Made by a program: the position numbers and the translations under genes
Origin: Thermoanaerobaculia bacterium
Lineage (GTDB): Bacteria; Acidobacteriota; Thermoanaerobaculia; Gp7-AA8
Assembly: GCA_017883235.1 (NCBI GenBank)
Contig: JADGNY010000027.1
Coordinates: forward strand, 1 to 56,839
DNA: 56,839 nucleotides
Direction of reading: 5' to 3'
In this document: positions 1-56,839 of the stretch, piece after piece
Layout: the number at the start of each line of letters is the position of its first letter
Numbering within the stretch: position 1 is the first letter of the stretch
The notes under the pieces: model-generated
Database searches by the model: none
What the model was told of the DNA's origin: nothing
What the model saw: the letters and a program-made list of their open reading frames with translations, nothing else

Positions 1-1
1 C

Positions 2-259
2 ACGAAGAAGATCCTCGAGCTGACCGGAAAGCCGGACACACTCATCAAGCGCGTGGCCGACCGGCAGGGACACGACCGCCGCTATTCGATCGATATGTCG
101 AAAGTCGAGTCCATGGGCTTCCGTTGCGCGACGAATTTCGACGACGCCCTCCGGAGCACCGTGCGGTGGTACGTCGAAAACGAGACGTGGTGGCGCGCCA
201 TCAAGGAGCGCAGCGCCGAGTTCAAGGCGTACTACGAGAAGCAGTACGCGGAGCGGTAG
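2..259 (+). CDS. rfbB: dTDP-glucose 4,6-dehydratase, C-terminal fragment
   Basis: Only the last 85 residues are inside the window; the reading frame is open to the left edge. The fragment has the typical end of RfbB/RmlB: LTGKP, then DRxGHDRRYSID, then a WYxxNxxWW motif. The enzyme is an NAD-dependent short-chain dehydrogenase that turns dTDP-glucose into dTDP-4-keto-6-deoxyglucose, the second step of dTDP-rhamnose synthesis for cell-surface glycans. The rest of the gene, and probably other rml genes, lie upstream. A GTG at position 53 is inside the domain and is not a start. Confidence 0.9.
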   Translation, partial: TKKILELTGKPDTLIKRVADRQGHDRRYSIDMSKVESMGFRCATNFDDALRSTVRWYVENETWWRAIKERSAEFKAYYEKQYAER

Positions 260-352
260 GTCAAGGGGCACAGACACTCAGGACTGTGATGCGCGACGCA
301 GTGTCCGTTGCCTCATCGGCGTAAACTCCCTTCTCAAAAGGGGGACCAACTC

Positions 353-1102
353 ATGCGTCCTTTTGCGAGTCTCTGCCTCGCTCTTCTCTCCTTTCTCGCA
401 GCCTCGCCGGCCAGCGCGATCAGGGTGGACGGCACGACCGTGATCCTGCCGATCGTCGGCCGCTTTCCGGGAGTCCCCCCCTCGCAATGGCGCACGGACG
501 TCTTCATCGCCAACCACTACTCGCCCGTGGTTACGGTTACCGCCACGCTGTACGTAATCGGCGGCTCTCCGATCGTGCGCACCATCACCATCAATCCGTT
601 CTCGGCAATATCCCTTCCTGACATCACACTGAACACCTTCGGCCTTTCCAGCGCGGCGGGGCAGCTCGAGCTGAAAGCGGTCACGAGCATCGAAGCGCGG
701 GCGCGCATCTTCAACAACGGCGGCACTGCAGGGGAGTTCGGGCAGAACGTCCCCGGCCTCGGCATCGACACGCTACGGCACCAGGGATTTCTCTACGGAC
801 TCTCCGGAATCAACGGCAACCGGGTGAACATCGGCATCGCCAACCCGAACGCGACCTCGATCACAGTTGGTCTGAGCATTACCGATCAGGACAACAACAC
901 TCTGTACTCGACAACGATCGCGCTGCAGCCTCACGAGACGCAGCAGTACAACGACATCTTCACACGCTATGGCATCACGCCGCAGGCGGGCGTGCAGGTG
1001 GAGTTCAGCGGCGGGATTTCCATCTTCTACGCATACGCCTCCGAGGTTCGCAACGACACCGGCGACGCAATCTTCATCTTCGGCACCAGCCCGAACTCCT
1101 AA
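353..1102 (+). CDS. secreted all-beta protein, single copy of a module shared with the metalloprotease at 13948
   Basis: A 249-residue protein beginning MRPFASLCLALL with a clear signal peptide cut near residue 22 (SPASA). ATG 353 is chosen because AGGGGG stands 6-8 bases upstream; the frame is open further left to 308. The mature part has no catalytic motif. It starts with ILPIVGRFPG followed by WRTDVFIAN, and ends with an AYASEVRNDTGDAIF segment. The same order of motifs (VGRxPG, WRSDV, a Gly-Gln-Ser/Asn-Val-Pro segment, a FGxxSGxG turn, a YASVIDN end) occurs twice in the C-terminus of the large metalloprotease at 13948. I infer an extracellular beta-sandwich adhesion or sorting module standing alone; function is unknown. 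Its stop abuts the stop of the convergent transporter gene without a gap. Confidence 0.8.
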   Translation: MRPFASLCLALLSFLAASPASAIRVDGTTVILPIVGRFPGVPPSQWRTDVFIANHYSPVVTVTATLYVIGGSPIVRTITINPFSAISLPDITLNTFGLSSAAGQLELKAVTSIEARARIFNNGGTAGEFGQNVPGLGIDTLRHQGFLYGLSGINGNRVNIGIANPNATSITVGLSITDQDNNTLYSTTIALQPHETQQYNDIFTRYGITPQAGVQVEFSGGISIFYAYASEVRNDTGDAIFIFGTSPNS

Positions 1103-1795
1103 CTATGTGATCGCCTTTGCAATCGCGAACGCCGCCGCTGCGGCGAGGCTGCCGACGATCGTCGTTTGGGCGGCGCTCTTCCAGGGTCCGGCACCGGTGA
1201 AGCGCCCCTTCACGTACCCGAAGACCGCCAGCGCGACGAGGGTTACGGCGATCGAAACGAAAAGGGCGTCGTGGGCGGCGTGGAGGAACATGTATGGTCC
1301 GAGCGGAATCAGGCCGCCGACGAGATACGACACGGCGATGACTGCCGCACTGTTGCGGGCACGCTTGGGATCGGGCTTCTCCAGGCCGAGCTCGAAGCGC
1401 ATCATGAAGTCGACCCACTCCTTCGGCCGTTCGCTCATGGCGTGAACGACCGGACGGATGTGCTCGTCGGGGATGCCGTAATGGCGAAAGATGTCGGCCA
1501 CCTCGCGCATCTCCTCCCGGGGGATGTCGATGATCTCCTGCTCCTCCTTACGCTTCTCCGCGTCGTAGTGCTCGGCGTCCGACTTCGCGGCCAGGTAACC
1601 GCCCAGCCCCATCGCGATCGAGCCCGCGGCGATCTCGGCCAGACCGGCGGTCACGACAATTTTGGAGGCGACGGCGGCGCTCAGTCCCGCGGCAAGCGCG
1701 AAGGGCACGGTCAGACCGTCGGACATACCGATGACCACGTCGCGGACGGTGTCGCTGGCGGTGAAGTGGCGCTCGGTATGGACTGTTCGCGGCAT
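1103..1795 (-). CDS. VIT1/CCC1-family membrane transporter
   Basis: A 230-residue membrane protein with about five hydrophobic segments. The N-terminal stretch VVIGMSDGLTVPFALAAGLS and the following AGLAEIAAGSIAMGLGGYLA are hallmarks of the VIT1/CCC1 family, which moves Fe(II) or Mn(II) across membranes. Between helices 2 and 3 lies an acidic helical domain (about residues 70-140, with EEQEI, EEMREV and DEHIRPVV) that corresponds to the metal-binding domain of plant VIT1. Length fits bacterial members. It is transcribed alone and is convergent with the secreted protein gene. Metal specificity cannot be read from the sequence. Confidence 0.88.
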   Translation of the reverse strand: MPRTVHTERHFTASDTVRDVVIGMSDGLTVPFALAAGLSAAVASKIVVTAGLAEIAAGSIAMGLGGYLAAKSDAEHYDAEKRKEEQEIIDIPREEMREVADIFRHYGIPDEHIRPVVHAMSERPKEWVDFMMRFELGLEKPDPKRARNSAAVIAVSYLVGGLIPLGPYMFLHAAHDALFVSIAVTLVALAVFGYVKGRFTGAGPWKSAAQTTIVGSLAAAAAFAIAKAIT

Positions 1796-1827
1796 TGGCA
1801 GCGCGCATTATGCGCTGAGGCCGCTCC

Positions 1828-1914
1828 AGGAGCCTGCGCGGTAGAAACGTTCTTGCGCTACTGCCGGCGGAGCCTTGGGCAACCAACGCTGCCGGCCGTG
1901 CCGGCTCAGGCCGC
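1828..1914 (+). repeat. dispersed repeat family A, copy 1
   Basis: The stretch begins AGGAGCCTGCGCGG and contains GAGCCTTGGGCAACCA followed by the palindrome GCCGGCCGTGCCGGC. The same order is found at 2677-2763 and, on the other strand, at 56553-56612. This copy runs into the last three codons of the response regulator (stop at 1906). Confidence 0.75.
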
Positions 1915-2283
1915 GTCGAGATGGGCGCAATGGCGGATGTCGGCGATGAACCGCTGCATATCGAATGGCTTCGTATGCACCATGTAGACGTCGTCCTGCA
2001 GATTCCTCCGGAAGTCTCGCTCGGGGACGGCTGTCGCGAGGATGGTGCAAGGGAGCAACTCCGGCTGATGAGCACGCATGTGATCGAGCACGGCATACCC
2101 GTCGACGCGCGGCATCATCAGGTCGAGAACGACGACGTTATAGCTGTCGCGGTCGAGACTCTCGATCGCTTCGCCGCCGTCTCGCGCGGTATCGACACTG
2201 ATCCCCTGATGGCGGACGATCGTCGACAGCATCGTCCGGATGGGGCCGTCATCATCGATGATCAGTGCGCGTGGCTGGGTCAT
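1906..2283 (-). CDS. stand-alone response-regulator receiver domain
   Basis: A 125-residue CheY-like protein with nothing beyond the receiver fold. The acidic pocket is D10-D11-D12 (LIIDDDGP), the phosphoacceptor is D54 (VVVLDLMMPRVDG), and a KPF motif gives the conserved lysine near residue 105. With no DNA-binding output it probably acts by protein contact, as CheY, SpoIIM-type or phosphorelay receivers do. No histidine kinase lies nearby, so its partner is unknown. The C-terminus (HLDAA) overlaps the edge of repeat family A. Confidence 0.9.
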   Translation of the reverse strand: MTQPRALIIDDDGPIRTMLSTIVRHQGISVDTARDGGEAIESLDRDSYNVVVLDLMMPRVDGYAVLDHMRAHQPELLPCTILATAVPERDFRRNLQDDVYMVHTKPFDMQRFIADIRHCAHLDAA

Positions 2284-2317
2284 GCGTTATACAGCAACGC
2301 AAGAATCCCGCCCAACT

Positions 2318-2599
2318 TCATGTGAGCGCCGAAATGATGGCGATCGGCGCTCCGATGAGGAGTGCCAGGATCGCCAACGGAATCAGCAGCGCCACCACCA
2401 CCGAGCCGATGGCGATCAGAAAAGCGAATTTGACCAGCAGAGCGATGGCGATGAAGGGGAGCGCCAGGAGCTTGAGCGGCAGCATCGCCAGACGCAGGGG
2501 CAGCAGAATGACTTTTGCAACGACCGCCAGCAACGCCACCGCCGTGAACGCGATGACCGCGAACACCGCCAATCCGAAGAGCGCTATCAATGCAGACAT
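2318..2599 (-). CDS. small hydrophobic membrane protein
   Basis: A 93-residue protein made almost wholly of hydrophobic residues, with three likely membrane segments separated by short basic turns (LLPLRLAMLPLKLLALP in the middle). A GGAGG stands just upstream of ATG 2599 on the minus strand, which supports translation. There is no charged catalytic motif and I do not recognise a family. It lies 34 bases upstream of the response regulator on the same strand, so the two may be co-transcribed. Confidence 0.7.
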   Translation of the reverse strand: MSALIALFGLAVFAVIAFTAVALLAVVAKVILLPLRLAMLPLKLLALPFIAIALLVKFAFLIAIGSVVVALLIPLAILALLIGAPIAIISALT

Positions 2600-2676
2600 G
2601 ACCGTGCCTCCATCATGTTGATACGAGGTTCGCGACTCCAGGTTTACGCAGGGCGGCCGATCGCCACCCGCAACCT

Positions 2677-2763
2677 AGGAGTCTGCGCGGCAGAACGATG
2701 GAGCGAAGACGGTGGCCGAGCCTTGGGCAACCAGCGCAGCCGGCCGTGCCGGCCTAGGGCCGC
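2677..2763 (+). repeat. dispersed repeat family A, copy 2
   Basis: Begins AGGAGTCTGCGCGG, continues with GAGCGAAGACGGTGGCC, then GAGCCTTGGGCAACCAGCGC and the palindromic GCCGGCCGTGCCGGC. Compare 1828-1914 and 56553-56612. It lies between the small membrane protein and the citrate synthase gene. Confidence 0.8.
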
Positions 2764-2772
2764 GCATCAATG

Positions 2773-2797
2773 TTGTCAACGTTGATTGCATGATCAA
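2773..2797 (+). promoter_or_regulatory. overlapping palindromes upstream of HTH-citrate synthase
   Basis: Two dyads overlap: a perfect TCAACGTTGA (2776-2785) and TTGAT-N6-ATCAA (2782-2797). A weak TTGTCA -35-like hexamer starts at 2773. The site is 26-50 bases upstream of ATG 2823 and is AT-rich against a GC-rich background. An operator is likely; autoregulation by the gene's own HTH domain is an inference. Confidence 0.45.
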
Positions 2798-2822
2798 TAT
2801 CCGGGTGGTAGCGTATGCGCCG

Positions 2823-4028
2823 ATGGTCACGTGGCTTTCATCGGATGACGCATCCAAGCGCCTCGGCGTCAGCCGGACGACGCTCTATGCGTACGTCAGC
2901 CGCGGACTGGTGCGCTCCTCACCGTCGCCCGGCAACACACACCAGCGCCGGTATGCCGCCGAGGACGTCGAACGGCTGCGCAGCCGGAGCGAACAGCGCC
3001 GCGATCCGGGAAAGACCGCCGAGCGGGCTCTCCATTGGGGTGTGCCGGTGCTCGAGTCATCGATCACGCTGATCGACTCGGACCGGCTCTACTATCGCGG
3101 CTACGACGCCTGCGAGCTCGCGCGCACCCGCAGCGTGGAAGAAGTGGCGGCACTGCTCTGGACGGGCGGTTTCGACGCCGGCCTCTTCGCCGGCACCCCG
3201 CTGCACGTCGTCGCCGGCGGAAAGAGCGCCGAGGATCTGCCGTTCGTCAGCCGCGCGCAGTCGATGCTGCCGCTCGTCGGCGCGCGCGACCCTCTCGCCT
3301 ACGACCTGCGCCCGCGCGCCGTGGCCCAGACCGGCTGGCGCATCGTCAATCTGCTGACAAGCGTGGCGGCCGAATCAGCGGAGCTCGAAGAGTCGATCGA
3401 GGAGACGCTGCACAAGCGCTGGACTCCGAAGATGCCGCACGCCGTGGAACTGTTGCGCGCCGCGCTGATCCTCTGCGCCGACCACGAGCTGAATGTCTCT
3501 TCCTTCACGGCCCGCTGCGTCGCCTCGGCGGGTTCGAGTCCCTATGCCGTCGTCGTCGCCGGACTGACGGCGATCGAGGGGGCGAAGCACGGCGGGATGA
3601 GCGAGAAGGTCGAATCGATGTTTGCCGACCTTCGCCGCACTCGCGACGTGCGCAAGGCGCTGGCCGACCGCCGTCGCCGGCACGAGCCGATCCACGGCTT
3701 CGGACATCGTCTTTACGCCGGCGGTGACCCGCGCGCCGCGTTGCTGATGGAACTGCTGGCGAAACGTTTCGCCAAATCGCCGGAGGTCGTCTTCGCCCGC
3801 AACCTGGCCAAGGCCGGAGAAGAGCTCACCGGCGACAAACCGACGATCGATTTTGCCCTCGTGGTCCTGGCCCGGGCACTCAAGCTCGATCGTGGCACGG
3901 CGCTGACGCTCTTCGCCCTCGGCCGCAGCATCGGCTGGATCGGTCACGCCATCGAGCAATACGCGAAGGACGAGATGATCCGGCCGAGAGCACGGTACGT
4001 GGGAGATGGGCCGAAAACCTCTTCCTGA
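2823..4028 (+). CDS. citrate synthase-family enzyme with N-terminal MerR/excisionase-type HTH
   Basis: 401 residues. Residues 1-55 form a DNA-binding-like domain (WLSSDDASKRLGVSRTTLYAYVSRGL, with a RRYAAEDVERL wing), as in MerR/excisionase proteins. From about residue 65 the citrate synthase fold follows: SSITLIDSDRLYYRGYD, the active-site histidine in AKHGG (about residue 256), GFGHRLYAGGDPRA (about 293-306), and a TIDFALV aspartate near 342. These match the His-His-Asp triad of citrate and 2-methylcitrate synthases (acetyl-CoA or propionyl-CoA plus oxaloacetate). ATG 2823 is preferred because the frame upstream runs through repeat family A. Such HTH fusions are known in databases, but whether the domain binds DNA is unsettled. 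Citrate versus methylcitrate activity cannot be told apart here. Confidence 0.85.
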   Translation: MVTWLSSDDASKRLGVSRTTLYAYVSRGLVRSSPSPGNTHQRRYAAEDVERLRSRSEQRRDPGKTAERALHWGVPVLESSITLIDSDRLYYRGYDACELARTRSVEEVAALLWTGGFDAGLFAGTPLHVVAGGKSAEDLPFVSRAQSMLPLVGARDPLAYDLRPRAVAQTGWRIVNLLTSVAAESAELEESIEETLHKRWTPKMPHAVELLRAALILCADHELNVSSFTARCVASAGSSPYAVVVAGLTAIEGAKHGGMSEKVESMFADLRRTRDVRKALADRRRRHEPIHGFGHRLYAGGDPRAALLMELLAKRFAKSPEVVFARNLAKAGEELTGDKPTIDFALVVLARALKLDRGTALTLFALGRSIGWIGHAIEQYAKDEMIRPRARYVGDGPKTSS

Positions 4029-4198
4029 GTCTGCGCCGTTGCCGGCTGTTGAAGTACTCGCATCGTCTCGAGTCTTGACCACGGGAGCGCCGCGCGGTAT
4101 CTGGAGATCACCGAGAGGGTCACGCGCAGCTGTGACGGCGGACCTACCGCTTTTAGCTGATTTGTCTATCATTCCGTATACGCCAAATGGAGGAATGA

Positions 4199-4522
4199 AT
4201 GAAAACGCTTAGCAGGATTCTCCTGATTGCTGTCGTGACGTTGGTCGGCAGTGGTGGTCACCTCGGAGCGCTTCCCGCGTCGGATCTCGATGTTCTGTAC
4301 TACGACCAGAACTTCAATTGGATCGGCGAGCATGCGATTATCTGCAGTGGCGCGCATTACGACTGGGGGGAGCACTCGGGTGCTTTCCGACAAACGATGA
4401 CGGAAAGCTGCAATACCGACGATTACTCCAAGCAGTGTTCGTATCTCGGCAATGACCTCACATGGACAACTTACTCGTGCGACGAACCGCCGCCATGCGG
4501 TTTCGATGTGACTTGCCCGTAA
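4199..4522 (+). CDS. small secreted cysteine-containing protein (DUF6289-like)
   Basis: A 107-residue protein with a signal peptide (MKTLSRILLIAVVTLVGSGG). The mature part has a YYDQNFNWIGEHAIIC segment, a WGEHSG turn and seven cysteines (CSG, SCN, QCS, SCD, PCG, TCP and others), suggesting disulfides. GGAGG lies 5 bases before the ATG. The YYD...G...C...WG pattern resembles the short secreted DUF6289 proteins; this is a tentative match. A hairpin terminator follows at 4560. Confidence 0.6.
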   Translation: MKTLSRILLIAVVTLVGSGGHLGALPASDLDVLYYDQNFNWIGEHAIICSGAHYDWGEHSGAFRQTMTESCNTDDYSKQCSYLGNDLTWTTYSCDEPPPCGFDVTCP

Positions 4523-4559
4523 CGGCCTGATGACGACGTATCGAGCCGCGGAGCCATGC

Positions 4560-4586
4560 AATCCCCCTGTTCAAGACAGGGGGATT
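4560..4586. terminator. hairpin between convergent genes
   Basis: Perfect 11-bp stem AATCCCCCTGT / ACAGGGGGATT with loop TCAAG. It sits between the stops of the small secreted protein (4522) and the DUF1232 gene (4608). A long T-run is missing, so it may work in both directions as a weak terminator. Confidence 0.65.
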
Positions 4587-4607
4587 GTCTGATACGCCGA
4601 GCGGTGA

Positions 4608-5138
4608 TCACTTCCCCATCATCTTCTTGATCTTCGCAACCATATCTTTGCCGATGAGTGAATCGGCAGCTTTGAGGACGCGCTGGATCATGCCGAGTAC
4701 GTCTTCGCCGCCGCTCCAGTGCTCCCGGACGACGCTGGCGTCAACGCTGCCCATCACTTTATTCAGGACGAAGACGCCGAAGACGAGGTCGTCGAGATAG
4801 CCGATCGGGCCCACGATGGCCTCGGGGATGAGATCGAACGGCATGATGTAGTACACCACCGCGCTCCCGAGGAGGAGTTTGTCCTTCCTGTTGACGCGCG
4901 AGTCGGTGGTCAGTCGCCACAGGAGGATGAAGACGTCGGGCACGAGCAGCAGAAACTCGGCGGTCTTGCCGAGCACTTTGCCCTTCCCGTCGACGAAACT
5001 CCGGATCGTGCCCCGGATGCGATCGTAGAAACGAGTGGCGCGGTCGCGCGGCAACTGCTCCTGCTCAGCGGTATCGCGGATCTCGAGCGCGAGATCTTCA
5101 TCTGTTCCGGCCGCGATTGTGTCAGGTGTCTCTTCCAT
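4608..5138 (-). CDS. DUF1232 (YkvA-like) membrane protein
   Basis: 176 residues with a charged N-terminal helix (about 1-60) and then the DUF1232 core: LLLGSAVVYYIMPFDLIPE followed by GYLDDLVFGVFVL. The YxxxPxDLIPD/E and DD signatures define this family of small membrane proteins, whose function is not known. GGAGG precedes ATG 5138. The start lies inside the end of the upstream gene (17-base overlap), so the two are probably translationally coupled. Confidence 0.85.
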   Translation of the reverse strand: MEETPDTIAAGTDEDLALEIRDTAEQEQLPRDRATRFYDRIRGTIRSFVDGKGKVLGKTAEFLLLVPDVFILLWRLTTDSRVNRKDKLLLGSAVVYYIMPFDLIPEAIVGPIGYLDDLVFGVFVLNKVMGSVDASVVREHWSGGEDVLGMIQRVLKAADSLIGKDMVAKIKKMMGK

Positions 5139-5604
5139 GGGTGTCCTCCGAAGGCGGCGGAAGGTCGGCGCCGCCTCGCCCGAGCGTCACCGCCAGACCG
5201 CCGTCGATGATCCAGATTTTCTGGATGTCAGCATCGATGAATGATGGCAAGAATCGCTCCAATGAAACAACGAACGTCGCCGGATCCTCGTAGCGCACCA
5301 GATCCGCGGGAAGCTGATTTCGGACAAGACCGAAGAGAAACTGAGGGATCGGCAGCGCGCCGAACGCCGACGCCGAGGAGATCGGAACGCTCACGGTGTG
5401 GCCGCTGGGCCGAATCTCGCGGATATCGACCGTAAACGGCACGCTGATGAACTTCCGGATCGTGCCGGAGACGCGCAACAACCCGTTGAAGAACTGCAGC
5501 TCCATCCGCTCGATCGGATCGACGCGGAATGAGGCCGCCAGCGCGTTCAGCTTCGCGCCGTCGACCCGGACGTCAATCTGGTCCCATGAGATGAAGCGTT
5601 GCAT
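5122..5604 (-). CDS. uncharacterised protein coupled to DUF1232 gene
   Basis: 160 residues without signal peptide or membrane helix. The pattern of alternating hydrophobic residues (VRVDGAKLNALAASFRV, LRVSGTIRKFISVPFTVDI) looks like a lipid-binding tubular or LmeA/DUF2993-like beta fold, but I cannot assign it. The C-terminus is Pro/Asp-rich. It is the first gene of a two-gene operon with the DUF1232 protein, sharing 17 bases. The linkage suggests a common envelope role. Confidence 0.7.
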   Translation of the reverse strand: MQRFISWDQIDVRVDGAKLNALAASFRVDPIERMELQFFNGLLRVSGTIRKFISVPFTVDIREIRPSGHTVSVPISSASAFGALPIPQFLFGLVRNQLPADLVRYEDPATFVVSLERFLPSFIDADIQKIWIIDGGLAVTLGRGGADLPPPSEDTHGRDT

Positions 5605-5606
5605 GT

Positions 5607-5698
5607 GCGGTTACGCGGTCTAGCGGTCTGTGTGCCTGGAGCGCGAAAGTAACCGATACAATACCGCGAGACTCGAAACCGCGAGACCGCGCAACCGC
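5607..5698. repeat. imperfect inverted repeat in a divergent promoter region
   Basis: GCGGTTACGCGGTCT (5607-5621) pairs with AGACCGCGCAACCGC (5684-5698) with one mismatch. The arm ACCGCGAGAC also repeats directly at 5663 and 5678. It fills most of the 126-base gap between carB and the divergent operon, leaving little room for other promoter elements. Confidence 0.55.
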
Positions 5699-5730
5699 GC
5701 CCCGCAACCGCGTATCATGCGCCCCGCCTC

Positions 5731-8700
5731 ATGCCGAAGCGCACCGACATCAAGTCCATTCTCATCATCGGATCCGGCCCCATCGTCATCGGACAGGCGT
5801 GCGAATTCGACTATTCAGGCACGCAGGCCTGCAAGGCCCTGAAGGACGAAGGCTACCGGATCATCCTCGTCAATTCGAACCCGGCCACGATCATGACCGA
5901 CCCGGAGTTCGCCGACCGGACCTACATCGAGCCGCTCACGCCCGAGACGCTGGAACGGATCATCGAGCGCGAGAAACCGGATGCGATTCTCCCGACGGTC
6001 GGCGGCCAGACCGGCATCAACCTGGCCATGGCGCTGTACGAAAACGGCGCTCTGTCACGGCACAACGTCGAGCTGATCGGGGCGAACGCGGAAGCGATCA
6101 AGACCGCCGAGGACCGGCAGCTTTTCAAAGAGAAGATGGTCGAGATCGGCGTCGAGGTGCCGCGTTCGGCGTATGCGGCCACCGAGGATGACGCCGAGCA
6201 GTTCGCGGCGCGCATCGGCTACCCGCTGGTCATCCGGCCCTCGTTCACCCTCGGCGGATCGGGCGGCGGCATCGCCTACAACGTCGAAGAGCTGCGCGAC
6301 GTCGTCACCCACGGCCTGGAGCTCTCGCCGGTGCACCGCGTGCTCGTCGAGGAGTCGGTCATCGGCTGGAAGGAATTCGAGCTCGAGGTGATGCGCGATA
6401 AGGCCGACAACGTCATCGTCGTCTGCAGCATCGAGAACCTCGACCCGATGGGTGTCCATACCGGCGATTCGATCACCGTGGCCCCTCAGCAGACGCTGAC
6501 GAACACCGAATACCAGGCCATGCGCGACGAGGCCAAGCGGATCATTCGCGCCATCGGCGTCGAGACGGGGGGATCGAACATCCAGTTCGCGGTCCACCCG
6601 ACCACCGGACGCCGCCTGGCCATCGAGATGAATCCGCGTGTCTCGCGCTCCTCGGCACTGGCATCGAAGGCCACCGGCTTCCCGATCGCGAAGTTCGCCG
6701 CGAAACTGGCCGCCGGCTACACGCTCGACGAGATCCCCAACGACATCACCAGGAAGACGCCGGCTTCGTTCGAGCCGACCATCGACTACGTCGTCGTAAA
6801 GATCCCGCGCTTTGCCTTTGAGAAGTTCCGGCAGACGAAACCGACACTCGGCCTGTCGATGCAATCAGTCGGCGAATCGATGGCCATCGGGCGGACGTTC
6901 AACGAAGCTCTGCAGAAAGGCCTTCGCTCGCTCGAGATCGGCGTCTCGGGTCTGGAGTCCCGCGGCTACGACCGCGACAAGTGCGAGACATTGCTGCGTA
7001 CCCCGCAACCGGAACGCATCTTCGCCATCGGCGACGCCTTCCGCGCCGGCATGACCGTCGACGAGATCAACGACCTCTCCTCGATCGACTGCTGGTTCCT
7101 GCGCCAGATCCGCAAGATCGTGGAGATGGAGAAGTCGATTGGAGAAAGCACCACATCCCCCCGTCGAGAGCCTTCTCCCCCCCGCTCTCCAGCGGGGGAG
7201 AAGGTGCCCCTTCGTCGCGATCGCTCCTCAGGGCAAGCTCCGGCGGATGAGGGGGCTGAGCTCGCGGAAAAGTCGCTCCTCGCCCTCAAGCGCGAAGGCT
7301 TCTCCGACAAACAAATCGCCGCTCTGACCAGCTCTTCCGAAGACGCAGTCCGTAAACACCGCCACGCCCTCGGCGTCCGCCCCGTCTACAAACGCGTCGA
7401 CACCTGTGCCGCCGAATTCGAGGCCACGACGCCGTATCTCTACTCGACCTACGAGCGCGAATGCGAGGCCGCGCCGACGTCACGCCGCAAGGTGATGATC
7501 CTCGGCTCCGGGCCGAACCGCATCGGCCAGGGGATCGAGTTCGACACCTGCTGCGTCCACGCGTCCTTTGCGCTCCGCGAGATCGGCTTCGAGACCATCA
7601 TGGTCAACTGCAACCCGGAGACGGTGTCGACCGACTACGACACCTCCGACCGTCTCTATTTCGAGCCGCTCACGCTCGAAGACGTGCTGGAAATCGTCGA
7701 GCTCGAAAAACCGGAAGGCGTTATCGTCCAGTTCGGCGGACAGACGCCGCTGAAACTGGCCAAGTCGCTGGCCGCGGCCGGCGTGCCGATGTGGGGAACG
7801 TCGGTCGAATCGATCGACATCGCCGAAGACCGCGAGCGTTTCGGTGCGCTTGCCCGCGAGCACGAGATCCTGGTCCCCGAAAACGGCACCGGCAGGAACG
7901 AGGCGGAGGCGATGGAAGTGGCCCGCCGCATCGGCTTTCCCGTCATCGTCCGCCCTTCCTACGTGCTCGGCGGACGGGCAATGGCCATCGTCTACGACGA
8001 ATCGAACCTGCGCGAGTACGTCGGTTACGCGATGGAAGCGGCGCCCGGCCATCCGATCCTCATCGATCGTTTTCTCGAAGATGCCATCGAGCTCGACGTC
8101 GATGCCATCTCGGATGGAAAAGACGTCGTGATCGCCGGCGTGATGGAGCACATCGAGGAAGCCGGCATTCACTCCGGCGATTCGACGACGGTGATCCCGC
8201 CCTACATCATCGGCCTGCGCGAGCAGGACCGCGTCCGCCGGCGCACGGTGCAACTGGCGAAAGCGCTGAACGTCATCGGCCTGATGAACGTGCAGTACGC
8301 GATCTACCACGGCGATCTCTACGTGCTCGAAGTGAATCCGCGCGCGTCGCGAACCGTGCCGTACGTCTCGAAGGCGACCGGCGTGCCGTTCGCCAAGATC
8401 GCGGCGAAAGTGATGGCCGGAATGTCGCTGCAGGAGCTGGGGCTGACCCACGAGCCGCGCGTGGCCGACTATTTCGTGAAGGCGCCTGTCTTTCCCTTCG
8501 GCCGCTTTCCGCATGAGGATACGGTGCTCGGTCCGGAGATGAAGTCGACCGGCGAGGTGATGGGCTCCGCCGCGACGTTCGGCGAAGCCTACGCCAAAGC
8601 CCTCCTCGGCGCCGGCATCGATCTCCCCCTCGGCGGCACGGCGTTCATGTCGGTCAACGACAACGACAAGCGGCCGGTCGTCGTGCAACTGGCGAAGGAT

Positions 8701-9036
8701 CTGGCGCAGATGGGGTTCAAGGTCATCGCTACGTCTGGAACACGCGACTACCTGCGGAACAACGGCGTCGAGGCCGGACTGGCGTTCAAAGTGCACGAGT
8801 CGGAACGGCCGAACATCGTCGACCGGTTGATCAACGGCGAGGTAACCCTGATCATCAACACGCCGCTGGGAAAGAAGTCGTTCTACGACGACACCTACAT
8901 CCGCCGCACCGCGCTGCAGCACAGCATCAGTTGCCTGACCACCCTGACCGCAGCCACCGCGGCCGTCGACGGAATCCGCTCACTGCGCGAAGGACTGAAG
9001 ACGATCACGACGCTGCAGGAACAGCACGCGCGGTAA
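5731..9036 (+). CDS. carB: carbamoyl-phosphate synthase large subunit, with in-frame repeat insertion
   Basis: 1101 residues, about 28 longer than the E. coli protein (1073). It makes carbamoyl phosphate from bicarbonate, ATP and glutamine-derived ammonia for pyrimidines and arginine. Order: first ATP-grasp half ([17 protein letters not shown] at the start, [16 protein letters not shown] near 300), oligomerisation domain, second half ([17 protein letters not shown] near 591, [16 protein letters not shown] near 870), and the C-terminal MGS allosteric domain (TSGTRDYL near 1004). Residues about 472-507 are not part of the normal protein: the DNA there (7162-7256) is a dispersed hairpin repeat kept in frame, adding some 33 residues between the WFLRQI helix and LLALKREGF. 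Catalytic motifs are intact, so the enzyme is probably active. carA is not adjacent in the window. Confidence 0.97.
7162..7256 (+). repeat. hairpin repeat (family B) inside carB
   Basis: CGTCGAGAG, then CCTTCTCCCCCCCGCT / AGCGGGGGAGAAGG (7171-7186 and 7191-7204), then a tail ending CGGCGGATGAGGGGG. The same order (CGTCGAGA, CCTTCTCCCCCAGC stem, GGCGGATGAG tail) is intergenic at 56715-56777. Here it is read through in frame and encodes a Pro/Arg/Ser-rich linker. Confidence 0.85.
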
Positions 9037-9046
9037 CGGCGGCTTC

Positions 9047-9190
9047 GCGCGTTGTCTGCGGCTTCGCCGCGTTGTCGGTTGTCTGCGCTTCGCGCGTTGT
9101 CGGTTTGCGTGCGGTACTCGCGCCGCATTGGACTATCGACCACGCGCGGGGTGCGCAGACAACGCGGCGAAGCCCGCAGACAACGCGCGC
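9047..9190. repeat. palindromic repeat family C (GCGCGTTGTC type), copy 1
   Basis: The left arm 9047-9076 (built of GCGCGTTGTCTGCGG and CTTCGCCGCGTTGTC) pairs with 9158-9190 with one inserted base. The interior holds two more GTTGTCGG motifs. The element begins 10 bases after the carB stop and ends 2 bases before the stop of the convergent histone-like gene, filling the whole gap. Related copies lie at 10360-10388, 10924-10952 and 27623-27788. Confidence 0.85.
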
Positions 9191-9192
9191 AG

Positions 9193-10260
9193 CTACGTCA
9201 TCGCCAGCGCCGGCTTCGCCACCGCCATCTCCGTTTTGAAGGCGTTGAAGGCGCGGACGATGTATTGCAGGTTCTTGCCGGAGGCGGATGCCTGCGCCGG
9301 GCCGGAGAGCTGGCGGTGCGGGCGGGCGGCGCCGGGGCGGCGGGAGCGGAAGATCGTGGTGGTGAAGGGCGACGGCTTGGCGAACTCGATGATCATCTCT
9401 TCGATGACGACGTCGGCGCCGCCGAGGTAGCGGAAATCCCACTCGATCCCCTCGCCGACCTTGAGGGTGGTCTCGTTGGGATTGATCGTAAGATAGATGC
9501 GGCCTCCGCCGGCCTCGATGTCGATTCGGACCGGAACGGTGCGCACCGCGAATTCGGTCAGCTCATGCGATCCGACCAGGCGATCGGAGGACGCCGGCGG
9601 AGCGGCCACGAGCGACGGCGCTTCGGCACGCGGCGGCGCGGGGATGAACGACGACGACCGTGGCTTGTCGCCTTGCGAGAACCACGCTGCCGTGGCCGGT
9701 CCGTTGGAGGTCACGCGCGAACGGGAGCGGCGGCGTTTCTTTTCGTCGGCGACACGGGCGGGAGCCGGCGCCGCCACAACCTTCGCAGCCGGCTTCGCCT
9801 TGGACTCGACCGCCTTCTCCACTTTCGCGGATTTGGCGGGCGTTTTCGCCGCGGGCTTGGCCGCCGCCTTCGACGCCGTCTTTGGAGCGGCTTTCTTCGA
9901 AGCGGCCTTCTTCGGAGCAGCCTTTTTCGGAGCGGCCTTCTTCGGAGCAGCCTTTTTCGGAGCGGCCTTCTTCGGAGCGGCCTTCTTCGGAGCGGCCTTC
10001 TTCGGAGCAGCCTTCTTCGGAGCAGCCTTCTTCGGAGCAGCCTTTTTCGGAGCAGCCTTCTTCTTCGGCGCCGGTTTCTTAGGCGCTGGCTTTTTCTTCG
10101 GCGCTACCGGCTTCGCGGCCTTCTTCTTTGCCGCGGCTTTCGGCTTCGCGGCAGGCTTCTTCGAGGCCGTTTTCTTGCTCTTTTTCGTGGCAGCCACCGC
10201 TTTCGCAGCGGCCTTTTTCTTTACACTTGTAGACGCTTTCTTACCCTGCACCTTCGCCAT
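9193..10260 (-). CDS. histone H1-like Lys/Ala/Pro-rich protein with C-terminal beta domain
   Basis: 355 residues. Residues 1-165 are a very basic low-complexity tail. Its core is about twelve units of AAPKK (15-bp DNA repeats, 9884-10063), flanked by KKKAAAKAVAATKKSKKTASKK-type sequence, as in bacterial histone H1-like and AlgP-type DNA-binding proteins. Residues 165-225 are a Ser/Pro/Arg linker. Residues 235-355 look like a folded beta domain: RIDIEAGGGRIYLTINP, LKVGEGIEWDF, then FTTTIFRSRRPG and YIVRAFNAFKTEM. The NP-x(5)-VGxxIxWxF pattern recalls cupredoxin-like sandwiches but metal ligands are not evident. The tail probably binds DNA or RNA; the role of the C-domain is unknown. A TATACT -10-like box lies at 10303-10308 on the minus strand. 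Confidence 0.82.
   Translation of the reverse strand: MAKVQGKKASTSVKKKAAAKAVAATKKSKKTASKKPAAKPKAAAKKKAAKPVAPKKKPAPKKPAPKKKAAPKKAAPKKAAPKKAAPKKAAPKKAAPKKAAPKKAAPKKAAPKKAAPKKAASKKAAPKTASKAAAKPAAKTPAKSAKVEKAVESKAKPAAKVVAAPAPARVADEKKRRRSRSRVTSNGPATAAWFSQGDKPRSSSFIPAPPRAEAPSLVAAPPASSDRLVGSHELTEFAVRTVPVRIDIEAGGGRIYLTINPNETTLKVGEGIEWDFRYLGGADVVIEEMIIEFAKPSPFTTTIFRSRRPGAARPHRQLSGPAQASASGKNLQYIVRAFNAFKTEMAVAKPALAMT
9884..10063 (-). repeat. coding 15-bp tandem repeat (AAPKK units)
   Basis: Twelve units of GGAGCGGCCTTCTTC on the plus strand, with only synonymous changes (GCG/GCA, TTC/TTT) except one Ala-Ser-type change at the edge. The pattern encodes the DNA-binding tail of the histone-like protein, and slippage would change its length in steps of five residues. 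Confidence 0.9.
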
Positions 10261-10317
10261 TCGTGCCTGCTCTCCCGGATCCCCTTGAAAAATGGATGGC
10301 GCAGTATAGCGGCGACC

Positions 10318-10332
10318 CTATGCTTTGCATAG
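10318..10332. promoter_or_regulatory. small dyad near the histone-like gene promoter
   Basis: CTATGC-TTT-GCATAG is a perfect 6-bp inverted repeat. It lies just upstream of a TATACT box (minus strand, 10303-10308) for the histone-like gene, where a repressor could bind. No strong -35 is seen. Confidence 0.35.
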
Positions 10333-10562
10333 CAGGTACTGAATAACTGCGGCTTTGCCGCGTTGTCTGCGCCTGGCGGCGCGTTGTCTGAAGAGGCTCT
10401 CGGGGAGGACGCGGCGCGCGTCCTGCCGGAGGCGATCCGGCTGGTGGAGTTGCGGGCGCGGGTCCCTCGTTATCAGAGCGACATGCTAAGGGATCTGGCG
10501 CCGAGGGAGGGGACATCGGTCGATGACTGCACGGCTGCACGGCTCCGACGTGCGTTGTCTGC

Positions 10563-10875
10563 GCGCTGCGGCGCGCGTGGACAGTTTTGAGGCTTGCTAC
10601 GTTGTCGAGCGCCGCGTTAGCGGCGACAAAGATGGTAGGGTGCGAGCGCTTTTTGCGAGCACCCCTGGACCCGATGCGATCCGAAATCGTGCCGCGCCAG
10701 CGGCACTGGATGGAGTCCCCGATTACTCCAGTGCCGCTGACGCGGCACCAAACCATGACATTTCTTTACCAGGGGTGCTCGCAAAAAACGCTCGCACCCC
10801 TGGCTACCGTCTGGTTGCCGCTAACGCGGCATGCGCTGCGCGCGCATGGACAGTCTTGACGCTTGTCTGGTTGAT
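10563..10875. repeat. direct repeats flanking the nested palindrome
   Basis: The stretch GCGCTGCGGCGCGCGTGGAC with its continuation CAGTTTTGAGGCTTG (10563-10603) reappears as GCGCTGCGCGCGCATGGAC plus CAGTCTTGACGCTTG (10834-10875). The two lie just outside the palindrome at 10611-10830, like a degenerate target-site or terminal duplication. Confidence 0.5.
10611..10830. repeat. three-tier nested palindrome
   Basis: Outer arms: GCCGCGTTAGCGGC (10611-10624) with its exact complement at 10817-10830. Middle arms: 31 bases at 10638-10668 pairing with 10769-10799 plus CTGG, one mismatch; each contains GGTGCGAGCG. Inner arms: 22 bases at 10689-10710 (starting GTGCCGCGCCAG) with 10727-10748, one mismatch. 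The single strand could fold into a long cruciform. Confidence 0.85.
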
Positions 10876-10963
10876 TGAGCCCCAATCGATCGGGAACGAC
10901 CACGCGCCGCAGCGCAGACAACCGACAACGCGCCGCCAGGCGCAGACAACGCGCGAAGCGCAG

Positions 10964-13681
10964 TTACCGGAGTCCATCCGCTACGTACAGATCCCCCAGC
11001 ATCCGCAGCGCGTTGTAGGCGTAGACGGTGCCGTCGGGGGTGATGCAGATGGGGGCGATCTTGTAGACGCCGGCGGGATCGGTGGGGGAAAACTGCTTCC
11101 ACGGCTCGCGCGCGCCGGTGGCCAGGGTCACGCGGGTGACTTGCGCGGGGAGGGCGGTGGGGCGGTAGACGAAGAGCGAGGCACCGTCCGCCGACCAGGC
11201 GATCGGCACTTCTCCCGGCTCGATGGCGGGAACGATCGACGGCTCGGCGTTCGTGTCGACGGGGTAGAGCGCGATCGTCTGCTGCTTCGTCATCCCGGCC
11301 ACATAGCGGCCGTCCGGCGAGACGGCGAACGGACGATAGGCATCGCCCCAGATGTTCTCCGGCGAGACCGGCTTGACCGATTCGTCGAGGGTATCGATCA
11401 GGTAAAGCTGATAGCCCTTCTTCGGCAGCGCCCCTGCGACGACGACACGCCGTCCGTCCGGAAGCCAGGCCGCGCCGGAGTCGAAGGCGCCGTCGGTCTT
11501 CAGCTTGCGCGCCTCGCCGCTGCCGGTCGGAACGACGACCAGTTTCGACCCACTATGGCCGAGAACGTACTTGCCATCCGGCGAGATCGCGTCGCCGTAG
11601 CCGTCGCCTAAACGCACGGGCGTCGGCGCGTCGAGGCGGCGGAGATACATGGCGCTGGCCGCGCCGCCGCCTTCGCGCGGTTCGTTGAAAAGAATCGTTT
11701 TCCCATCGTGCGAGAGGTCGGCCAGCATCGACCAGTCGAGCCACGACAGATCGTGCTCGCTGGTCTCCCCCGGCGCCTGCACCTCCAGCGCCGCGCGCCA
11801 CATCCCGTTCGATAGCAGCACGTGGCCGGCCGGCGAGATGTCATAGAGCCGCATCGAGCCGGTGAGACGATTGATCAGCCGGGTATCGCCGGTCTCGATA
11901 TTGACCGCGTAAAGGGACGGCGGCGCGCCGGTGTCGGTGGCGGTGATCCAGATCTCCTTGCCGTTGGGTGCCCAGGCCAGACCGGTCACACCATGACTCC
12001 AGCCGCGTGCGATCGAGACCGGTTTCGCGGCCTTGGTATCGAGGATGGCCACGTCGTTCTTTCCCGTGTACGACTCGACGAAGGCGATCCGTCCGTCCGC
12101 GGCCACGCGTATGGCGCTCAGCTCATGCGGCGATTCGTAGCGCACCTGGCCGATCGGCGACTCGATGCGGAACGTCCCGTTGCCGCCGCGGATGGCGGTG
12201 AGGTCCGAGCCGTCCGGCAACCAATCGGCCTGCAGCACCTGTTCGGCGACCTCGCGCGGTGTGCCGCCCGCGGCCGGAACGCGCGCCAGCGTGCCCAGGC
12301 CGGTGAGGCGGTCGCGGCGCAGGAGCACGGCCAGCTCCGTCGACTTCGAGACCGCCAGCACGTCGGCATCCTTCACACCGAGCGACCGCGCCTCCGGGCT
12401 CTGCCGGTTGGCCAGGAAGATCTCGGATGGATTGCCGTCCCACGCCGCGCTGTAGACGATCGAATCGCCGTCCGGACCGAACCGCGCCGAGCGCACTTCG
12501 CCGCGGCGGAAGGTCATCCGATGGAAAACCACTTCCGGCGGTTCTTCCTCTTTCATGCGATTGGTGGCGAAGTACCAGCCGCCCCAGGCCGCGCCGGCGA
12601 TAGCGACGATGAAGAGAAGGGTGAGCAGAAACGGCGACACGCGGCGCGGCTTCTGTACGGCCAGCGCCGGATGCCGAATCGTCGCCGGCATCGCCGACGT
12701 CACCGGGCGGATCGCGGTTGCCGGCGTGCGCCGCGCCGTTACATCGGGCTGTGCGCGCACTGTCGTCGAGTGCGTCGTCGAGTGCGTTGTCGAGTGCGCC
12801 GCCGAAGGAAGGGGAACGTTGGAGAACGTGCCCGGCGTCGAGACGGCCGACATCGTCTCGAGGTTGAAGGCCAGGTCGCGCGCCGACTGGAAGCGCAGAT
12901 CGCGGTCCTTTTCCAGGCAGCGGCGCGTGAGCCGCTCCAGCGCCGGAGGCACGTTCGGCAGCGACTCGGCCAGTTCCGGCGGATCCTCTTTCAGGATCGC
13001 GCTCAGCGTCTCGATCGACGAACTGCGCTTGAAGGCGCGGTTGCCGGTCAGCATCTCGTAGAGAATCGCCCCGAAGGCGAAGATGTCGGACCGCGTATCG
13101 ACCTTCTCGCCGCGCACCTGCTCGGGGGACATGTAACCGACCGTGCCGAGAACCAGGCCCGGCTCGGTGGCGGCCTGCTGAAAAATCCCGCCGTCGTCGG
13201 ACTTCGCGCTCAGTTTGGCGATACCGAAGTCGAGGATCTTGGCCCGCCCGTCGCGCGTGAGAAAGATGTTGTCCGGCTTGAGATCGCGATGGATGATCCC
13301 TTTCTCGTGCGCCGCGGCCAGACCGTTCGCCACCTGCAGCGCCGCGTCGACGGCGCGGCGCGTTGCCAGCGGGCCTCGCTCGAGCCGCTCGCGCAGCGTC
13401 TCTCCTTCCAGCAGCTCGCTGACGATGTAGGCCGTACCGTTCTCGTTGCCGACGTCGTAGATCGTCAGCAGGTTGGGATGGTTCAGCATCCCCGTCGCGC
13501 GCGCCTCCTGCTCGAAGCGCTGCACCCGCTCCTGATCGCTGAGCGTGAGCGCGGTGAGGATCTTGATGGCCACGTCCCGCCCGAGACGCGTGTCTTTGGC
13601 GCGATAGACAGCGCCCATGCCGCCTTCGCCGAGAAGGCTCACGATCCGATAGGGACCGAGCATTGAATCAGGCGCGAGCAT
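10964..13681 (-). CDS. membrane Ser/Thr protein kinase with extracellular propeller
   Basis: 905 residues. Residues 10-270 are a PknB-type kinase with a glycine loop (LGEGGMGAVY), ATP-lysine K40 (VAIKIL), catalytic HRDLKPDN (from 131) and DFG (DFGIAK); a GTVGYMSPEQV segment matches the activation and P+1 loop. A Pro/Thr/Arg-rich linker (THSTTHSTT repeats) leads to a transmembrane helix (FLLTLLFIVAIAGAAW, about 352-375). The outer part, about 385-905, is a TolB/PD40-like beta propeller with repeated DG-x-GIV/WSPDG-type blades (FGPDGDSIVYSA, WLPDGSDLTAI, WAPNGKEIWI, ISPDGKYVL, VSPDGRYVAGM). It should sense an external ligand and phosphorylate cytoplasmic targets. This design is common in Acidobacteriota. 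Confidence 0.93.
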   Translation of the reverse strand: MLAPDSMLGPYRIVSLLGEGGMGAVYRAKDTRLGRDVAIKILTALTLSDQERVQRFEQEARATGMLNHPNLLTIYDVGNENGTAYIVSELLEGETLRERLERGPLATRRAVDAALQVANGLAAAHEKGIIHRDLKPDNIFLTRDGRAKILDFGIAKLSAKSDDGGIFQQAATEPGLVLGTVGYMSPEQVRGEKVDTRSDIFAFGAILYEMLTGNRAFKRSSSIETLSAILKEDPPELAESLPNVPPALERLTRRCLEKDRDLRFQSARDLAFNLETMSAVSTPGTFSNVPLPSAAHSTTHSTTHSTTVRAQPDVTARRTPATAIRPVTSAMPATIRHPALAVQKPRRVSPFLLTLLFIVAIAGAAWGGWYFATNRMKEEEPPEVVFHRMTFRRGEVRSARFGPDGDSIVYSAAWDGNPSEIFLANRQSPEARSLGVKDADVLAVSKSTELAVLLRRDRLTGLGTLARVPAAGGTPREVAEQVLQADWLPDGSDLTAIRGGNGTFRIESPIGQVRYESPHELSAIRVAADGRIAFVESYTGKNDVAILDTKAAKPVSIARGWSHGVTGLAWAPNGKEIWITATDTGAPPSLYAVNIETGDTRLINRLTGSMRLYDISPAGHVLLSNGMWRAALEVQAPGETSEHDLSWLDWSMLADLSHDGKTILFNEPREGGGAASAMYLRRLDAPTPVRLGDGYGDAISPDGKYVLGHSGSKLVVVPTGSGEARKLKTDGAFDSGAAWLPDGRRVVVAGALPKKGYQLYLIDTLDESVKPVSPENIWGDAYRPFAVSPDGRYVAGMTKQQTIALYPVDTNAEPSIVPAIEPGEVPIAWSADGASLFVYRPTALPAQVTRVTLATGAREPWKQFSPTDPAGVYKIAPICITPDGTVYAYNALRMLGDLYVADGLR

Positions 13682-13696
13682 CTGAGGTGGAAAAGC

Positions 13697-13802
13697 TCAA
13701 TGTTGAATGTTCAATGTTGAATGTTGAATGTTGAATGCGGCCCGAGAGACGGGCACGCGACCTCATTCAACATTGAACATTCAACATTCAACATTCAACA
13801 TT
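13697..13802. repeat. TTGAATG heptamer hairpin
   Basis: TGAATGT-type units (TTGAATG, TTCAATG) run from 13697 to 13737. Their complements (CATTCAA, CATTGAA) run from 13764 to 13802, around a GC-rich loop. The hairpin lies right upstream of the kinase start (13681) and within the divergent promoter region of the metalloprotease. AT-rich, unlike the surroundings. Confidence 0.85.
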
Positions 13803-13947
13803 TCGGGTTTCCCTGGAATGGTATCAGCGCGGTCGGCGGTTAACACTGAATAACTTCCCCGATCCATGATCCCGACAGCCCCTATCCCGGACTCACGCCG
13901 GCGTACACAGGGAGCAGTCCGCCCCCACTACTAGGAGACCGACCGCA

Positions 13948-16900
13948 ATGCTCAAGCACTTCAGGGTGTACTGGCAGACGTGTTTTTTGCTGCTTCTCGC
14001 TTCCGCCGCCTCGGCGACCACCATCGTCCTGCCGACCGACGAGCAGCTCATCCGCAAGTCTCCGGTCATCGTCGAAGGGACCGTCATCAGCTCGATGCCG
14101 GTGCTGCGCGGCGAAGGCATCTGGACCGAGACCAGGCTGGCCGTCGACCGGACCATCAAGGGCGATGCCGCGGGCGAGCTGACCATCCGCGAAGTCGGCG
14201 GCGAGATCGGCGGACGCATCACGAAGATCTTCGGGACTCCGGCCTACACACCGGGCGAGCGCGTCATGGCCTTCCTGACGCCGACGCCGCGCGGTGACTA
14301 CCAGACCATCGACCTCTTTGTCGGAAAGTTCAGCGAACAGCGTGCCGCCAACGGCCGGCGCCTGCTCGTGCGCGATGACGCAGCGGGCGACGTGGCCTTG
14401 CTCGATTCGTCGCTCCGTCCGATTGAAGCGAAGAACGTCCAGCGCGACGCAACCGCGTTCGAGTCATACGTCACAGACCGGGTGGCAGGACGCGAATCGG
14501 CGACCAGTTACGGCGTTGCGAATCCAGTTCTGGAGCGCGATCTCGCGCCTGCGACTTCGAACACAAGTGGACTCGTCATCAAACCGGAGTTCACGCTCAT
14601 TTCCGAGGGGACGGTTTATCGTTGGAGCGCCTTCGAAGGCGGCGGCAGCGCAAAGTGGTACAGCTACGGGACACAGCCGGGCTACACCGGCGGCGGCGTA
14701 ACCGAAGTCCAGGAGGGGATGAACGCCTGGGATAGCTACACCGCCGCGAAGATCAATTACGTCTACGTCGGTGCGGAAAGCGGACCGCCGGGCGGCCTCT
14801 CCACACCGAACGGCGTCAACGAGGTTCTCTTCAACGATCCGAAAGGCGAGATCGCCGGAACGTTCAATCCAGCCACCGGCGGCGTCGTCGGACAGGGCGG
14901 CTTCAACGGCGTCTCGGGAACGATGAGCTGGACGGGACCGTTCAACGCCGACGGCACCCACCTGGCGCAGACCTATCAAGCATACGTGATCAGCGAAGGC
15001 AACCTGGTGATCCAGGACGGCGTGACGCCGCAGGCCGGCATCACCAGCACGACGCTGGCCGAGATCATTGCGCACGAGTTCGGTCACACGCTCGGCTTGG
15101 GGCACAGCGCGGACGGCAGCGCGCTCATGTACGCCTCCCTCAGTGGCGGCGGCCCGGTCCTTCGCGCCGACGATCAGCTCGCGGCACGCTGGCTCTATCC
15201 CAGCGGCAGTTCGACTCCGCCGCCCACTGTTCCGGCCGCACCGACCTCGCTCATGGCCACTGCCTCCGGCTCGACCGTAAACCTGAGTTGGACCGATAAC
15301 GCCAACAATGAGACCGGCTACCGCGCCTACCTGGCAAGCGGCAACGGCGCGTTCAACCAGTTGACGCCCGATCTCGCGGCCGGGAGCCACGCCGCGTCGG
15401 TCTCCAGCCTCCCCGCGGGCAACTATCGCTTCTACGTCGTCGCCTTCAATGCCGCGGGCCTCTCTGCGCCATCGAACATTGCCAGCGTCACGGTTGGCAC
15501 ATCGGTGACGGCCTCCTTCACCGTCACCCCCTCGGCTGGTCTAGCCGGCGTGACGTCGTTCGTCTGCAGCGACACATCGAGCGGCGCGACGTCATGGTCC
15601 TGGAACTTCGGCGACGGCGGCACGTCGGCCGCACAGAATCCGGCGCACGTCTACGCGTCCCCGGGAACGTACACGATCCAGCTCACCGCAAACGGTCAGT
15701 CGTTTGCCTCGCATACCGTCTCCGTCTCATCGGGCATCGCCGCCGATTTTTCTTACACGCCGCTGAACCCGACCACCCAACAGAACATCACCTTCTCCGA
15801 TCACTCCTCCGGCAATATCGCCACCTGGCTCTGGACATTCGGCGACGGCACTTCCTCGAACGCGCAAAATCCGGTGAAGCGTTTCACCTCGGCCGGCAAC
15901 TATCAGGTGACGCTGACGGTGTCGACCGCGGCCGGCCTCACCTCGATCGCATCCCACACCATCACCGTCACAACAGCCACACCGGGGATGCCGCCGGTCT
16001 CCGCGGCCTTCGACATGACCCCGGCGTCGCCTGCCGTTCACGCCAACGTGACCTTCACCGACCGCTCCACCGGCTCGCCGGCGTCGTGGCAGTGGAGTTT
16101 CGGCGACGGTTCGACGTCGAGCGCGCAAAACCCCGTCCATGCGTACGCAACGCAGGGTTCCTACGCGGTGTCACTGACCGTGGCGAACGCGGTCAGCCAG
16201 TCGATGACGTCGCACGTAATCACGATTAGCGCTCCGACGTCGTACCGCTCGCTCGTGCCGGCCGCAGCGCAAACGAACGGCATCGGCGGATCGGTGTGGC
16301 GCACCGAGCTGACGCTCTTCAACGGTGGCAGCGAGCCGGCCGGCGGACAGTTCACCTTCATCCCCGGCGGCGGCGGGCAGGTGCTGACGCGCAGCCTTTA
16401 CCTCAACGCCAATCAGTCGATCACCTATGCGAACGCGCTCAGCGATCTCTTCGGCCTCTCCACCGGCTCCGGCGCGATCGCCATCGAGGCAACGAGCGCG
16501 ACGACGACGCCGGCCCTCCGCGTCACCAGCCGCACCTTCACCACGGGCGCGGCCGGCACGTACGGCCAGTCGGTCCCGAACGTGAGCGACGGTGACGCGT
16601 CATCGACGACGCTCCTGCTGACCGGCCTCGAACAGGACACGAACTTCCGCACGAACCTTGGCCTGGTCAACCGTAGCGGCGTCCCTGTCGGCGCCGGCCT
16701 GACGCTCTACGACGCGAACGGAAACGTGATCGCCACGACCGGCGTGACCGTGCCCGCCAACAACTTCCAGCAGGCGTCGCTGACGTCGTTCTTCCCGGCC
16801 GTGAACGGCCGCACCTACACCGCGCTTTCGATGCGCGTCGATGCCGGCGCGCCCAACGCCATCAGCGCGTACGCCTCGGTGATCGACAACCGCACACAGG

Positions 16901-17610
16901 ATCCCGTCTACATCCAAGCCATTCCAACGCCGCAAGGTTCGGAACTGACCATCCCCGCCGTCGGCCGCGCCCCCGGCGCCGGCGGAACGTTCTGGCGCAG
17001 CGACGTCACGTTCTTCAATCCCGGCCTGACGACGATCACACTTTCTCTCCGCTACCTCGCCTCCGGCCAGGACAACCGCAACGCTGTTGCCCAGAGCGTG
17101 ACGATTCAATCCTCCCGCACCGTGGTCCTCTCCGACGTCACCCAGTACTTCGGCGTCTCCTCAGGCAGCGGCGCCCTGCGCGTGTCCTGGAGCGGCCCCT
17201 CCGGCCCGATCGTGACCAGCCGCACATACACGACCGCCGACGGCGGAGGGACCTACGGCCAGTCGATCGACCCTGTGACGTCGTTCGGGAACGACTCCTT
17301 CGTCCCCGGCCTCCGCTCCGATTCCTCGTTCCGTTCGAACGTCGGCTTCGTCAACGGCGGCGACAGCATCATGGCCGTGACTGTCACGCTGCTATCCGAC
17401 AACGGCGGCATGATCGGCACGACGCAGATCGCCCTCAACCCACGCTCGCAGGTCCAATACGCGGTCGGAGCCCTCTTCCCCGCCGCGAACACCCCGCGCG
17501 CCGGAACACTGACGCTCCTCGCACACACGGACGGTTCGCCGAACCTGTTCGCGTACGGGTCGATCATCGATAACGGATCAGGAGATCCGGTGTTTTACGG
17601 GGGGCGGTGA
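13948..17610 (+). CDS. large secreted matrixin-type metalloprotease with PKD domains
   Basis: 1220 residues with a signal peptide (FLLLLASAASA). About 30-180 is a beta-rich pro-region (VIVEGTVISS, RTIKGDAAGEL). The catalytic domain, about 215-425, holds the metzincin zinc site HEFGHTLGLGH at 376-386, followed by a Met-turn candidate (SALMYASL). Then come a fibronectin III domain (429-518), three PKD domains (520-595, 597-677, 683-763; each with WxFGDG), and two copies of a 220-residue beta module (766-995, 998-1220) that also forms the whole protein at 353. AGGAG stands 10 bases before the ATG. The protein is probably exported and degrades or binds extracellular polymers. No sorting signal is obvious at the C-terminus. 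Confidence 0.92.
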   Translation: MLKHFRVYWQTCFLLLLASAASATTIVLPTDEQLIRKSPVIVEGTVISSMPVLRGEGIWTETRLAVDRTIKGDAAGELTIREVGGEIGGRITKIFGTPAYTPGERVMAFLTPTPRGDYQTIDLFVGKFSEQRAANGRRLLVRDDAAGDVALLDSSLRPIEAKNVQRDATAFESYVTDRVAGRESATSYGVANPVLERDLAPATSNTSGLVIKPEFTLISEGTVYRWSAFEGGGSAKWYSYGTQPGYTGGGVTEVQEGMNAWDSYTAAKINYVYVGAESGPPGGLSTPNGVNEVLFNDPKGEIAGTFNPATGGVVGQGGFNGVSGTMSWTGPFNADGTHLAQTYQAYVISEGNLVIQDGVTPQAGITSTTLAEIIAHEFGHTLGLGHSADGSALMYASLSGGGPVLRADDQLAARWLYPSGSSTPPPTVPAAPTSLMATASGSTVNLSWTDNANNETGYRAYLASGNGAFNQLTPDLAAGSHAASVSSLPAGNYRFYVVAFNAAGLSAPSNIASVTVGTSVTASFTVTPSAGLAGVTSFVCSDTSSGATSWSWNFGDGGTSAAQNPAHVYASPGTYTIQLTANGQSFASHTVSVSSGIAADFSYTPLNPTTQQNITFSDHSSGNIATWLWTFGDGTSSNAQNPVKRFTSAGNYQVTLTVSTAAGLTSIASHTITVTTATPGMPPVSAAFDMTPASPAVHANVTFTDRSTGSPASWQWSFGDGSTSSAQNPVHAYATQGSYAVSLTVANAVSQSMTSHVITISAPTSYRSLVPAAAQTNGIGGSVWRTELTLFNGGSEPAGGQFTFIPGGGGQVLTRSLYLNANQSITYANALSDLFGLSTGSGAIAIEATSATTTPALRVTSRTFTTGAAGTYGQSVPNVSDGDASSTTLLLTGLEQDTNFRTNLGLVNRSGVPVGAGLTLYDANGNVIATTGVTVPANNFQQASLTSFFPAVNGRTYTALSMRVDAGAPNAISAYASVIDNRTQDPVYIQAIPTPQGSELTIPAVGRAPGAGGTFWRSDVTFFNPGLTTITLSLRYLASGQDNRNAVAQSVTIQSSRTVVLSDVTQYFGVSSGSGALRVSWSGPSGPIVTSRTYTTADGGGTYGQSIDPVTSFGNDSFVPGLRSDSSFRSNVGFVNGGDSIMAVTVTLLSDNGGMIGTTQIALNPRSQVQYAVGALFPAANTPRAGTLTLLAHTDGSPNLFAYGSIIDNGSGDPVFYGGR

Positions 17611-17670
17611 GACTCGTCTCGGCTTCCCATCGCTCACGACAACCTGTATACGTGAGCGGTGGTGCCCGAG

Positions 17671-18195
17671 ATGACGGACGAGAAGAAGATCATCATTCTC
17701 GCCGGACCCAACGGCGCCGGGAAGACGACCTTCGCCCGGACGTTTCTGCCTGCCGAGGCAGGCGTTCCGATCTTCGTCAACGCGGATCTGATCGCCGCCG
17801 GCTTGTCGCCCTTCGATCCCGACGCGGCCGCCTTACGCGCGGGCCGGATGATGCTGTCCGAGATCGACCGTCATGCCGCTGCCGGACGAAGCTTCGCGTT
17901 CGAAACGACGCTCTCGGGTCACACATACCTGCGCCGCATCGACGCATGGCGCGCGGCAGGCTTCACGGTCGAGTTGATCTTTCTCTCGCTTGGCTCCGCG
18001 GAAGAGGCAATCGCCCGCGTGGCGATGCGCGTTCGACAAGGCGGACACGGCGTGCCGCCCGACGTCATCCGCAGGCGGTTCGACAGTGGTATGCGAAACT
18101 TTCTCGACGTCTACCGCGATCGAGTCGACGTTTGGCAGTTGTTCGACAATCGCGAGTGGAAGCCATTGCTGCTGGATGAGGGGTTCAATCGATGA
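17671..18195 (+). CDS. zeta toxin-like P-loop kinase
   Basis: About 174 residues from ATG 17671 (an in-frame GTG at 17659 is an alternative). Walker A is AGPNGAGKTTFAR; then FVNADLIAAGLSPFDP, an RAGRMML helix, and SFAFETTLSG, the order seen in zeta toxin/UDP-GlcNAc kinase-like and AAA_33 proteins. Zeta toxins phosphorylate UDP-N-acetylglucosamine and stop cell-wall synthesis. The gene overlaps the next by four bases (ATGA) in a three-gene operon. In epsilon-zeta systems the antitoxin precedes the toxin; here small partner genes follow. It could instead be a housekeeping ATPase. Confidence 0.75.
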   Translation: MTDEKKIIILAGPNGAGKTTFARTFLPAEAGVPIFVNADLIAAGLSPFDPDAAALRAGRMMLSEIDRHAAAGRSFAFETTLSGHTYLRRIDAWRAAGFTVELIFLSLGSAEEAIARVAMRVRQGGHGVPPDVIRRRFDSGMRNFLDVYRDRVDVWQLFDNREWKPLLLDEGFNR

Positions 18196-18386
18196 AGAAT
18201 CTGCGTGAATCAAAGCTTGCCAATGCCGACATGCAAGCCGCGCCGAAAGCGCTACGACGAGCGGCGGATCACGCGCGTGATCTCGCCCGGCAAACCGGAA
18301 CCAAGCTGGTGATCGTTCGCAATGGAATTCTCATGGAGGTCGATCCTGACGACGTCGAGCTCGATCGAGAGGAAGAAGATGAGTGA
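18192..18386 (+). CDS. small antitoxin-like protein downstream of zeta-like kinase
   Basis: 64 residues. A basic helix (APKALRRAADHARDLARQTGT) leads to KLVIVRNGILMEVDPDD and an acidic tail (VELDREEEDE). The VVxNGxLVEVDP core is found in small proteins next to toxins. ATG 18192 lies in the stop of the kinase gene (ATGA overlap). The next gene starts 8 bases before its end, so all three are probably translated together. Antitoxin role is inferred from size and position only. Confidence 0.6.
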   Translation: MKNLRESKLANADMQAAPKALRRAADHARDLARQTGTKLVIVRNGILMEVDPDDVELDREEEDE

Positions 18387-18543
18387 TCGCGATAAGGATG
18401 TCGAGGCCGCGTGGGACGAAGAAGTCGAGCGACGCGTGCGACAAATCGACAGCGGTGAAGTGAAGACGATCCCGTGGGAAGAGGTTCGCGCGAAAGCATA
18501 CGCCCGGCTACGTGAACGTCAGGTCCCATCCACTCGTGGATGA
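18379..18543 (+). CDS. putative addiction-module component (TIGR02574-like)
   Basis: 54 residues. The sequence AAWDEEVERRVRQIDSGEVK followed by TIPWEEVRAKAYARL matches the addiction-module family in which W-x-E-x-x-RR-x-x-E/D and a C-terminal EV-x-x-x-x-R-x-x-L helix are typical. ATG 18379 overlaps the preceding gene by 8 bases. In other genomes this family pairs with RelE/ParE-like toxins, which are absent here, so it may have been recruited to the zeta-like module or lost its partner. Confidence 0.65.
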   Translation: MSDRDKDVEAAWDEEVERRVRQIDSGEVKTIPWEEVRAKAYARLRERQVPSTRG

Positions 18544-18747
18544 CGCGAAAAGTGCCCGTCATTCCGATGGCATCACAAAGAATGATGGGACGCTGGCTGT
18601 CGATGCCGCTCCGTCAGCAGGATCATTCGCAGGCAGGACGCCGGAGGCGTCACGGATGGTAGATAACATGGAGTGACCCGTTCGGCTCCGCGTATCGTTC
18701 GTGGGTTACGCCGAGGGGTGCAGAGCCACATCGAGGAGGAACGGGTC

Positions 18748-19008
18748 ATGAGCATTATTGAGCAGATTGTAGGGAAGATCATTCATTGGATTGGAATCGA
18801 TGATCACGCAGACAACTGGACCATCGCTCACTTTGAGGGAGGGGCGGAGAAGCCGGTGGTGCGAGCGTCAGCGAGCGACCACCGGTATCCGTCGCGAATC
18901 AGAATTCGACCCCGGATGGGGTCGCGGAGAGTTTTCGCGATTTCGTTCCCTCTGCGCTCGGTTGAACTGGCGTTCTGCGCGAGCACGATGGAACTCTCCG
19001 ACCGGTAG
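18748..19008 (+). CDS. short doubtful ORF with repeat-derived C-terminus
   Basis: 86 codons after a strong GAGGAGG. The first 30 residues (MSIIEQIVGKIIHWIGIDD) look like an amphipathic helix, typical of real small proteins. From codon 36 the DNA consists of hairpins: CCGGTGGT / ACCACCGG (18853-18885) and CGACCCC / GGGGTCG (18907-18924), and the peptide becomes Arg-rich. It may be a small gene whose end was replaced by repeat DNA. Confidence 0.35.
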   Translation: MSIIEQIVGKIIHWIGIDDHADNWTIAHFEGGAEKPVVRASASDHRYPSRIRIRPRMGSRRVFAISFPLRSVELAFCASTMELSDR

Positions 19009-19118
19009 AGTGGTTAGATTGCCGCGAATAGCCGACGCTCACGAATCCTCTGCGCCCGACCGGGCCGTTGCTGGCGCCAACATCACACGATTACGCTTTA
19101 CGGCGAGGAAACGGAACC

Positions 19119-19307
19119 ATGAGTGGCAAACTCGAGAAGCTTCTCGAAGGGGCAAGATCCCGTCCGCTGACGCCAATCGAAAAGGAAGAACAACGTCGCA
19201 GTTTCGCATTCGGCAACGCTAATATCGAGAACGTCCGGGTGACGCGACGGATGGTTGACGAGCAGGCAGAAGAATTAGAGAAGCAAATCACAGAGGGCAA
19301 GACTTGA
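19119..19307 (+). CDS. small hydrophilic protein of a widespread unnamed family
   Basis: 62 residues beginning MSGKLEKLLEGARSRPLTP, with QRRSFAFGNANIENVRVTRR in the middle and a helical acidic end (MVDEQAEELEKQI). I remember the RPMTPxExEEQRRSFAxGN pattern from many short bacterial proteins of unknown role. GAGGAA stands upstream of ATG 19119. No partner overlaps. It may be another orphan antitoxin. Confidence 0.6.
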   Translation: MSGKLEKLLEGARSRPLTPIEKEEQRRSFAFGNANIENVRVTRRMVDEQAEELEKQITEGKT

Positions 19308-19365
19308 ATCTCGCGGCCGAGAGCCAGTCTGCTGTTCCCGTCTGCTGACCCTCATGTGCTTTGTG

Positions 19366-19408
19366 CAACAAACAAAATGCGCGGGCGCGCCTTCGGACGC
19401 GCCCGCGC
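19366..19408 (-). terminator. strong terminator of the gene at 19431
   Basis: 11-bp perfect stem GCGCGGGCGCG (19379-19389) / CGCGCCCGCGC (19398-19408) around CCTTCGGA. On the minus strand it is followed by a T-rich ATTTTGTTTGTTG tract. It lies 22 bases after the stop of the minus-strand gene. Confidence 0.85.
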
Positions 19409-19430
19409 GGGGCTTACTGCACGATACCGA

Positions 19431-20018
19431 TCACGCCGTCGTCTTCGGAGCGGTCGTCGGTAACGATGGCGTCACCGGCGAGGGCTCGGCCGGAGTGGAC
19501 GGAACCGGGGTTCCCGGCGTCGGGGCCGGCTTGGCTTTGGCCTTGCGGCGAGCGCCGAGGGCGCTCTTCATGTCAGCGACATGCGGAGCGAGACTGGCGG
19601 TCTCGGGACGTTTGGCCAGACGCTGCGCCACGGCGTAGGTCAACAGCGCGTTGCTGCCGGCGGCGTTTCTGGCCACGCGTACGCTGTGACGGATGAAGTG
19701 AGCCAGTGCTTCCAGCTCATCCGCCACCGGATCATACGCATCCGCGAAGTCCATCTGATCCCGCATCTGCGCGGAACCCGAGTTTCCTCCACGGGTCAGC
19801 TCCTCGTTGTTCCGGATCGCCAACGCCGCCAGGTCGACGAACGGCGGGGGTACCGATGCGGCGGGCGAGAGCTGCCGGCCGGCGTTCTTGGTCTCCGGGA
19901 CCACGAAATTGGGCACTCGCTGCTTCATGGCGCGAATATCGTCGATGAGCGCTATTGCCTCATCCCGGTAGGGCGGCTGTGGGGTTGTTGTAACGGGTAC
20001 TTCAGTGTTGTTGGACAC
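19431..20018 (-). CDS. uncharacterised Pro/Ala-tailed protein
   Basis: 195 residues from a GTG at 20018, chosen because AAAAGGAGGAC stands just before it. The central part (EAIALIDDIRAMKQRVPNF, then AYDPVADELEALAHFIRHSVRVAR) is helical. The end is a Pro/Thr/Ser-rich tail (PAPTPGTPVPSTPAEP). No signal peptide or known motif. A strong terminator follows. A gene of similar helical type lies 38 bases upstream on the same strand (20057), perhaps as a pair. Confidence 0.7.
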   Translation of the reverse strand: MSNNTEVPVTTTPQPPYRDEAIALIDDIRAMKQRVPNFVVPETKNAGRQLSPAASVPPPFVDLAALAIRNNEELTRGGNSGSAQMRDQMDFADAYDPVADELEALAHFIRHSVRVARNAAGSNALLTYAVAQRLAKRPETASLAPHVADMKSALGARRKAKAKPAPTPGTPVPSTPAEPSPVTPSLPTTAPKTTA

Positions 20019-20056
20019 AAGTCCTCCTTTTTTCCTTTCTCAAAACCTGCCGGTGA

Positions 20057-20737
20057 TCAGAGCGAGCAGATTGAGACAAGCGGAGGAGCACGGCCTCGTG
20101 AGACCCGTTTTGGAGCTTCAGCAACCGTCAAGCGCCCAGGCCGTTGACGCCGGACATGAATGCGGAAAATGCGATCGTTCTCGACCGACAAGACCTTCGG
20201 CCGTGGATGCCGGGCGAGCACCGGAACCGGATGGACGCGTCTCTTGAGCAGCTCGGACATATCGAGCGGGGCGTTACCGCTCAGGGCATAGTCGATCAGC
20301 TCGCCGAATGATTTGTCGAACCGGTTCCCCAGCAGGGCCAGCTTCGTTCCCGTCTCGATCCAGCTCTGCAGGTCAGCGATCATCCGCGCCGGAGCATCGC
20401 CGGCGTATGCCGGTGCCTCAGCGATACGATCGTACGTCTCGCAAATACAGTTGCTGAAACGCGCGAGCCGATCGGCCGCTTCGACGAGCAACCCCGTCAC
20501 GCGATACATGTCATGTACCGCCTTGATCGGGTGTTCCACCGCGATCGTCTCGCAGAGGTCGATGATCTGGCGCGCCATGCCGATGAACCCCTCCGCGGAC
20601 TCGAGGTTCCGCCGGCCGCGCTGAAACAGACGACGCCACGATTCACGCCCCTTCAGGCGCAATCCGCGCGAACGCACCCCGCCCCGCCGCGACGTTTTCG
20701 CGTTCTTTCCAATGGCGGCTTCGAGCAAATCTGCCAT
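20057..20737 (-). CDS. uncharacterised helical protein
   Basis: 226 residues from ATG 20737; the frame extends a little upstream. It is helical and basic at the start (KTSRRGGVRSRGLRLKGRES) and has repeated hydrophobic helices (RQIIDLCETIAVEHPIKAV, VTGLLVEAADRLARF). I see no catalytic motif. It is followed by the gene ending at 19431. The 21-bp array begins 119 bases upstream of its start. Confidence 0.6.
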   Translation of the reverse strand: MADLLEAAIGKNAKTSRRGGVRSRGLRLKGRESWRRLFQRGRRNLESAEGFIGMARQIIDLCETIAVEHPIKAVHDMYRVTGLLVEAADRLARFSNCICETYDRIAEAPAYAGDAPARMIADLQSWIETGTKLALLGNRFDKSFGELIDYALSGNAPLDMSELLKRRVHPVPVLARHPRPKVLSVENDRIFRIHVRRQRPGRLTVAEAPKRVSRGRAPPLVSICSL

Positions 20738-20855
20738 AACTGTATGTGTCAACGTAGGAACATGGTAGCATATTCCCATTCCATGCTACAACTGTCCCTT
20801 TCCGTCAAAATGTTCACCATTATTGGCGTGATTCCGACGTCATCGACGACGTCCT

Positions 20856-21130
20856 TTGACCTCAACCGAGCGTTCGTCAACCTCAACGGAGCGTTCGTCG
20901 ACCTCACGCGAGCATTCGTTGACCTCGCGCGAGCGTTCGTTGACCTCACCCGAGCGTTCGTCGACCTCACGCGAGCATTCGTTGACCTCACGCGAGCATT
21001 CGTTCAACCTCAACTGAGCGTTCGTTGACCTCACGCGAGCATTCGTTGACCTCACCCGAGCGTTCGTCGACCTCAACCGAGCGTTCGTTAACCTCGACCG
21101 AGCGGTCGTTTGACCTCAACCGAGCCTTCG
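20856..21130. repeat. 21-bp tandem array 1 (13 units)
   Basis: Thirteen head-to-tail units with consensus TTGACCTCAMSCGAGCRTTCG. Eleven are 21 bp; units 8 (21003-21024) and 13 (21109-21130) are 22 bp. Each unit carries a CTC-NNNN-GAG dyad; the four centre bases vary (AACC, ACGC, GCGC, ACCC, GACC). Reading frames cross it on both strands (DLTRAFV or STNARVR heptads), but the 22-bp units shift them. Not CRISPR: units are contiguous and lack unique spacers. Confidence 0.9.
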
Positions 21131-21416
21131 GCGACGTCATCGAATGGGTCCGACAACGTCAACGAATGCGACGTTGAACGCCAGGGGAACTCACGAGGGT
21201 CAAAGCCTTCGGACTTAAAGGCGCTGCTGCCAAGGTGTGCTTAACCCACGTTTCTTCAAACGCTTACGTAGATTCCCGACGAAGCATCCCGACGCCGCGG
21301 CAGCGAACAATCGAGGCCAGGTGATTGAAAACGCGTGACTTAACGTTCTTCGCAACCTCGACCTGAACGCCCGCACCGGAATCGGTGAGTGGCTGTAATG
21401 CATTCTAACCAATGCA
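21131..21416. other. non-coding gap, no recognised element
   Basis: After the tandem array, 286 bases show stop codons in all frames and no strong hairpin or promoter. A CGACAACGTCAACGAATGCG stretch right after the array may be decayed array sequence. The base composition is lower in G+C than the flanks. Confidence 0.5.
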
Positions 21417-21552
21417 CTTATTGGATTTGACCATCGCACTACCGAAAAACGAAGGTCTGGCCCGGCCACACTTACTGGATTTGAGCGGACGCCAACCGCA
21501 AAACGAAGGTCTGGCCCTCCCGACTTTCCGAGAAGCGAAGACTTGGTCCTCG
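21417..21552. repeat. decaying 54-bp direct repeat
   Basis: Two units (21417-21470 and 21471-21524) share TTGGATTTGA / CTGGATTTGA and AAAACGAAGGTCTGGCCC. A third partial unit (to about 21552) keeps GCGAAGACTTGG. It lies just downstream of the gene ending at 21596. Confidence 0.65.
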
Positions 21553-21595
21553 CGGTTCTCGCCACGGTTCTCGCCCGCTGCAGGATGCACCTGAC

Positions 21596-22411
21596 TCACT
21601 TCGAACCCGCGCGGGACAGCTGGGCGTAAAGGTAGTGCTCGTAGGCTCGACCAAGCGGATCCTTAGCTGCTTCAAGCTTGAAGTACTCGTTCTGGACGGT
21701 TAGAACATTGAGCAAGATTAGGTGCGCGTACTTGAATGAGCGATCCGCCTCCGCGTCGTTCATTTCGACGCTGGGACTGAAGAAGCCGTCGCTCTCACCT
21801 AGACGATAGACCGCTGATGCAAAAGTGCCGTGTGCCTGTGCAAGAGGCATGTAATACGCGGGCACGATCGCGGTGCCGAGCTTTCCCACCTTGCTCGCCA
21901 TCGAGACGAAGTCCAATTTGTGCCAGGTGTGGTTGATGCGTCTTGTTTCGCACCTTTCGCAGTCGATCACCTCGAACCGAGAGCGAACCTCTTCAAAAGC
22001 ACTCTTGAGCTGCGAGAGCTTCGCTTCATCCTCCGCGTCAATGTCAAAGGTTCTCTTGATAGCTTGAGCCGTACGCCACCGACGCACGAGGTCGAAATCC
22101 ATGAAATCGAGGCTTGCAGTTGGATTCTGCTTCAGAAACGCCGCCACCACGGCACGTTCATACATGCCACGAACGTGCGCGGTTGCGCCCCACCCGTATC
22201 CGTTCGCAGCCAACAGAGCGACTTCCCGAAAGTCGTCGACGCAGCGTTGGCCGAGGAAGAAAATCGTGACTTCCGCGGTGTCCGTACTCGAGAACTGTCG
22301 TTCGAAAACCGCCGCGATGGCGTCTTCGAGCGCGCTCGATCCTTCGAAGAACCGCGCGTTTCGAGCACGGAAGCGGGATTCGGCCTCACGGTTGTCAATC
22401 TGCAGCGGCAT
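21596..22411 (-). CDS. DUF5677-like / HEPN-candidate protein
   Basis: 271 residues from ATG 22411, preferred to an upstream ATG at 22474. Helical throughout: FREVALLAANGYGWGATAHV then RGMYERAVVAAFLKQNP is typical of DUF5677-type proteins, where the R-x-x-(Y/L)-E motif follows a buried helix. RRINHTWH in the middle offers an R-x5-H pair as in HEPN ribonucleases. The C-terminal helix YKLEAAKD-type end is conserved-looking. It is the last gene of a three-gene minus-strand group with lower G+C. RNA cleavage is an inference. Confidence 0.6.
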   Translation of the reverse strand: MPLQIDNREAESRFRARNARFFEGSSALEDAIAAVFERQFSSTDTAEVTIFFLGQRCVDDFREVALLAANGYGWGATAHVRGMYERAVVAAFLKQNPTASLDFMDFDLVRRWRTAQAIKRTFDIDAEDEAKLSQLKSAFEEVRSRFEVIDCERCETRRINHTWHKLDFVSMASKVGKLGTAIVPAYYMPLAQAHGTFASAVYRLGESDGFFSPSVEMNDAEADRSFKYAHLILLNVLTVQNEYFKLEAAKDPLGRAYEHYLYAQLSRAGSK

Positions 22412-22499
22412 GTTCGTGGCGTCTAACGGTCTACGCTTCAGCCTCGCGGTGCAGCACGCGTAGGAGTAGCGCACTTGGAAGCTTACGGAAAATACCCTC

Positions 22500-23186
22500 T
22501 CAACTTGGTAGAGTCGTGAGCTGTTTCTTGTACTCGACTGAAAAGGCGTTGATCGCTCGGATACATTTCACAGCGTCACCACTGCCGCATATGTCGTACG
22601 TGCTCGGGATCTCGAGTGCCAGCTCTGTCGCGCGATCGCCGAGCTGGCTTGCTAGCTCTGAGTATGGATCCTTAGTACGTATTGCGAGAAGCAGTGTCAT
22701 CGCCGCGTAAAGATAGGAGAATGCTCGGCTCGGTGCCGCGAGTTCTTCAAGTTCAAGTGCTTCAGTTCCAACCAATTCTGAATGGCTCTTCGCGAAATTC
22801 TGTGCCTCCTCACCGATTGGACTCATCACGGTCGCGTAGCTCAAGACGCAGTTGGCGAGAAGCATCGCTTCGTTTGGGCCGTCCAGCCGAAGTCGTGAAC
22901 CATATTCCATCGCGAGGTTCATTGCGATGCCGATCTGAAGCCGCTCAATCGCAGTCTCGAGGATCTTGACTGGTTCCTGATCTTGGCCAAGAACTCTCCG
23001 GGAAAACCCCATGATCGTCTCCATGACGTAATCAACTCGCGCTTCTTGCAGTCTATTCTCACTCGCCGCAGCATGTGGTTGACCGTGCGTCGACGCAGCC
23101 ACGCCACTCAACGAATCCAAGCTCACCAGCTTGGCGCCGCACGCGAAATGGTAGCGCACTCGCGACGCGGCAAGTTGCGGCTCCAA
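22500..23186 (-). CDS. uncharacterised helical protein of the HEPN cassette
   Basis: Up to 228 residues; ATG 23186 is possible, but an internal ATG at 23024 (METIMGFSRRV) could be the true start. All-helical with long amphipathic stretches (VKILETAIERLQIGIAMNLA, MLLANCVLSYATVMSP). A CGSGDAVKCIRAINAF segment near the end is the only cysteine-rich part. It lies between two HEPN-like genes on the same strand with gaps of 16 and about 88 bases. No family recognised. Confidence 0.6.
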   Translation of the reverse strand: MEPQLAASRVRYHFACGAKLVSLDSLSGVAASTHGQPHAAASENRLQEARVDYVMETIMGFSRRVLGQDQEPVKILETAIERLQIGIAMNLAMEYGSRLRLDGPNEAMLLANCVLSYATVMSPIGEEAQNFAKSHSELVGTEALELEELAAPSRAFSYLYAAMTLLLAIRTKDPYSELASQLGDRATELALEIPSTYDICGSGDAVKCIRAINAFSVEYKKQLTTLPS

Positions 23187-23202
23187 GTCCGGTGCAGCGC
23201 AG

Positions 23203-24012
23203 TTAGCTTGCCGGATTAGCTGGCTCGCTCGAACTTGTCAGCGCAGCCCAATTCTCGTGAACGATCTTGGCATAGTAGAACAGGCCTCTAATCGCGGTGA
23301 TCGCGTCATTGCGGCTAACTCCCGATGCTGCACCGTGACTCGCGGCGTCACGCCAGTATGCGATGAACCCGAAGAGTGGTTGCAGCGCCTGCTTGATGAT
23401 GGCTTTCGCTTGTCCGATTACAATAGATTCGATCTTCGAACGGCCTGACTTTCCTCGATAGATAGCTCGAGCCTGATCGTCGCCCAACTTCGCTGACGCG
23501 GCCGACAGCAGGATGGCTTCGGCGGCCGCTCCACACATGGCGCAGCAAGCGAAATAGGCCTGTGCTTTCCAGCAAAGCGCCGCGTCGCGTGCGCGCTCGA
23601 AAAACGCCGGCGAGAACTCTGCGAAGGGTTCGAGCAGCGTTGAAAACGAATCGTAGTCTACGGGAATGAGGGTGAACTCACCCGCATCTCGCAACCAGTG
23701 CTTTCCCGATTCAGTGATCGCGTAGTGGTCGTTCGAGGCACCATTGAATCGTGTGTTGGGAAAGCCAGGTCGCAGGACGCCCAAGAGGCACAACTCCCAG
23801 ACAGCCGACATGAAGGCCGGCGACAACTCGGCCTGCCGCTCTTCCCACGTGCCAACGCCTCCCCGGTCGTGTTCCGAGAGGTATGTTCCTATTAGTGCTC
23901 TGATCTCGATCGGGTTACGGTTGAGATCCGACTGAGGTTTTCGCTCGTCAGGCGTGAGAAGACCGCGACGAAGATATTCCACCGTATACGCGTATGCTTC
24001 GGCTTCGGTCAT
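23203..24012 (-). CDS. HEPN/DUF4145-like protein
   Basis: 269 residues. The N-terminal third (AYTVEYLRRGLLTPDE, FMSAVWELCLLGVLRPG, YAITESGKHWL) has a winged-helix feel. The C-terminal half is helical (FACCAMCGAAAEAILLSAAS) and ends with YWRDAASHGAASGVS. The R-D-x3-H there fits the R-(N/H/D)-x3-H ribonuclease motif of HEPN domains, and the AASHG context resembles DUF4145. First gene of the minus-strand cassette, next to a composite repeat. A role in defence or RNA degradation is likely by family but not shown. Confidence 0.65.
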   Translation of the reverse strand: MTEAEAYAYTVEYLRRGLLTPDERKPQSDLNRNPIEIRALIGTYLSEHDRGGVGTWEERQAELSPAFMSAVWELCLLGVLRPGFPNTRFNGASNDHYAITESGKHWLRDAGEFTLIPVDYDSFSTLLEPFAEFSPAFFERARDAALCWKAQAYFACCAMCGAAAEAILLSAASAKLGDDQARAIYRGKSGRSKIESIVIGQAKAIIKQALQPLFGFIAYWRDAASHGAASGVSRNDAITAIRGLFYYAKIVHENWAALTSSSEPANPAS

Positions 24013-24064
24013 GCTGTAGACAATACGACCTTCGCACGTGAATCGGAAGTAGATCGCCAGCGCG

Positions 24065-24269
24065 CATGTCGAGGAGCTGTCGGCGGCGCTGCTGCCGGGT
24101 TCGCGGAGGCGATGGCGTGGCCGGGGTGACCTTATCCGCGGATGACGCGGATAGATGCAGATGGAAGACGGTTTTATCTGCGTACATCTGCGACATCTGC
24201 GGATGATCGGCTGAGAGTTCGTGCGAGAACGCGCGGGCGGGACGCCCGCGGTCCCAGGGGGGCGAGAGC
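24065..24269. repeat. composite repeat family D, copy 1
   Basis: GTCGAGGAGCTGTCGGCGGC and GAGGCGATGGCGTGGCC lead into a palindrome of ATCTGCG units: TTATCCGCGGATGACGCGG on one side, ATCTGCGGATGATCGG on the other. Then GAACGCGCGGGCGGGACGCC follows. It lies between the HEPN-like gene and the truncated phosphatase copy. Confidence 0.85.
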
Positions 24270-24270
24270 C

Positions 24271-24729
24271 TTACGCTCTCCGCATCACCACGATGGTCTT
24301 GTCATCCGTCGGCTTTGCGCCGCGCTCGAAGGACGTGACGGCGTCGAGGACGCGCGAGGGGATCGACGTCAAGGGGGCGTCGCGTTGCGCGAGGAAGAGC
24401 GAGCGGAGGCGGTCGTTGCCGAACTCCGTCTCATCCGGGTCGGCGGCTTCGTTGAGGCCGTCGGTGTAGAGGAAGAGTGTCGAGCCGGGGGGGAGCTCGA
24501 CGGTTTCCTCGGTGTAGGACGACTCGGGGAGGAGGCCGATCGGTCGGCCGGTCGAGCCGATTTCGGTCAAGCCGCCGGCGGTGGCGATGTAGGGCGGGTT
24601 GTGGCCGGCGTTGACGTAGCGGAGGAGGCCGGTCGACGGTGTATAGCGGGCGAAGAAGAACGTGGCGTACTTGCGGCCGCTGGCGCTGCGGAAGATCAGG
24701 GCGTTGAGGCGGGCCACGAGGCGGGCCAC
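24271..24729 (-). pseudogene. truncated duplicate of the SpoIIE phosphatase C-terminus
   Basis: Nearly identical in DNA to the last 153 codons of the intact gene at 26074-27606 (from ARLVARLNALIFRS to the IVVMRRA end). Homology stops sharply near 24729, inside the phosphatase domain, so the first metal-binding GDYFDF and DVSGKG motifs are missing. An open frame reaches 24876, but its first 49 codons are unrelated. Copy of family D lies on both sides, suggesting segmental duplication through the repeats. Probably non-functional. Confidence 0.85.
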
Positions 24730-24873
24730 GGAAACACGAGGTGTCAGGCCTTCGTTTTTCGACAGCTCGTAACTCATTGACAAACTGGGTACTTCAGGAA
24801 GCGCACTTGAACAGTCGGCAGAGTCCAGAGTTATTCGCATCGAAGAGGCGCTTCCGGACGAGGCGGATGGCGG

Positions 24874-25078
24874 CATGTCGAGGAGCTGTCGGCGGCGCTG
24901 CCGGGGTTCGCGGAGGCGATGGCTTGGCCGGGGTGACCTTATCCGCAGATGACGCAGATAGATGCAGATGGAGGACGGTTTTATCTGCGCACATCTGCGT
25001 CATCTGCGGATGATCGGCTGAGAGTTCGCGCGAGAACGCTCGTGCGGGACGCACGCGGTCCCAGGGAGGCGAGAACCT
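24874..25078. repeat. composite repeat family D, copy 2
   Basis: Same layout as copy 1: CATGTCGAGGAGCTGTCGGC, GGCGATGGCTTGGCCGGGG, TTATCCGCAGATGACGCAG, inverted ATCTGCGTCATCTGCGG, then GCGGGACGCACGCGGTCCCA. It follows the truncated phosphatase copy. Confidence 0.85.
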
Positions 25079-25105
25079 ACGGGGGCGTTGCGATTCTCGA
25101 AAGGC

Positions 25106-25192
25106 TTATCCGCAGATGTCGCAGATAGACGCAGATGGAAGACGGTTTTATCTGCGTACATCTGCGTCATCTGCGGATGATCGGCTTAGAGT
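25106..25192. repeat. repeat family D, core-only copy 3
   Basis: Only the palindromic core: TTATCCGCAGATGTCGCAG and its inverted partner TCTGCGTCATCTGCGGATG around GACGGTTTTATC. The GTCGGCGGC head and GGGACGC tail are missing. It lies just downstream of the Uma2 gene. Confidence 0.8.
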
Positions 25193-25235
25193 AACCTCAC
25201 GAACGCGCGAGATCGCGGTCTCAGCGCGATGAGCG

Positions 25236-25805
25236 CTATGCTGACGGCTCTGCCGCGGCATCGTAGAGCTCGCGGACGTCGAGCCGCGCGCCGATCGAAA
25301 GCTCTGCGATCGCACCTTCGTGAACGACAGTCGTTCGCCAACCATCTTCTCCACGCGACCTGACCTCCACGGAGCGCTCGCGGTGAGAGACGAGCACGTA
25401 CTCACGCAGGGACGGGAAAGTCTTGTAGTGCTCGAACTTGTCGCCCGAATCGTACTCCTCGGTGCTGCGGCTCAGGACTTCCACGATGAGCGCCGGATTC
25501 GTGATCGCCAACGGGTCAATGCCATCGATCTCACGTGGCCCGCAGACGACCGTGACGTCCGGGTAAGTTGTAAGACCGGTGGGTGTGCGAACACGCAGAT
25601 CGGAATTGTACGGACGGCACTCGCCGCCGCGGAGTTGAGGGCCCAGCAAGGTGATGGCGGCCGCCGCGAGCGCTGCGTGTTCGGGCGTGCCGCCCGCCAT
25701 CGCGTAAATCTGGCCGCCGAGGAACTCGTGCTTGACGTTGCTCGACGCCTCGAACCCGAGGTACTCGGCGTACGTGTAATTGAGCTTGTGGAGAAGTGCC
25801 GGCAT
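25236..25805 (-). CDS. Uma2/DUF820-family PD-(D/E)XK nuclease-like protein
   Basis: 189 residues of normal length for the family. Conserved points: YTYAEYLGF at the start, HEFLGGQIYAMAGGTPEH, YPDVTVVC (the D), NPALIVEVLSRST (the E), EYDSGDKFEHYKTF (the K) and LREYVLVS. These match the PD-(D/E)XK-like core of Uma2 proteins, which are abundant in cyanobacteria and soil bacteria and often mobile. Cellular role is unknown. The gene is boxed in by repeat family D copies 3 and 4. Confidence 0.9.
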   Translation of the reverse strand: MPALLHKLNYTYAEYLGFEASSNVKHEFLGGQIYAMAGGTPEHAALAAAAITLLGPQLRGGECRPYNSDLRVRTPTGLTTYPDVTVVCGPREIDGIDPLAITNPALIVEVLSRSTEEYDSGDKFEHYKTFPSLREYVLVSHRERSVEVRSRGEDGWRTTVVHEGAIAELSIGARLDVRELYDAAAEPSA

Positions 25806-25870
25806 CTCTGAGGGATTATTGCATGTGTCGATGCGAGTCGGACGTCGCGGCTACCAGGCAAGCGTTCGGA

Positions 25871-26075
25871 GTTGTCGGCGGCGCTGCCGGGCTTCGCGGA
25901 GGCGATGGCGTGGCCGGGGTGACCTTATCCGCAGATGACGCAGATAGACGCAGATGGGGGACGGTTTTATCTGCATACATCTGCGTCATCTGCGGATGAT
26001 CGGCTGAGAGTAAACGTAACGACAGCGCGAGAACGCGCGCGCGGGACGCACGCGGTCCCAGGGGTGCGAGAACTC
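25871..26075. repeat. composite repeat family D, copy 4
   Basis: Full layout: GTTGTCGGCGGCGCTGCCGG, GGCGATGGCGTGGCCGGGG, TTATCCGCAGATGACGCAG, inverted ATCTGCGTCATCTGCGG, then GCGGGACGCACGCGGTCCCA. Directly downstream of the intact phosphatase gene (stop 26074). Confidence 0.85.
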
Positions 26076-27606
26076 ACGCTCTCCGCATCACCACGATGGT
26101 TTTGTCATCCGTCGGCTTTGCGCCGCGCTCGAAGGACGTGACGGCGTCGAGGACGCGCGAGGGGATCGACGTCAAGGGGACGTCGCGTTGGGCGAGGAAG
26201 AGCGAGCGCAGGCGGTCGTTGCCGAACTCCGTCTCGTCCGGGTCGGCGGCTTCGTTGAGGCCGTCGGTGTAGAGGAAGAGCGTCGAGCCGGGGGGCAGCT
26301 CGACAGTTTCCTCGGTGTAGGACGACTCGGGGAGGAGTCCGATCGGGCGGCCGGTCGAGCCGATCTCGGTCAAGCCGTCGGCGGTGACGATGTACGGGGG
26401 GTTGTGGCCGGCGTTGACGTAGCGGAGGTGGCCGGTGGACGGGGTGTAGCGGGCGAAGAAGAACGTGGCGTACTTGCGGCCGCTGGCGCTGCGGAAGATC
26501 AGGGCGTTGAGGCGGGCCACGAGGCGGGCCAGGTCATCTTCAATCGGTGCGGCCACGCGCAGCGCGGCCTGGACGCTGGACATGATCAGCGCCGCGGAGA
26601 CGCCTTTGCCGGAGACGTCGCCGATGGCCAGGCCGAGGTCGCCGCCGGGGAGCTCGATGAAATCGAAGTAGTCGCCGCCGACCTCGTAGCAGGGAAGGCT
26701 CAGCGCGGCCAGCTCCACGCCGCGCACGTCGACCGGGGCCGACGGCAACAGACGGCTCTGAATCTCGCGCCCGAGGGCCAGCTCCTGCTCCATCCGCTGC
26801 TTCTCCAGCAGCTCCATGTGCAGCGTGGCGTTCTCCATGGCGATGGCCATATGGTCGGAGATGCCGCTCAGAAACTCGAGGTCGCGGGGCCCGAAGGCAC
26901 CGTTCATCTTGTTGAGCAGTTGCAGCACGCCGACCACGCGCTGGCCGCGGTTCTTGATCGGGACGCAGAGCATCGAGCGCGTGCGGTAGCCGGTCTTCTG
27001 ATCGAGCGAACGGTCGAAGCGCGGGTCTTCGTAGACGTCGTGAAGGATCAGCGCCTCGCCGGTCTCGGCCACGGTCCCGGCCAGCCCTTTTCCGATCGGC
27101 AGACGGATCTCGCCCGACAGCTCCCCGGCGATCTTCGTCCAGATCTCCTTCTTCTGATCGTCGACGAAGTAGAGCGTGCCGCGCTCGACGTGCAGCTCGT
27201 TCCGGGCCACGGTGAGGATCGAGGCGAAGAGGGTATCGGGCTCGATCGATGAGTTGATCAGCTTCGAGGCCTCGACGAGCGTACGCAAGCGCTCCATCTC
27301 GTCGCGGTCGGCCAGCGTGGAGACGATGCGGCCGACGACGACCCGGTCGCGATCGCTGAACTGCAGGCCGCTGTGAAAGGCGGCGTCCAACGGCTCGGTG
27401 CGCAGGAGCGTGCAGTCGACCACGATCTCCTCGCCGTCCCACTGGAATTGCAGCCTCTGCGGCCCGGCCGTCAGCGGTTCGTCGTGCTCGATGCGCGTGC
27501 CGAGGAAGCCGATGTCGATGATACGGACCGCACTCTCGGCTACGCGTCCGGGAATCGGAGATGGGAGAAGGAGCCGCTCGGCCCGCCGCCGGTCTTGATC
27601 GAGCAT
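26074..27606 (-). CDS. PilZ-GAF-SpoIIE (PP2C) phosphatase
   Basis: 510 residues. Residues 1-95 look like a PilZ-type domain (DRRRAERLLL, DIGFLGTRIE, FHSGLQFSD), which could bind cyclic di-GMP. About 105-275 is a GAF domain (RNELHVERGTLYFVDD, GLAGTVAETGEALIL, CVPIKNRGQRVVGVLQLLNK). About 285-510 is the SpoIIE/RsbU phosphatase (EIQSRLLP, GGDYFDF, AIGDVSGKG, YVNAGHNPPY, LFLYTDGLNEA, DDKTIVVM). It probably dephosphorylates an anti-sigma antagonist in a partner-switch path; no such partner is nearby. Start ATG 27606 lacks a Shine-Dalgarno. A CATAAT box 8 bases upstream suggests a near-leaderless message. Confidence 0.92.
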   Translation of the reverse strand: MLDQDRRRAERLLLPSPIPGRVAESAVRIIDIGFLGTRIEHDEPLTAGPQRLQFQWDGEEIVVDCTLLRTEPLDAAFHSGLQFSDRDRVVVGRIVSTLADRDEMERLRTLVEASKLINSSIEPDTLFASILTVARNELHVERGTLYFVDDQKKEIWTKIAGELSGEIRLPIGKGLAGTVAETGEALILHDVYEDPRFDRSLDQKTGYRTRSMLCVPIKNRGQRVVGVLQLLNKMNGAFGPRDLEFLSGISDHMAIAMENATLHMELLEKQRMEQELALGREIQSRLLPSAPVDVRGVELAALSLPCYEVGGDYFDFIELPGGDLGLAIGDVSGKGVSAALIMSSVQAALRVAAPIEDDLARLVARLNALIFRSASGRKYATFFFARYTPSTGHLRYVNAGHNPPYIVTADGLTEIGSTGRPIGLLPESSYTEETVELPPGSTLFLYTDGLNEAADPDETEFGNDRLRSLFLAQRDVPLTSIPSRVLDAVTSFERGAKPTDDKTIVVMRRA

Positions 27607-27622
27607 GGGGGGATATTATGCG

Positions 27623-27788
27623 GCGCTTCGCGCGTTGTCTGCGCTTCGCGCGTTGTCGGTTGTCTGCGCTACCGCGCGTTGTCAGAAATTTGAGACAACG
27701 CGCGGTAGCGCAGAAAACCGATAACCGACAACGCACGTTAGCGCGGAAAACTGACAACGCGCGTCAGCGCAGACAACGCGCAAAGCGC
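27623..27788. repeat. palindromic repeat family C, nested copy between divergent genes
   Basis: Three tiers. Outer: 22 bases at 27623-27644 against 27767-27788, one mismatch. Middle: GCGTTGTCGGTT (27650-27661) with AACCGACAACGC (27723-27734). Inner: TGCGCTACCGCGCGTTGTC (27665-27683) with its exact complement at 27694-27712, loop of 10. It reaches within 16 bases of one start codon and 5 of the other. Confidence 0.9.
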
Positions 27789-27793
27789 AATTC

Positions 27794-28978
27794 ATGTTCG
27801 AAGCATTCGCGGAACGCGACTACCGCCGTTTCTGGACCGCACAATTCGTATCCAACATCGGATCGTGGATGCAGGGGCTGGCGCAGGGATGGCTGGTTTA
27901 CCGTCTGACGGACTCGCCGTTCCTTCTCGGCTTCGTCGCCTTCGCCAATTCCGCGCCGTCGCTCTTTTTCATGCTGCCGGCCGGCGTGCTGGCCGATCAT
28001 CTCGACCGGCTGCGCACCTTCCGCGCCTCGCAGATAACGCAGGCGCTTTCGGCGCTCTTCATCGCCATCTCCATCTACACCCACCACATCTCGGTGTGGC
28101 AGATCGTGGCCGCCTCGGTCGTCAGCGGTGTAGCGATATCGTTTTCCGCGCCGGCTTACCAGGCCATGGTGGTCGACCTGCTCGACGACCGCGCCCGCCT
28201 CTCCAACGCCGTGGCCATGAACTCACTTCAGTTCAATCTCTCTCGCGCCCTCGGTCCGCTGCTGGCCGGACTGACGCTGCACGCGTGGGGCGCCTTCTGG
28301 TGTTTCTTCGTGAACGCGCTTTCCTTCGTCCCACAGATCTTCGTCGTCGGACGGCTGCAGAAACGTCAGGTGCTCTCTGAGCCGATCGGGGCGATGTCGA
28401 CTCGGCTCGCCGAGGGATTTCGCTTCGTGCGTGGCGACCGGGTGATGATGATGCTGCTGGCTATCGTGGCGATCGTCAGCCTCCTCGGCTATCCCTACGT
28501 GACCCTGATGCCGATGGCGGCGCGCATTCTCTACGTTCACGACGATGCCCGCGGGCTGGGCATCCTGATGGGCGCGATCGGCATCGGTGCACTGCTCGGC
28601 GCGCTGGCGTTGTCGATGCGAACGCCCGAGAGGATCATGCGAATGATCGTCGTTTCCCTGGCCGCGTTTGGTCTGGCCCTTGGCGCGGTCGGATTCACGC
28701 ACTCCCGTCTCATCGTCGTTCCGCTGCTGGCCGTCTGCGGCTGTGCCATGGTCGTCTGCGCGGCTCTCTGCAACACCGCCATCCAGAACCGCGTCCCCGA
28801 TGCCATGCGCGGCCGCGTCCTGAGCATGTACACCTTCGGCTTCTTCGGATTCCTGCCATTCGGAAACCTGATCGCCGGCACAATCGCCGAGCATCGCGGC
28901 CTACCGATGACGATGATGGTGCTGGGCGGGGGGTTGGTGGCCGCGGCGGGTGCGGCGATGGCGATCAGGAATGGGTGA
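27794..28978 (+). CDS. MFS transporter (EntS/DUF894-like)
   Basis: 394 residues with about 11-12 membrane helices. It starts MFEAFAERDYRRFWTAQFVS and continues IGSWMQGLAQGWLVYRLTDSP; PAGVLADHLDRLRTFRASQ is the loop 2-3 signature of the major facilitator superfamily. A second such loop is GVRVL-type GRVLSMYTFGFFGFLPFGN near 330. This subgroup includes enterobactin-type exporters (EntS) and drug exporters, so efflux is likely but the substrate is unknown. ATG 27794 stands 5 bases after a family C palindrome, without a Shine-Dalgarno. The stop overlaps the convergent small gene by 14 bases. Confidence 0.88.
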   Translation: MFEAFAERDYRRFWTAQFVSNIGSWMQGLAQGWLVYRLTDSPFLLGFVAFANSAPSLFFMLPAGVLADHLDRLRTFRASQITQALSALFIAISIYTHHISVWQIVAASVVSGVAISFSAPAYQAMVVDLLDDRARLSNAVAMNSLQFNLSRALGPLLAGLTLHAWGAFWCFFVNALSFVPQIFVVGRLQKRQVLSEPIGAMSTRLAEGFRFVRGDRVMMMLLAIVAIVSLLGYPYVTLMPMAARILYVHDDARGLGILMGAIGIGALLGALALSMRTPERIMRMIVVSLAAFGLALGAVGFTHSRLIVVPLLAVCGCAMVVCAALCNTAIQNRVPDAMRGRVLSMYTFGFFGFLPFGNLIAGTIAEHRGLPMTMMVLGGGLVAAAGAAMAIRNG

Positions 28979-29195
28979 GTTCGACGATCGCGTCCTCGAT
29001 CTTGTGCGGAAGCTCGATGGCTAAGAACCAGTCAGAGGGATAGAGGTAGTCCTCACCTTCTTCGTCGATGATCCGGACCATGTCGTGCTTCGCGGCCGCG
29101 GAGTCTTCGAGAACCTCGTAGATCTTACGAAGCTCGAGCGACGCCTCGTACTCATCATTTCTGATGCAGACGGCGAAATGCCTGATGGTCTTCAT
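28965..29195 (-). CDS. small conserved hypothetical protein
   Basis: 76 residues from ATG 29195 (an upstream TTG at 29210 is less likely). KTIRHFAVCIRNDEYEASLE, then LRKIYEVLEDSAAAKHDMVR, VIDEEGEDYLYPSDWF and LP match a widespread short family with a beta-barrel look; function unknown. Transcribed against the MFS gene with overlapping ends. Confidence 0.75.
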   Translation of the reverse strand: MKTIRHFAVCIRNDEYEASLELRKIYEVLEDSAAAKHDMVRIIDEEGEDYLYPSDWFLAIELPHKIEDAIVELTHS

Positions 29196-29254
29196 GAGCC
29201 GTTCGCTCAAACGATAGCGCGAAAATGTTCGCGAGCGCGACTTCTAACCCCACG

Positions 29255-29474
29255 CTGTCATCCTGAGGCTGCCGCAGCCGCACCGCAAATGTTGATTGCT
29301 TGCGCCGATTGAACATCGCGGCGGAGGACGCCGAAGGACCCCCAGCTCGTGACCAGGGTTGGGGGATGGCTGTCGACTTTCCCCCGCCCACCCGGGTTAC
29401 AAGCTGGGGGTCCTTCGGCGTCCTCCGCCTGCTCCGCCTGCGGCTACGCGGCTCCGGCAGCCTCAGGATGACAG
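29255..29474. repeat. CATCCTGAGG-type nested palindrome (family E)
   Basis: Ends are CTGTCATCCTGAGGCTGCCG (29255-29274) and CGGCAGCCTCAGGATGACAG (29455-29474), exact complements. Inside, 25 bases at 29323-29347 (GGAGGACGCCGAAGGACC plus CCCAGCT) pair perfectly with 29402-29426. Repeats of this kind are frequent in Acidobacteriota genomes, from memory. Confidence 0.9.
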
Positions 29475-29496
29475 GTAGACGACAACAAGGACGCAG

Positions 29497-29910
29497 TCAC
29501 TCTCGCAGCAACCCCACCTCGCACGTCCCCTCGATCACATGCTTCCCCGCCTCGTTCTCAATCCATGCATCGATCTCGAGCCGATGCTTCACGCGATCGA
29601 TGGAACGGACGACGAAATGGGCGGTCACGGTCTCGTCGATGTGAACCGGCAGGAGGAACCGGATCGTTTGCGAACGGTAGATCGCGCCGGTGCCGGGGAG
29701 GAGCATGCCGACCATCGTCGAGAAGATCGAGGCGGTCAGCATTCCGTGGAGAACGCGGCGGCCGAAGGGAGTGCCTGCGGCGAAATCGTCGTCGACGTGG
29801 AGCGGGTTCACGTCGCCTGTGATCTCGATGAATCGTTGCACGTCGTCTTCGGTGAAGGTTTTGGTGAAGCTGGCGTGCTGCCCGACTTCGAAGTCGTCGA
29901 TCCGCTTCAC
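29497..29910 (-). CDS. MaoC-like (R)-specific enoyl-CoA hydratase
   Basis: 137 residues with the single hot-dog fold. The catalytic signature is ITGDVNPLHVDDDFAAGTPF followed by GRRVLHGMLTAS: D and H of the hydratase motif are present. It adds water to trans-2-enoyl-CoA giving (R)-3-hydroxyacyl-CoA, in fatty-acid or PHA metabolism. The start shares four bases (ATGA) with the stop of the TlpA-like gene, so both form one operon. Alternative: a beta-hydroxyacyl dehydratase of another pathway. Confidence 0.9.
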   Translation of the reverse strand: MKRIDDFEVGQHASFTKTFTEDDVQRFIEITGDVNPLHVDDDFAAGTPFGRRVLHGMLTASIFSTMVGMLLPGTGAIYRSQTIRFLLPVHIDETVTAHFVVRSIDRVKHRLEIDAWIENEAGKHVIEGTCEVGLLRE

Positions 29911-31154
29911 CGTTTCTCCTCGGCGAGCATGGTTTCGATGACGGACTCCATCTCGGCGCGGAGCTGGTCGAAGTGGCGGCCGGTGCCGGGGCCGGCGAAG
30001 CCGGAGTAGATCTTCTTCACTTTGCCGTCTCGGCCGACGAAGAGCGAGGTGGGATAGGCGAGAACGCGCGTCAGGTCGGGGAGCGTGGCCGAGGCTTTCT
30101 TCTTGTCGCTCACGCCGGCGAGGAGCAGCGGGTAGGTGATGCCGTAGTGCTTGGCGAAACGGCGAACCATCTCACGGTCGCGGGCGGCGTCGCCGGTGAA
30201 CTCGTAGGCAAGGCCGACGATCTCCAGACCTCGATGGCGATACTTGCGGTCCCACGCCGCCAGCAGCGGCGCTTCGTCGTTACAGTTCGGGCACCACGAT
30301 CCGAAGATGTTGACCAGCACCACCTTTCCTCGAAAGCGGTCGTCGCCCAGCGCGACCGGCTTTCCGTCGAGATCGGGAAAGCGGAACTGGAAGCGTCCTT
30401 CGTTGTTGGTCAGGCCGACGTCCTTCCAGCCGTCGGGTAGCGTGGCGCCGGCGTCGTTCGCACGCGTGGCGCTCCAGGTGGCGTGGTACGAGTCGCGCGA
30501 CCAGTAGTCACCGGCGAGACGGCCATCGCTCGAGGCGTGCGCCTGGAAGAGAAAGGCATGCGCGCCATCGAACGTCGACAGCCGGAGCAGGCCATGTTCG
30601 AACGAACCTTCGAGGTAGCGATCGTCGCCGGTCGGCGTGAGGAAGGTGCCGGTGACGCGGCTCGTACCGGGGTCCTGATGAAACTCTCCGCGTGCCGGAG
30701 AGAGGCCGTCCGAATCAGCGAACTCCGCCTTCCAGATTCCGCTGACGTCGCCGAAGGACGTGGGATCAGGCGGCGCCGGGAGAAAACGCGGCTGTTCTCC
30801 CCGCGTGGCGTGAAAGGCGAGACGGCACATGCCCGCGGGAACCCTCCGCGTCCAGGCGCCGGTCATGGCATTGCCATCGTTCGACAACGTGGCATTGATC
30901 GCGGAGTCGTAACCGTCGAAACGGATCGTGACCGAGCCATCATGGACATCGACGCCGCTCACCGGCGCCCGCTCCGCCCCGTTCACGATGACGGCACGGA
31001 GAGCCGCGCCGTCGCGCGCGATGCGCAAGGTGAACGGCAGCTCGCCGCCGGGAGACGTCAGCACCGCGCGCCACGTCCCTTCGACAGTTGTTGGTCGAGG
31101 GTGGCAGGCCGCGAGAGCGAACAGGAGTGCGGCGATACCGGCGTTTCGGCGCAT
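29907..31154 (-). CDS. TlpA/ResA-like thioredoxin-domain lipoprotein
   Basis: 415 residues from ATG 31154, which has GAGGG before it; a longer frame upstream is only the antisense of folD. Lipobox ALAAC at about residue 17, so it is a lipoprotein facing the periplasm. Residues 25-245 are two beta-rich repeats (GTWRAVL..., ISGIWKAEF...) like domains found beside TlpA proteins. The C-terminal thioredoxin domain (about 260-410) has the redox motif WCPNC near 287, [11 protein letters not shown] before it and a cis-Pro YPTSLFV later. It probably reduces or exchanges disulfides in envelope proteins. Operon with the MaoC gene. Confidence 0.9.
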
Positions 31155-31208
31155 GATGTCCCTCAGCATAGATGCTCGTTTCGAAAACGTGGTAGAAGCG
31201 CTGCGGTC

Positions 31209-32108
31209 ATGACGGCGCGGATCATCGACGGCAAGGCGATCGCGAAAACGATCGAGACAGAGGTCGCGCAGGCGATCGCGCGCCTCGGTTTCGCACCGGG
31301 GCTCGTTGCCGTTCGTGTGGGAAACGATCCCGCTTCCGAGGTCTACGTCCGGAGCAAAGCGAAGAAGGCGCGCGAGCTCGGCCTGCGCGGCGATGAGCTG
31401 ATCCTTCCGGATTCGACCAGCGAAGCAGATCTCCTTGCACACATCGATCGGCTCAACCGCGACGATGCGGTCGACGGCATCCTCGTTCAACTGCCGTTGC
31501 CGCCGCAGATCGATCCGAAGAAAGTGATCGACTCCATCGACCCGGCCAAGGATGTCGACGGGTTTCATCCCATCAACGTCGGCAAGCTTCACCTCGGGCG
31601 TCCGACACTGGCCCCCTGCACGCCGGCCGGAATAATCCGGTTGATCGAATCGACGGGCGTGACGATCGCCGGCTGCAACGCGGTCGTGATCGGACGAAGC
31701 GACATCGTCGGCAAGCCGATGGCGGCGCTGCTGCTGCAGGCGAATGCGACCGTGACCATTGCCCATTCGCGCACGAGGGATCTGGCCGCGGCCGTGGGCG
31801 GCGCGGACATCGTTGTCGCTGCAGTCGGAAGGCCTCTGCTGGTCACGCGGGAGATGGTGAAGCCGGGCGCAATCGTCATCGACGTCGGCATGAATCGTCT
31901 CGAAGCCGGCGATGCCGGCCGGATCGCGCATGACGAGGAAAAGTCGCGGCTTCTCGCGAAGAACGGCACGGTGCTCGTCGGCGACGTCGACTTCTGCCGC
32001 GTTCGCGAGGTGGCGGGATGGATCACCCCAGTGCCGGGCGGGGTAGGACCGATGACGATTGCCATGCTGATGCGCAACACCGTCACCGCGGCGGAGTGGC
32101 GGCGATGA
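31209..32108 (+). CDS. folD: methylenetetrahydrofolate dehydrogenase / cyclohydrolase
   Basis: 299 residues. Contains [16 protein letters not shown] (with the catalytic Y and K), [50 protein letters not shown] of the NADP site, and the [10 protein letters not shown] end. It makes 5,10-methenyl- and 10-formyl-tetrahydrofolate. ATG 31209 starts 54 bases from the divergent TlpA gene. The stop overlaps coaE by 4 bases. Length is a little above the usual 280-295. Confidence 0.96.
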
Positions 32109-32719
32109 TCCTTCGCACGGGCCTGACCGGCGGAATCGCCAGCGGCAAGTCGACGATCGCACGGCTCTTCGCCGCCCTCGGATGCGTGACCATCGACGCC
32201 GATCAGATCGTGGCGCGCCTGTATCAGCCCGGCGAGGCGGGGCATGAGGCTCTGGTGCGGACGTACGGCAGCGGAATTCTCCTGGAAGACGGCACGGTCG
32301 ATCGCCGCAAGCTGGCCGAAATCGCCTTTGCCAGCGAGGAGGCGGCGAACGCGCTCAATGCTCTGATCCATCCGCTCGTCGCGGCGGAGCAGGTCGACTG
32401 GATGGCCGCCGAGGAGCAGCGCGCGGGTGACCGGATCGTCATCATCGAGGCCACCCTGCTGATCGAAGCGGGGGGAGAGGAACGCTTCGACCGCATCGTG
32501 GTCGTGGACGTCGATCCGGAGACGCAGCTTGCCCGCGCGGTCGCCCGCGGCATGACGCGCGAGGAAGCGGCCCGGCGCATCGCCCACCAGATGCCGCGCC
32601 AGGAGCGCCTTCAGCACGCCGACTACGTCATCGACAACAACGGCGATCTTGAAGGCGCGGAAGCGGAGACGACCCGCGTCTACGAAGCGCTTCAAAGGGA
32701 TCTCGCGGAACGCCGGTAG
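32105..32719 (+). CDS. coaE: dephospho-CoA kinase
   Basis: 204 residues from ATG 32105, which overlaps the folD stop (ATGA). Walker A is [14 protein letters not shown]; further [29 protein letters not shown] and [16 protein letters not shown]-type lid ([15 protein letters not shown]). The enzyme adds the 3'-phosphate to dephospho-CoA, the last step of CoA synthesis. It is probably co-translated with folD. A palindromic repeat (32731) begins 12 bases after the stop. Confidence 0.95.
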
Positions 32720-32730
32720 GGAGCGTGACG

Positions 32731-32859
32731 GAGCGCTGGCGTCTCGCCGGCTGGCCCGGCGGCGTCTCGCCGCCGACGTGGCAAGACACGAGACATTTGC
32801 TGGTAACCGCACCGCAGCGGCGAGACGCCGCTGCGCCAGCCGGCGAGACGCCAGCGCTC
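32731..32859. repeat. palindromic repeat family F (GGCGTCTCGCCGG)
   Basis: GAGCGCTGGCGTCTCGCCGG plus CTGG (32731-32754) is exactly complementary to 32836-32859. Between them lie a second dyad around GGCGGCGTCTCGCCGCC and its partner GGCGAGACGCC. It follows coaE and is followed by the terminator of the opposite gene. Confidence 0.88.
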
Positions 32860-32861
32860 CT

Positions 32862-32893
32862 AAAAAAAACGCCCCGCCGGGAGGCGGGGCGTT
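32862..32893 (-). terminator. Rho-independent terminator
   Basis: Stem AACGCCCCGCC (32868-32878) / GGCGGGGCGTT (32883-32893), loop GGGA. On the minus strand it is followed by eight Ts (32862-32869). It ends the T/S-rich lipoprotein gene at 32916. Confidence 0.93.
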
Positions 32894-32915
32894 CGAAACG
32901 GGATTGAGTCGAAGA

Positions 32916-33245
32916 TCAGTGCTTCTTGGTCGTCGTCTTCGTGGTCTCGGTCTTGGTGGTGCCGGTGGTCGCGGTCGTTCCGGTGGTGCCGGTGGACATC
33001 GCGGCCGTACCGCTGGTACCCGTGGTCGACATCGTGCTCGTGTCGGTCGACATCGTGCCGGTGGTGCCGGTCATCGAGGTGTCGGTGGTCGACGTGGTTG
33101 CGCTGGTGGTGCTGCTGGCGGTCGACGAGGTGTCGGTGGCGACGGCGCCGGTGTCGGTGGTGTTGTTGTTGTTCGTCTCGCTCTTGCAGGCGTAGCCGAA
33201 GAAGGCCAGGGCGACGATGGTCAGGAGAATCAGGGTTTTCTTCAT
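32916..33245 (-). CDS. Thr/Ser-rich lipoprotein, paralog 1
   Basis: 109 residues. Lipobox FFGYACKS after an 18-residue signal. The mature part is low complexity: ETNNNNTTDTG, then runs of T, S, A, G and M with repeats of TGTT/STDT, ending KTTTKKH. It looks like a flexible, probably O-glycosylated, surface stalk. AGAGGAAAAA lies before ATG 33245. A paralog of the same build (33499) is just upstream on the same strand, each with its own terminator. No enzymatic motif. Confidence 0.75.
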   Translation of the reverse strand: MKKTLILLTIVALAFFGYACKSETNNNNTTDTGAVATDTSSTASSTTSATTSTTDTSMTGTTGTMSTDTSTMSTTGTSGTAAMSTGTTGTTATTGTTKTETTKTTTKKH

Positions 33246-33448
33246 GTAGTTTTTCCTCTCAGATGTTGTGTGTGTTTCGTTGTGGCGACATGAGGAGCTC
33301 GATGTCGTTCTGGGAGTGCCCGCCTCACCTCCTTCGCATGCGTCGAATCGTCGATGTTTCGTAAATCGCCGGCGAGGCACAACTGCCTCGCAAATCGGAA
33401 CATTGATTGGGACGAGAGGAATCGGGAACCGGGGGAGGTTACAACAAA

Positions 33449-33478
33449 AGACGCCCCGCGACGTTACGCGGGGCGTCT
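33449..33478 (-). terminator. Rho-independent terminator of lipoprotein paralog 2
   Basis: Stem AGACGCCCCGCG (33449-33460) / CGCGGGGCGTCT (33467-33478) with loop ACGTTA; on the minus strand a TTTTGTTGT tract follows. It lies 21 bases after the stop at 33499. Confidence 0.9.
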
Positions 33479-33498
33479 CGATGATTCAGAGCCCGGTG

Positions 33499-33834
33499 TT
33501 AGTGCTTCTTCTTGGTGCTGCTCGTGGAGGTCGTGCCGGTGGTGGTCGTGGAGGTCGTGCCTGACGTAGACGTAGCCGTCGTCGCCGTCGTGCCCGAGGT
33601 ATCGCTCATCGTGCCACCACCCATCGTCGAGGTCGACGTGGAGCTGGTCGTGTCGGTCGCCATCGTGCCGGTGGTGGCGGTGGTAGCGCCGGTGTCGGTG
33701 GCCATCGTCGACGCGGTGTCAGTCGCGGTAGCGCTCGTGTCGGTGTTGTTGTTGTTGTTCGTCTCGGTCTTGCAAGCGAAGCCGAACACGCTCAGGGCCA
33801 GGACTGTCAGGAGAACCAGAAGTTTCTTGCTCAT
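33499..33834 (-). CDS. Thr/Ser-rich lipoprotein, paralog 2
   Basis: 111 residues; start ATG 33834 with a purine-rich GAGAGGAAAAAA upstream. Signal peptide ends in the lipobox FGFACKT. The mature part begins ETNNNNNTDTS and is mostly Thr, Ser, Ala, Gly and Met, ending STKKKH. The CK-x-ETNNNN start and the KKH end are shared with the protein at 32916, so these are tandem paralogs with freely varying middles. An adhesive or cell-surface spacer role is a guess. Confidence 0.75.
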   Translation of the reverse strand: MSKKLLVLLTVLALSVFGFACKTETNNNNNTDTSATATDTASTMATDTGATTATTGTMATDTTSSTSTSTMGGGTMSDTSGTTATTATSTSGTTSTTTTGTTSTSSTKKKH

Positions 33835-34116
33835 TCGTTTTTTCCTCTCGTTACTTGTTTTTCGTTTGGTTTGTCCGGGGATTGAAATCCGATGAAAGAG
33901 TGCCTGCTCACCCCCCTTGGCAATCGATTTAGAAATATCCGCGAAGCGGTGCTTCGCAACCTTTGGTCTGAAAGCGAGTTCTACATGATTCGCAACGTCG
34001 ATGCCAGCCCGGCATCGGATACCACGCAATAATGCAAACCACCAGCCGTTGGAAACCGTGATTTTGAGCGTTCGAGCGCTCGGGGGAAGCGGCTATAGTC
34101 TAGGACGCCCGTCGTC

Positions 34117-34905
34117 ATGTCAAGTGCACCCGAATCGTTGCCTCTGCTTCGCAGGTCCCCGGTAGCCGGAATCGTCTCTTCGTTCGACGCCACTCCGATC
34201 GCTTACGACCTCTACGAGCACACGTCGTGCTCGCTGGTTCTGGTGATTCCCGGCTTCTGGCGCGACCGGCGTCATCCGTCGATGCTGACGCTTGCATCGC
34301 ACCTGCACGAGCTCGGTTACCGTGCCGCGATCGTCGATCCGCGTGGCCACGGCGACAGCGGCGGCACCTACGGCTTCAACCTTTACGAGCACTACGATAC
34401 GGCCGCGGTCGCCGAGGAACTGCTGCGCCGGCTGCCAACCGTCGAATCGATCACCATCGTGGCTCTCTCCTATGGCGCGTCGGTGGCCATCTCCACCGCG
34501 GCGCGGCACAAATTGCCGATCGCCTCGCTGCTTCTGATCTCCGCGGTCTCCGATTTTTCGAAGATCACGCCACGGATCAATCCCTTCACGCTGCACCGGC
34601 ACATCGCTCTTTCGCAGGCGCTCAAGACGCCGCATTTCGACTGGCAATTCATGCGCAGCCCGAAGCTGCGGGCACTCGACGACGTTCGCGACGTGCACGT
34701 TCCGATATGCCTCATTCACGTCAAGAACGACTGGCTGATCGGCCACGACCACTCCATGGCGCTCTACGAGGCGGCCAACGAGCCGAAGGAGTTGCACGTC
34801 ATCGACATCCCCGGCAACTACCACGCCGATCGGATCTTCTCCGTCGCCGCCAGCGAGATCGATCCGGTGTTCGGGGAGTTTTTGCGGCGCTACACGCCGG
34901 TTTAA
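34117..34905 (+). CDS. alpha/beta-hydrolase
   Basis: 262 residues. VLVIPGFWRDRRHPS and AAIVDPRGHGDSGGTYG give the oxyanion loop and the usual fold start. The nucleophile is S in ALSYGAS; the acid is D in HVKNDWLIG; the histidine is in GNYHADR. No signal peptide, so cytoplasmic. The YPRFGFNLYEHYD-like lid helix may shape an acyl-ester site. Substrate unknown. It is a single gene followed by repeat family G. Confidence 0.85.
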   Translation: MSSAPESLPLLRRSPVAGIVSSFDATPIAYDLYEHTSCSLVLVIPGFWRDRRHPSMLTLASHLHELGYRAAIVDPRGHGDSGGTYGFNLYEHYDTAAVAEELLRRLPTVESITIVALSYGASVAISTAARHKLPIASLLLISAVSDFSKITPRINPFTLHRHIALSQALKTPHFDWQFMRSPKLRALDDVRDVHVPICLIHVKNDWLIGHDHSMALYEAANEPKELHVIDIPGNYHADRIFSVAASEIDPVFGEFLRRYTPV

Positions 34906-34923
34906 CTGCGGTTGTCGAACCCA

Positions 34924-35115
34924 ATCCTGCGCGAAGACGCAGGATCTCCGGTGGCGTTGCTCTAAACCCCATCCTGCGCGTAGACGCAGGATCTCCGGTG
35001 GCATCGCTCTAACTAAATCCTATCTTGCGAGACGACGCAGAATCTCGGACGGTACCGCTCTGATCCTGCCATCTGCAGTGCGGTATCACCGGAGATCCTG
35101 CGTCTTCGCGCAGGA
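34924..35115. repeat. repeat family G cluster (ATCCTGCG palindromes)
   Basis: Left half-elements ATCCTGCGCGAAGACGCAGG at 34924 and a TAGACG variant at 34971, then a degenerate one near 35027, and a right half ATCCTGCGTCTTCGCGCAGG at 35094-35115. The single intact unit spans about 35027-35115. It lies between the hydrolase and the FHA phosphatase gene. Confidence 0.88.
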
Positions 35116-35123
35116 TTGGGTAT

Positions 35124-36776
35124 TTACCGATTCCTGCTCACCACCAGCAGCGTCACGTCGTCCGCGAGCGGTACGTCGCCGACGTGGGCGAAGACGGCGG
35201 ACTCGATGGCGCTGGTCAGGTCGTCGGCGTCGGCGCCGTGCATCGTAGCCAGGCGCCTGGCGACGTGCTCGAGTCCGCCCAGGTCTTCGCCTCCATCGTT
35301 CTCGGCCTCGGTCACACCGTCCGTAAAGAGCACGAGGGCGTCGCCGGGAGCCAACTGCAGTTTGTGCTCACGGAAGTCGGCGTGCGTGACGATACCGAGC
35401 ACGAGGTCGGTCTCGCCGAGTTCTTCGACCCCATCTTTGCGGACCCAGAGCGGCGGCGTGTGTCCGGCGTTGGCGTACTCGATCATGCCGGTGGCCAGAT
35501 CGAGTCGGCCGAGAAAAAGAGTCACGAACTTCGACTGCGGCAGGGTGTCCTTCAGCGCGTCATTGAGCTGCGAGATGAGAACGGCCGGCGAGGGATCGTT
35601 CCTGCTGAAGATGCGGAATGACGCCTGAAGACCTGCCATCATCAGGCCCGCCGTGATGCCCTTCCCGCTGACGTCGGCGATGACGAAGTAGATCCGGCCG
35701 TCGGGGCGCCGCACGAAATCGTAGTAATCGCCGCTCACCGTCCGGCAGGGCCGGTTAGCGCCGGAGAAGGTGTAGCCGGTCACGCCCGTCGGCGCCGGCG
35801 ACAGCAGGCCGCGCTGGATCATCGACGCGGTCTTCAACTCCTCGTCCATGATCCGTTTCTGGATCGCTTCCTCGCGCAGGCGCGTCGTTTCCAGCTTGAT
35901 GGCGGCGAACCGCGCGATCTGCGCGACCAGGCGCACATCATCCTCGGAGATCTTGCGCTGGTTGAAAAGGTAGTCGACATAGAGGACTCCCACGACCGAC
36001 TGCCCGATCATCAGCGGGGCGCAGAGGATCGACCGGATGCCTTGCATGATGATCGACTGCGCGCGGCTCAATTTCTCGTCGATGCTGACGTCCATGAAGG
36101 CCAGCGCCCTTTTTTCCTCGACCACTTCGCTGAGGACGGTGTGGCTGATGCGCAGTTCGGAGGCGTCGGTCCTGTCCTGCCGCCGCACCTCGACGTTGAC
36201 GAACGACTTGCCGTCCGGGCCGAGGAGGCCGAGCGCCGCGCGCGAAGCCTGCGTGTGCTCGAGCACTCGGTCGACGATGAATCCGAAGAGCTCCTCCGTC
36301 GGGCGGTCTTCGATCAGTTCCCGCGCCAGGAGATTGAGCGTTTTGAGCTTCTCGAGATCGCCGCCCGTATCGGCCCTTGCGCCGGGCTGCTCGATCTCGT
36401 TGACCGGGATCGAGATGGTCATGCTCGGCGAGGTGTCGGCGACGGCCAGCATCCGGTCGGTGTTGTGCTCGGCGGTCTCGAAGACGATTTCCGTGTCGCC
36501 GAGCCGGATGCGGTCGCCGGTGCGGAGCGGATGATCGCGCTCCACGCGCGATCCGTTCAGATAGGTTCCGTTCGCGCTGCCGCAGTCTTTGAGCATCCAC
36601 GAACCGTTGTCGGCGACGATCTCGGCGTGCTTGCGCGAGAGATAACGATCCTTGACCGGTATCGAGCAGTCGGACGCCCGCCCGATGGATACGGCGGTGC
36701 CTTGCAACTGCTGCCGGAAGGGCGAGAACAGAGGCGAGTACACCGTGACCTCAGCGCGAGGGGCGATGGGTTCCAT
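35124..36776 (-). CDS. FHA-GAF-SpoIIE (PP2C) phosphatase
   Basis: 550 residues from ATG 36776; the longer frame upstream runs through repeat DNA. Residues 12-98 are an FHA domain (GRASDC, DRYLSRKHAEI, CGSANGTYLNG), which binds phosphothreonine. About 150-310 is a GAF domain (LGPDGKSFVNVEVRR, ILCAPLMIGQSVVGVLYVD). About 325-550 is the SpoIIE/RsbU-type phosphatase (MIQRGLLSP, SGDYYDFV, VIADVSGKG, YANAGHTPPL, LVLFTDGVTEA, ADDVTLLVV). The FHA part suggests it is steered by a Ser/Thr kinase such as the one at 10964. A family G repeat separates it from the divergent gene at 36950. Confidence 0.92.
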   Translation of the reverse strand: MEPIAPRAEVTVYSPLFSPFRQQLQGTAVSIGRASDCSIPVKDRYLSRKHAEIVADNGSWMLKDCGSANGTYLNGSRVERDHPLRTGDRIRLGDTEIVFETAEHNTDRMLAVADTSPSMTISIPVNEIEQPGARADTGGDLEKLKTLNLLARELIEDRPTEELFGFIVDRVLEHTQASRAALGLLGPDGKSFVNVEVRRQDRTDASELRISHTVLSEVVEEKRALAFMDVSIDEKLSRAQSIIMQGIRSILCAPLMIGQSVVGVLYVDYLFNQRKISEDDVRLVAQIARFAAIKLETTRLREEAIQKRIMDEELKTASMIQRGLLSPAPTGVTGYTFSGANRPCRTVSGDYYDFVRRPDGRIYFVIADVSGKGITAGLMMAGLQASFRIFSRNDPSPAVLISQLNDALKDTLPQSKFVTLFLGRLDLATGMIEYANAGHTPPLWVRKDGVEELGETDLVLGIVTHADFREHKLQLAPGDALVLFTDGVTEAENDGGEDLGGLEHVARRLATMHGADADDLTSAIESAVFAHVGDVPLADDVTLLVVSRNR

Positions 36777-36827
36777 AGTTGACACTGTGACGGCCGGGAG
36801 CGGGGATTGTAACTGAGGTTGCAGTCC

Positions 36828-36922
36828 ATCCTGCGCGAAGACGCAGGATCTCCTGTGATACCGCGCTGTCGATGGCAGGATCAGAGCGGTGCCGCCGGAG
36901 ATCCTGCGTCTTCGCGCAGGAT
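36828..36922. repeat. repeat family G, 95-bp palindrome
   Basis: ATCCTGCGCGAAGACGCAGG at the left end and ATCCTGCGTCTTCGCGCAGG at the right end, around CGCGCTGTCGATGGCAGGAT. It covers most of the 173-base gap between the divergent starts 36776 and 36950. Same length and sequence as copies at 37578-37672 and 37836-37930. Confidence 0.92.
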
Positions 36923-36949
36923 GGCCGCTATGGCTGCTATAACCCACGC

Positions 36950-37573
36950 GTGACCGACGCACCGCCAAAAGAAACCTACTTCCAGGAAATCGAGGCTCAC
37001 TTTGCGCTTCGCCGCGGCACGCCGTTCATCCTCAGCGCCAAGGATTGGGCCCTGATGAAGAAGTGGCACGAGGACGGGGTGCCGCTCCCGATCGTCATCG
37101 AAGCGATCGACGCCGTTTTCGAGAGGAACGAGACCAGCGGCCGCAAGAAAGTCATCTCCAGTCTCAGCTACTGCCGTCATTCGATCAAGGAGCTGTGGAC
37201 GGAGCGGCAAAACCTCTACGTCGGCGGCGGCGATGTCGCCCCCGAGGCCGGCCCTGAGGCCTTGCTGGAATCGTTGGCAGCGCGGCTGGAAACCTCGGAA
37301 GTGGCCGCGCCGTTCGCCGCCCGCGTCCGAGCGCTCGCTTCGGAGAAAAGCGTCCCGAAGATCGAGGAGCGGCTCATGGATCTCGAACGAGAGCTTCTCG
37401 ATGCCTTGCTTGCCGCGGATCCAGCTTCGATCGAAGCCATCCGCGCCGACATCGCCCTCGCCCTCGGCGACACCTCAAAGCTGGATGAGAAGACACGCGC
37501 GCGGACGGAAGAGGCGAATCTGCGAAGGTTGGTGAGGGAGAAGTTCGGGCTGCCGAGACTGACTTTGTTTTAG
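36950..37573 (+). CDS. uncharacterised protein whose tail is duplicated downstream
   Basis: 207 residues from GTG 36950 (TDAPPKETYFQEIEAHF); an ATG frame further up is inside the repeat. The N-terminal part, with RRGTPFILSAKDWALMKKWH and VIEAIDAVFERNETSG, looks like a small helical domain; the C-terminal half is coiled-coil like (RLMDLERELLDALLAAD). No family recognised. The last 107 bases of the gene reappear at 37683-37789 with a different stop region (LPRLTLF here, a PRLTPF-type end there). Confidence 0.7.
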   Translation: MTDAPPKETYFQEIEAHFALRRGTPFILSAKDWALMKKWHEDGVPLPIVIEAIDAVFERNETSGRKKVISSLSYCRHSIKELWTERQNLYVGGGDVAPEAGPEALLESLAARLETSEVAAPFAARVRALASEKSVPKIEERLMDLERELLDALLAADPASIEAIRADIALALGDTSKLDEKTRARTEEANLRRLVREKFGLPRLTLF

Positions 37574-37577
37574 CTTC

Positions 37578-37672
37578 ATCCTGCGCGAAGACGCAGGATC
37601 TCCGGTCAAACCGCGCAGTAGATGGCAAGATTAGAGCGGTGCCGCCGGAGATCCTGCGTCTTCGCGCAGGAT
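37578..37672. repeat. repeat family G, 95-bp palindrome, copy after the gene at 36950
   Basis: Ends as in the other copies (ATCCTGCGCGAAG and CTTCGCGCAGGAT). It begins five bases after the stop and separates the gene from the duplicated tail. Confidence 0.92.
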
Positions 37673-37682
37673 GAAGGCTACC

Positions 37683-37789
37683 GCCCTCGGCGACACCTCA
37701 AAGCTGGATGAGAAGACACGCGCGCGGACGGAAGAGGCGAATCTGCGAAGGTTGGTGAGGGAGAAGTTCGGTCTGCCGAGATTGACGCC
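37683..37789 (+). pseudogene. duplicated 3' end of the gene at 36950
   Basis: Matches 37460-37566 at about 98 %: GCCCTCGGCGACACCTCAAA is at the start of both. Differences are a C-to-T and a changed last codon region. There is no start codon. The 223-bp shift equals tail plus family G element, so gene tail and repeat were copied as one block. Confidence 0.88.
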
Positions 37790-37796
37790 GTTCTAG

Positions 37797-37930
37797 TCCT
37801 GCGCGAAGACGCAGGATCTCGGGGTTTTGGCCTTCATCCTGCGCGAAGACGCAGGATCTCCGGCGGCACCGCCCTGATCTCGCCATCGACCGCGCGGTAT
37901 CACCGGAGATCCTGCGTCTACGCGCAGGAT
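37797..37930. repeat. repeat family G: half unit plus a full 95-bp palindrome
   Basis: A half element TCCTGCGCGAAGACGCAGG starts at 37797. The full unit is 37836-37930 with both ends intact. A remnant TTCGCGCAGGATGGGG lies at 37940. It leads directly to the end of the TPR lipoprotein gene. Confidence 0.9.
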
Positions 37931-37957
37931 GAAAGCTAACTTCGCGCAGGATGGGGT

Positions 37958-39244
37958 TCACTTCAACGCCCGATCCACCTGCTCCATCACCCCTGCCGCC
38001 ACCCGCCCGCTGACGGGGGCATCGATGCCGGCGCCGAGGGCTGGATCGACGATGGCGCAGGCGGCCAGCAGCTTCTGCGGGTCGTTTCCTGCGCCGCGGG
38101 TGCACGCGGCTCCGCGCATGGTGAGCATGCGCGCGGCGATGCGCGTGAGGGCGCCGGCATTCACGGGAGAGTACGGGCCGACGCGGCGCGTGACCGGGTC
38201 TACCTGATAGATGCCGAGGGCCATGGCGCGAACGATCTCGTCCCGGCCGGGCGTCTCGCCGATGTCGATGGCGATCGGCGGAGCGGCCATGTTCGAAGCG
38301 AAGCGCACTGAGGCCACCTTCCAGTACATCAGCACGGCCAGATCGGCACGTGTAATCGCCTCGCTCTCGATGGCGCGGCGGAACTGCGGCGGCATGTTGG
38401 CGTCCGCGTACTGCCGCTTGATCTCGTCGAGCCGCGGAGCGAAGCGCCGGTCGCGTTTCGACAAACGCTCGTATCGCGCAATGGCGGCCTCGTAGCGGCC
38501 TCGGTTGATGTCGATCTCCGCCAGCGCTTCCTGAACCTCGGTGCGGTCGACATCACCGCTGTTCAGGATCGGCTCGAGCTCGGTCCGGGCTTCGTCGAAC
38601 TTGTGCTGTCCGACGAGTTTCTGCGCCAATGCAATGCGCGCCGCGCTGGCGGAGGGATTGATCGCCAGTGCCTCGCGCAGAAGGCGTACGGCTTCGTCGT
38701 CGGGCGCCGCGGCCGCGGCGCTATAGAGCTGATCGAAGAGCGACGTCTGCAGCTCGGCGATCCGTTCGGCGACGAAATCCGGCGCGTTCGGACGAGTGGC
38801 AAGGTCCCTGTAGCGATCGTAGGCCTCGCGCGGCCGCTTTTCGGCGATGTCAATCTCGGCGGCGTAGACCTCGGCGGCGATGTAGTGCGGCCGCTTCCCG
38901 AGAATGCGCTCCACGATCGGCCGCGCGGCGTCGGTCTTTCCCTGCCGCAGTGCAATGGAGGCCTCGGCGAGTTGCGCCGGCGCATAGCCCGGCTCCCTGG
39001 AGCGGATGTCCTCGAGACGCTTGCGCGCGGTCGTGTAATCGCCGCCGAGGATGGCGCGCCAGGCTTCGTCGAACCGCTTCGCATTTGCAGGGGTGGGCTG
39101 GAGGTCGTATCCGATGCGCGGGTCGATGATGTAGCGGTCACCGGCCTGAGGAGCGGGGGCCACGATCGGCGCCGGTGCCGGCGCGCAGCGCGCTAGCGCG
39201 ATTGCGAGCGTCGCAATCAGAAAAAGGTTCGATTTCTTTGTCAC
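37958..39244 (-). CDS. TPR lipoprotein with SLH-like C-terminus
   Basis: 428 residues. Signal peptide with lipobox ALARC (about residue 20), then a Pro/Ala spacer. Residues 55-290 are tetratricopeptide-like helices (AWRAILGGDYTTARKRLEDI, AQLAEASIALRQGKTDAAR, ALNEALAI-type ALAINPSASAARIALAQ, YEAAIARYERLSK). The end (305-428) resembles S-layer homology domains: ITRADLAVLMY, DIGETPGRDEIVRAMALGIY, YSPVNAGALTRIAARML. It probably joins the outer membrane to the wall or assembles envelope complexes. The start overlaps the miaA stop by 4 bases: last gene of a five-gene operon. Confidence 0.85.
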   Translation of the reverse strand: MTKKSNLFLIATLAIALARCAPAPAPIVAPAPQAGDRYIIDPRIGYDLQPTPANAKRFDEAWRAILGGDYTTARKRLEDIRSREPGYAPAQLAEASIALRQGKTDAARPIVERILGKRPHYIAAEVYAAEIDIAEKRPREAYDRYRDLATRPNAPDFVAERIAELQTSLFDQLYSAAAAAPDDEAVRLLREALAINPSASAARIALAQKLVGQHKFDEARTELEPILNSGDVDRTEVQEALAEIDINRGRYEAAIARYERLSKRDRRFAPRLDEIKRQYADANMPPQFRRAIESEAITRADLAVLMYWKVASVRFASNMAAPPIAIDIGETPGRDEIVRAMALGIYQVDPVTRRVGPYSPVNAGALTRIAARMLTMRGAACTRGAGNDPQKLLAACAIVDPALGAGIDAPVSGRVAAGVMEQVDRALK

Positions 39245-40158
39245 TTCAGTCCCTCTAGCAGCCGCATTGCGGCCGCAAACGTATCGTCAACCGCCGCAAC
39301 ATCGATCCATTGCACGTTGCGCTCCGACCGCAGCCAGGTCATCTGCCGCTTGGCGTACGCGCGCGTCCGGCGCTTTGTTTCCGCGATCGCGGTATCGACG
39401 CTCATCTCACCCATCACTACCGCCACCGCCTCGGCATATCCGATCGCGCCGAACGGACGCGCGGTGCGTGGATATTTCGCCAGCAATCCGCGCGTTTCGT
39501 CGACGAGTCCCGCCGCGTACATCGAATCGACGCGCCGTTCGAGACGTTCGACGAGACGGCTCCGCTCCAACGTCAGTCCGATCTTCGTCGCCGCCATCTC
39601 CTCCACCGTCCCAGCCGCGGGACGCTCCCACTCCGAAATCGGCCTGCCGCTGAGCAGCCACACTTCGAGCGCGCGTTCGACGCGATGCCGGTCCGCGGGC
39701 GCGATTCTTCTACCACTTCGCGGATCGATTTTCGATAGCCAGCGATGCAGCCACACGTTCCCCCGAGGCCGGCCGGCGATGCCGCGGATGCGCGCGCGCA
39801 GATCGGCATCGCGGCCCGGCATCTCCGGCAGCCCGTGAAGCAACGCCCGAAGATAGAAAAACGTCCCGCCGGCGAGGATGGGAACCCTGCCGCGCGACAT
39901 GATTTCCCGGCACGCTTCGCGCGCCAGACGCGCATAGCCGGCAGCGTTGAAATCGACATCCGCGTCGATGATGTCGAAGAGATGATGAGGAAGCCGGGCG
40001 CGCACGTCGGCAGATGGTTTCGCGCTGCCGATATCGAAGCCGCGATAGATCTGTACCGAGTCGTAATTCACGATTTCGCCGCCAACCGTTTCGGCGATGC
40101 GCAGCGCGAGATCGGACTTGCCGGTGCCGGTCGGACCGGCGATGACGATAGGGAGCAC
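39241..40158 (-). CDS. miaA: tRNA dimethylallyltransferase
   Basis: 305 residues. P-loop AGPTGTGKSDLALRIAE, then VNYDSVQIYRGFDIGSAKP, a PHHLFDIIDADVDFNAAGYA segment and VPILAGGTFFYLRALLHGLP: all MiaA signatures. Further ADRHRVERALEVWLLSGRP and YAKRQMTWLRSE. It puts the isopentenyl group on A37 of tRNAs that read UNN codons. Fourth gene of the operon, 13 bases after the zinc-ribbon protein. Confidence 0.96.
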   Translation of the reverse strand: MLPIVIAGPTGTGKSDLALRIAETVGGEIVNYDSVQIYRGFDIGSAKPSADVRARLPHHLFDIIDADVDFNAAGYARLAREACREIMSRGRVPILAGGTFFYLRALLHGLPEMPGRDADLRARIRGIAGRPRGNVWLHRWLSKIDPRSGRRIAPADRHRVERALEVWLLSGRPISEWERPAAGTVEEMAATKIGLTLERSRLVERLERRVDSMYAAGLVDETRGLLAKYPRTARPFGAIGYAEAVAVVMGEMSVDTAIAETKRRTRAYAKRQMTWLRSERNVQWIDVAAVDDTFAAAMRLLEGLK

Positions 40159-40171
40159 GCGTGGCGCCGCC

Positions 40172-40501
40172 CTACTCTTTCCGCACGCGCGTCATGTGCG
40201 TGATCTCGTCATCGCGGCTCAGCACTCGGCGCAGGTGGTTGCGGCAGTAGATTGCGCCGTGCTCGATCGGCGTCTTGCAAACGACGCAACGGTTCTTCGT
40301 GACCGCCTTTGCGCCCCGTTCGAGAAGGCGGAGGACGATGCCGCCGGCCACCAGCAGTCCGCCCAGAACCAGCGCCTTCTCCAACATGGCAGGGGCGAAG
40401 AAGTCGACGAACGGAGCATCCTCAAAGGTCTGCTGCAACACATACATCGCCACTACCAGAAGGATGATCCAGAGGCCGAGCCGCAGAACAGTCGATGACA
40501 T
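40172..40501 (-). CDS. membrane protein with C-terminal zinc ribbon
   Basis: 109 residues. Two membrane helices (LGLWIILLVVAMYVL and LVLGGLLVAGGIVLRLL) frame a short acidic loop. The C-terminal part has RCVVCKTPIEHGAIYCRNH: Cys-x2-Cys and Cys-x2-His as a likely zinc site. It stands between comEC and miaA with small gaps (24 and 13 bases), so it is in the operon. Function unknown. Confidence 0.75.
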   Translation of the reverse strand: MSSTVLRLGLWIILLVVAMYVLQQTFEDAPFVDFFAPAMLEKALVLGGLLVAGGIVLRLLERGAKAVTKNRCVVCKTPIEHGAIYCRNHLRRVLSRDDEITHMTRVRKE

Positions 40502-40525
40502 GAGCGAAAATTCACTGTAGGACGC

Positions 40526-42715
40526 TCACCGGGGAGTGTCAAATTGTTGATGCACAACGATGTGGGCCGGCAGGAAGTCGACGTCGATCGTGCCATTCCG
40601 GTCAGTCCGCCAGGTGTGGATGCCCCGCGAACGCAGCGATTCGACGACACTGGCGTGCGGATGGCCGAACGTGTTGTGCAGTCCACACGAAATCAGCGCG
40701 ATCCGCGGGTGGACGGCGTCGAGAAGTGCGGGTGTCGATGATGTCCGGCTTCCGTGATGTCCGACCTTGAGCACGTCGGCGCGGATATCGCGCTCCGCGA
40801 GCATCTCCTCTTCATCCCGCTCCACGTCGCCGGTGAGGAGCGACGTCCAGCGGCCGATGCCGGCGCGCAGCACGACCGAACTGTTGTTCTCCGGTGAGTG
40901 CTTGAACGTTCGGTCAGCGACAAAGGCACGGAGTGACATCGCTCCGACGGTCAGCACGTCGCCGTCACGGACAAGATGGATCGGAATCGCGCGAGCCGCG
41001 CATGCCTCGAGCAGACGCTGCGCGCAGTCACCGCGGAAACGGCGCGGTGAAATCCAGAGGCTGCCGACGTCGAGATTGTCGAGGACGGCCGGCAGCCCGC
41101 CGCAGTGGTCCGGATGCACGTGCGTCAGAACGGCCACGTCGATATGGCGCACGCCGCGGTCGACCAGCATCGGCAACAACTCCGTCTCGCCGAAATGCGC
41201 ATCGCCGAGCCGGCCGCCGGCATCGACGAGAACGACGTGCTTCGGCGACCGGAGAAGGAGCGCGTCGCCCTGGCCGACGTCGAGCATCGTCAGACGCGGA
41301 GTTGCGACATCGCTCCTTCCAACGATCAGCGCTGCGATCAGAGGAATCGACAGGGCAGCGAAGATCGCTGTTGCACGGACGCGCCCGCGCAACAGCGCGA
41401 TGGCCAGCATCGCCAGCATGTAACCGCTCACGACGGCCGCCAGCGGCGGCGCGGCGAAAAAGCCCCACATCGACGCCGCCGCCGCGTTCACGAGCGTACA
41501 GACCTTGTGGAGCGAGCCGACGACGTCGAGCAGCGGCGTGCACGGGAAGACGCAGACGGCCACGGACGTGAGCAACATGGCGAAGACGACCGGCGTCAAC
41601 AGCAGCATCATCAACGATCCGCCGAGCGCGTACTGGTGAAAGTGGAAGAGCGTGAGAGGCGTAACCGACATCTCGGCCGACGCCGCATACGCCAGCCAGC
41701 GCGCGCGGCCTGCCGCCAGCGCCTTCCCGACGAAGAGGAGCGCCCCGGCACCGGCATAGGTCAGGTGAAAGGCCGGCTCGACAAGGTCATGCGGCGCGAT
41801 GACCAGCCGCAGCAGCGCGGCGACGCACCAGAGGTTCTCGAGCGTCGTCGGCCGGTGCAGGATGCGCGAGACGGCATAGAGCCCGATGCCGATGCTCGCG
41901 CGCGACACCGACGCGGTCGAGCCGATGAACAGCGGCGCTGCGACGGAGAAAAGGAGCAGCGACCAGTCGCTCGCCCGCGGCGCGTGCAGCCAGCGCAGAG
42001 CGAGCGCTATCAACGCCGCCGCGAAGGCGATCTGCAGGCCGGAAAAAACGAGCAGGTGGTACGTCCCGCCGCGTTTGTAACTGTCGCGGACGTCGTCGGT
42101 CAGCCGCTCGCCCCGCCCGAGGGCCAGCGCTTCGACGAGCGCGACCTCGGTGGGACGAGAGGATGCGAATGGGCGAAGGCGGTTCGCCAGCACGCGATTC
42201 CAGGCCGCCGGCGTAAACGCGTTGAGCGACCCCTCATAGGACATCAACCGCGGCGATTTGACCGTCAGCACCACGTCACCGCGCTCGCTCCGGCGAAGAA
42301 ATCCTTCCGCGCGGATCGAACGCTCCATGGCGATTACTTGCGGCGTGAACCGCGTGTAGATCATCAGCGGCTTGTCGATGACGACGCCGTCCGCGGCGAA
42401 GCGCGGACAGCGGAGGAGATACGCGTCGCCGTGTACCGACCAATCGCGATCGATCGGCGCCACGACCGTAACGAACCGGTCGGCGATCAGCGGCGCCACG
42501 GCACCGTCGGCGGCGGCGTTTCGCGCTCGCGCCAGCGACGCCGCGCAGACACCGCCGGCGAGCGCAAGGCAGAGCATGGCCATGCGCGGCTTTCGAATCG
42601 CGATGAGCAGCACCGCTACGGCGGCGAATCCGATCGCCTCGGCGTACGAATGCCCGAGGGCCAGACCGGCGGCGTAAGCGATCAGCGGGAGTGCGGCGGG
42701 GGTGTCACTGCGCAC
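40526..42715 (-). CDS. comEC: DNA-uptake channel protein
   Basis: 729 residues from a GTG at 42715 that overlaps the upstream gene by 11 bases. N-terminal hydrophobic helices and a DUF4131 region (RNAAADGAVAPLIADRFV), then a Competence domain (LALGRGERLTDDVRDSYKRG, HLLVFSGLQIAFAAALIALA), and the MBL fold from about 460 (LDVGQGDALLLRSP, THVHPDHCGGLPAVLDN near 530, KVGHHGSRTSS near 665). ComEC carries single-stranded DNA across the inner membrane during transformation. It is evidence that the organism, or its ancestor, could take up DNA. Confidence 0.95.
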   Translation of the reverse strand: MRSDTPAALPLIAYAAGLALGHSYAEAIGFAAVAVLLIAIRKPRMAMLCLALAGGVCAASLARARNAAADGAVAPLIADRFVTVVAPIDRDWSVHGDAYLLRCPRFAADGVVIDKPLMIYTRFTPQVIAMERSIRAEGFLRRSERGDVVLTVKSPRLMSYEGSLNAFTPAAWNRVLANRLRPFASSRPTEVALVEALALGRGERLTDDVRDSYKRGGTYHLLVFSGLQIAFAAALIALALRWLHAPRASDWSLLLFSVAAPLFIGSTASVSRASIGIGLYAVSRILHRPTTLENLWCVAALLRLVIAPHDLVEPAFHLTYAGAGALLFVGKALAAGRARWLAYAASAEMSVTPLTLFHFHQYALGGSLMMLLLTPVVFAMLLTSVAVCVFPCTPLLDVVGSLHKVCTLVNAAAASMWGFFAAPPLAAVVSGYMLAMLAIALLRGRVRATAIFAALSIPLIAALIVGRSDVATPRLTMLDVGQGDALLLRSPKHVVLVDAGGRLGDAHFGETELLPMLVDRGVRHIDVAVLTHVHPDHCGGLPAVLDNLDVGSLWISPRRFRGDCAQRLLEACAARAIPIHLVRDGDVLTVGAMSLRAFVADRTFKHSPENNSSVVLRAGIGRWTSLLTGDVERDEEEMLAERDIRADVLKVGHHGSRTSSTPALLDAVHPRIALISCGLHNTFGHPHASVVESLRSRGIHTWRTDRNGTIDVDFLPAHIVVHQQFDTPR

Positions 42716-43877
42716 GCTCGAACGAAGCGAGCGTTTCCACGTGATGTGTGTTGGGGAAGAGGTCGAGCAGGTCGAGCGAAGCGAGCCGCCAGCCAGACGC
42801 GATCAGCCGGCTCGCGTCACGCGCAAACGTTACCGGATCACACGCCAGGAAGCAAACCATCTCTTTCGCGCGCGTGGCGATGGCGTCGATGACGTTGCGC
42901 CGCGCGCCGCTGCGCGGCGGATCGAGGAACACGAAGTCCGCGCGCGGCATCCGCTCCACCCACCACTCCACCGGCGCGTGAACGAGCGTCACATTGTCCG
43001 GTACGTTTTGCTTCGCACATTCGTGCGCTGCTTCCGCCCCCTCGACCGCGGTCACGCGTTCGAAGATCTCCGCCAGAGGCCGGCTGAAGAAACCGACGCC
43101 GGAGTAGAGGTCGATGGCGGTTTTGCGGGAGTCGGGGCTCGGGGGTCGGGGGTCGGAGAACGCAGGAGCAGCGATTGGCTCCGACTCCCGACCCCCGACT
43201 CCCGACACCCGATTCGCCAACTTCATCACCAACTTCCGCATCGTCGCCAGCAGGTGCCGATTGACCTGAAAGAAAGCGTCGGTCGTGACGTGGTAGCCGT
43301 CGATGATCATCCCGCCCTCGGTCACGAGCTTCCCGTCGACTTCCCATGTCTCGCCATCGCGCGGTTCTTCGCGTGTCCGCAGCCCAACCACCTCGCACTC
43401 CGGAGGAAGTTGCACCACGTCATTCGTCCGCATCGCGTAGAAACCGGCCTTCCCGCCGCCGCGATGCAGCCTGCTCCGCAGACGGTAATTCAGCGGCGAC
43501 GGATGAATGACGATCGGAGGCAACGTGGCGGGATCGATCTTCCCGATGCGCCGCAGAGACTCGGTAAGGATCCGCTGCTTCGCTTCGAGTTGCCTGTCGA
43601 GCCGCAGCGCCGTCCAATCGCAGCCTCCGCACTCGTTCGCCACCGGACACGGCATGGCCCGCCGGAACGGACTCGGCTCGATGAGGCGCACCAGATCGGC
43701 GTGCGCGAAGCCCTTCTTCACCTCCAGCAGCCGCACCACGACGACGTCGCCGGGATAGACGTTCGTGGCGAAGATCGGAAAGCCGTCCACGCGTGCCATG
43801 GCCGCGCCACCCGCCACCAGTTCCGTCGGAGTGATCGTGATTTCGTCGCCAGCGAGCATGGCCTGCGAGGATGTCAT
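42705..43877 (-). CDS. RlmD/TrmA-type RNA 5-methyluridine methyltransferase, with in-frame repeat
   Basis: 390 residues. N-terminal TRAM-like part (ITPTELVAGGAAMARVDGFP), the iron-sulfur motif (CPVANECGGCDW: cysteines spaced C-x5-C-x2-C), FFQVNRHLL, the SAM motif AIDLYSGVGFFSRPLA, FVFLDPPRSGARRNV, and the catalytic CDPVTFARDASRL. These define the 23S rRNA/tRNA m5U methyltransferase family. Residues about 222-250 are not normal: DNA 43128-43211 is a dispersed Pro/Gly-coding repeat that was accepted in frame between FFQVN...MKLAN and AIDLYSG. First gene of the operon with comEC. Confidence 0.92.
   Translation of the reverse strand: MTSSQAMLAGDEITITPTELVAGGAAMARVDGFPIFATNVYPGDVVVVRLLEVKKGFAHADLVRLIEPSPFRRAMPCPVANECGGCDWTALRLDRQLEAKQRILTESLRRIGKIDPATLPPIVIHPSPLNYRLRSRLHRGGGKAGFYAMRTNDVVQLPPECEVVGLRTREEPRDGETWEVDGKLVTEGGMIIDGYHVTTDAFFQVNRHLLATMRKLVMKLANRVSGVGGRESEPIAAPAFSDPRPPSPDSRKTAIDLYSGVGFFSRPLAEIFERVTAVEGAEAAHECAKQNVPDNVTLVHAPVEWWVERMPRADFVFLDPPRSGARRNVIDAIATRAKEMVCFLACDPVTFARDASRLIASGWRLASLDLLDLFPNTHHVETLASFERAQ
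43128..43211 (-). repeat. hairpin repeat (family H) inside the RNA methyltransferase gene
   Basis: GGAGTCGGGGCTCGGGGGTCGG and CCGACTCCCGACCCCCGACT-type arms (43128-43156 and 43181-43211) around AGAACGCAGGAGCAGCGATT. 84 bases equals 28 codons, so the frame is kept. The same CGGGGGTCGG / CCGACCCCCG arms form an intergenic repeat at 54477-54581. Confidence 0.85.
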
Positions 43878-43909
43878 GAAATTCGCGCGCAGTAGAATCG
43901 CTGCTCTCG

Positions 43910-46180
43910 ATGAGACGACTTCGTCCCGCCACGCTGGCCGCGCTGCTGATTACGATCGGCACGCTACGCATCGCATCGACGTGGACGACGTTCTCCCAGA
44001 CCACGGATGAGGCCACGCACATTGGTGCCGGCCTTCAGCTCCTGCAGTACCACGAATACGAAGTCCAGCCGGAGAACCCGCCCCTTCCGCGGATCGTGAT
44101 GGCTGCCGCTCCGCTGGCGGGCGGCATGCGGTGGTCAACGGGAGGGAACAGCTACCAGCAGATGCACGACATGTTGTACGGACACGGCAAGTACGAGCGG
44201 AACCTCGTGTTGATACGCGCCGGTAATCTCCTCTTCTTCATCCTCGCTACGGCGGCTCTCTTCGTATGGGCGCGGCACGAATTCGGCGAACGCGAAGCGG
44301 TCATCGCCGTGCTGCTCTTCACGACCCAGCCGATTATCCTGGGCTACTCCGGACTGGCTACGCTCGACACCGCCGCCACCGCGGGCCTTGGGGTCGCGAT
44401 GATCACCTTCTCCTGCTGGCTGCGCAAACCAGATGCTGCTCGAGCCGCCCTGCTGGGAGCAGGCTACGGCTTCAGCATCCTCATGAAATTCTCCTGCATC
44501 GGCTACGTCCCGGCGGCTTGCGCGGCGATGTACGCAGTGCGCCTTCTGAGCGATCCGGCGAGACGGCGCGAGCGACTTCGTGCTCTGGCGACGCTGCTCA
44601 TCGTGCCGCTGGTGACCTTTGCGGTTATCTGGGTGGGATATGCCTTGACCGTCGGCAGACTGTCGGATCTGGAGCACTACCAGCACGAGCTCGGCCTGCT
44701 CGATCGGCTTCTGCTGTCGCACCTGCCGCCTTCCACGCCGATGCCTGCACCGAAGTTCTTCCGAGGCATCGGGGGCCTTCTGGAGCTCGATCACGCCGGG
44801 TTTCAGTCGTATCTGTTCGGCCATGTCCGAACGAAGGGATGGCGGATGTATTTTCCGGCGGCGATCGGTCTGAAGACGACTCTCGCGTTCTTCGCGCTGA
44901 TGCTCGTTGGCGTCGGCGCGGCGTGGGCGAATCGCTCGCAGCGCTGGGCCATGGCCGAGACTATGGCCGGCGCCGTTGCCATTCTCGCCGTTGCCATGCC
45001 CAGCAAACTCGATCTGGGTGTGCGCTACGTCTTGCCGATCTATGTCCCGCTCACGGTCTGCGCAGCAATAGGAACGGTGGCACTCCTGAACAGCGCCCGT
45101 AAAGAGATTCGCTATGCCGCGGTGTTGTTGACCGGGCTGCACATCCTTTCGTCACTGGCAGCGCATCCCGACTACTTCCCGTATTTCAACGAGCTCGCGG
45201 CCGGCGATCCCGGCCGATACCTCGTCGATAGCAATCTCGACTGGGGACAGGACGTGCTGCGACTCCGTCGTACGGTCCGTCAGCGCGGCATCGAGGACAT
45301 CCGGCTGAACGTCGGCTTGTTCGACTTTGAGCGCCTCGGGTTCCCGCGAACCGGCTCTGTCACTCCGATGCAACCCCAGCAGGGCTGGATCGCCATCAGC
45401 GAGCACCTGTACCGCACCGAGCGCGCGAACCGTGGCTGGTCGTGGCTTGACCCATACGCGATGACGCGAATCGGAATGTCGATCCGTCTTTACTACGTGC
45501 CCCAGATCTCAACGGCGGGAATGATTGATTCGCCTGATGAAAAGATCCTGCTTCCGATTGCGGGAACCATTGGCCTGGTGGGCGCCCCGGTTGGAGTCTG
45601 GTTTCGCGTTGATCAGACAATCCGCAATATCGGCCCAAGCCGGATTCGGGTGAAGCTCAGCGCCTGTGGAACGAATCCTCCGCCCTGCCTGCTCGAGCTC
45701 GGACCCGGACGCGTAGAGAGCCTTGCCTCCGGACCAGGGAAACCGCCGTTCATCCTCGTGACGATTCCACGCGGGACGGCGCAGCAACTGACATTCTCTA
45801 CGATCGTTCATGCCGCCAACTGGCCCGCACTCAACGTCCCCGCTGTTTCTGAAAACGAGTTTCAGCCGGACCGTATCCTGATTCCAACCGTACCGACGGG
45901 CGCTCGCTTGAACCTGCGCGTCTGGGTCCTTGCTTCAAGCTCGGGAACGCCGATCAAGGTCCGTCTCTACTCTTCGCCGGACGGACGGTTGATCGCCGAA
46001 CGACAGTTCACGGCCGATCACGCCGGCTACTTATCGAACGGCGATCTGGGACACGAGTTCCCCGGGCTCCGTGGTGAACCAGTCAATGTCGAGGTCGAAT
46101 CGAACGGCGCGAAGGTGTGGGCCATGATGTCGACGACCGACTATCGAACAGGCAACATCGTCCTCTCGCTGCCGCGGTAA
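43910..46180 (+). CDS. GT-C (family 39-like) membrane glycosyltransferase
   Basis: 756 residues. About twelve hydrophobic helices in the first 480 residues; TTDEATHIGAGLQLLQYHEY and QPENPPLPRIVMA give the acidic first-loop motif of PMT/ArnT-like enzymes (DE and NPP). Later comes LVDSNLDWGQDVLRLRRTV, seen in this subfamily. The 480-756 part is a beta-rich periplasmic domain (VGVWFRVDQTIRNIG, LNLRVWVLASSSG). It transfers sugar from a polyprenyl phosphate to a lipid or protein. The start is 32 bases from the divergent methyltransferase gene. The stop is 7 bases before the clpB stop. Confidence 0.85.
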   Translation: MRRLRPATLAALLITIGTLRIASTWTTFSQTTDEATHIGAGLQLLQYHEYEVQPENPPLPRIVMAAAPLAGGMRWSTGGNSYQQMHDMLYGHGKYERNLVLIRAGNLLFFILATAALFVWARHEFGEREAVIAVLLFTTQPIILGYSGLATLDTAATAGLGVAMITFSCWLRKPDAARAALLGAGYGFSILMKFSCIGYVPAACAAMYAVRLLSDPARRRERLRALATLLIVPLVTFAVIWVGYALTVGRLSDLEHYQHELGLLDRLLLSHLPPSTPMPAPKFFRGIGGLLELDHAGFQSYLFGHVRTKGWRMYFPAAIGLKTTLAFFALMLVGVGAAWANRSQRWAMAETMAGAVAILAVAMPSKLDLGVRYVLPIYVPLTVCAAIGTVALLNSARKEIRYAAVLLTGLHILSSLAAHPDYFPYFNELAAGDPGRYLVDSNLDWGQDVLRLRRTVRQRGIEDIRLNVGLFDFERLGFPRTGSVTPMQPQQGWIAISEHLYRTERANRGWSWLDPYAMTRIGMSIRLYYVPQISTAGMIDSPDEKILLPIAGTIGLVGAPVGVWFRVDQTIRNIGPSRIRVKLSACGTNPPPCLLELGPGRVESLASGPGKPPFILVTIPRGTAQQLTFSTIVHAANWPALNVPAVSENEFQPDRILIPTVPTGARLNLRVWVLASSSGTPIKVRLYSSPDGRLIAERQFTADHAGYLSNGDLGHEFPGLRGEPVNVEVESNGAKVWAMMSTTDYRTGNIVLSLPR

Positions 46181-46187
46181 CGGAGTT

Positions 46188-48812
46188 TCAATTCACCGTT
46201 ACCGGCTCCGGCTCGAGTGACAGCTCGATCTTCCCATCCTCGCCGACGTTGACGAATACCGTGTCGCCCGGCTTGAACTTTCCCTCCAGCAGTTTCATCG
46301 CCAGCGGGTCGATGATCAGCTTCTGCAGCGCGCGCTTGAGCGGCCGTGCGCCGAAGGCAGGGTCGTAGCCTTCTTTCGCCAGCTGCTCCTTGGCGTGGTC
46401 GCTGATCTCGATCGACAGGCCGCGGTCGCCGATCATCTTCGCCAGCCGCTTGAGCTGGATCTCGATGATCCGCTTGATGTGCTGCATGTCGAGCGCGTGG
46501 AAGATGATCACGTCGTCGATCCGGTTGAGAAACTCCGGGCGGAAGTGCTTGTGCAGCTCCTCCTCGACCTTCCGATCCATCTCCGCTTCCTGAGGCGGCG
46601 TCTGCATCGACTTCTGATAGTCGAAGATGTACTGCGCGCCGACGTTCGAGGTCATGATGATGACGGTGTTCTTGAAGTTGACCTCGCGCCCTTTCGAATC
46701 GGTCAGCCGGCCATCGTCGAGGATCTGCAACATGATGTTGAAGACCTCCGGATGGGCCTTCTCGATCTCATCGAACAGCAACACCGCGTAGGGCCGTCGG
46801 CGGATGGCCTCCGTCAGTTGGCCTCCCTCCTCATAGCCGACGTAGCCCGGCGGCGCACCGATCAGACGGGCCACCGCATGCCGCTCCATGTACTCCGACA
46901 TGTCGATGCGCACCATGGCGTTTTCGTCGTCGAAGAGAAACTCCGCCAGCGCGCGCGCCAGCTCGGTCTTTCCAACGCCGGTCGGCCCCATGAAGATGAA
47001 TGAGCCGATGGGCCGGTTCGGATCCTTGAGACCCGCGCGCGAGCGGCGCACGGCGTTGGAGACGGCGGTGACGGCTTCCTCCTGCCCGATGACGCGCAGC
47101 TTGAGGTTGTCCTCCATCCGCACGAGCTTCTGGATCTCCGACTCCATCATTCGCGTCACCGGCACGCCGGTCCACTTGGAGACGATCTCGGCGATATCTT
47201 CGTCGGTCACCTCCTCGCGAAGGAGCGCCCCGCCCTTCTGCATCTCGGCCAGACGTGCCGAGGAGGTCTCGAGGTCGCGATTGATCTGCGGAAGCGTGCC
47301 GTAGCGCAGCTCGGCCGCCTTGTTGAGCTCACCCTGCCGTTCGGCGGCATTGGCCGCTTCGCGCGTCTCCTCGAGCTTCTTCTTCAGCTCATTGATCTGC
47401 GTGATGACGCCCTTCTCGTTCTCCCACTGGGTCCGCAGGGTACTGATCTTCTCCTGCAGCTCGCCGATCTCGCTCTCGATCTCCCCGAGGCGATGCTTCG
47501 AGACGGGATTGTCCTCGCGGGAGAGAGCCTGCTTCTCGATCTGAAGCTGCGTCATCCGCCGTGTCAGCTCGTCGATCTCCTGCGGCATCGACGTCAGCTC
47601 GATGCGCAACTTCGACGCTGCCTCGTCGACGAGATCGATGGCCTTGTCCGGCAGGAACCGGTCCGTGATGTAACGATGCGACAGCATCGCCGCCGCCACG
47701 ACGGCCGAGTCCTGAATCTTCACACCGTGATGGACCTCGTAACGCTCCTTGAGCCCGCGCAGGATGGCGATCGTGTCTTCGACCGTCGGCTCTCCGACCA
47801 AGACCGGCTGGAAGCGCCGCTCCAGCGCCGCATCCTTTTCGATGTGCTTCTGGTATTCGTTGAGCGTCGTCGCGCCGATCGCACGCAGCTCGCCGCGCGC
47901 CAGCGCGGGCTTGAGCATGTTCGAGGCATCCATCGCCCCTTCCGCGGCTCCGGCGCCGATGAGCGTGTGCAGCTCGTCGATGAAAAGGATCACATTCCCG
48001 TCGCTCTCCTCGACTTCCTTGATGACAGCTTTCAGACGGTCTTCGAACTCGCCGCGGTACTTCGCGCCGGCGATCATCGCGCCGAGGTCGAGCGAAACCA
48101 CGCGTTTGTTCTTCAGCCCCTCGGGGACATCCCCTTCGATGACGCGCCGAGCCAGACCCTCGACGATCGCGGTCTTGCCGACGCCGGGCTCGCCGATCAG
48201 GACGGGATTGTTCTTCGTCCGCCGCGACAGCACCTGGATCACGCGGCGGATCTCTTCATCGCGGCCGATGACCGGATCGAGCTTGCCGCGCCGGGCCAGC
48301 TCGGTGAGATCGCGCGCGTAGCGCTGCAGGGCCTGATATTTGTCTTCGGGATTCTGATCGGTGACGCGCTGCGTGCCGCGGACAGACTGCAGAGCCTTGA
48401 GCAGCGCATCGGGCACGGCGCCATGCCGCGCCAGGATCTTCGCCGCGGTCGCCTCTTTCGTCTGCGCGATGGCGAGCAGGAAGTGCTCTGTCGAAACGTA
48501 TTCGTCATTGAACTGCGTCGCCACGCTGAAGGCGGCGTCGAAGACTTTTCTCAGAGTCGAGCCCACCATCGGCTCCGCCGACGCCCCTCCCACGCGCGAA
48601 TACCTGGCGACCTCCGCGGCGGTCTCCGTCTCGATCTGACCAGCCTGCAAACCCAGCTTGGTCAGGATCGGAACGACGATCCCGCCCTCCTGCCGGAGTA
48701 GCGCGATGAGAAGGTGCTCGGGCGTGACCTCCGGGTTCCCCGCACCACGCGCAAGGTTCTGCGCCTCGGCCACTGCTTCCTGGGCTTTGACCGTAAGCTT
48801 GTTGAAATTCAT
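46188..48812 (-). CDS. clpB: ATP-dependent disaggregase ClpB
   Basis: 874 residues, normal length. N-domain (about 1-145), first AAA+ with [15 protein letters not shown] near 207 and a [10 protein letters not shown] Walker B, the coiled-coil M-domain (about 400-525, with [18 protein letters not shown]), second AAA+ with [17 protein letters not shown] near 608 and [20 protein letters not shown], and a C-terminal domain. ClpB with DnaK rescues aggregated proteins. The start ATG 48812 has an AGGTAATG-type upstream region. The leader holds TTGAG/CTCAA dyads (48826-48855) and a 21-bp array lies 236 bases upstream, both possibly regulatory. Confidence 0.98.
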
Positions 48813-48825
48813 ATCATTACCTCAC

Positions 48826-48855
48826 ATTGAGTCAATTTGGCTCACATCTCAAAAC
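48826..48855 (-). promoter_or_regulatory. clpB leader dyads
   Basis: A perfect ATTGA-G-TCAAT palindrome (48826-48836) starts 14 bases before the clpB ATG. A further TTTTGAG (minus strand, 48849-48855) and TGTGAG (48843-48847) share TGAG. HspR-type HAIR operators (CTTGAGT-N7-ACTCAAG) have the same half-sites but other spacing. An operator is plausible, unproved. Confidence 0.45.
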
Positions 48856-49047
48856 CGGCAAGAATTACCACACATTCCGAGGTGCAACAGAAGAGCCCGG
48901 GCCTACTCCTTCTCGAGCGTAGAGCGGGCAACCCCCCGGCAAACGTCACGAGGCAACCGGCCACCTTCGACACCCGGCAATCCGCACGCCGGGCCCCTCG
49001 GGCAACCCGTCCGCCGCTTCGTCCCGTGATGATGTACTCAAACCCTT
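48856..49047. other. spacer between clpB leader and array
   Basis: 192 bases with no gene. It contains GGCAACCCCCCGGCAAACGT and GGGCAACCCGTCCGCCGCT, weakly repetitive CGGGCAACC motifs. No clear promoter -35/-10 pair was found for clpB on the minus strand. Confidence 0.4.
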
Positions 49048-49340
49048 TGAGTCGCGACTCATAACCTGTGAGTCGGTACTCAACCGGTTTGAGTCCGTAT
49101 TCACATCATTTGAGTCGGTACTCAAGTTCGGTGAGTCGGTACTCAAGTTCGGTGAGTCGGGACTCAAATTTTGTGAGTCCGGACTCACATTTTTTGAATC
49201 GGTACTCACATTCTTTGAGTCCGTACTCAAGTTTTTGAGTCGCGACTCACATTTTTTGAGTCCGGACTCAAATTCTGTGAGTCGGTACTCATGTTTTTTG
49301 AGTACGGACTCATATTTTTTGAGTCGGTACTCAAATTCGA
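49048..49340. repeat. 21-bp tandem array 2 (14 units of TGAGT-N4-ACTCA)
   Basis: Fourteen units in a row; thirteen are 21 bp, unit 9 (49216-49235) is 20 bp. Every unit begins with TGAGT-NNNN-ACTCA, perfect in most units (TGAATC in unit 8, ATTCA in unit 3), with centres CGCG, CGGT, CCGT, CCGG and others. The 7-base spacers are T-rich in the second half (CATTTTT). The minus and plus frames are open in heptads (STDSxNL), but the 20-bp unit breaks both, so it is not coding. It lies between clpB and the antitoxin gene at 49561. Confidence 0.95.
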
Positions 49341-49560
49341 TGAATCGAAGGGAGGTATCGGAGAGTCCGAATCACCTGATTTTGGTAGAAAACGGGCCAA
49401 AACCGCGGAGTTGCGCTCTCTCGGAGATCACTTATTCCAGGAGGACCTATTCCACGCAGGGCGGCGAGGAATCTTCGCGGGTCTGGAAGGATTGTTTCGG
49501 ACCTGTCCGGAGCGGGATTGCAGCCAGGTAACGGGCGGTTTGTCTTAAAATGAAGGTGCC

Positions 49561-49785
49561 ATGAGCATAGTTCTGAACGCTAAGTACGATGATGCGACGC
49601 ATAGTCTGCGTCTGCCCGAGCCGCTGGAGGGTTTTGCCGATCAGGAGAGCGTTTCGGTCATCGTCGATCACGCCGAGGCGAAGAGGCCGTGGAGTGAGCT
49701 CGAGGGCATCCTTAAAGGCGAAAACGCCGAGAGCTTCTCACGAGCGATCGAGGAAGCCTTTCCGATCGAGCCTGTCAAACAGTGA
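49561..49785 (+). CDS. antitoxin (DUF104/AF2212-like), module 1
   Basis: 74 residues: MSIVLNAKYDDATHSLRLPE, PLEGFADQESVSVIVDH, then RPWSELEGILKG and IEEAFPIEP. The beta N-terminus plus a short helix is typical of DUF104 antitoxins. AAGGTG lies before the ATG. Its stop shares GTGA with the next gene, so the toxin is translated from the same message. A near copy with the same gene order is at 52305. Confidence 0.8.
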   Translation: MSIVLNAKYDDATHSLRLPEPLEGFADQESVSVIVDHAEAKRPWSELEGILKGENAESFSRAIEEAFPIEPVKQ

Positions 49786-50180
49786 TCGAACGGCTCGCGC
49801 TCGACACCAGTGCAGCGGTGGATTACATCCGCGAAGACCGGCTATCTCCGCCTCAAATCAACGCAGCAAAGGTGGTCGTCATCCCGCTGACGGTCGTCGG
49901 CGAGCTTTTCCACGGCGCCTCGTGCAGCGCCCTACCTGACGAAAGTGGTGCAATCGTCGAAAGTATCATCGAGAGGTGGAAGCCGCTGCTTCCCAACGTG
50001 GCAACAGCACGCGTCTACGGCGAGATTCGCACCGCACTATTTCGGACTACCAAAAACCTCAGCGCGTCGAGGGTGAACGATTTATGGATCGCCGCGTTGT
50101 GCATCCAGTATGGCTTCTCCCTCCTCACGAATGACCGCGGTTTCGACAACGTCGCCGGCCTGACAGTCATCCATTGGTAA
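49782..50180 (+). CDS. PIN-domain (VapC-like) toxin, module 1
   Basis: 132 residues from GTG 49782, overlapping the antitoxin by four bases. PIN motifs: LALDTSAAVDYI (first Asp), VVGELFHGA (Glu), NDLWIAALCIQYG (Asp) and LLTNDRGFDNVAGL (final Asp). These four acidic residues bind Mg for RNA cleavage, often of initiator or other tRNAs. The C-terminus ends LTVIHW. With the gene before it, a VapBC-like toxin-antitoxin module. Confidence 0.92.
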   Translation: MIERLALDTSAAVDYIREDRLSPPQINAAKVVVIPLTVVGELFHGASCSALPDESGAIVESIIERWKPLLPNVATARVYGEIRTALFRTTKNLSASRVNDLWIAALCIQYGFSLLTNDRGFDNVAGLTVIHW

Positions 50181-50226
50181 CCAGGGGCTGCGGTACCGGC
50201 AGAGGTCCGGCTGTTAGACTCACGCC

Positions 50227-52275
50227 GTGAACGGGAACAACCGCCGCGATCTCTTTCTCGTCACATTCTCCATCCTCTCGCTCGAACTGGCCGTCATCCG
50301 CTGGATGGCGCAACAGATCACGCTCTTCGCTTACCTGGGAAGTGTCCTCCTGATCGGAGCCTTTCTCGGCATGGGCCTCGGCGTCGCTCTCGGACGCAGA
50401 CGGCCCGGGCTTTTCGGTCTCGCTCTGCCGGCGCTGGCCGTCCTCTCTGCCGTACTCGCCTTCTCGGAGAAACTGCACATCCTGCACACCCGTTTCCCGG
50501 GACGTGCTGTGGCGATGTGGGGGATGGACGGGGCGACGAGCTTCGCCTCCAGCCTGGCCATCATCGTCGCTCTCTTTGCAGCGGTCGTGATCGTCTTCCT
50601 ACTGGCCGGGACACGTGTCGGCGAGATCTTCGCGAGCTCGGAAGCACTCGACGCCTACTCGATTGACCTCGCGGGCTCGTTCGCCGGCGTGGTGGCCATG
50701 GCCATCGTTTCCTCCGCACAGACTCCGCCGCCGGTCTGGTTCGCGCTCGGTGGCATTCCGCTGGCGTGGGTGTCGCGCCGTTGGAGCAGTTGGGTGGCGC
50801 TTGGTGCGTTGCTCCTCTTCACGACTCTTTCGATCCGAGGGGCGATTTTTTCACCGTATTACCGCATCGACCTCGACCGTGCCAACGACGTGACCGGCGC
50901 ACCGATCCGCCTTTCCGTGAACCGCGATTTCCACCAGTACGTGCACGATTTCTCATCGCGGCGTCTCAACGATCCGGGGTTGCCAGCCGGCGTCCGAGCG
51001 AACCTCCGGTCCGCCGAGCTGACCTATCGCCTTCCCTTCGCGCTGGCACCCCACCACGACAGCGCCCTGGTGGTTGGTGCCGGAACCGGAAACGACGTCG
51101 CCGCCGCTCTGCGTCAGGGATTCGGAGAGGTTGTCTCCGTCGACATCGATCCTCGGATCATCGAGATCGGCAAGGCGCTCCATCCCGAACGGCCTTATGA
51201 CAATCCCCGCACCGTCCCCGTCGTAAACGATGCGCGCGCCTACTTCGAAAGGACCGACAAGCAGTTCGACGTGGTCGACTTCGGTCTCCTCGACTCACAC
51301 GCCGTCTTTTCGGCCATGTCGTCGCTGCGGCTCGATAACTACGTCTACACAGTGGAGGCCATGCGCTCGGCGTGGCGTCACGTACGGACGCCGGGACTGA
51401 TGAGCGTCAGTTTCTCGATCGGCGACCGCGAATGGCTGTCCGACCGGCTCTACAAGATCGTCCATGACGCGACGGGAGTCGATCCCGTGATCGTTCCTCA
51501 CGCGATTCAGCGCGGCCGCTTCTACATCGTCACGAAAGGAATCGAGCCGCGCGAACTTGCCGCCCGTGCCCGGCTCCGCACACTGCCGCCCCCCGATACC
51601 GAGCGGGTGGAGTCAGCGACGGACGACTGGCCGTTTCTCTATCTCAACCCGGGAGAAATCCCTGTCGGCTATATCGCCATGATTGCGGCCATCCTGGTAA
51701 TCGGAGTGGCTGGCAGCCGAGTGGCATTCGGCGCCGAGATGTTCCACGGCCAGGCGTTCAACCCGCTGCTGTTTGTCATGGGAGCCGCGTTTCTGCTCAT
51801 CGAGACGCGAAGTGTCACCGACCTTTCCCTGCTCTTCGGGTCGACGTGGGCCGTCAACGCAGCGGTCTTCGCCGGCATGCTCGCGGTCGTGTTCGTCGCG
51901 AATGCCGTCGTGCGGCGAGGCCGGGCACCCAACATTTCGGTCATCTTCGGTCTACTCTTCGCGTCGTTGCTGTTGAATTACTTTCTCCGCCCCGATCAGC
52001 TCCTGACGCTTCCCGTTGCGTTGCGCTCGATTCTGGGACCGCTCCTGGCCGCGCTCCCCATCGGATTCGCCGGCATCATCTTTTCCACCATCTTTGCGCG
52101 ATCCTCAAACCCCAGCGCCGCGCTCGGCTCGAATCTGCTGGGCGCGGTCGTCGGTGGATGCCTCGAGTTCCTCTCGATGGCCACCGGCCTCCGCGCGCTC
52201 ACGCTGCTCGCACTCGTCTTTTACCTCCTTGCCCTTCTGCTGTACCGCCGGACACATGGGATTGAAGCCGCCTAG
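50227..52275 (+). CDS. membrane-embedded spermidine-synthase-like protein
   Basis: 682 residues from a GTG at 50227. An N-terminal block of about six membrane helices (LELAVIRWMAQQITLFAYLG onwards), then a soluble SAM-dependent methyltransferase/spermidine synthase-like domain (about 235-470: ALVVGAGTGNDVAAALRQG, VVSVDIDPRIIEIGKALHP, FDVVDFGLLDS), then a second block of helices (480-680). The motif E-L/IxxxRxxxP at the start and the D-I-D-P loop fit the polyamine synthase fold, but the residues that bind putrescine are not clear. It is bracketed by the two toxin modules. Confidence 0.8.
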   Translation: MNGNNRRDLFLVTFSILSLELAVIRWMAQQITLFAYLGSVLLIGAFLGMGLGVALGRRRPGLFGLALPALAVLSAVLAFSEKLHILHTRFPGRAVAMWGMDGATSFASSLAIIVALFAAVVIVFLLAGTRVGEIFASSEALDAYSIDLAGSFAGVVAMAIVSSAQTPPPVWFALGGIPLAWVSRRWSSWVALGALLLFTTLSIRGAIFSPYYRIDLDRANDVTGAPIRLSVNRDFHQYVHDFSSRRLNDPGLPAGVRANLRSAELTYRLPFALAPHHDSALVVGAGTGNDVAAALRQGFGEVVSVDIDPRIIEIGKALHPERPYDNPRTVPVVNDARAYFERTDKQFDVVDFGLLDSHAVFSAMSSLRLDNYVYTVEAMRSAWRHVRTPGLMSVSFSIGDREWLSDRLYKIVHDATGVDPVIVPHAIQRGRFYIVTKGIEPRELAARARLRTLPPPDTERVESATDDWPFLYLNPGEIPVGYIAMIAAILVIGVAGSRVAFGAEMFHGQAFNPLLFVMGAAFLLIETRSVTDLSLLFGSTWAVNAAVFAGMLAVVFVANAVVRRGRAPNISVIFGLLFASLLLNYFLRPDQLLTLPVALRSILGPLLAALPIGFAGIIFSTIFARSSNPSAALGSNLLGAVVGGCLEFLSMATGLRALTLLALVFYLLALLLYRRTHGIEAA

Positions 52276-52304
52276 AATGACGGTTGTCGTAGACTGAGGT
52301 GCAC

Positions 52305-52529
52305 ATGAGCAAGGTACTCAACGCTGAATACGACGACGCGACGTGCAGTCTGCGTCTGCTCGAACCACTCGAAGGCTTTGCCGATCGCGAGAGGGTGTCG
52401 GTTATCGTTGATCACGCCGAGGCGAAGAGGCCGTGGAGCGATCTTCGCGGATTGCTCTCCGGCGAAGATGGCGAGAAGTTCGCTCGAGCAATCGACGAAG
52501 CGTTTCCAATCGAGCCCATCAAGAAGTGA
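52305..52529 (+). CDS. antitoxin (DUF104/AF2212-like), module 2
   Basis: 74 residues from ATG 52305, preceded by GAGG; a GTG 6 bases upstream is less likely by comparison with module 1. MSKVLNAEYDDATCSLRLLE, PLEGFADRERVSVIVDH, RPWSDLRGLLSGEDG and AIDEAFPIEPIKK align throughout with the antitoxin at 49561 (about 65-70 % identical by eye). Its stop overlaps the next start (GTGA). Confidence 0.8.
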   Translation: MSKVLNAEYDDATCSLRLLEPLEGFADRERVSVIVDHAEAKRPWSDLRGLLSGEDGEKFARAIDEAFPIEPIKK

Positions 52530-52924
52530 TCGAACGACTCGCTGTCGACGCCAACGCCGTCATCGATTACATCCGACTCGATCGCGAGTACTCGCCGGAG
52601 CTCGATTCCGCGAAGACGGTCTTTGTGCCGCTGACTGTCATCGGTGAGCTGTTCTATGGCGCGTCGTGTAGTGATCGCCCTGACCACCATCGCACGATCA
52701 TCGAGAAGGTGATCAAACGCTGGCCGCCGCTGGTTCCTGACCTGGAAACGTCACGCGTATATGGCGAGATCCGCGCCAGCGCGGCACGAAAGGCAGTATC
52801 AATAACCGCATCGAAGACAAACGATCTGTGGATCGCGGCACTTTGCATTCAGCATGAGCTGCCACTACTTACCAACGACGGCGGATTCGACCGCATCGCC
52901 GGCCTGACCGTCATCCACTGGTAA
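52526..52924 (+). CDS. PIN-domain (VapC-like) toxin, module 2
   Basis: 132 residues from GTG 52526. PIN motifs LAVDANAVIDYI, VIGELFYGA, TNDLWIAALCIQHE and LLTNDGGFDRIAGL, ending LTVIHW as in module 1. All four acidic residues are kept. Two such modules in 3.4 kb on the same strand point to duplication around the gene at 50227, or to two insertions of a related module. Confidence 0.92.
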   Translation: MIERLAVDANAVIDYIRLDREYSPELDSAKTVFVPLTVIGELFYGASCSDRPDHHRTIIEKVIKRWPPLVPDLETSRVYGEIRASAARKAVSITASKTNDLWIAALCIQHELPLLTNDGGFDRIAGLTVIHW

Positions 52925-52985
52925 GGACAGAATCTCAAGCAACCGACGAGGGTTACTCAGATAGACTTGCTTCTCGGAGAACCCC

Positions 52986-53900
52986 ATGAGCGCGACCGCG
53001 CAAACGATTGACCGCATCTCACCCGAGACAACTCTCTTCGAATCAATCCTTGAACTGATCCGCCGCACCTCGACGCAACTGCCGGACGACGTCGTCCGCG
53101 CGGTGACCGGCGCGCGGAAGAACGAAGTCGAGGGATCGAACGCCGACTTCGCCCTGAATGTCATCGGCTGCAACATCGGTCTCGCGCGCGAAGGGTCCCT
53201 GCCGCTCTGCCAGGACACCGGCACGATCCTCTTCTACGTGCACACGCCGGCCGGCTACGACCAGCTCGCGTTCGAAGAGATCGCCACCGAGGCCGTGCGT
53301 ACGGCGACGAAGAAAGGCTACCTCCGTCAGAACAGCGTCGACAGCATCACCGGAAAGAACACCGGCGACAACACCGGGCCGGGCTCGCCGGTCTTCCACT
53401 TCCACCAGTGGCGCGAGCCGCACGTCGAGGTGAAGGTGATGCTGAAAGGCGGCGGTTGCGAGAACATGAACGTGCAGTATTCGCTCCCTCACCCCGCCCT
53501 CGGCGACCGCGATCTCAACGGCGTCGAGAACGCCATCCTCGACTGCGTCCTCCAGGCCCAGGGCCAGGGCTGCGGACCGGGCATCCTCGGCGTCTGCATC
53601 GGCGGCGACCGCGGCACCGGCTATGGCTTTGCGAAAGAACAGCTTCTCCGGCTGCTCGACGACGCCAATCCCGATCCCGTCCTGGCCGAGCTCGAAGAGC
53701 GCGTCGTCGACAAAGCGAATCAATCCGGCATCGGTCCGATGGGATTCGGCGGCAAAACCACGCTGCTGGCCTGCAAGATCGGAACGCGCAACCGCCTTCC
53801 GGCGTCGTTCTTCGTCTCGATCGCCTACATGTGCTGGGCGTATCGGCGGCGTGGGGCGGAACTGGATCTCAGCGGGAACGTGACGGAGTGGTTGTACTGA
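52986..53900 (+). CDS. class I fumarate hydratase, alpha (N-terminal) subunit
   Basis: 304 residues. Split, iron-sulfur type fumarase: LPLCQDTGTILFYVH, a GCENMNVQYSLPHPALGD segment, and a QGCGPGILGVCIGGDRGTGY stretch carry the three cysteines of the [4Fe-4S] cluster (LCQD, GCENM, GCGPG). It hydrates fumarate to malate in the citric-acid cycle; the same subunit type occurs in L-tartrate dehydratase. One base separates it from the beta-subunit gene. A PIN toxin gene ends 62 bases upstream. Confidence 0.93.
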   Translation: MSATAQTIDRISPETTLFESILELIRRTSTQLPDDVVRAVTGARKNEVEGSNADFALNVIGCNIGLAREGSLPLCQDTGTILFYVHTPAGYDQLAFEEIATEAVRTATKKGYLRQNSVDSITGKNTGDNTGPGSPVFHFHQWREPHVEVKVMLKGGGCENMNVQYSLPHPALGDRDLNGVENAILDCVLQAQGQGCGPGILGVCIGGDRGTGYGFAKEQLLRLLDDANPDPVLAELEERVVDKANQSGIGPMGFGGKTTLLACKIGTRNRLPASFFVSIAYMCWAYRRRGAELDLSGNVTEWLY

Positions 53901-53901
53901 A

Positions 53902-54474
53902 ATGGCCCTCGTAAAACTCGCCACGCCCATCGACGAAGCAACGATCCGCACTCTCCACGTCGGAGACAGCGTCTCCATCACCGGCCGGCTCTACACGGGC
54001 CGTGATGCCGTTCATCACCGCATCCATACCGGTACCCGGCCTCCCGTCGACCTCGAAGGGCAGATCATCTATCACTGCGGTCCGGTGATGGTGAAGGAAG
54101 GCGACCAGTGGGTCTGCAAGGCCGCGGGACCGACGACCTCCTCGCGTGAAGAGCCGTACCAGTGGGAAGTCATGCGTGACTACAAAATCCGCGGCGTGAT
54201 CGGCAAGGGGGGGATGGGAGAGAAGACGCTGGCTGCCTGCAAGGAGTACGGCGCCGTCTACCTCCACGCCATCGGCGGCGCCGCGCAGGTCTGTGCTGCC
54301 TCGATCAAGCGCGTCGACGGCGTCGACTGGATGGACCTCGGATCGCCCGAGGCGATCTGGCACCTCTGGGTTGAAGACTTCATGGCCATCGTCACCATGG
54401 ACTCCCACGGCCAGTCGCTGCACAAGAACGTTTTCGAGGAATCGAAAGCGCGCATCGAGGCAATGAAGGCGTAA
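53902..54474 (+). CDS. class I fumarate hydratase, beta (C-terminal) subunit
   Basis: 190 residues. HVGDSVSITGRLYTGRDAVH, KAAGPTTSSREEPYQWEVM, GKGGMGEKTLAACKEYGAVY and AIGGAAQVCAASIKRVDGVDW are the standard landmarks of the swivelling C-domain. It completes the enzyme with the preceding gene, with which it is translationally coupled (ATG one base after the stop). The gene order alpha-beta is usual. Confidence 0.93.
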   Translation: MALVKLATPIDEATIRTLHVGDSVSITGRLYTGRDAVHHRIHTGTRPPVDLEGQIIYHCGPVMVKEGDQWVCKAAGPTTSSREEPYQWEVMRDYKIRGVIGKGGMGEKTLAACKEYGAVYLHAIGGAAQVCAASIKRVDGVDWMDLGSPEAIWHLWVEDFMAIVTMDSHGQSLHKNVFEESKARIEAMKA

Positions 54475-54476
54475 CT

Positions 54477-54581
54477 CGGGTGTCGGTTGTCGGGGGTCGG
54501 GGGTCGTAGAATCTGGAGTGCAAATCTTGCATTCACACGTCTTCCGACCCCCGACCCCCGACCCCCGACCCCCGACACCCG
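54477..54581. repeat. hairpin repeat family H, intergenic copy
   Basis: CGGGTGTCGGTTGTCGGGGG at the left, CCGACCCCCGACACCCG at the right, around AGAATCTGGAGTGCAAATC and TTGCATTCACACGTC. Left arm 54477-54507, right arm about 54543-54581. It fills the space between the fumarase beta gene and the AspA-like gene; the same arms occur inside the methyltransferase gene at 43128-43211. Confidence 0.88.
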
Positions 54582-54588
54582 AACAACC

Positions 54589-55965
54589 ATGCGCACCGAA
54601 CGCGACACCCTCGGCGAAGTCAACGTCCCTGACGACGCCCTCTACGGCGCGCAGACGCAGCGTGCCGTCGAGAACTACCCGGTCAGCGGACTGCGCGAGC
54701 ATCCGCTCTTCGTCCACGCGTTCATCGTGCTCAAGAAAGCGGCGGCGCAGGCGAACAAAGAGCTCGGCGCGATCGACGCACATCTCGCTGATTCGATCAT
54801 CGCCGCGTGCGATGATTTGTTGAACAACGCCGAGACGTACCGCGGACAGTTCGTCGTCGATGTCTTCCAGGCCGGCGCCGGCACGTCGTTCAACATGAAC
54901 GTGAACGAGGTCATCGCCAACCTCGCCAATCCGCGGCGCGGAACGTACACACCGGTCCATCCGAACGATCACGTCAACATGGCGCAGTCGACCAACGACG
55001 TCTTTCCGACCGCCATCCGCGTCGCCACGCTGCTCCTGCTGAATGAGCTCTTCCCCCAACTTGACGCCCTCGCCGGCGCATTCGACGAGCGCGGCGGCGC
55101 GTTCAAAGACGTCATCAAATCCGGCCGCACGCACCTTCAGGATGCCGTTCCCCTGACGCTCGGCCAGGAGTTTCGTGCCTACGGGTCAGCAACGCGCCGG
55201 GCCGCACGCCTTCTGCGCGACGCCGCAAATGAGCTGCGCATCCTCGGCATCGGCGGCACTGCCGTCGGCACGGGGATGAACGCACCGCGCGGATATCGCC
55301 AGATCGTCGTCCGCCGGCTGAACGAGATGACAGATCTCGACCTCATCGCCACCGACGACCTTCGCGAGGCGATGCAATCGCAGCTTCCGGTCGCGGCGGT
55401 CTCCGGCGCCCTGCGCAACCTGGCCCTGGAGCTGACGCGCATCACCAACGACCTGCGCCTGCTCGCCTCCGGCCCGCAAACCGGTCTCGCCGAGATCACC
55501 CTTCCCGCCGTGCAACCGGGCTCCTCGATCATGCCGGGCAAGGTGAACCCCTCGATGCTGGAGTGCATGAATCAGGTGCTCTTCCACATCATCGGATCGG
55601 CGACGACGATCGACTACGCCGTCCAGGCCGGCCAGCTCGAATTGAACGTGATGATGCCGCTGATGGCGTTCGAGATCCTCTTCTCGATCGAGATTCTCAA
55701 GAACTACCTTCCGCTCTTCATCGCCAGATGCATCGCCGGCATCGAGGCTGATCGCGAGCAGTGCGAGACTTACTACATCAGCTCCCCGTCGCTGGCCACG
55801 GCCCTCAATCCGATCATCGGCTATGCCAGGGCGGCGGAGATCGCCAAGGAGTCAGCGAAGAGCGGCACGCCGATCCCCCAACTGCTGCGCGAGAAGAAAC
55901 TGCTGAGCGACGACGAGATCGCCCGCATCTTCACCCCTGAGTTTCTGGCCGGTCAGGCGGATTGA
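54589..55965 (+). CDS. aspA: aspartate ammonia-lyase-like enzyme (fumarase/aspartase superfamily)
   Basis: 458 residues from ATG 54589; the longer frame covers repeat family H. Landmarks: TLGEVNVPDDALYGAQTQRA, VDVFQAGAGTSFNMNVNEVI, SGRTHLQDAVPLTLGQEF and GSSIMPGKVNPSMLECMNQV, then GQLELNVMMPLMAFEI. The SxxMPxKxN loop holds the catalytic serine. The M-x-N-N-V-x-x-L-M end and the SMLECMNQV end resemble AspA more than FumC (which has TQCEALTMV), so I prefer aspartate to fumarate plus ammonia. It would feed the fumarase genes just upstream. FumC remains possible. Confidence 0.75.
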   Translation: MRTERDTLGEVNVPDDALYGAQTQRAVENYPVSGLREHPLFVHAFIVLKKAAAQANKELGAIDAHLADSIIAACDDLLNNAETYRGQFVVDVFQAGAGTSFNMNVNEVIANLANPRRGTYTPVHPNDHVNMAQSTNDVFPTAIRVATLLLLNELFPQLDALAGAFDERGGAFKDVIKSGRTHLQDAVPLTLGQEFRAYGSATRRAARLLRDAANELRILGIGGTAVGTGMNAPRGYRQIVVRRLNEMTDLDLIATDDLREAMQSQLPVAAVSGALRNLALELTRITNDLRLLASGPQTGLAEITLPAVQPGSSIMPGKVNPSMLECMNQVLFHIIGSATTIDYAVQAGQLELNVMMPLMAFEILFSIEILKNYLPLFIARCIAGIEADREQCETYYISSPSLATALNPIIGYARAAEIAKESAKSGTPIPQLLREKKLLSDDEIARIFTPEFLAGQAD

Positions 55966-55999
55966 CGATTACAATCTGCGCGCCTCGTCCATCCAACCA

Positions 56000-56554
56000 A
56001 TGCGCATCTTCATCGCCATCTCCTTTCCGGAGTCTGAGCTCCGCGCGATCAGCGACCGTACGTCGATGGTGAAGTCGAAGTTGCCGCCGGCGTCGTGGGT
56101 CCGTCCCGAGACCCAGCATCTGACGTTCGCTTTCCTCGGCGAACAACCGGAATCTCTCCTGCCCACACTCTCGCCTTTGTTGGAAGAGGTGCTCTCCGAG
56201 GTGCCACGCTTCGAAGGCCATCTGCGAGGCAGCGGCTTCTTCCCGAACCCGCGCCACGCCCGGGTCGGATGGGTCGGCGCAGTCCCGGAGGAGAAGTTCC
56301 GCGCCGTCGCCGATGCCGTCCGCGCCGCCGTAAAGGCTTCCGGAGTCACGCTCGACCGCGGAGACTTCCGCGCCCACCTGACCCTCTTCCGCATCCGCGA
56401 CCCGTGGCCGCCCGCCTGCATCGAGGTCTTCAACGGCGCGCTGCGGGACTACAAGTCGGACCCATTCATCGTCGATTCGGTAACGCTGTTCTCCAGCGAG
56501 CTGAATCCGAAGGGCGCCATCCACACGCCGCTGCGGACGTTCGCGCTGGCGTAG
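56000..56554 (+). CDS. thpR: RNA 2',3'-cyclic phosphodiesterase
   Basis: 184 residues of the 2H (LigT) family. Two H-x-T-x motifs, QHLTFAFLG and RAHLTLFRI, form the active site; MRIFIAISFPESELRAI is the family start. It opens 2',3'-cyclic phosphates of RNA ends; in bacteria the in vivo role is unclear. Ends 30 bases after aspA's stop region downstream; the last codon runs into repeat family A. Confidence 0.9.
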   Translation: MRIFIAISFPESELRAISDRTSMVKSKLPPASWVRPETQHLTFAFLGEQPESLLPTLSPLLEEVLSEVPRFEGHLRGSGFFPNPRHARVGWVGAVPEEKFRAVADAVRAAVKASGVTLDRGDFRAHLTLFRIRDPWPPACIEVFNGALRDYKSDPFIVDSVTLFSSELNPKGAIHTPLRTFALA

Positions 56555-56612
56555 GCCGGCACGGCCGGCTGCGCTGGGTTCCCAAGGCTCGGCCACCATC
56601 TTCGCTCTATCG
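56553..56612 (-). repeat. dispersed repeat family A, copy 3
   Basis: Reverse complement of the core at 2697-2763: GCCGGCACGGCCGGCTGCGC, then CCAAGGCTCGGCCACCATC and TTCGCTC. It starts at the stop of thpR. Confidence 0.8.
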
Positions 56613-56714
56613 TGTTAGAAATACGGGCTGGCTGACCACCAATTCCGGCAGATGCGGCGCACCACTAGCCCGGATTTCTCACACTCTCACTGGAATCGTC
56701 GCCACCCTGTTACT
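56613..56714. other. no recognised element
   Basis: About 100 bases between repeat copies. It has no open frame of note and no obvious promoter. Confidence 0.4.
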
Positions 56715-56777
56715 CGTCGAGACCCTTCTCCCCCAGCGCTTTTCAGCTGGGGGAGAAGGTGCCGATAGGCGGATGAG
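56715..56777 (+). repeat. hairpin repeat family B, intergenic copy
   Basis: CGTCGAGA, then a 14-bp perfect stem CCTTCTCCCCCAGC (56724-56737) / GCTGGGGGAGAAGG (56746-56759) around GCTTTTCA, and a GGCGGATGAG tail. The same element lies within carB. The window ends shortly after in sequence I cannot assign. Confidence 0.9.
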
Positions 56778-56839
56778 ACTTCACCTGCCGCGGCTCTACG
56801 GCCCGCGGCAGACCACCGAGGACGAAGATACCCGCCGCC

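Follow-up and report, generated by a model that had tools for sequence, protein, structure and literature searches.

A phased dyad array beside clpB as the possible core of a dispersed, satellite-bearing intergenic element in one genus of Thermoanaerobaculia

The DNA considered here, a stretch of 56,839 nucleotides from a Thermoanaerobaculia bacterium (the window), carries a row of short palindromes upstream of clpB, and the question that this locus raises is whether the row belongs to the control of that gene, as an earlier note on the sequence had supposed, or to something of wider distribution. The array itself is real: TGAGT-N4-ACTCA occurs 12 times without mismatch at positions 49048-49333, compared to a mean of 0.01 and a maximum of 1 in 100 dinucleotide shuffles of the window. 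The count of fourteen units given previously stands in part, inasmuch as 12 are exact, whereas two carry one mismatch each (right arm ATTCA in the unit at 49090, left arm TGAAT in the unit at 49195), and a degenerate fifteenth unit, with two mismatches, extends the array on the left to 49027. Thirteen of the 14 steps between units are 21 bp long, the one from 49216 to 49236 being 20 bp, and the reported distance of 236 bases to clpB is correct when taken from the first unit named in the note to start-codon base 48812. The features of the region are collected in Table 1.

Table 1. The dyad array of the window, its flanks, and neighboring features (positions in the window)
Feature	Position	Strand	Basis
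Dyad array, 15 units (12 exact)	49027..49333	+	Pattern count, copy comparison
Left flank, diverged	48944..49026	+	Common to other copies; flank alignment
Right flank, with block TGATTTTGGTAGAAAAC and end TTATTCC	49334..49438	+	Eight-copy alignment
HAIR-like dyad at clpB start, apart from the element	48828..48844	-	Window TGAGT-N7-GCTCA
clpB, neighbor only	46188..48812	-	Pfam Clp_N, AAA, AAA_2, ClpB_D2-small
Small ORF (74 aa) and PIN-domain protein, neighbors only	49561..50180	+	Pfam PIN (second protein)

The link to heat shock is tempting. The HAIR operator of HspR consists of the half-sites TGAGT and ACTCA, in inverted order, with seven bases between them. The 12 exact sites of the array have the same letters in the same order, as was noticed before, and genes for HspR-like MerR proteins are present in G000, the genome of the window (6.92 Mb in 246 contigs), as well as in two sister genomes of the same genus, G001 and G002 (the protein of G001, the sole one scored, reaches 96.1 bits, below the NCBIfam cut-off of 105). 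All this would fit a stress-control region of clpB, and perhaps of the PIN-domain pair on the other side, bound by HspR. However, all 15 units of the window have the N4 spacing and none has N7, the seven bases that do occur, between units, separating half-sites in everted order; and, whereas HAIR operators are expected at chaperone genes, the arrays run to 15-18 units and mostly have no heat-shock gene nearby, with only one of the eight copies described below adjoining clpB. The clpB genes of both sister genomes, the products of which are 93% identical to that of the window, have no array upstream, an outcome that the note itself had named as speaking against its proposal. Moreover, clpB has a separate HAIR-like site, the related dyad of its leader that had been remarked upon previously: TGAGT-N7-ACTCA lies directly before the start codon, without mismatch in the two sister genomes and with a single one in the window. 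Given that exact TTGAGT-N7-ACTCA is missing genome-wide from G000, the clpB site of this genome is an imperfect HAIR, and we infer from these motifs that clpB has an ordinary HAIR-type site that is independent of the array. Thus, an HspR array was rejected on the spacing and a clpB control region on the positions of the eight copies and on both sister clpB loci, and we regard this reading as highly improbable.

What the array belongs to becomes apparent from its copies. When 561 bp of the region were used as the query against the three genomes of the genus, the search recovered two full copies in G000 and six in G002 (contigs C1, C35, C42, C82, C92, and C100), along with weaker partial matches in both genomes, but no copy in G001; among 100 genomes of the class, the window's own included, the paired pattern is present in G000 and G002 only. 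The 25 exact sites of G000 fall in three places, namely, 12 in the window, 12 in contig C107, and one in contig C123, where a two-unit remnant remains. This remnant (locus L017, 1993-2154) lies near a 113-bp stretch that is 97% identical to the end of a 260-aa gene neighboring the C107 array, so that the locus is perhaps a deletion copy of the one on C107. The homologous stretches extend over some 460-600 bp and consist of a left flank, 15-18 dyads at the 21-bp step (n = 8 copies), and a right flank, both flanks being common to all eight copies in the alignment. Pairwise matches extend beyond the array by about 40-120 bp on its left side and by 75-125 bp on its right side; for example, window positions 48944-49405 match another copy (L036) at 75% in BLAST. 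Within the right flank, a block around TGATTTTGG-AGAAAAC hardly varies, and the terminal TTATTCC is found in seven of the eight copies, the other one having TATTCC. Array length varies between copies by whole units, the exceptions being single-base steps in two of them.

Two loci show the element to be present or absent between sister genomes. At clpB, it is found in G000 and is missing from G001 and G002. At the C82 locus of G002, the flanking matches are 639 bp apart in G002 and 4 bp apart in G000 or, in the comparison with G001, 731 bp and 14 bp apart, respectively; besides the element, the extra DNA comprises approximately 100-200 bp that do not belong to it, including a short repeat that is present in G000, too. 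At the locus of the gamma-glutamyltransferase and ribose-5-phosphate isomerase genes (ggt-rpiA), the window genome carries other DNA, and a clean empty site is therefore not available. Inspection by eye of the flank alignment and of the empty site revealed neither terminal inverted repeats nor a target duplication, and the ends of the element are not sharp. Judged by their spacers, which are 7 bp long and partly common between copies rather than longer and unique, the arrays do not resemble CRISPR either.

The genes around the copies differ from one to the next. In a survey of 12 arrays, eight of this type and four of related types in G002, with a simple ORF and G+C test, the flanking genes were divergent in four cases, convergent in three, tandem in four, and unclear in one; the low-scoring ORFs that the test placed across three of the 12 arrays (C42, C23, and C91) are regarded as spurious. 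By Pfam matches, the neighbors of the array of the window include clpB and the gene for a PIN-domain protein, those of the C1 copy the gamma-glutamyltransferase and isomerase genes, those of the C35 copy the genes for a chloride channel and a lactamase-rhodanese protein, and those of the C82 copy the genes for a flavoprotein and an ABC-2 transporter, whereas a nuclease-phosphoesterase protein is encoded next to the C92 copy (locus L093) and a PCMT methyltransferase next to the C100 copy. The C107 and C42 copies share a neighbor, a protein of about 260 aa with no match in Pfam or NCBIfam. Likewise, the 74-aa product of the small ORF beside the window array matches no family; together with the PIN-domain protein, it likely forms a toxin-antitoxin pair. 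This pair is duplicated within the window (49514-50180 and 52258-52924, 71% identical), the two copies flanking the gene for a membrane protein of 682 aa that shows a weak match to methyltransferases. Elsewhere in the window, seven-base tandem repeats at 13699-13802, 43126-43212, and 54476-54582 are arranged in two runs of opposite orientation that form long inverted repeats, and positions 2712-4028 encode a citrate-synthase-like protein with a match to the MerR HTH family near the N-terminus.

With the eight copies aligned over 336 array columns, it is possible to ask which letters have been kept. The mean pairwise difference is 0.067 in the half-sites, 0.194 in the N4 center, and 0.308 in the N7 spacer, and amounts to 0.328 in the left flank and 0.251 in the right one, so that spacers and flanks have diverged 4-5 times as much as the half-sites (0.25-0.33 vs 0.067). 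The permutation p value for half-sites versus spacers, 5e-5, treats the columns as independent and is a guide only, the copies being related and the columns not independent; moreover, eight non-independent copies from two genomes are few for such a test. Any misplacement of units would raise the difference computed for spacers; a similar level is seen, however, in the flanks. Between copies, spacers differ by 0.309 when units in the same place are compared and by 0.594 when they come from other places (0.066 and 0.088, respectively, for half-sites), that is, the order of the spacers is kept, implying that homogenization is weak and does not explain the fixed half-sites. The phasing that the note had claimed is borne out by these copies as well: 121 of the 123 steps are exactly 21 bp although the spacers drift, the exceptions being the 20-bp step of the window copy and a 22-bp step in the C100 copy of G002, and the letters of the dyads are conserved. 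The unit is not fully symmetric, with C at position 6 in 114 of 131 units and T at position 9 in 90 of 131. Signs of sequence conservation at the dyads of the element are clear.

Conservation of a palindrome could also reflect RNA or DNA structure, the array being a row of small hairpins in a structured transcript or a cruciform. The folding energies of both strands indeed beat those of shuffles (z -9.6 and -12.7), as those of any palindrome array must. However, in the 131 units, no compensatory changes are seen in the arms, the number of standard pairs at each of the five arm positions stays within 1.5 of the expectation under independence, and bases beyond the 5-bp arms pair no more often than by chance; this absence of matched changes favors a double-stranded site that is recognized letter by letter over hairpins. 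With no Rfam family near its gathering score and no covariation, an RNA element was rejected, and we consider hairpins of either kind very unlikely. A repeat encoding seven residues per unit is even harder to credit and can be given next to no weight. The step is a multiple of three, and in every one of the eight copies a frame runs through the array and near flanks with at most one stop, which is in part because the repeat lacks stops in most frames; nevertheless, the 20- and 22-bp steps break the frame, and no single codon position evolves fast (divergence 0.184, 0.205, and 0.126), on which grounds coding was rejected, the open frames notwithstanding.

The element has to be considered, then, in the light of what is reported of satellites in prokaryotes, defined as at least four tandem repeats of 10-200 nt (PMC6749651). 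With 15-18 units of 21 bp in each of eight copies, the arrays fall within this definition, and their differing contexts, together with the 20- and 22-bp steps in two of the copies, place them with the dispersed non-coding families. In the available part of that paper, Subirana and Messeguer (2019) describe dispersed non-coding families of long repeats as rare, giving Leptospira interrogans and Methanocella conradii as examples, and name one case of a dispersed short-repeat satellite, Chloroflexus aurantiacus; the passages on palindromes in this part concern CRISPR only. The element is tandem, non-coding, and scattered in the genome like these satellites but, unlike those described there, consists of dyads with conserved half-sites and has conserved flanks. 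The main rival to a protein-binding function is, accordingly, a satellite without any, in which slippage made the units, recombination or transposition spread the element, and neutral or selfish persistence accounts for the rest. Restriction to the genus and absence from one sister genome (G001), the inconstant gene context, the shifts of array length by whole units, and the many unrelated 21-bp arrays of the same genus are all compatible with this explanation, which we consider a serious possibility, although short of an even chance, given that half-sites diverge so much more slowly than spacers and flanks while the order of units is kept, and that the step is so nearly invariant.

The other arrays of the genus, with units of about 21 bp that are unrelated to the dyads, present another facet of the story. 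In G002, several of them have at their end a related block, ATCGATTTTGGAA or TGATTTTGGAA; to the eye, this resemblance points to a common origin of the ends. The proposition that the dyad geometry is shared by all 21-bp arrays of the genus held only partly: among 18 arrays, nine have 7 or 8 of the 9 central pairs, p < 0.05 (uncorrected) is reached by five, and the rest are at chance level. The window holds a second array at 20856-21130, with 13 units of 21 bp (TTGACCTCACCCGAGCGTTCG), which has three further long relatives and several partial ones in G000, some with the flank TTCACCATTATTGGTGA, and none that were found in the two sister genomes. In another genus of the family, about 28 units of 21 bp with the dyad TGAGGTC-N4-GACCTCA occupy positions 555-1145 of locus L154 (contig C29 of G009).

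Beyond the genus, a scan of the GTDB species collection returned 14 stretches, six of which are in Thermoanaerobaculia bacterium Chersky.9_17 (corresponding to G002); of the eight in other lineages, six hold two units in register. A Prevotellaceae contig from the scan has four units, two of them exact, and a Bacteroidetes contig (L088, CAIMUP010000101.1) has seven in 21-bp steps, four of them exact, at the contig end (5705-5844), the left arms in this case alternating between TGAGT and TGGCT. Among 2.9 million viral contigs, a single one carries three exact dyads in 21-bp steps; from its flanks, read by eye, it is taken as unrelated. At the sensitivity of blastn, neither the 72,556 plasmid records nor the 50,697 phage records contained a match to the element, and a plasmid or phage origin was rejected.

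In four Desulfobacter records and one proteobacterial metagenome-assembled genome, the same TGAGT-N4-ACTCA stands twice, at the same 21-bp step, before a TetR-like gene. Pfam TetR_N was confirmed at L081, L084, and L087, where the fetched stretch holds the full gene; at L076 and L083, the gene start alone is in view and reads as TetR-family. These loci hint at a TetR protein as the binder of the dyads, although they have a single pair at a single promoter, with an operator role deduced from position, whereas the genus has a long array. The recognition helices of the two TetR types found there differ by eye, no TetR gene was identified beside the arrays of the genus, and a search of the genus for TetR candidates gave weak hits only, none of them outstanding. 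Equal sites in a row bound by one oligomerizing DNA-binding protein are known for KfrA of plasmid RA3, although there the sites are five 9-bp repeats at one plasmid promoter, with letters unrelated to the array, in the portion of the paper available (PMC7783346); the TGAGT letters in that text belong to primers, and this lead was set aside as a generic likeness. Within openly available papers and the terms used, no description of an array of this kind was found.

To us, the chances appear about even that the array is the core of a dispersed, genus-restricted, satellite-bearing intergenic element, the dyads of which are kept by a putative dimeric DNA-binding protein. Under this scenario, a non-coding element multiplied within one genus of Thermoanaerobaculia; a sequence-specific protein of the HTH type would bind each 14-bp dyad, its operator, as one dimer; the 21-bp step, equal to two helical turns, would put all dimers on one face of the helix, so that 15-18 of them could line up into a compact nucleoprotein patch; and this patch might act on the chromosome, by anchoring, by organization, or by titration of its own regulator. 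The neighboring genes being divergent at some copies and convergent or tandem at others, a chromosomal role of such a patch is more likely than one at a single promoter. Support for this scenario comes from the eight copies with common flanks in two genomes, the empty sites at clpB and C82, the slow divergence of half-sites with the order of spacers kept, the independence of changes in the two arms, the nearly invariant step, and the dyad pairs at TetR genes of other lineages, with their identical step. Counting against it are the failure to find a binding protein or an outstanding TetR candidate, the other 21-bp arrays of the genus with their unrelated units and mixed results in the dyad test, and the lack of the array in G001, where, consequently, it is not essential.

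A bolder proposal, which we put forward as speculative and rather unlikely to hold in full, is that the arrays are chromosomal docking sites, spread by the small element, of an undescribed DNA-binding protein, 15-18 dimers of which would sit on one helix face, whereas sister families of arrays would have kept the 21-bp step and the related ends but changed the letters of recognition. If true, the genus would have evolved within itself a device comparable to a centromere or an insulator. Taken together, these observations correct a tempting link to heat-shock control and add to the scattered non-coding satellite families that, in the available part of the survey cited above (PMC6749651), are called rare in prokaryotes. 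With the sites conserved, the spacers not, and the step fixed at two turns, it becomes directly testable whether a bacterial satellite can have a function.
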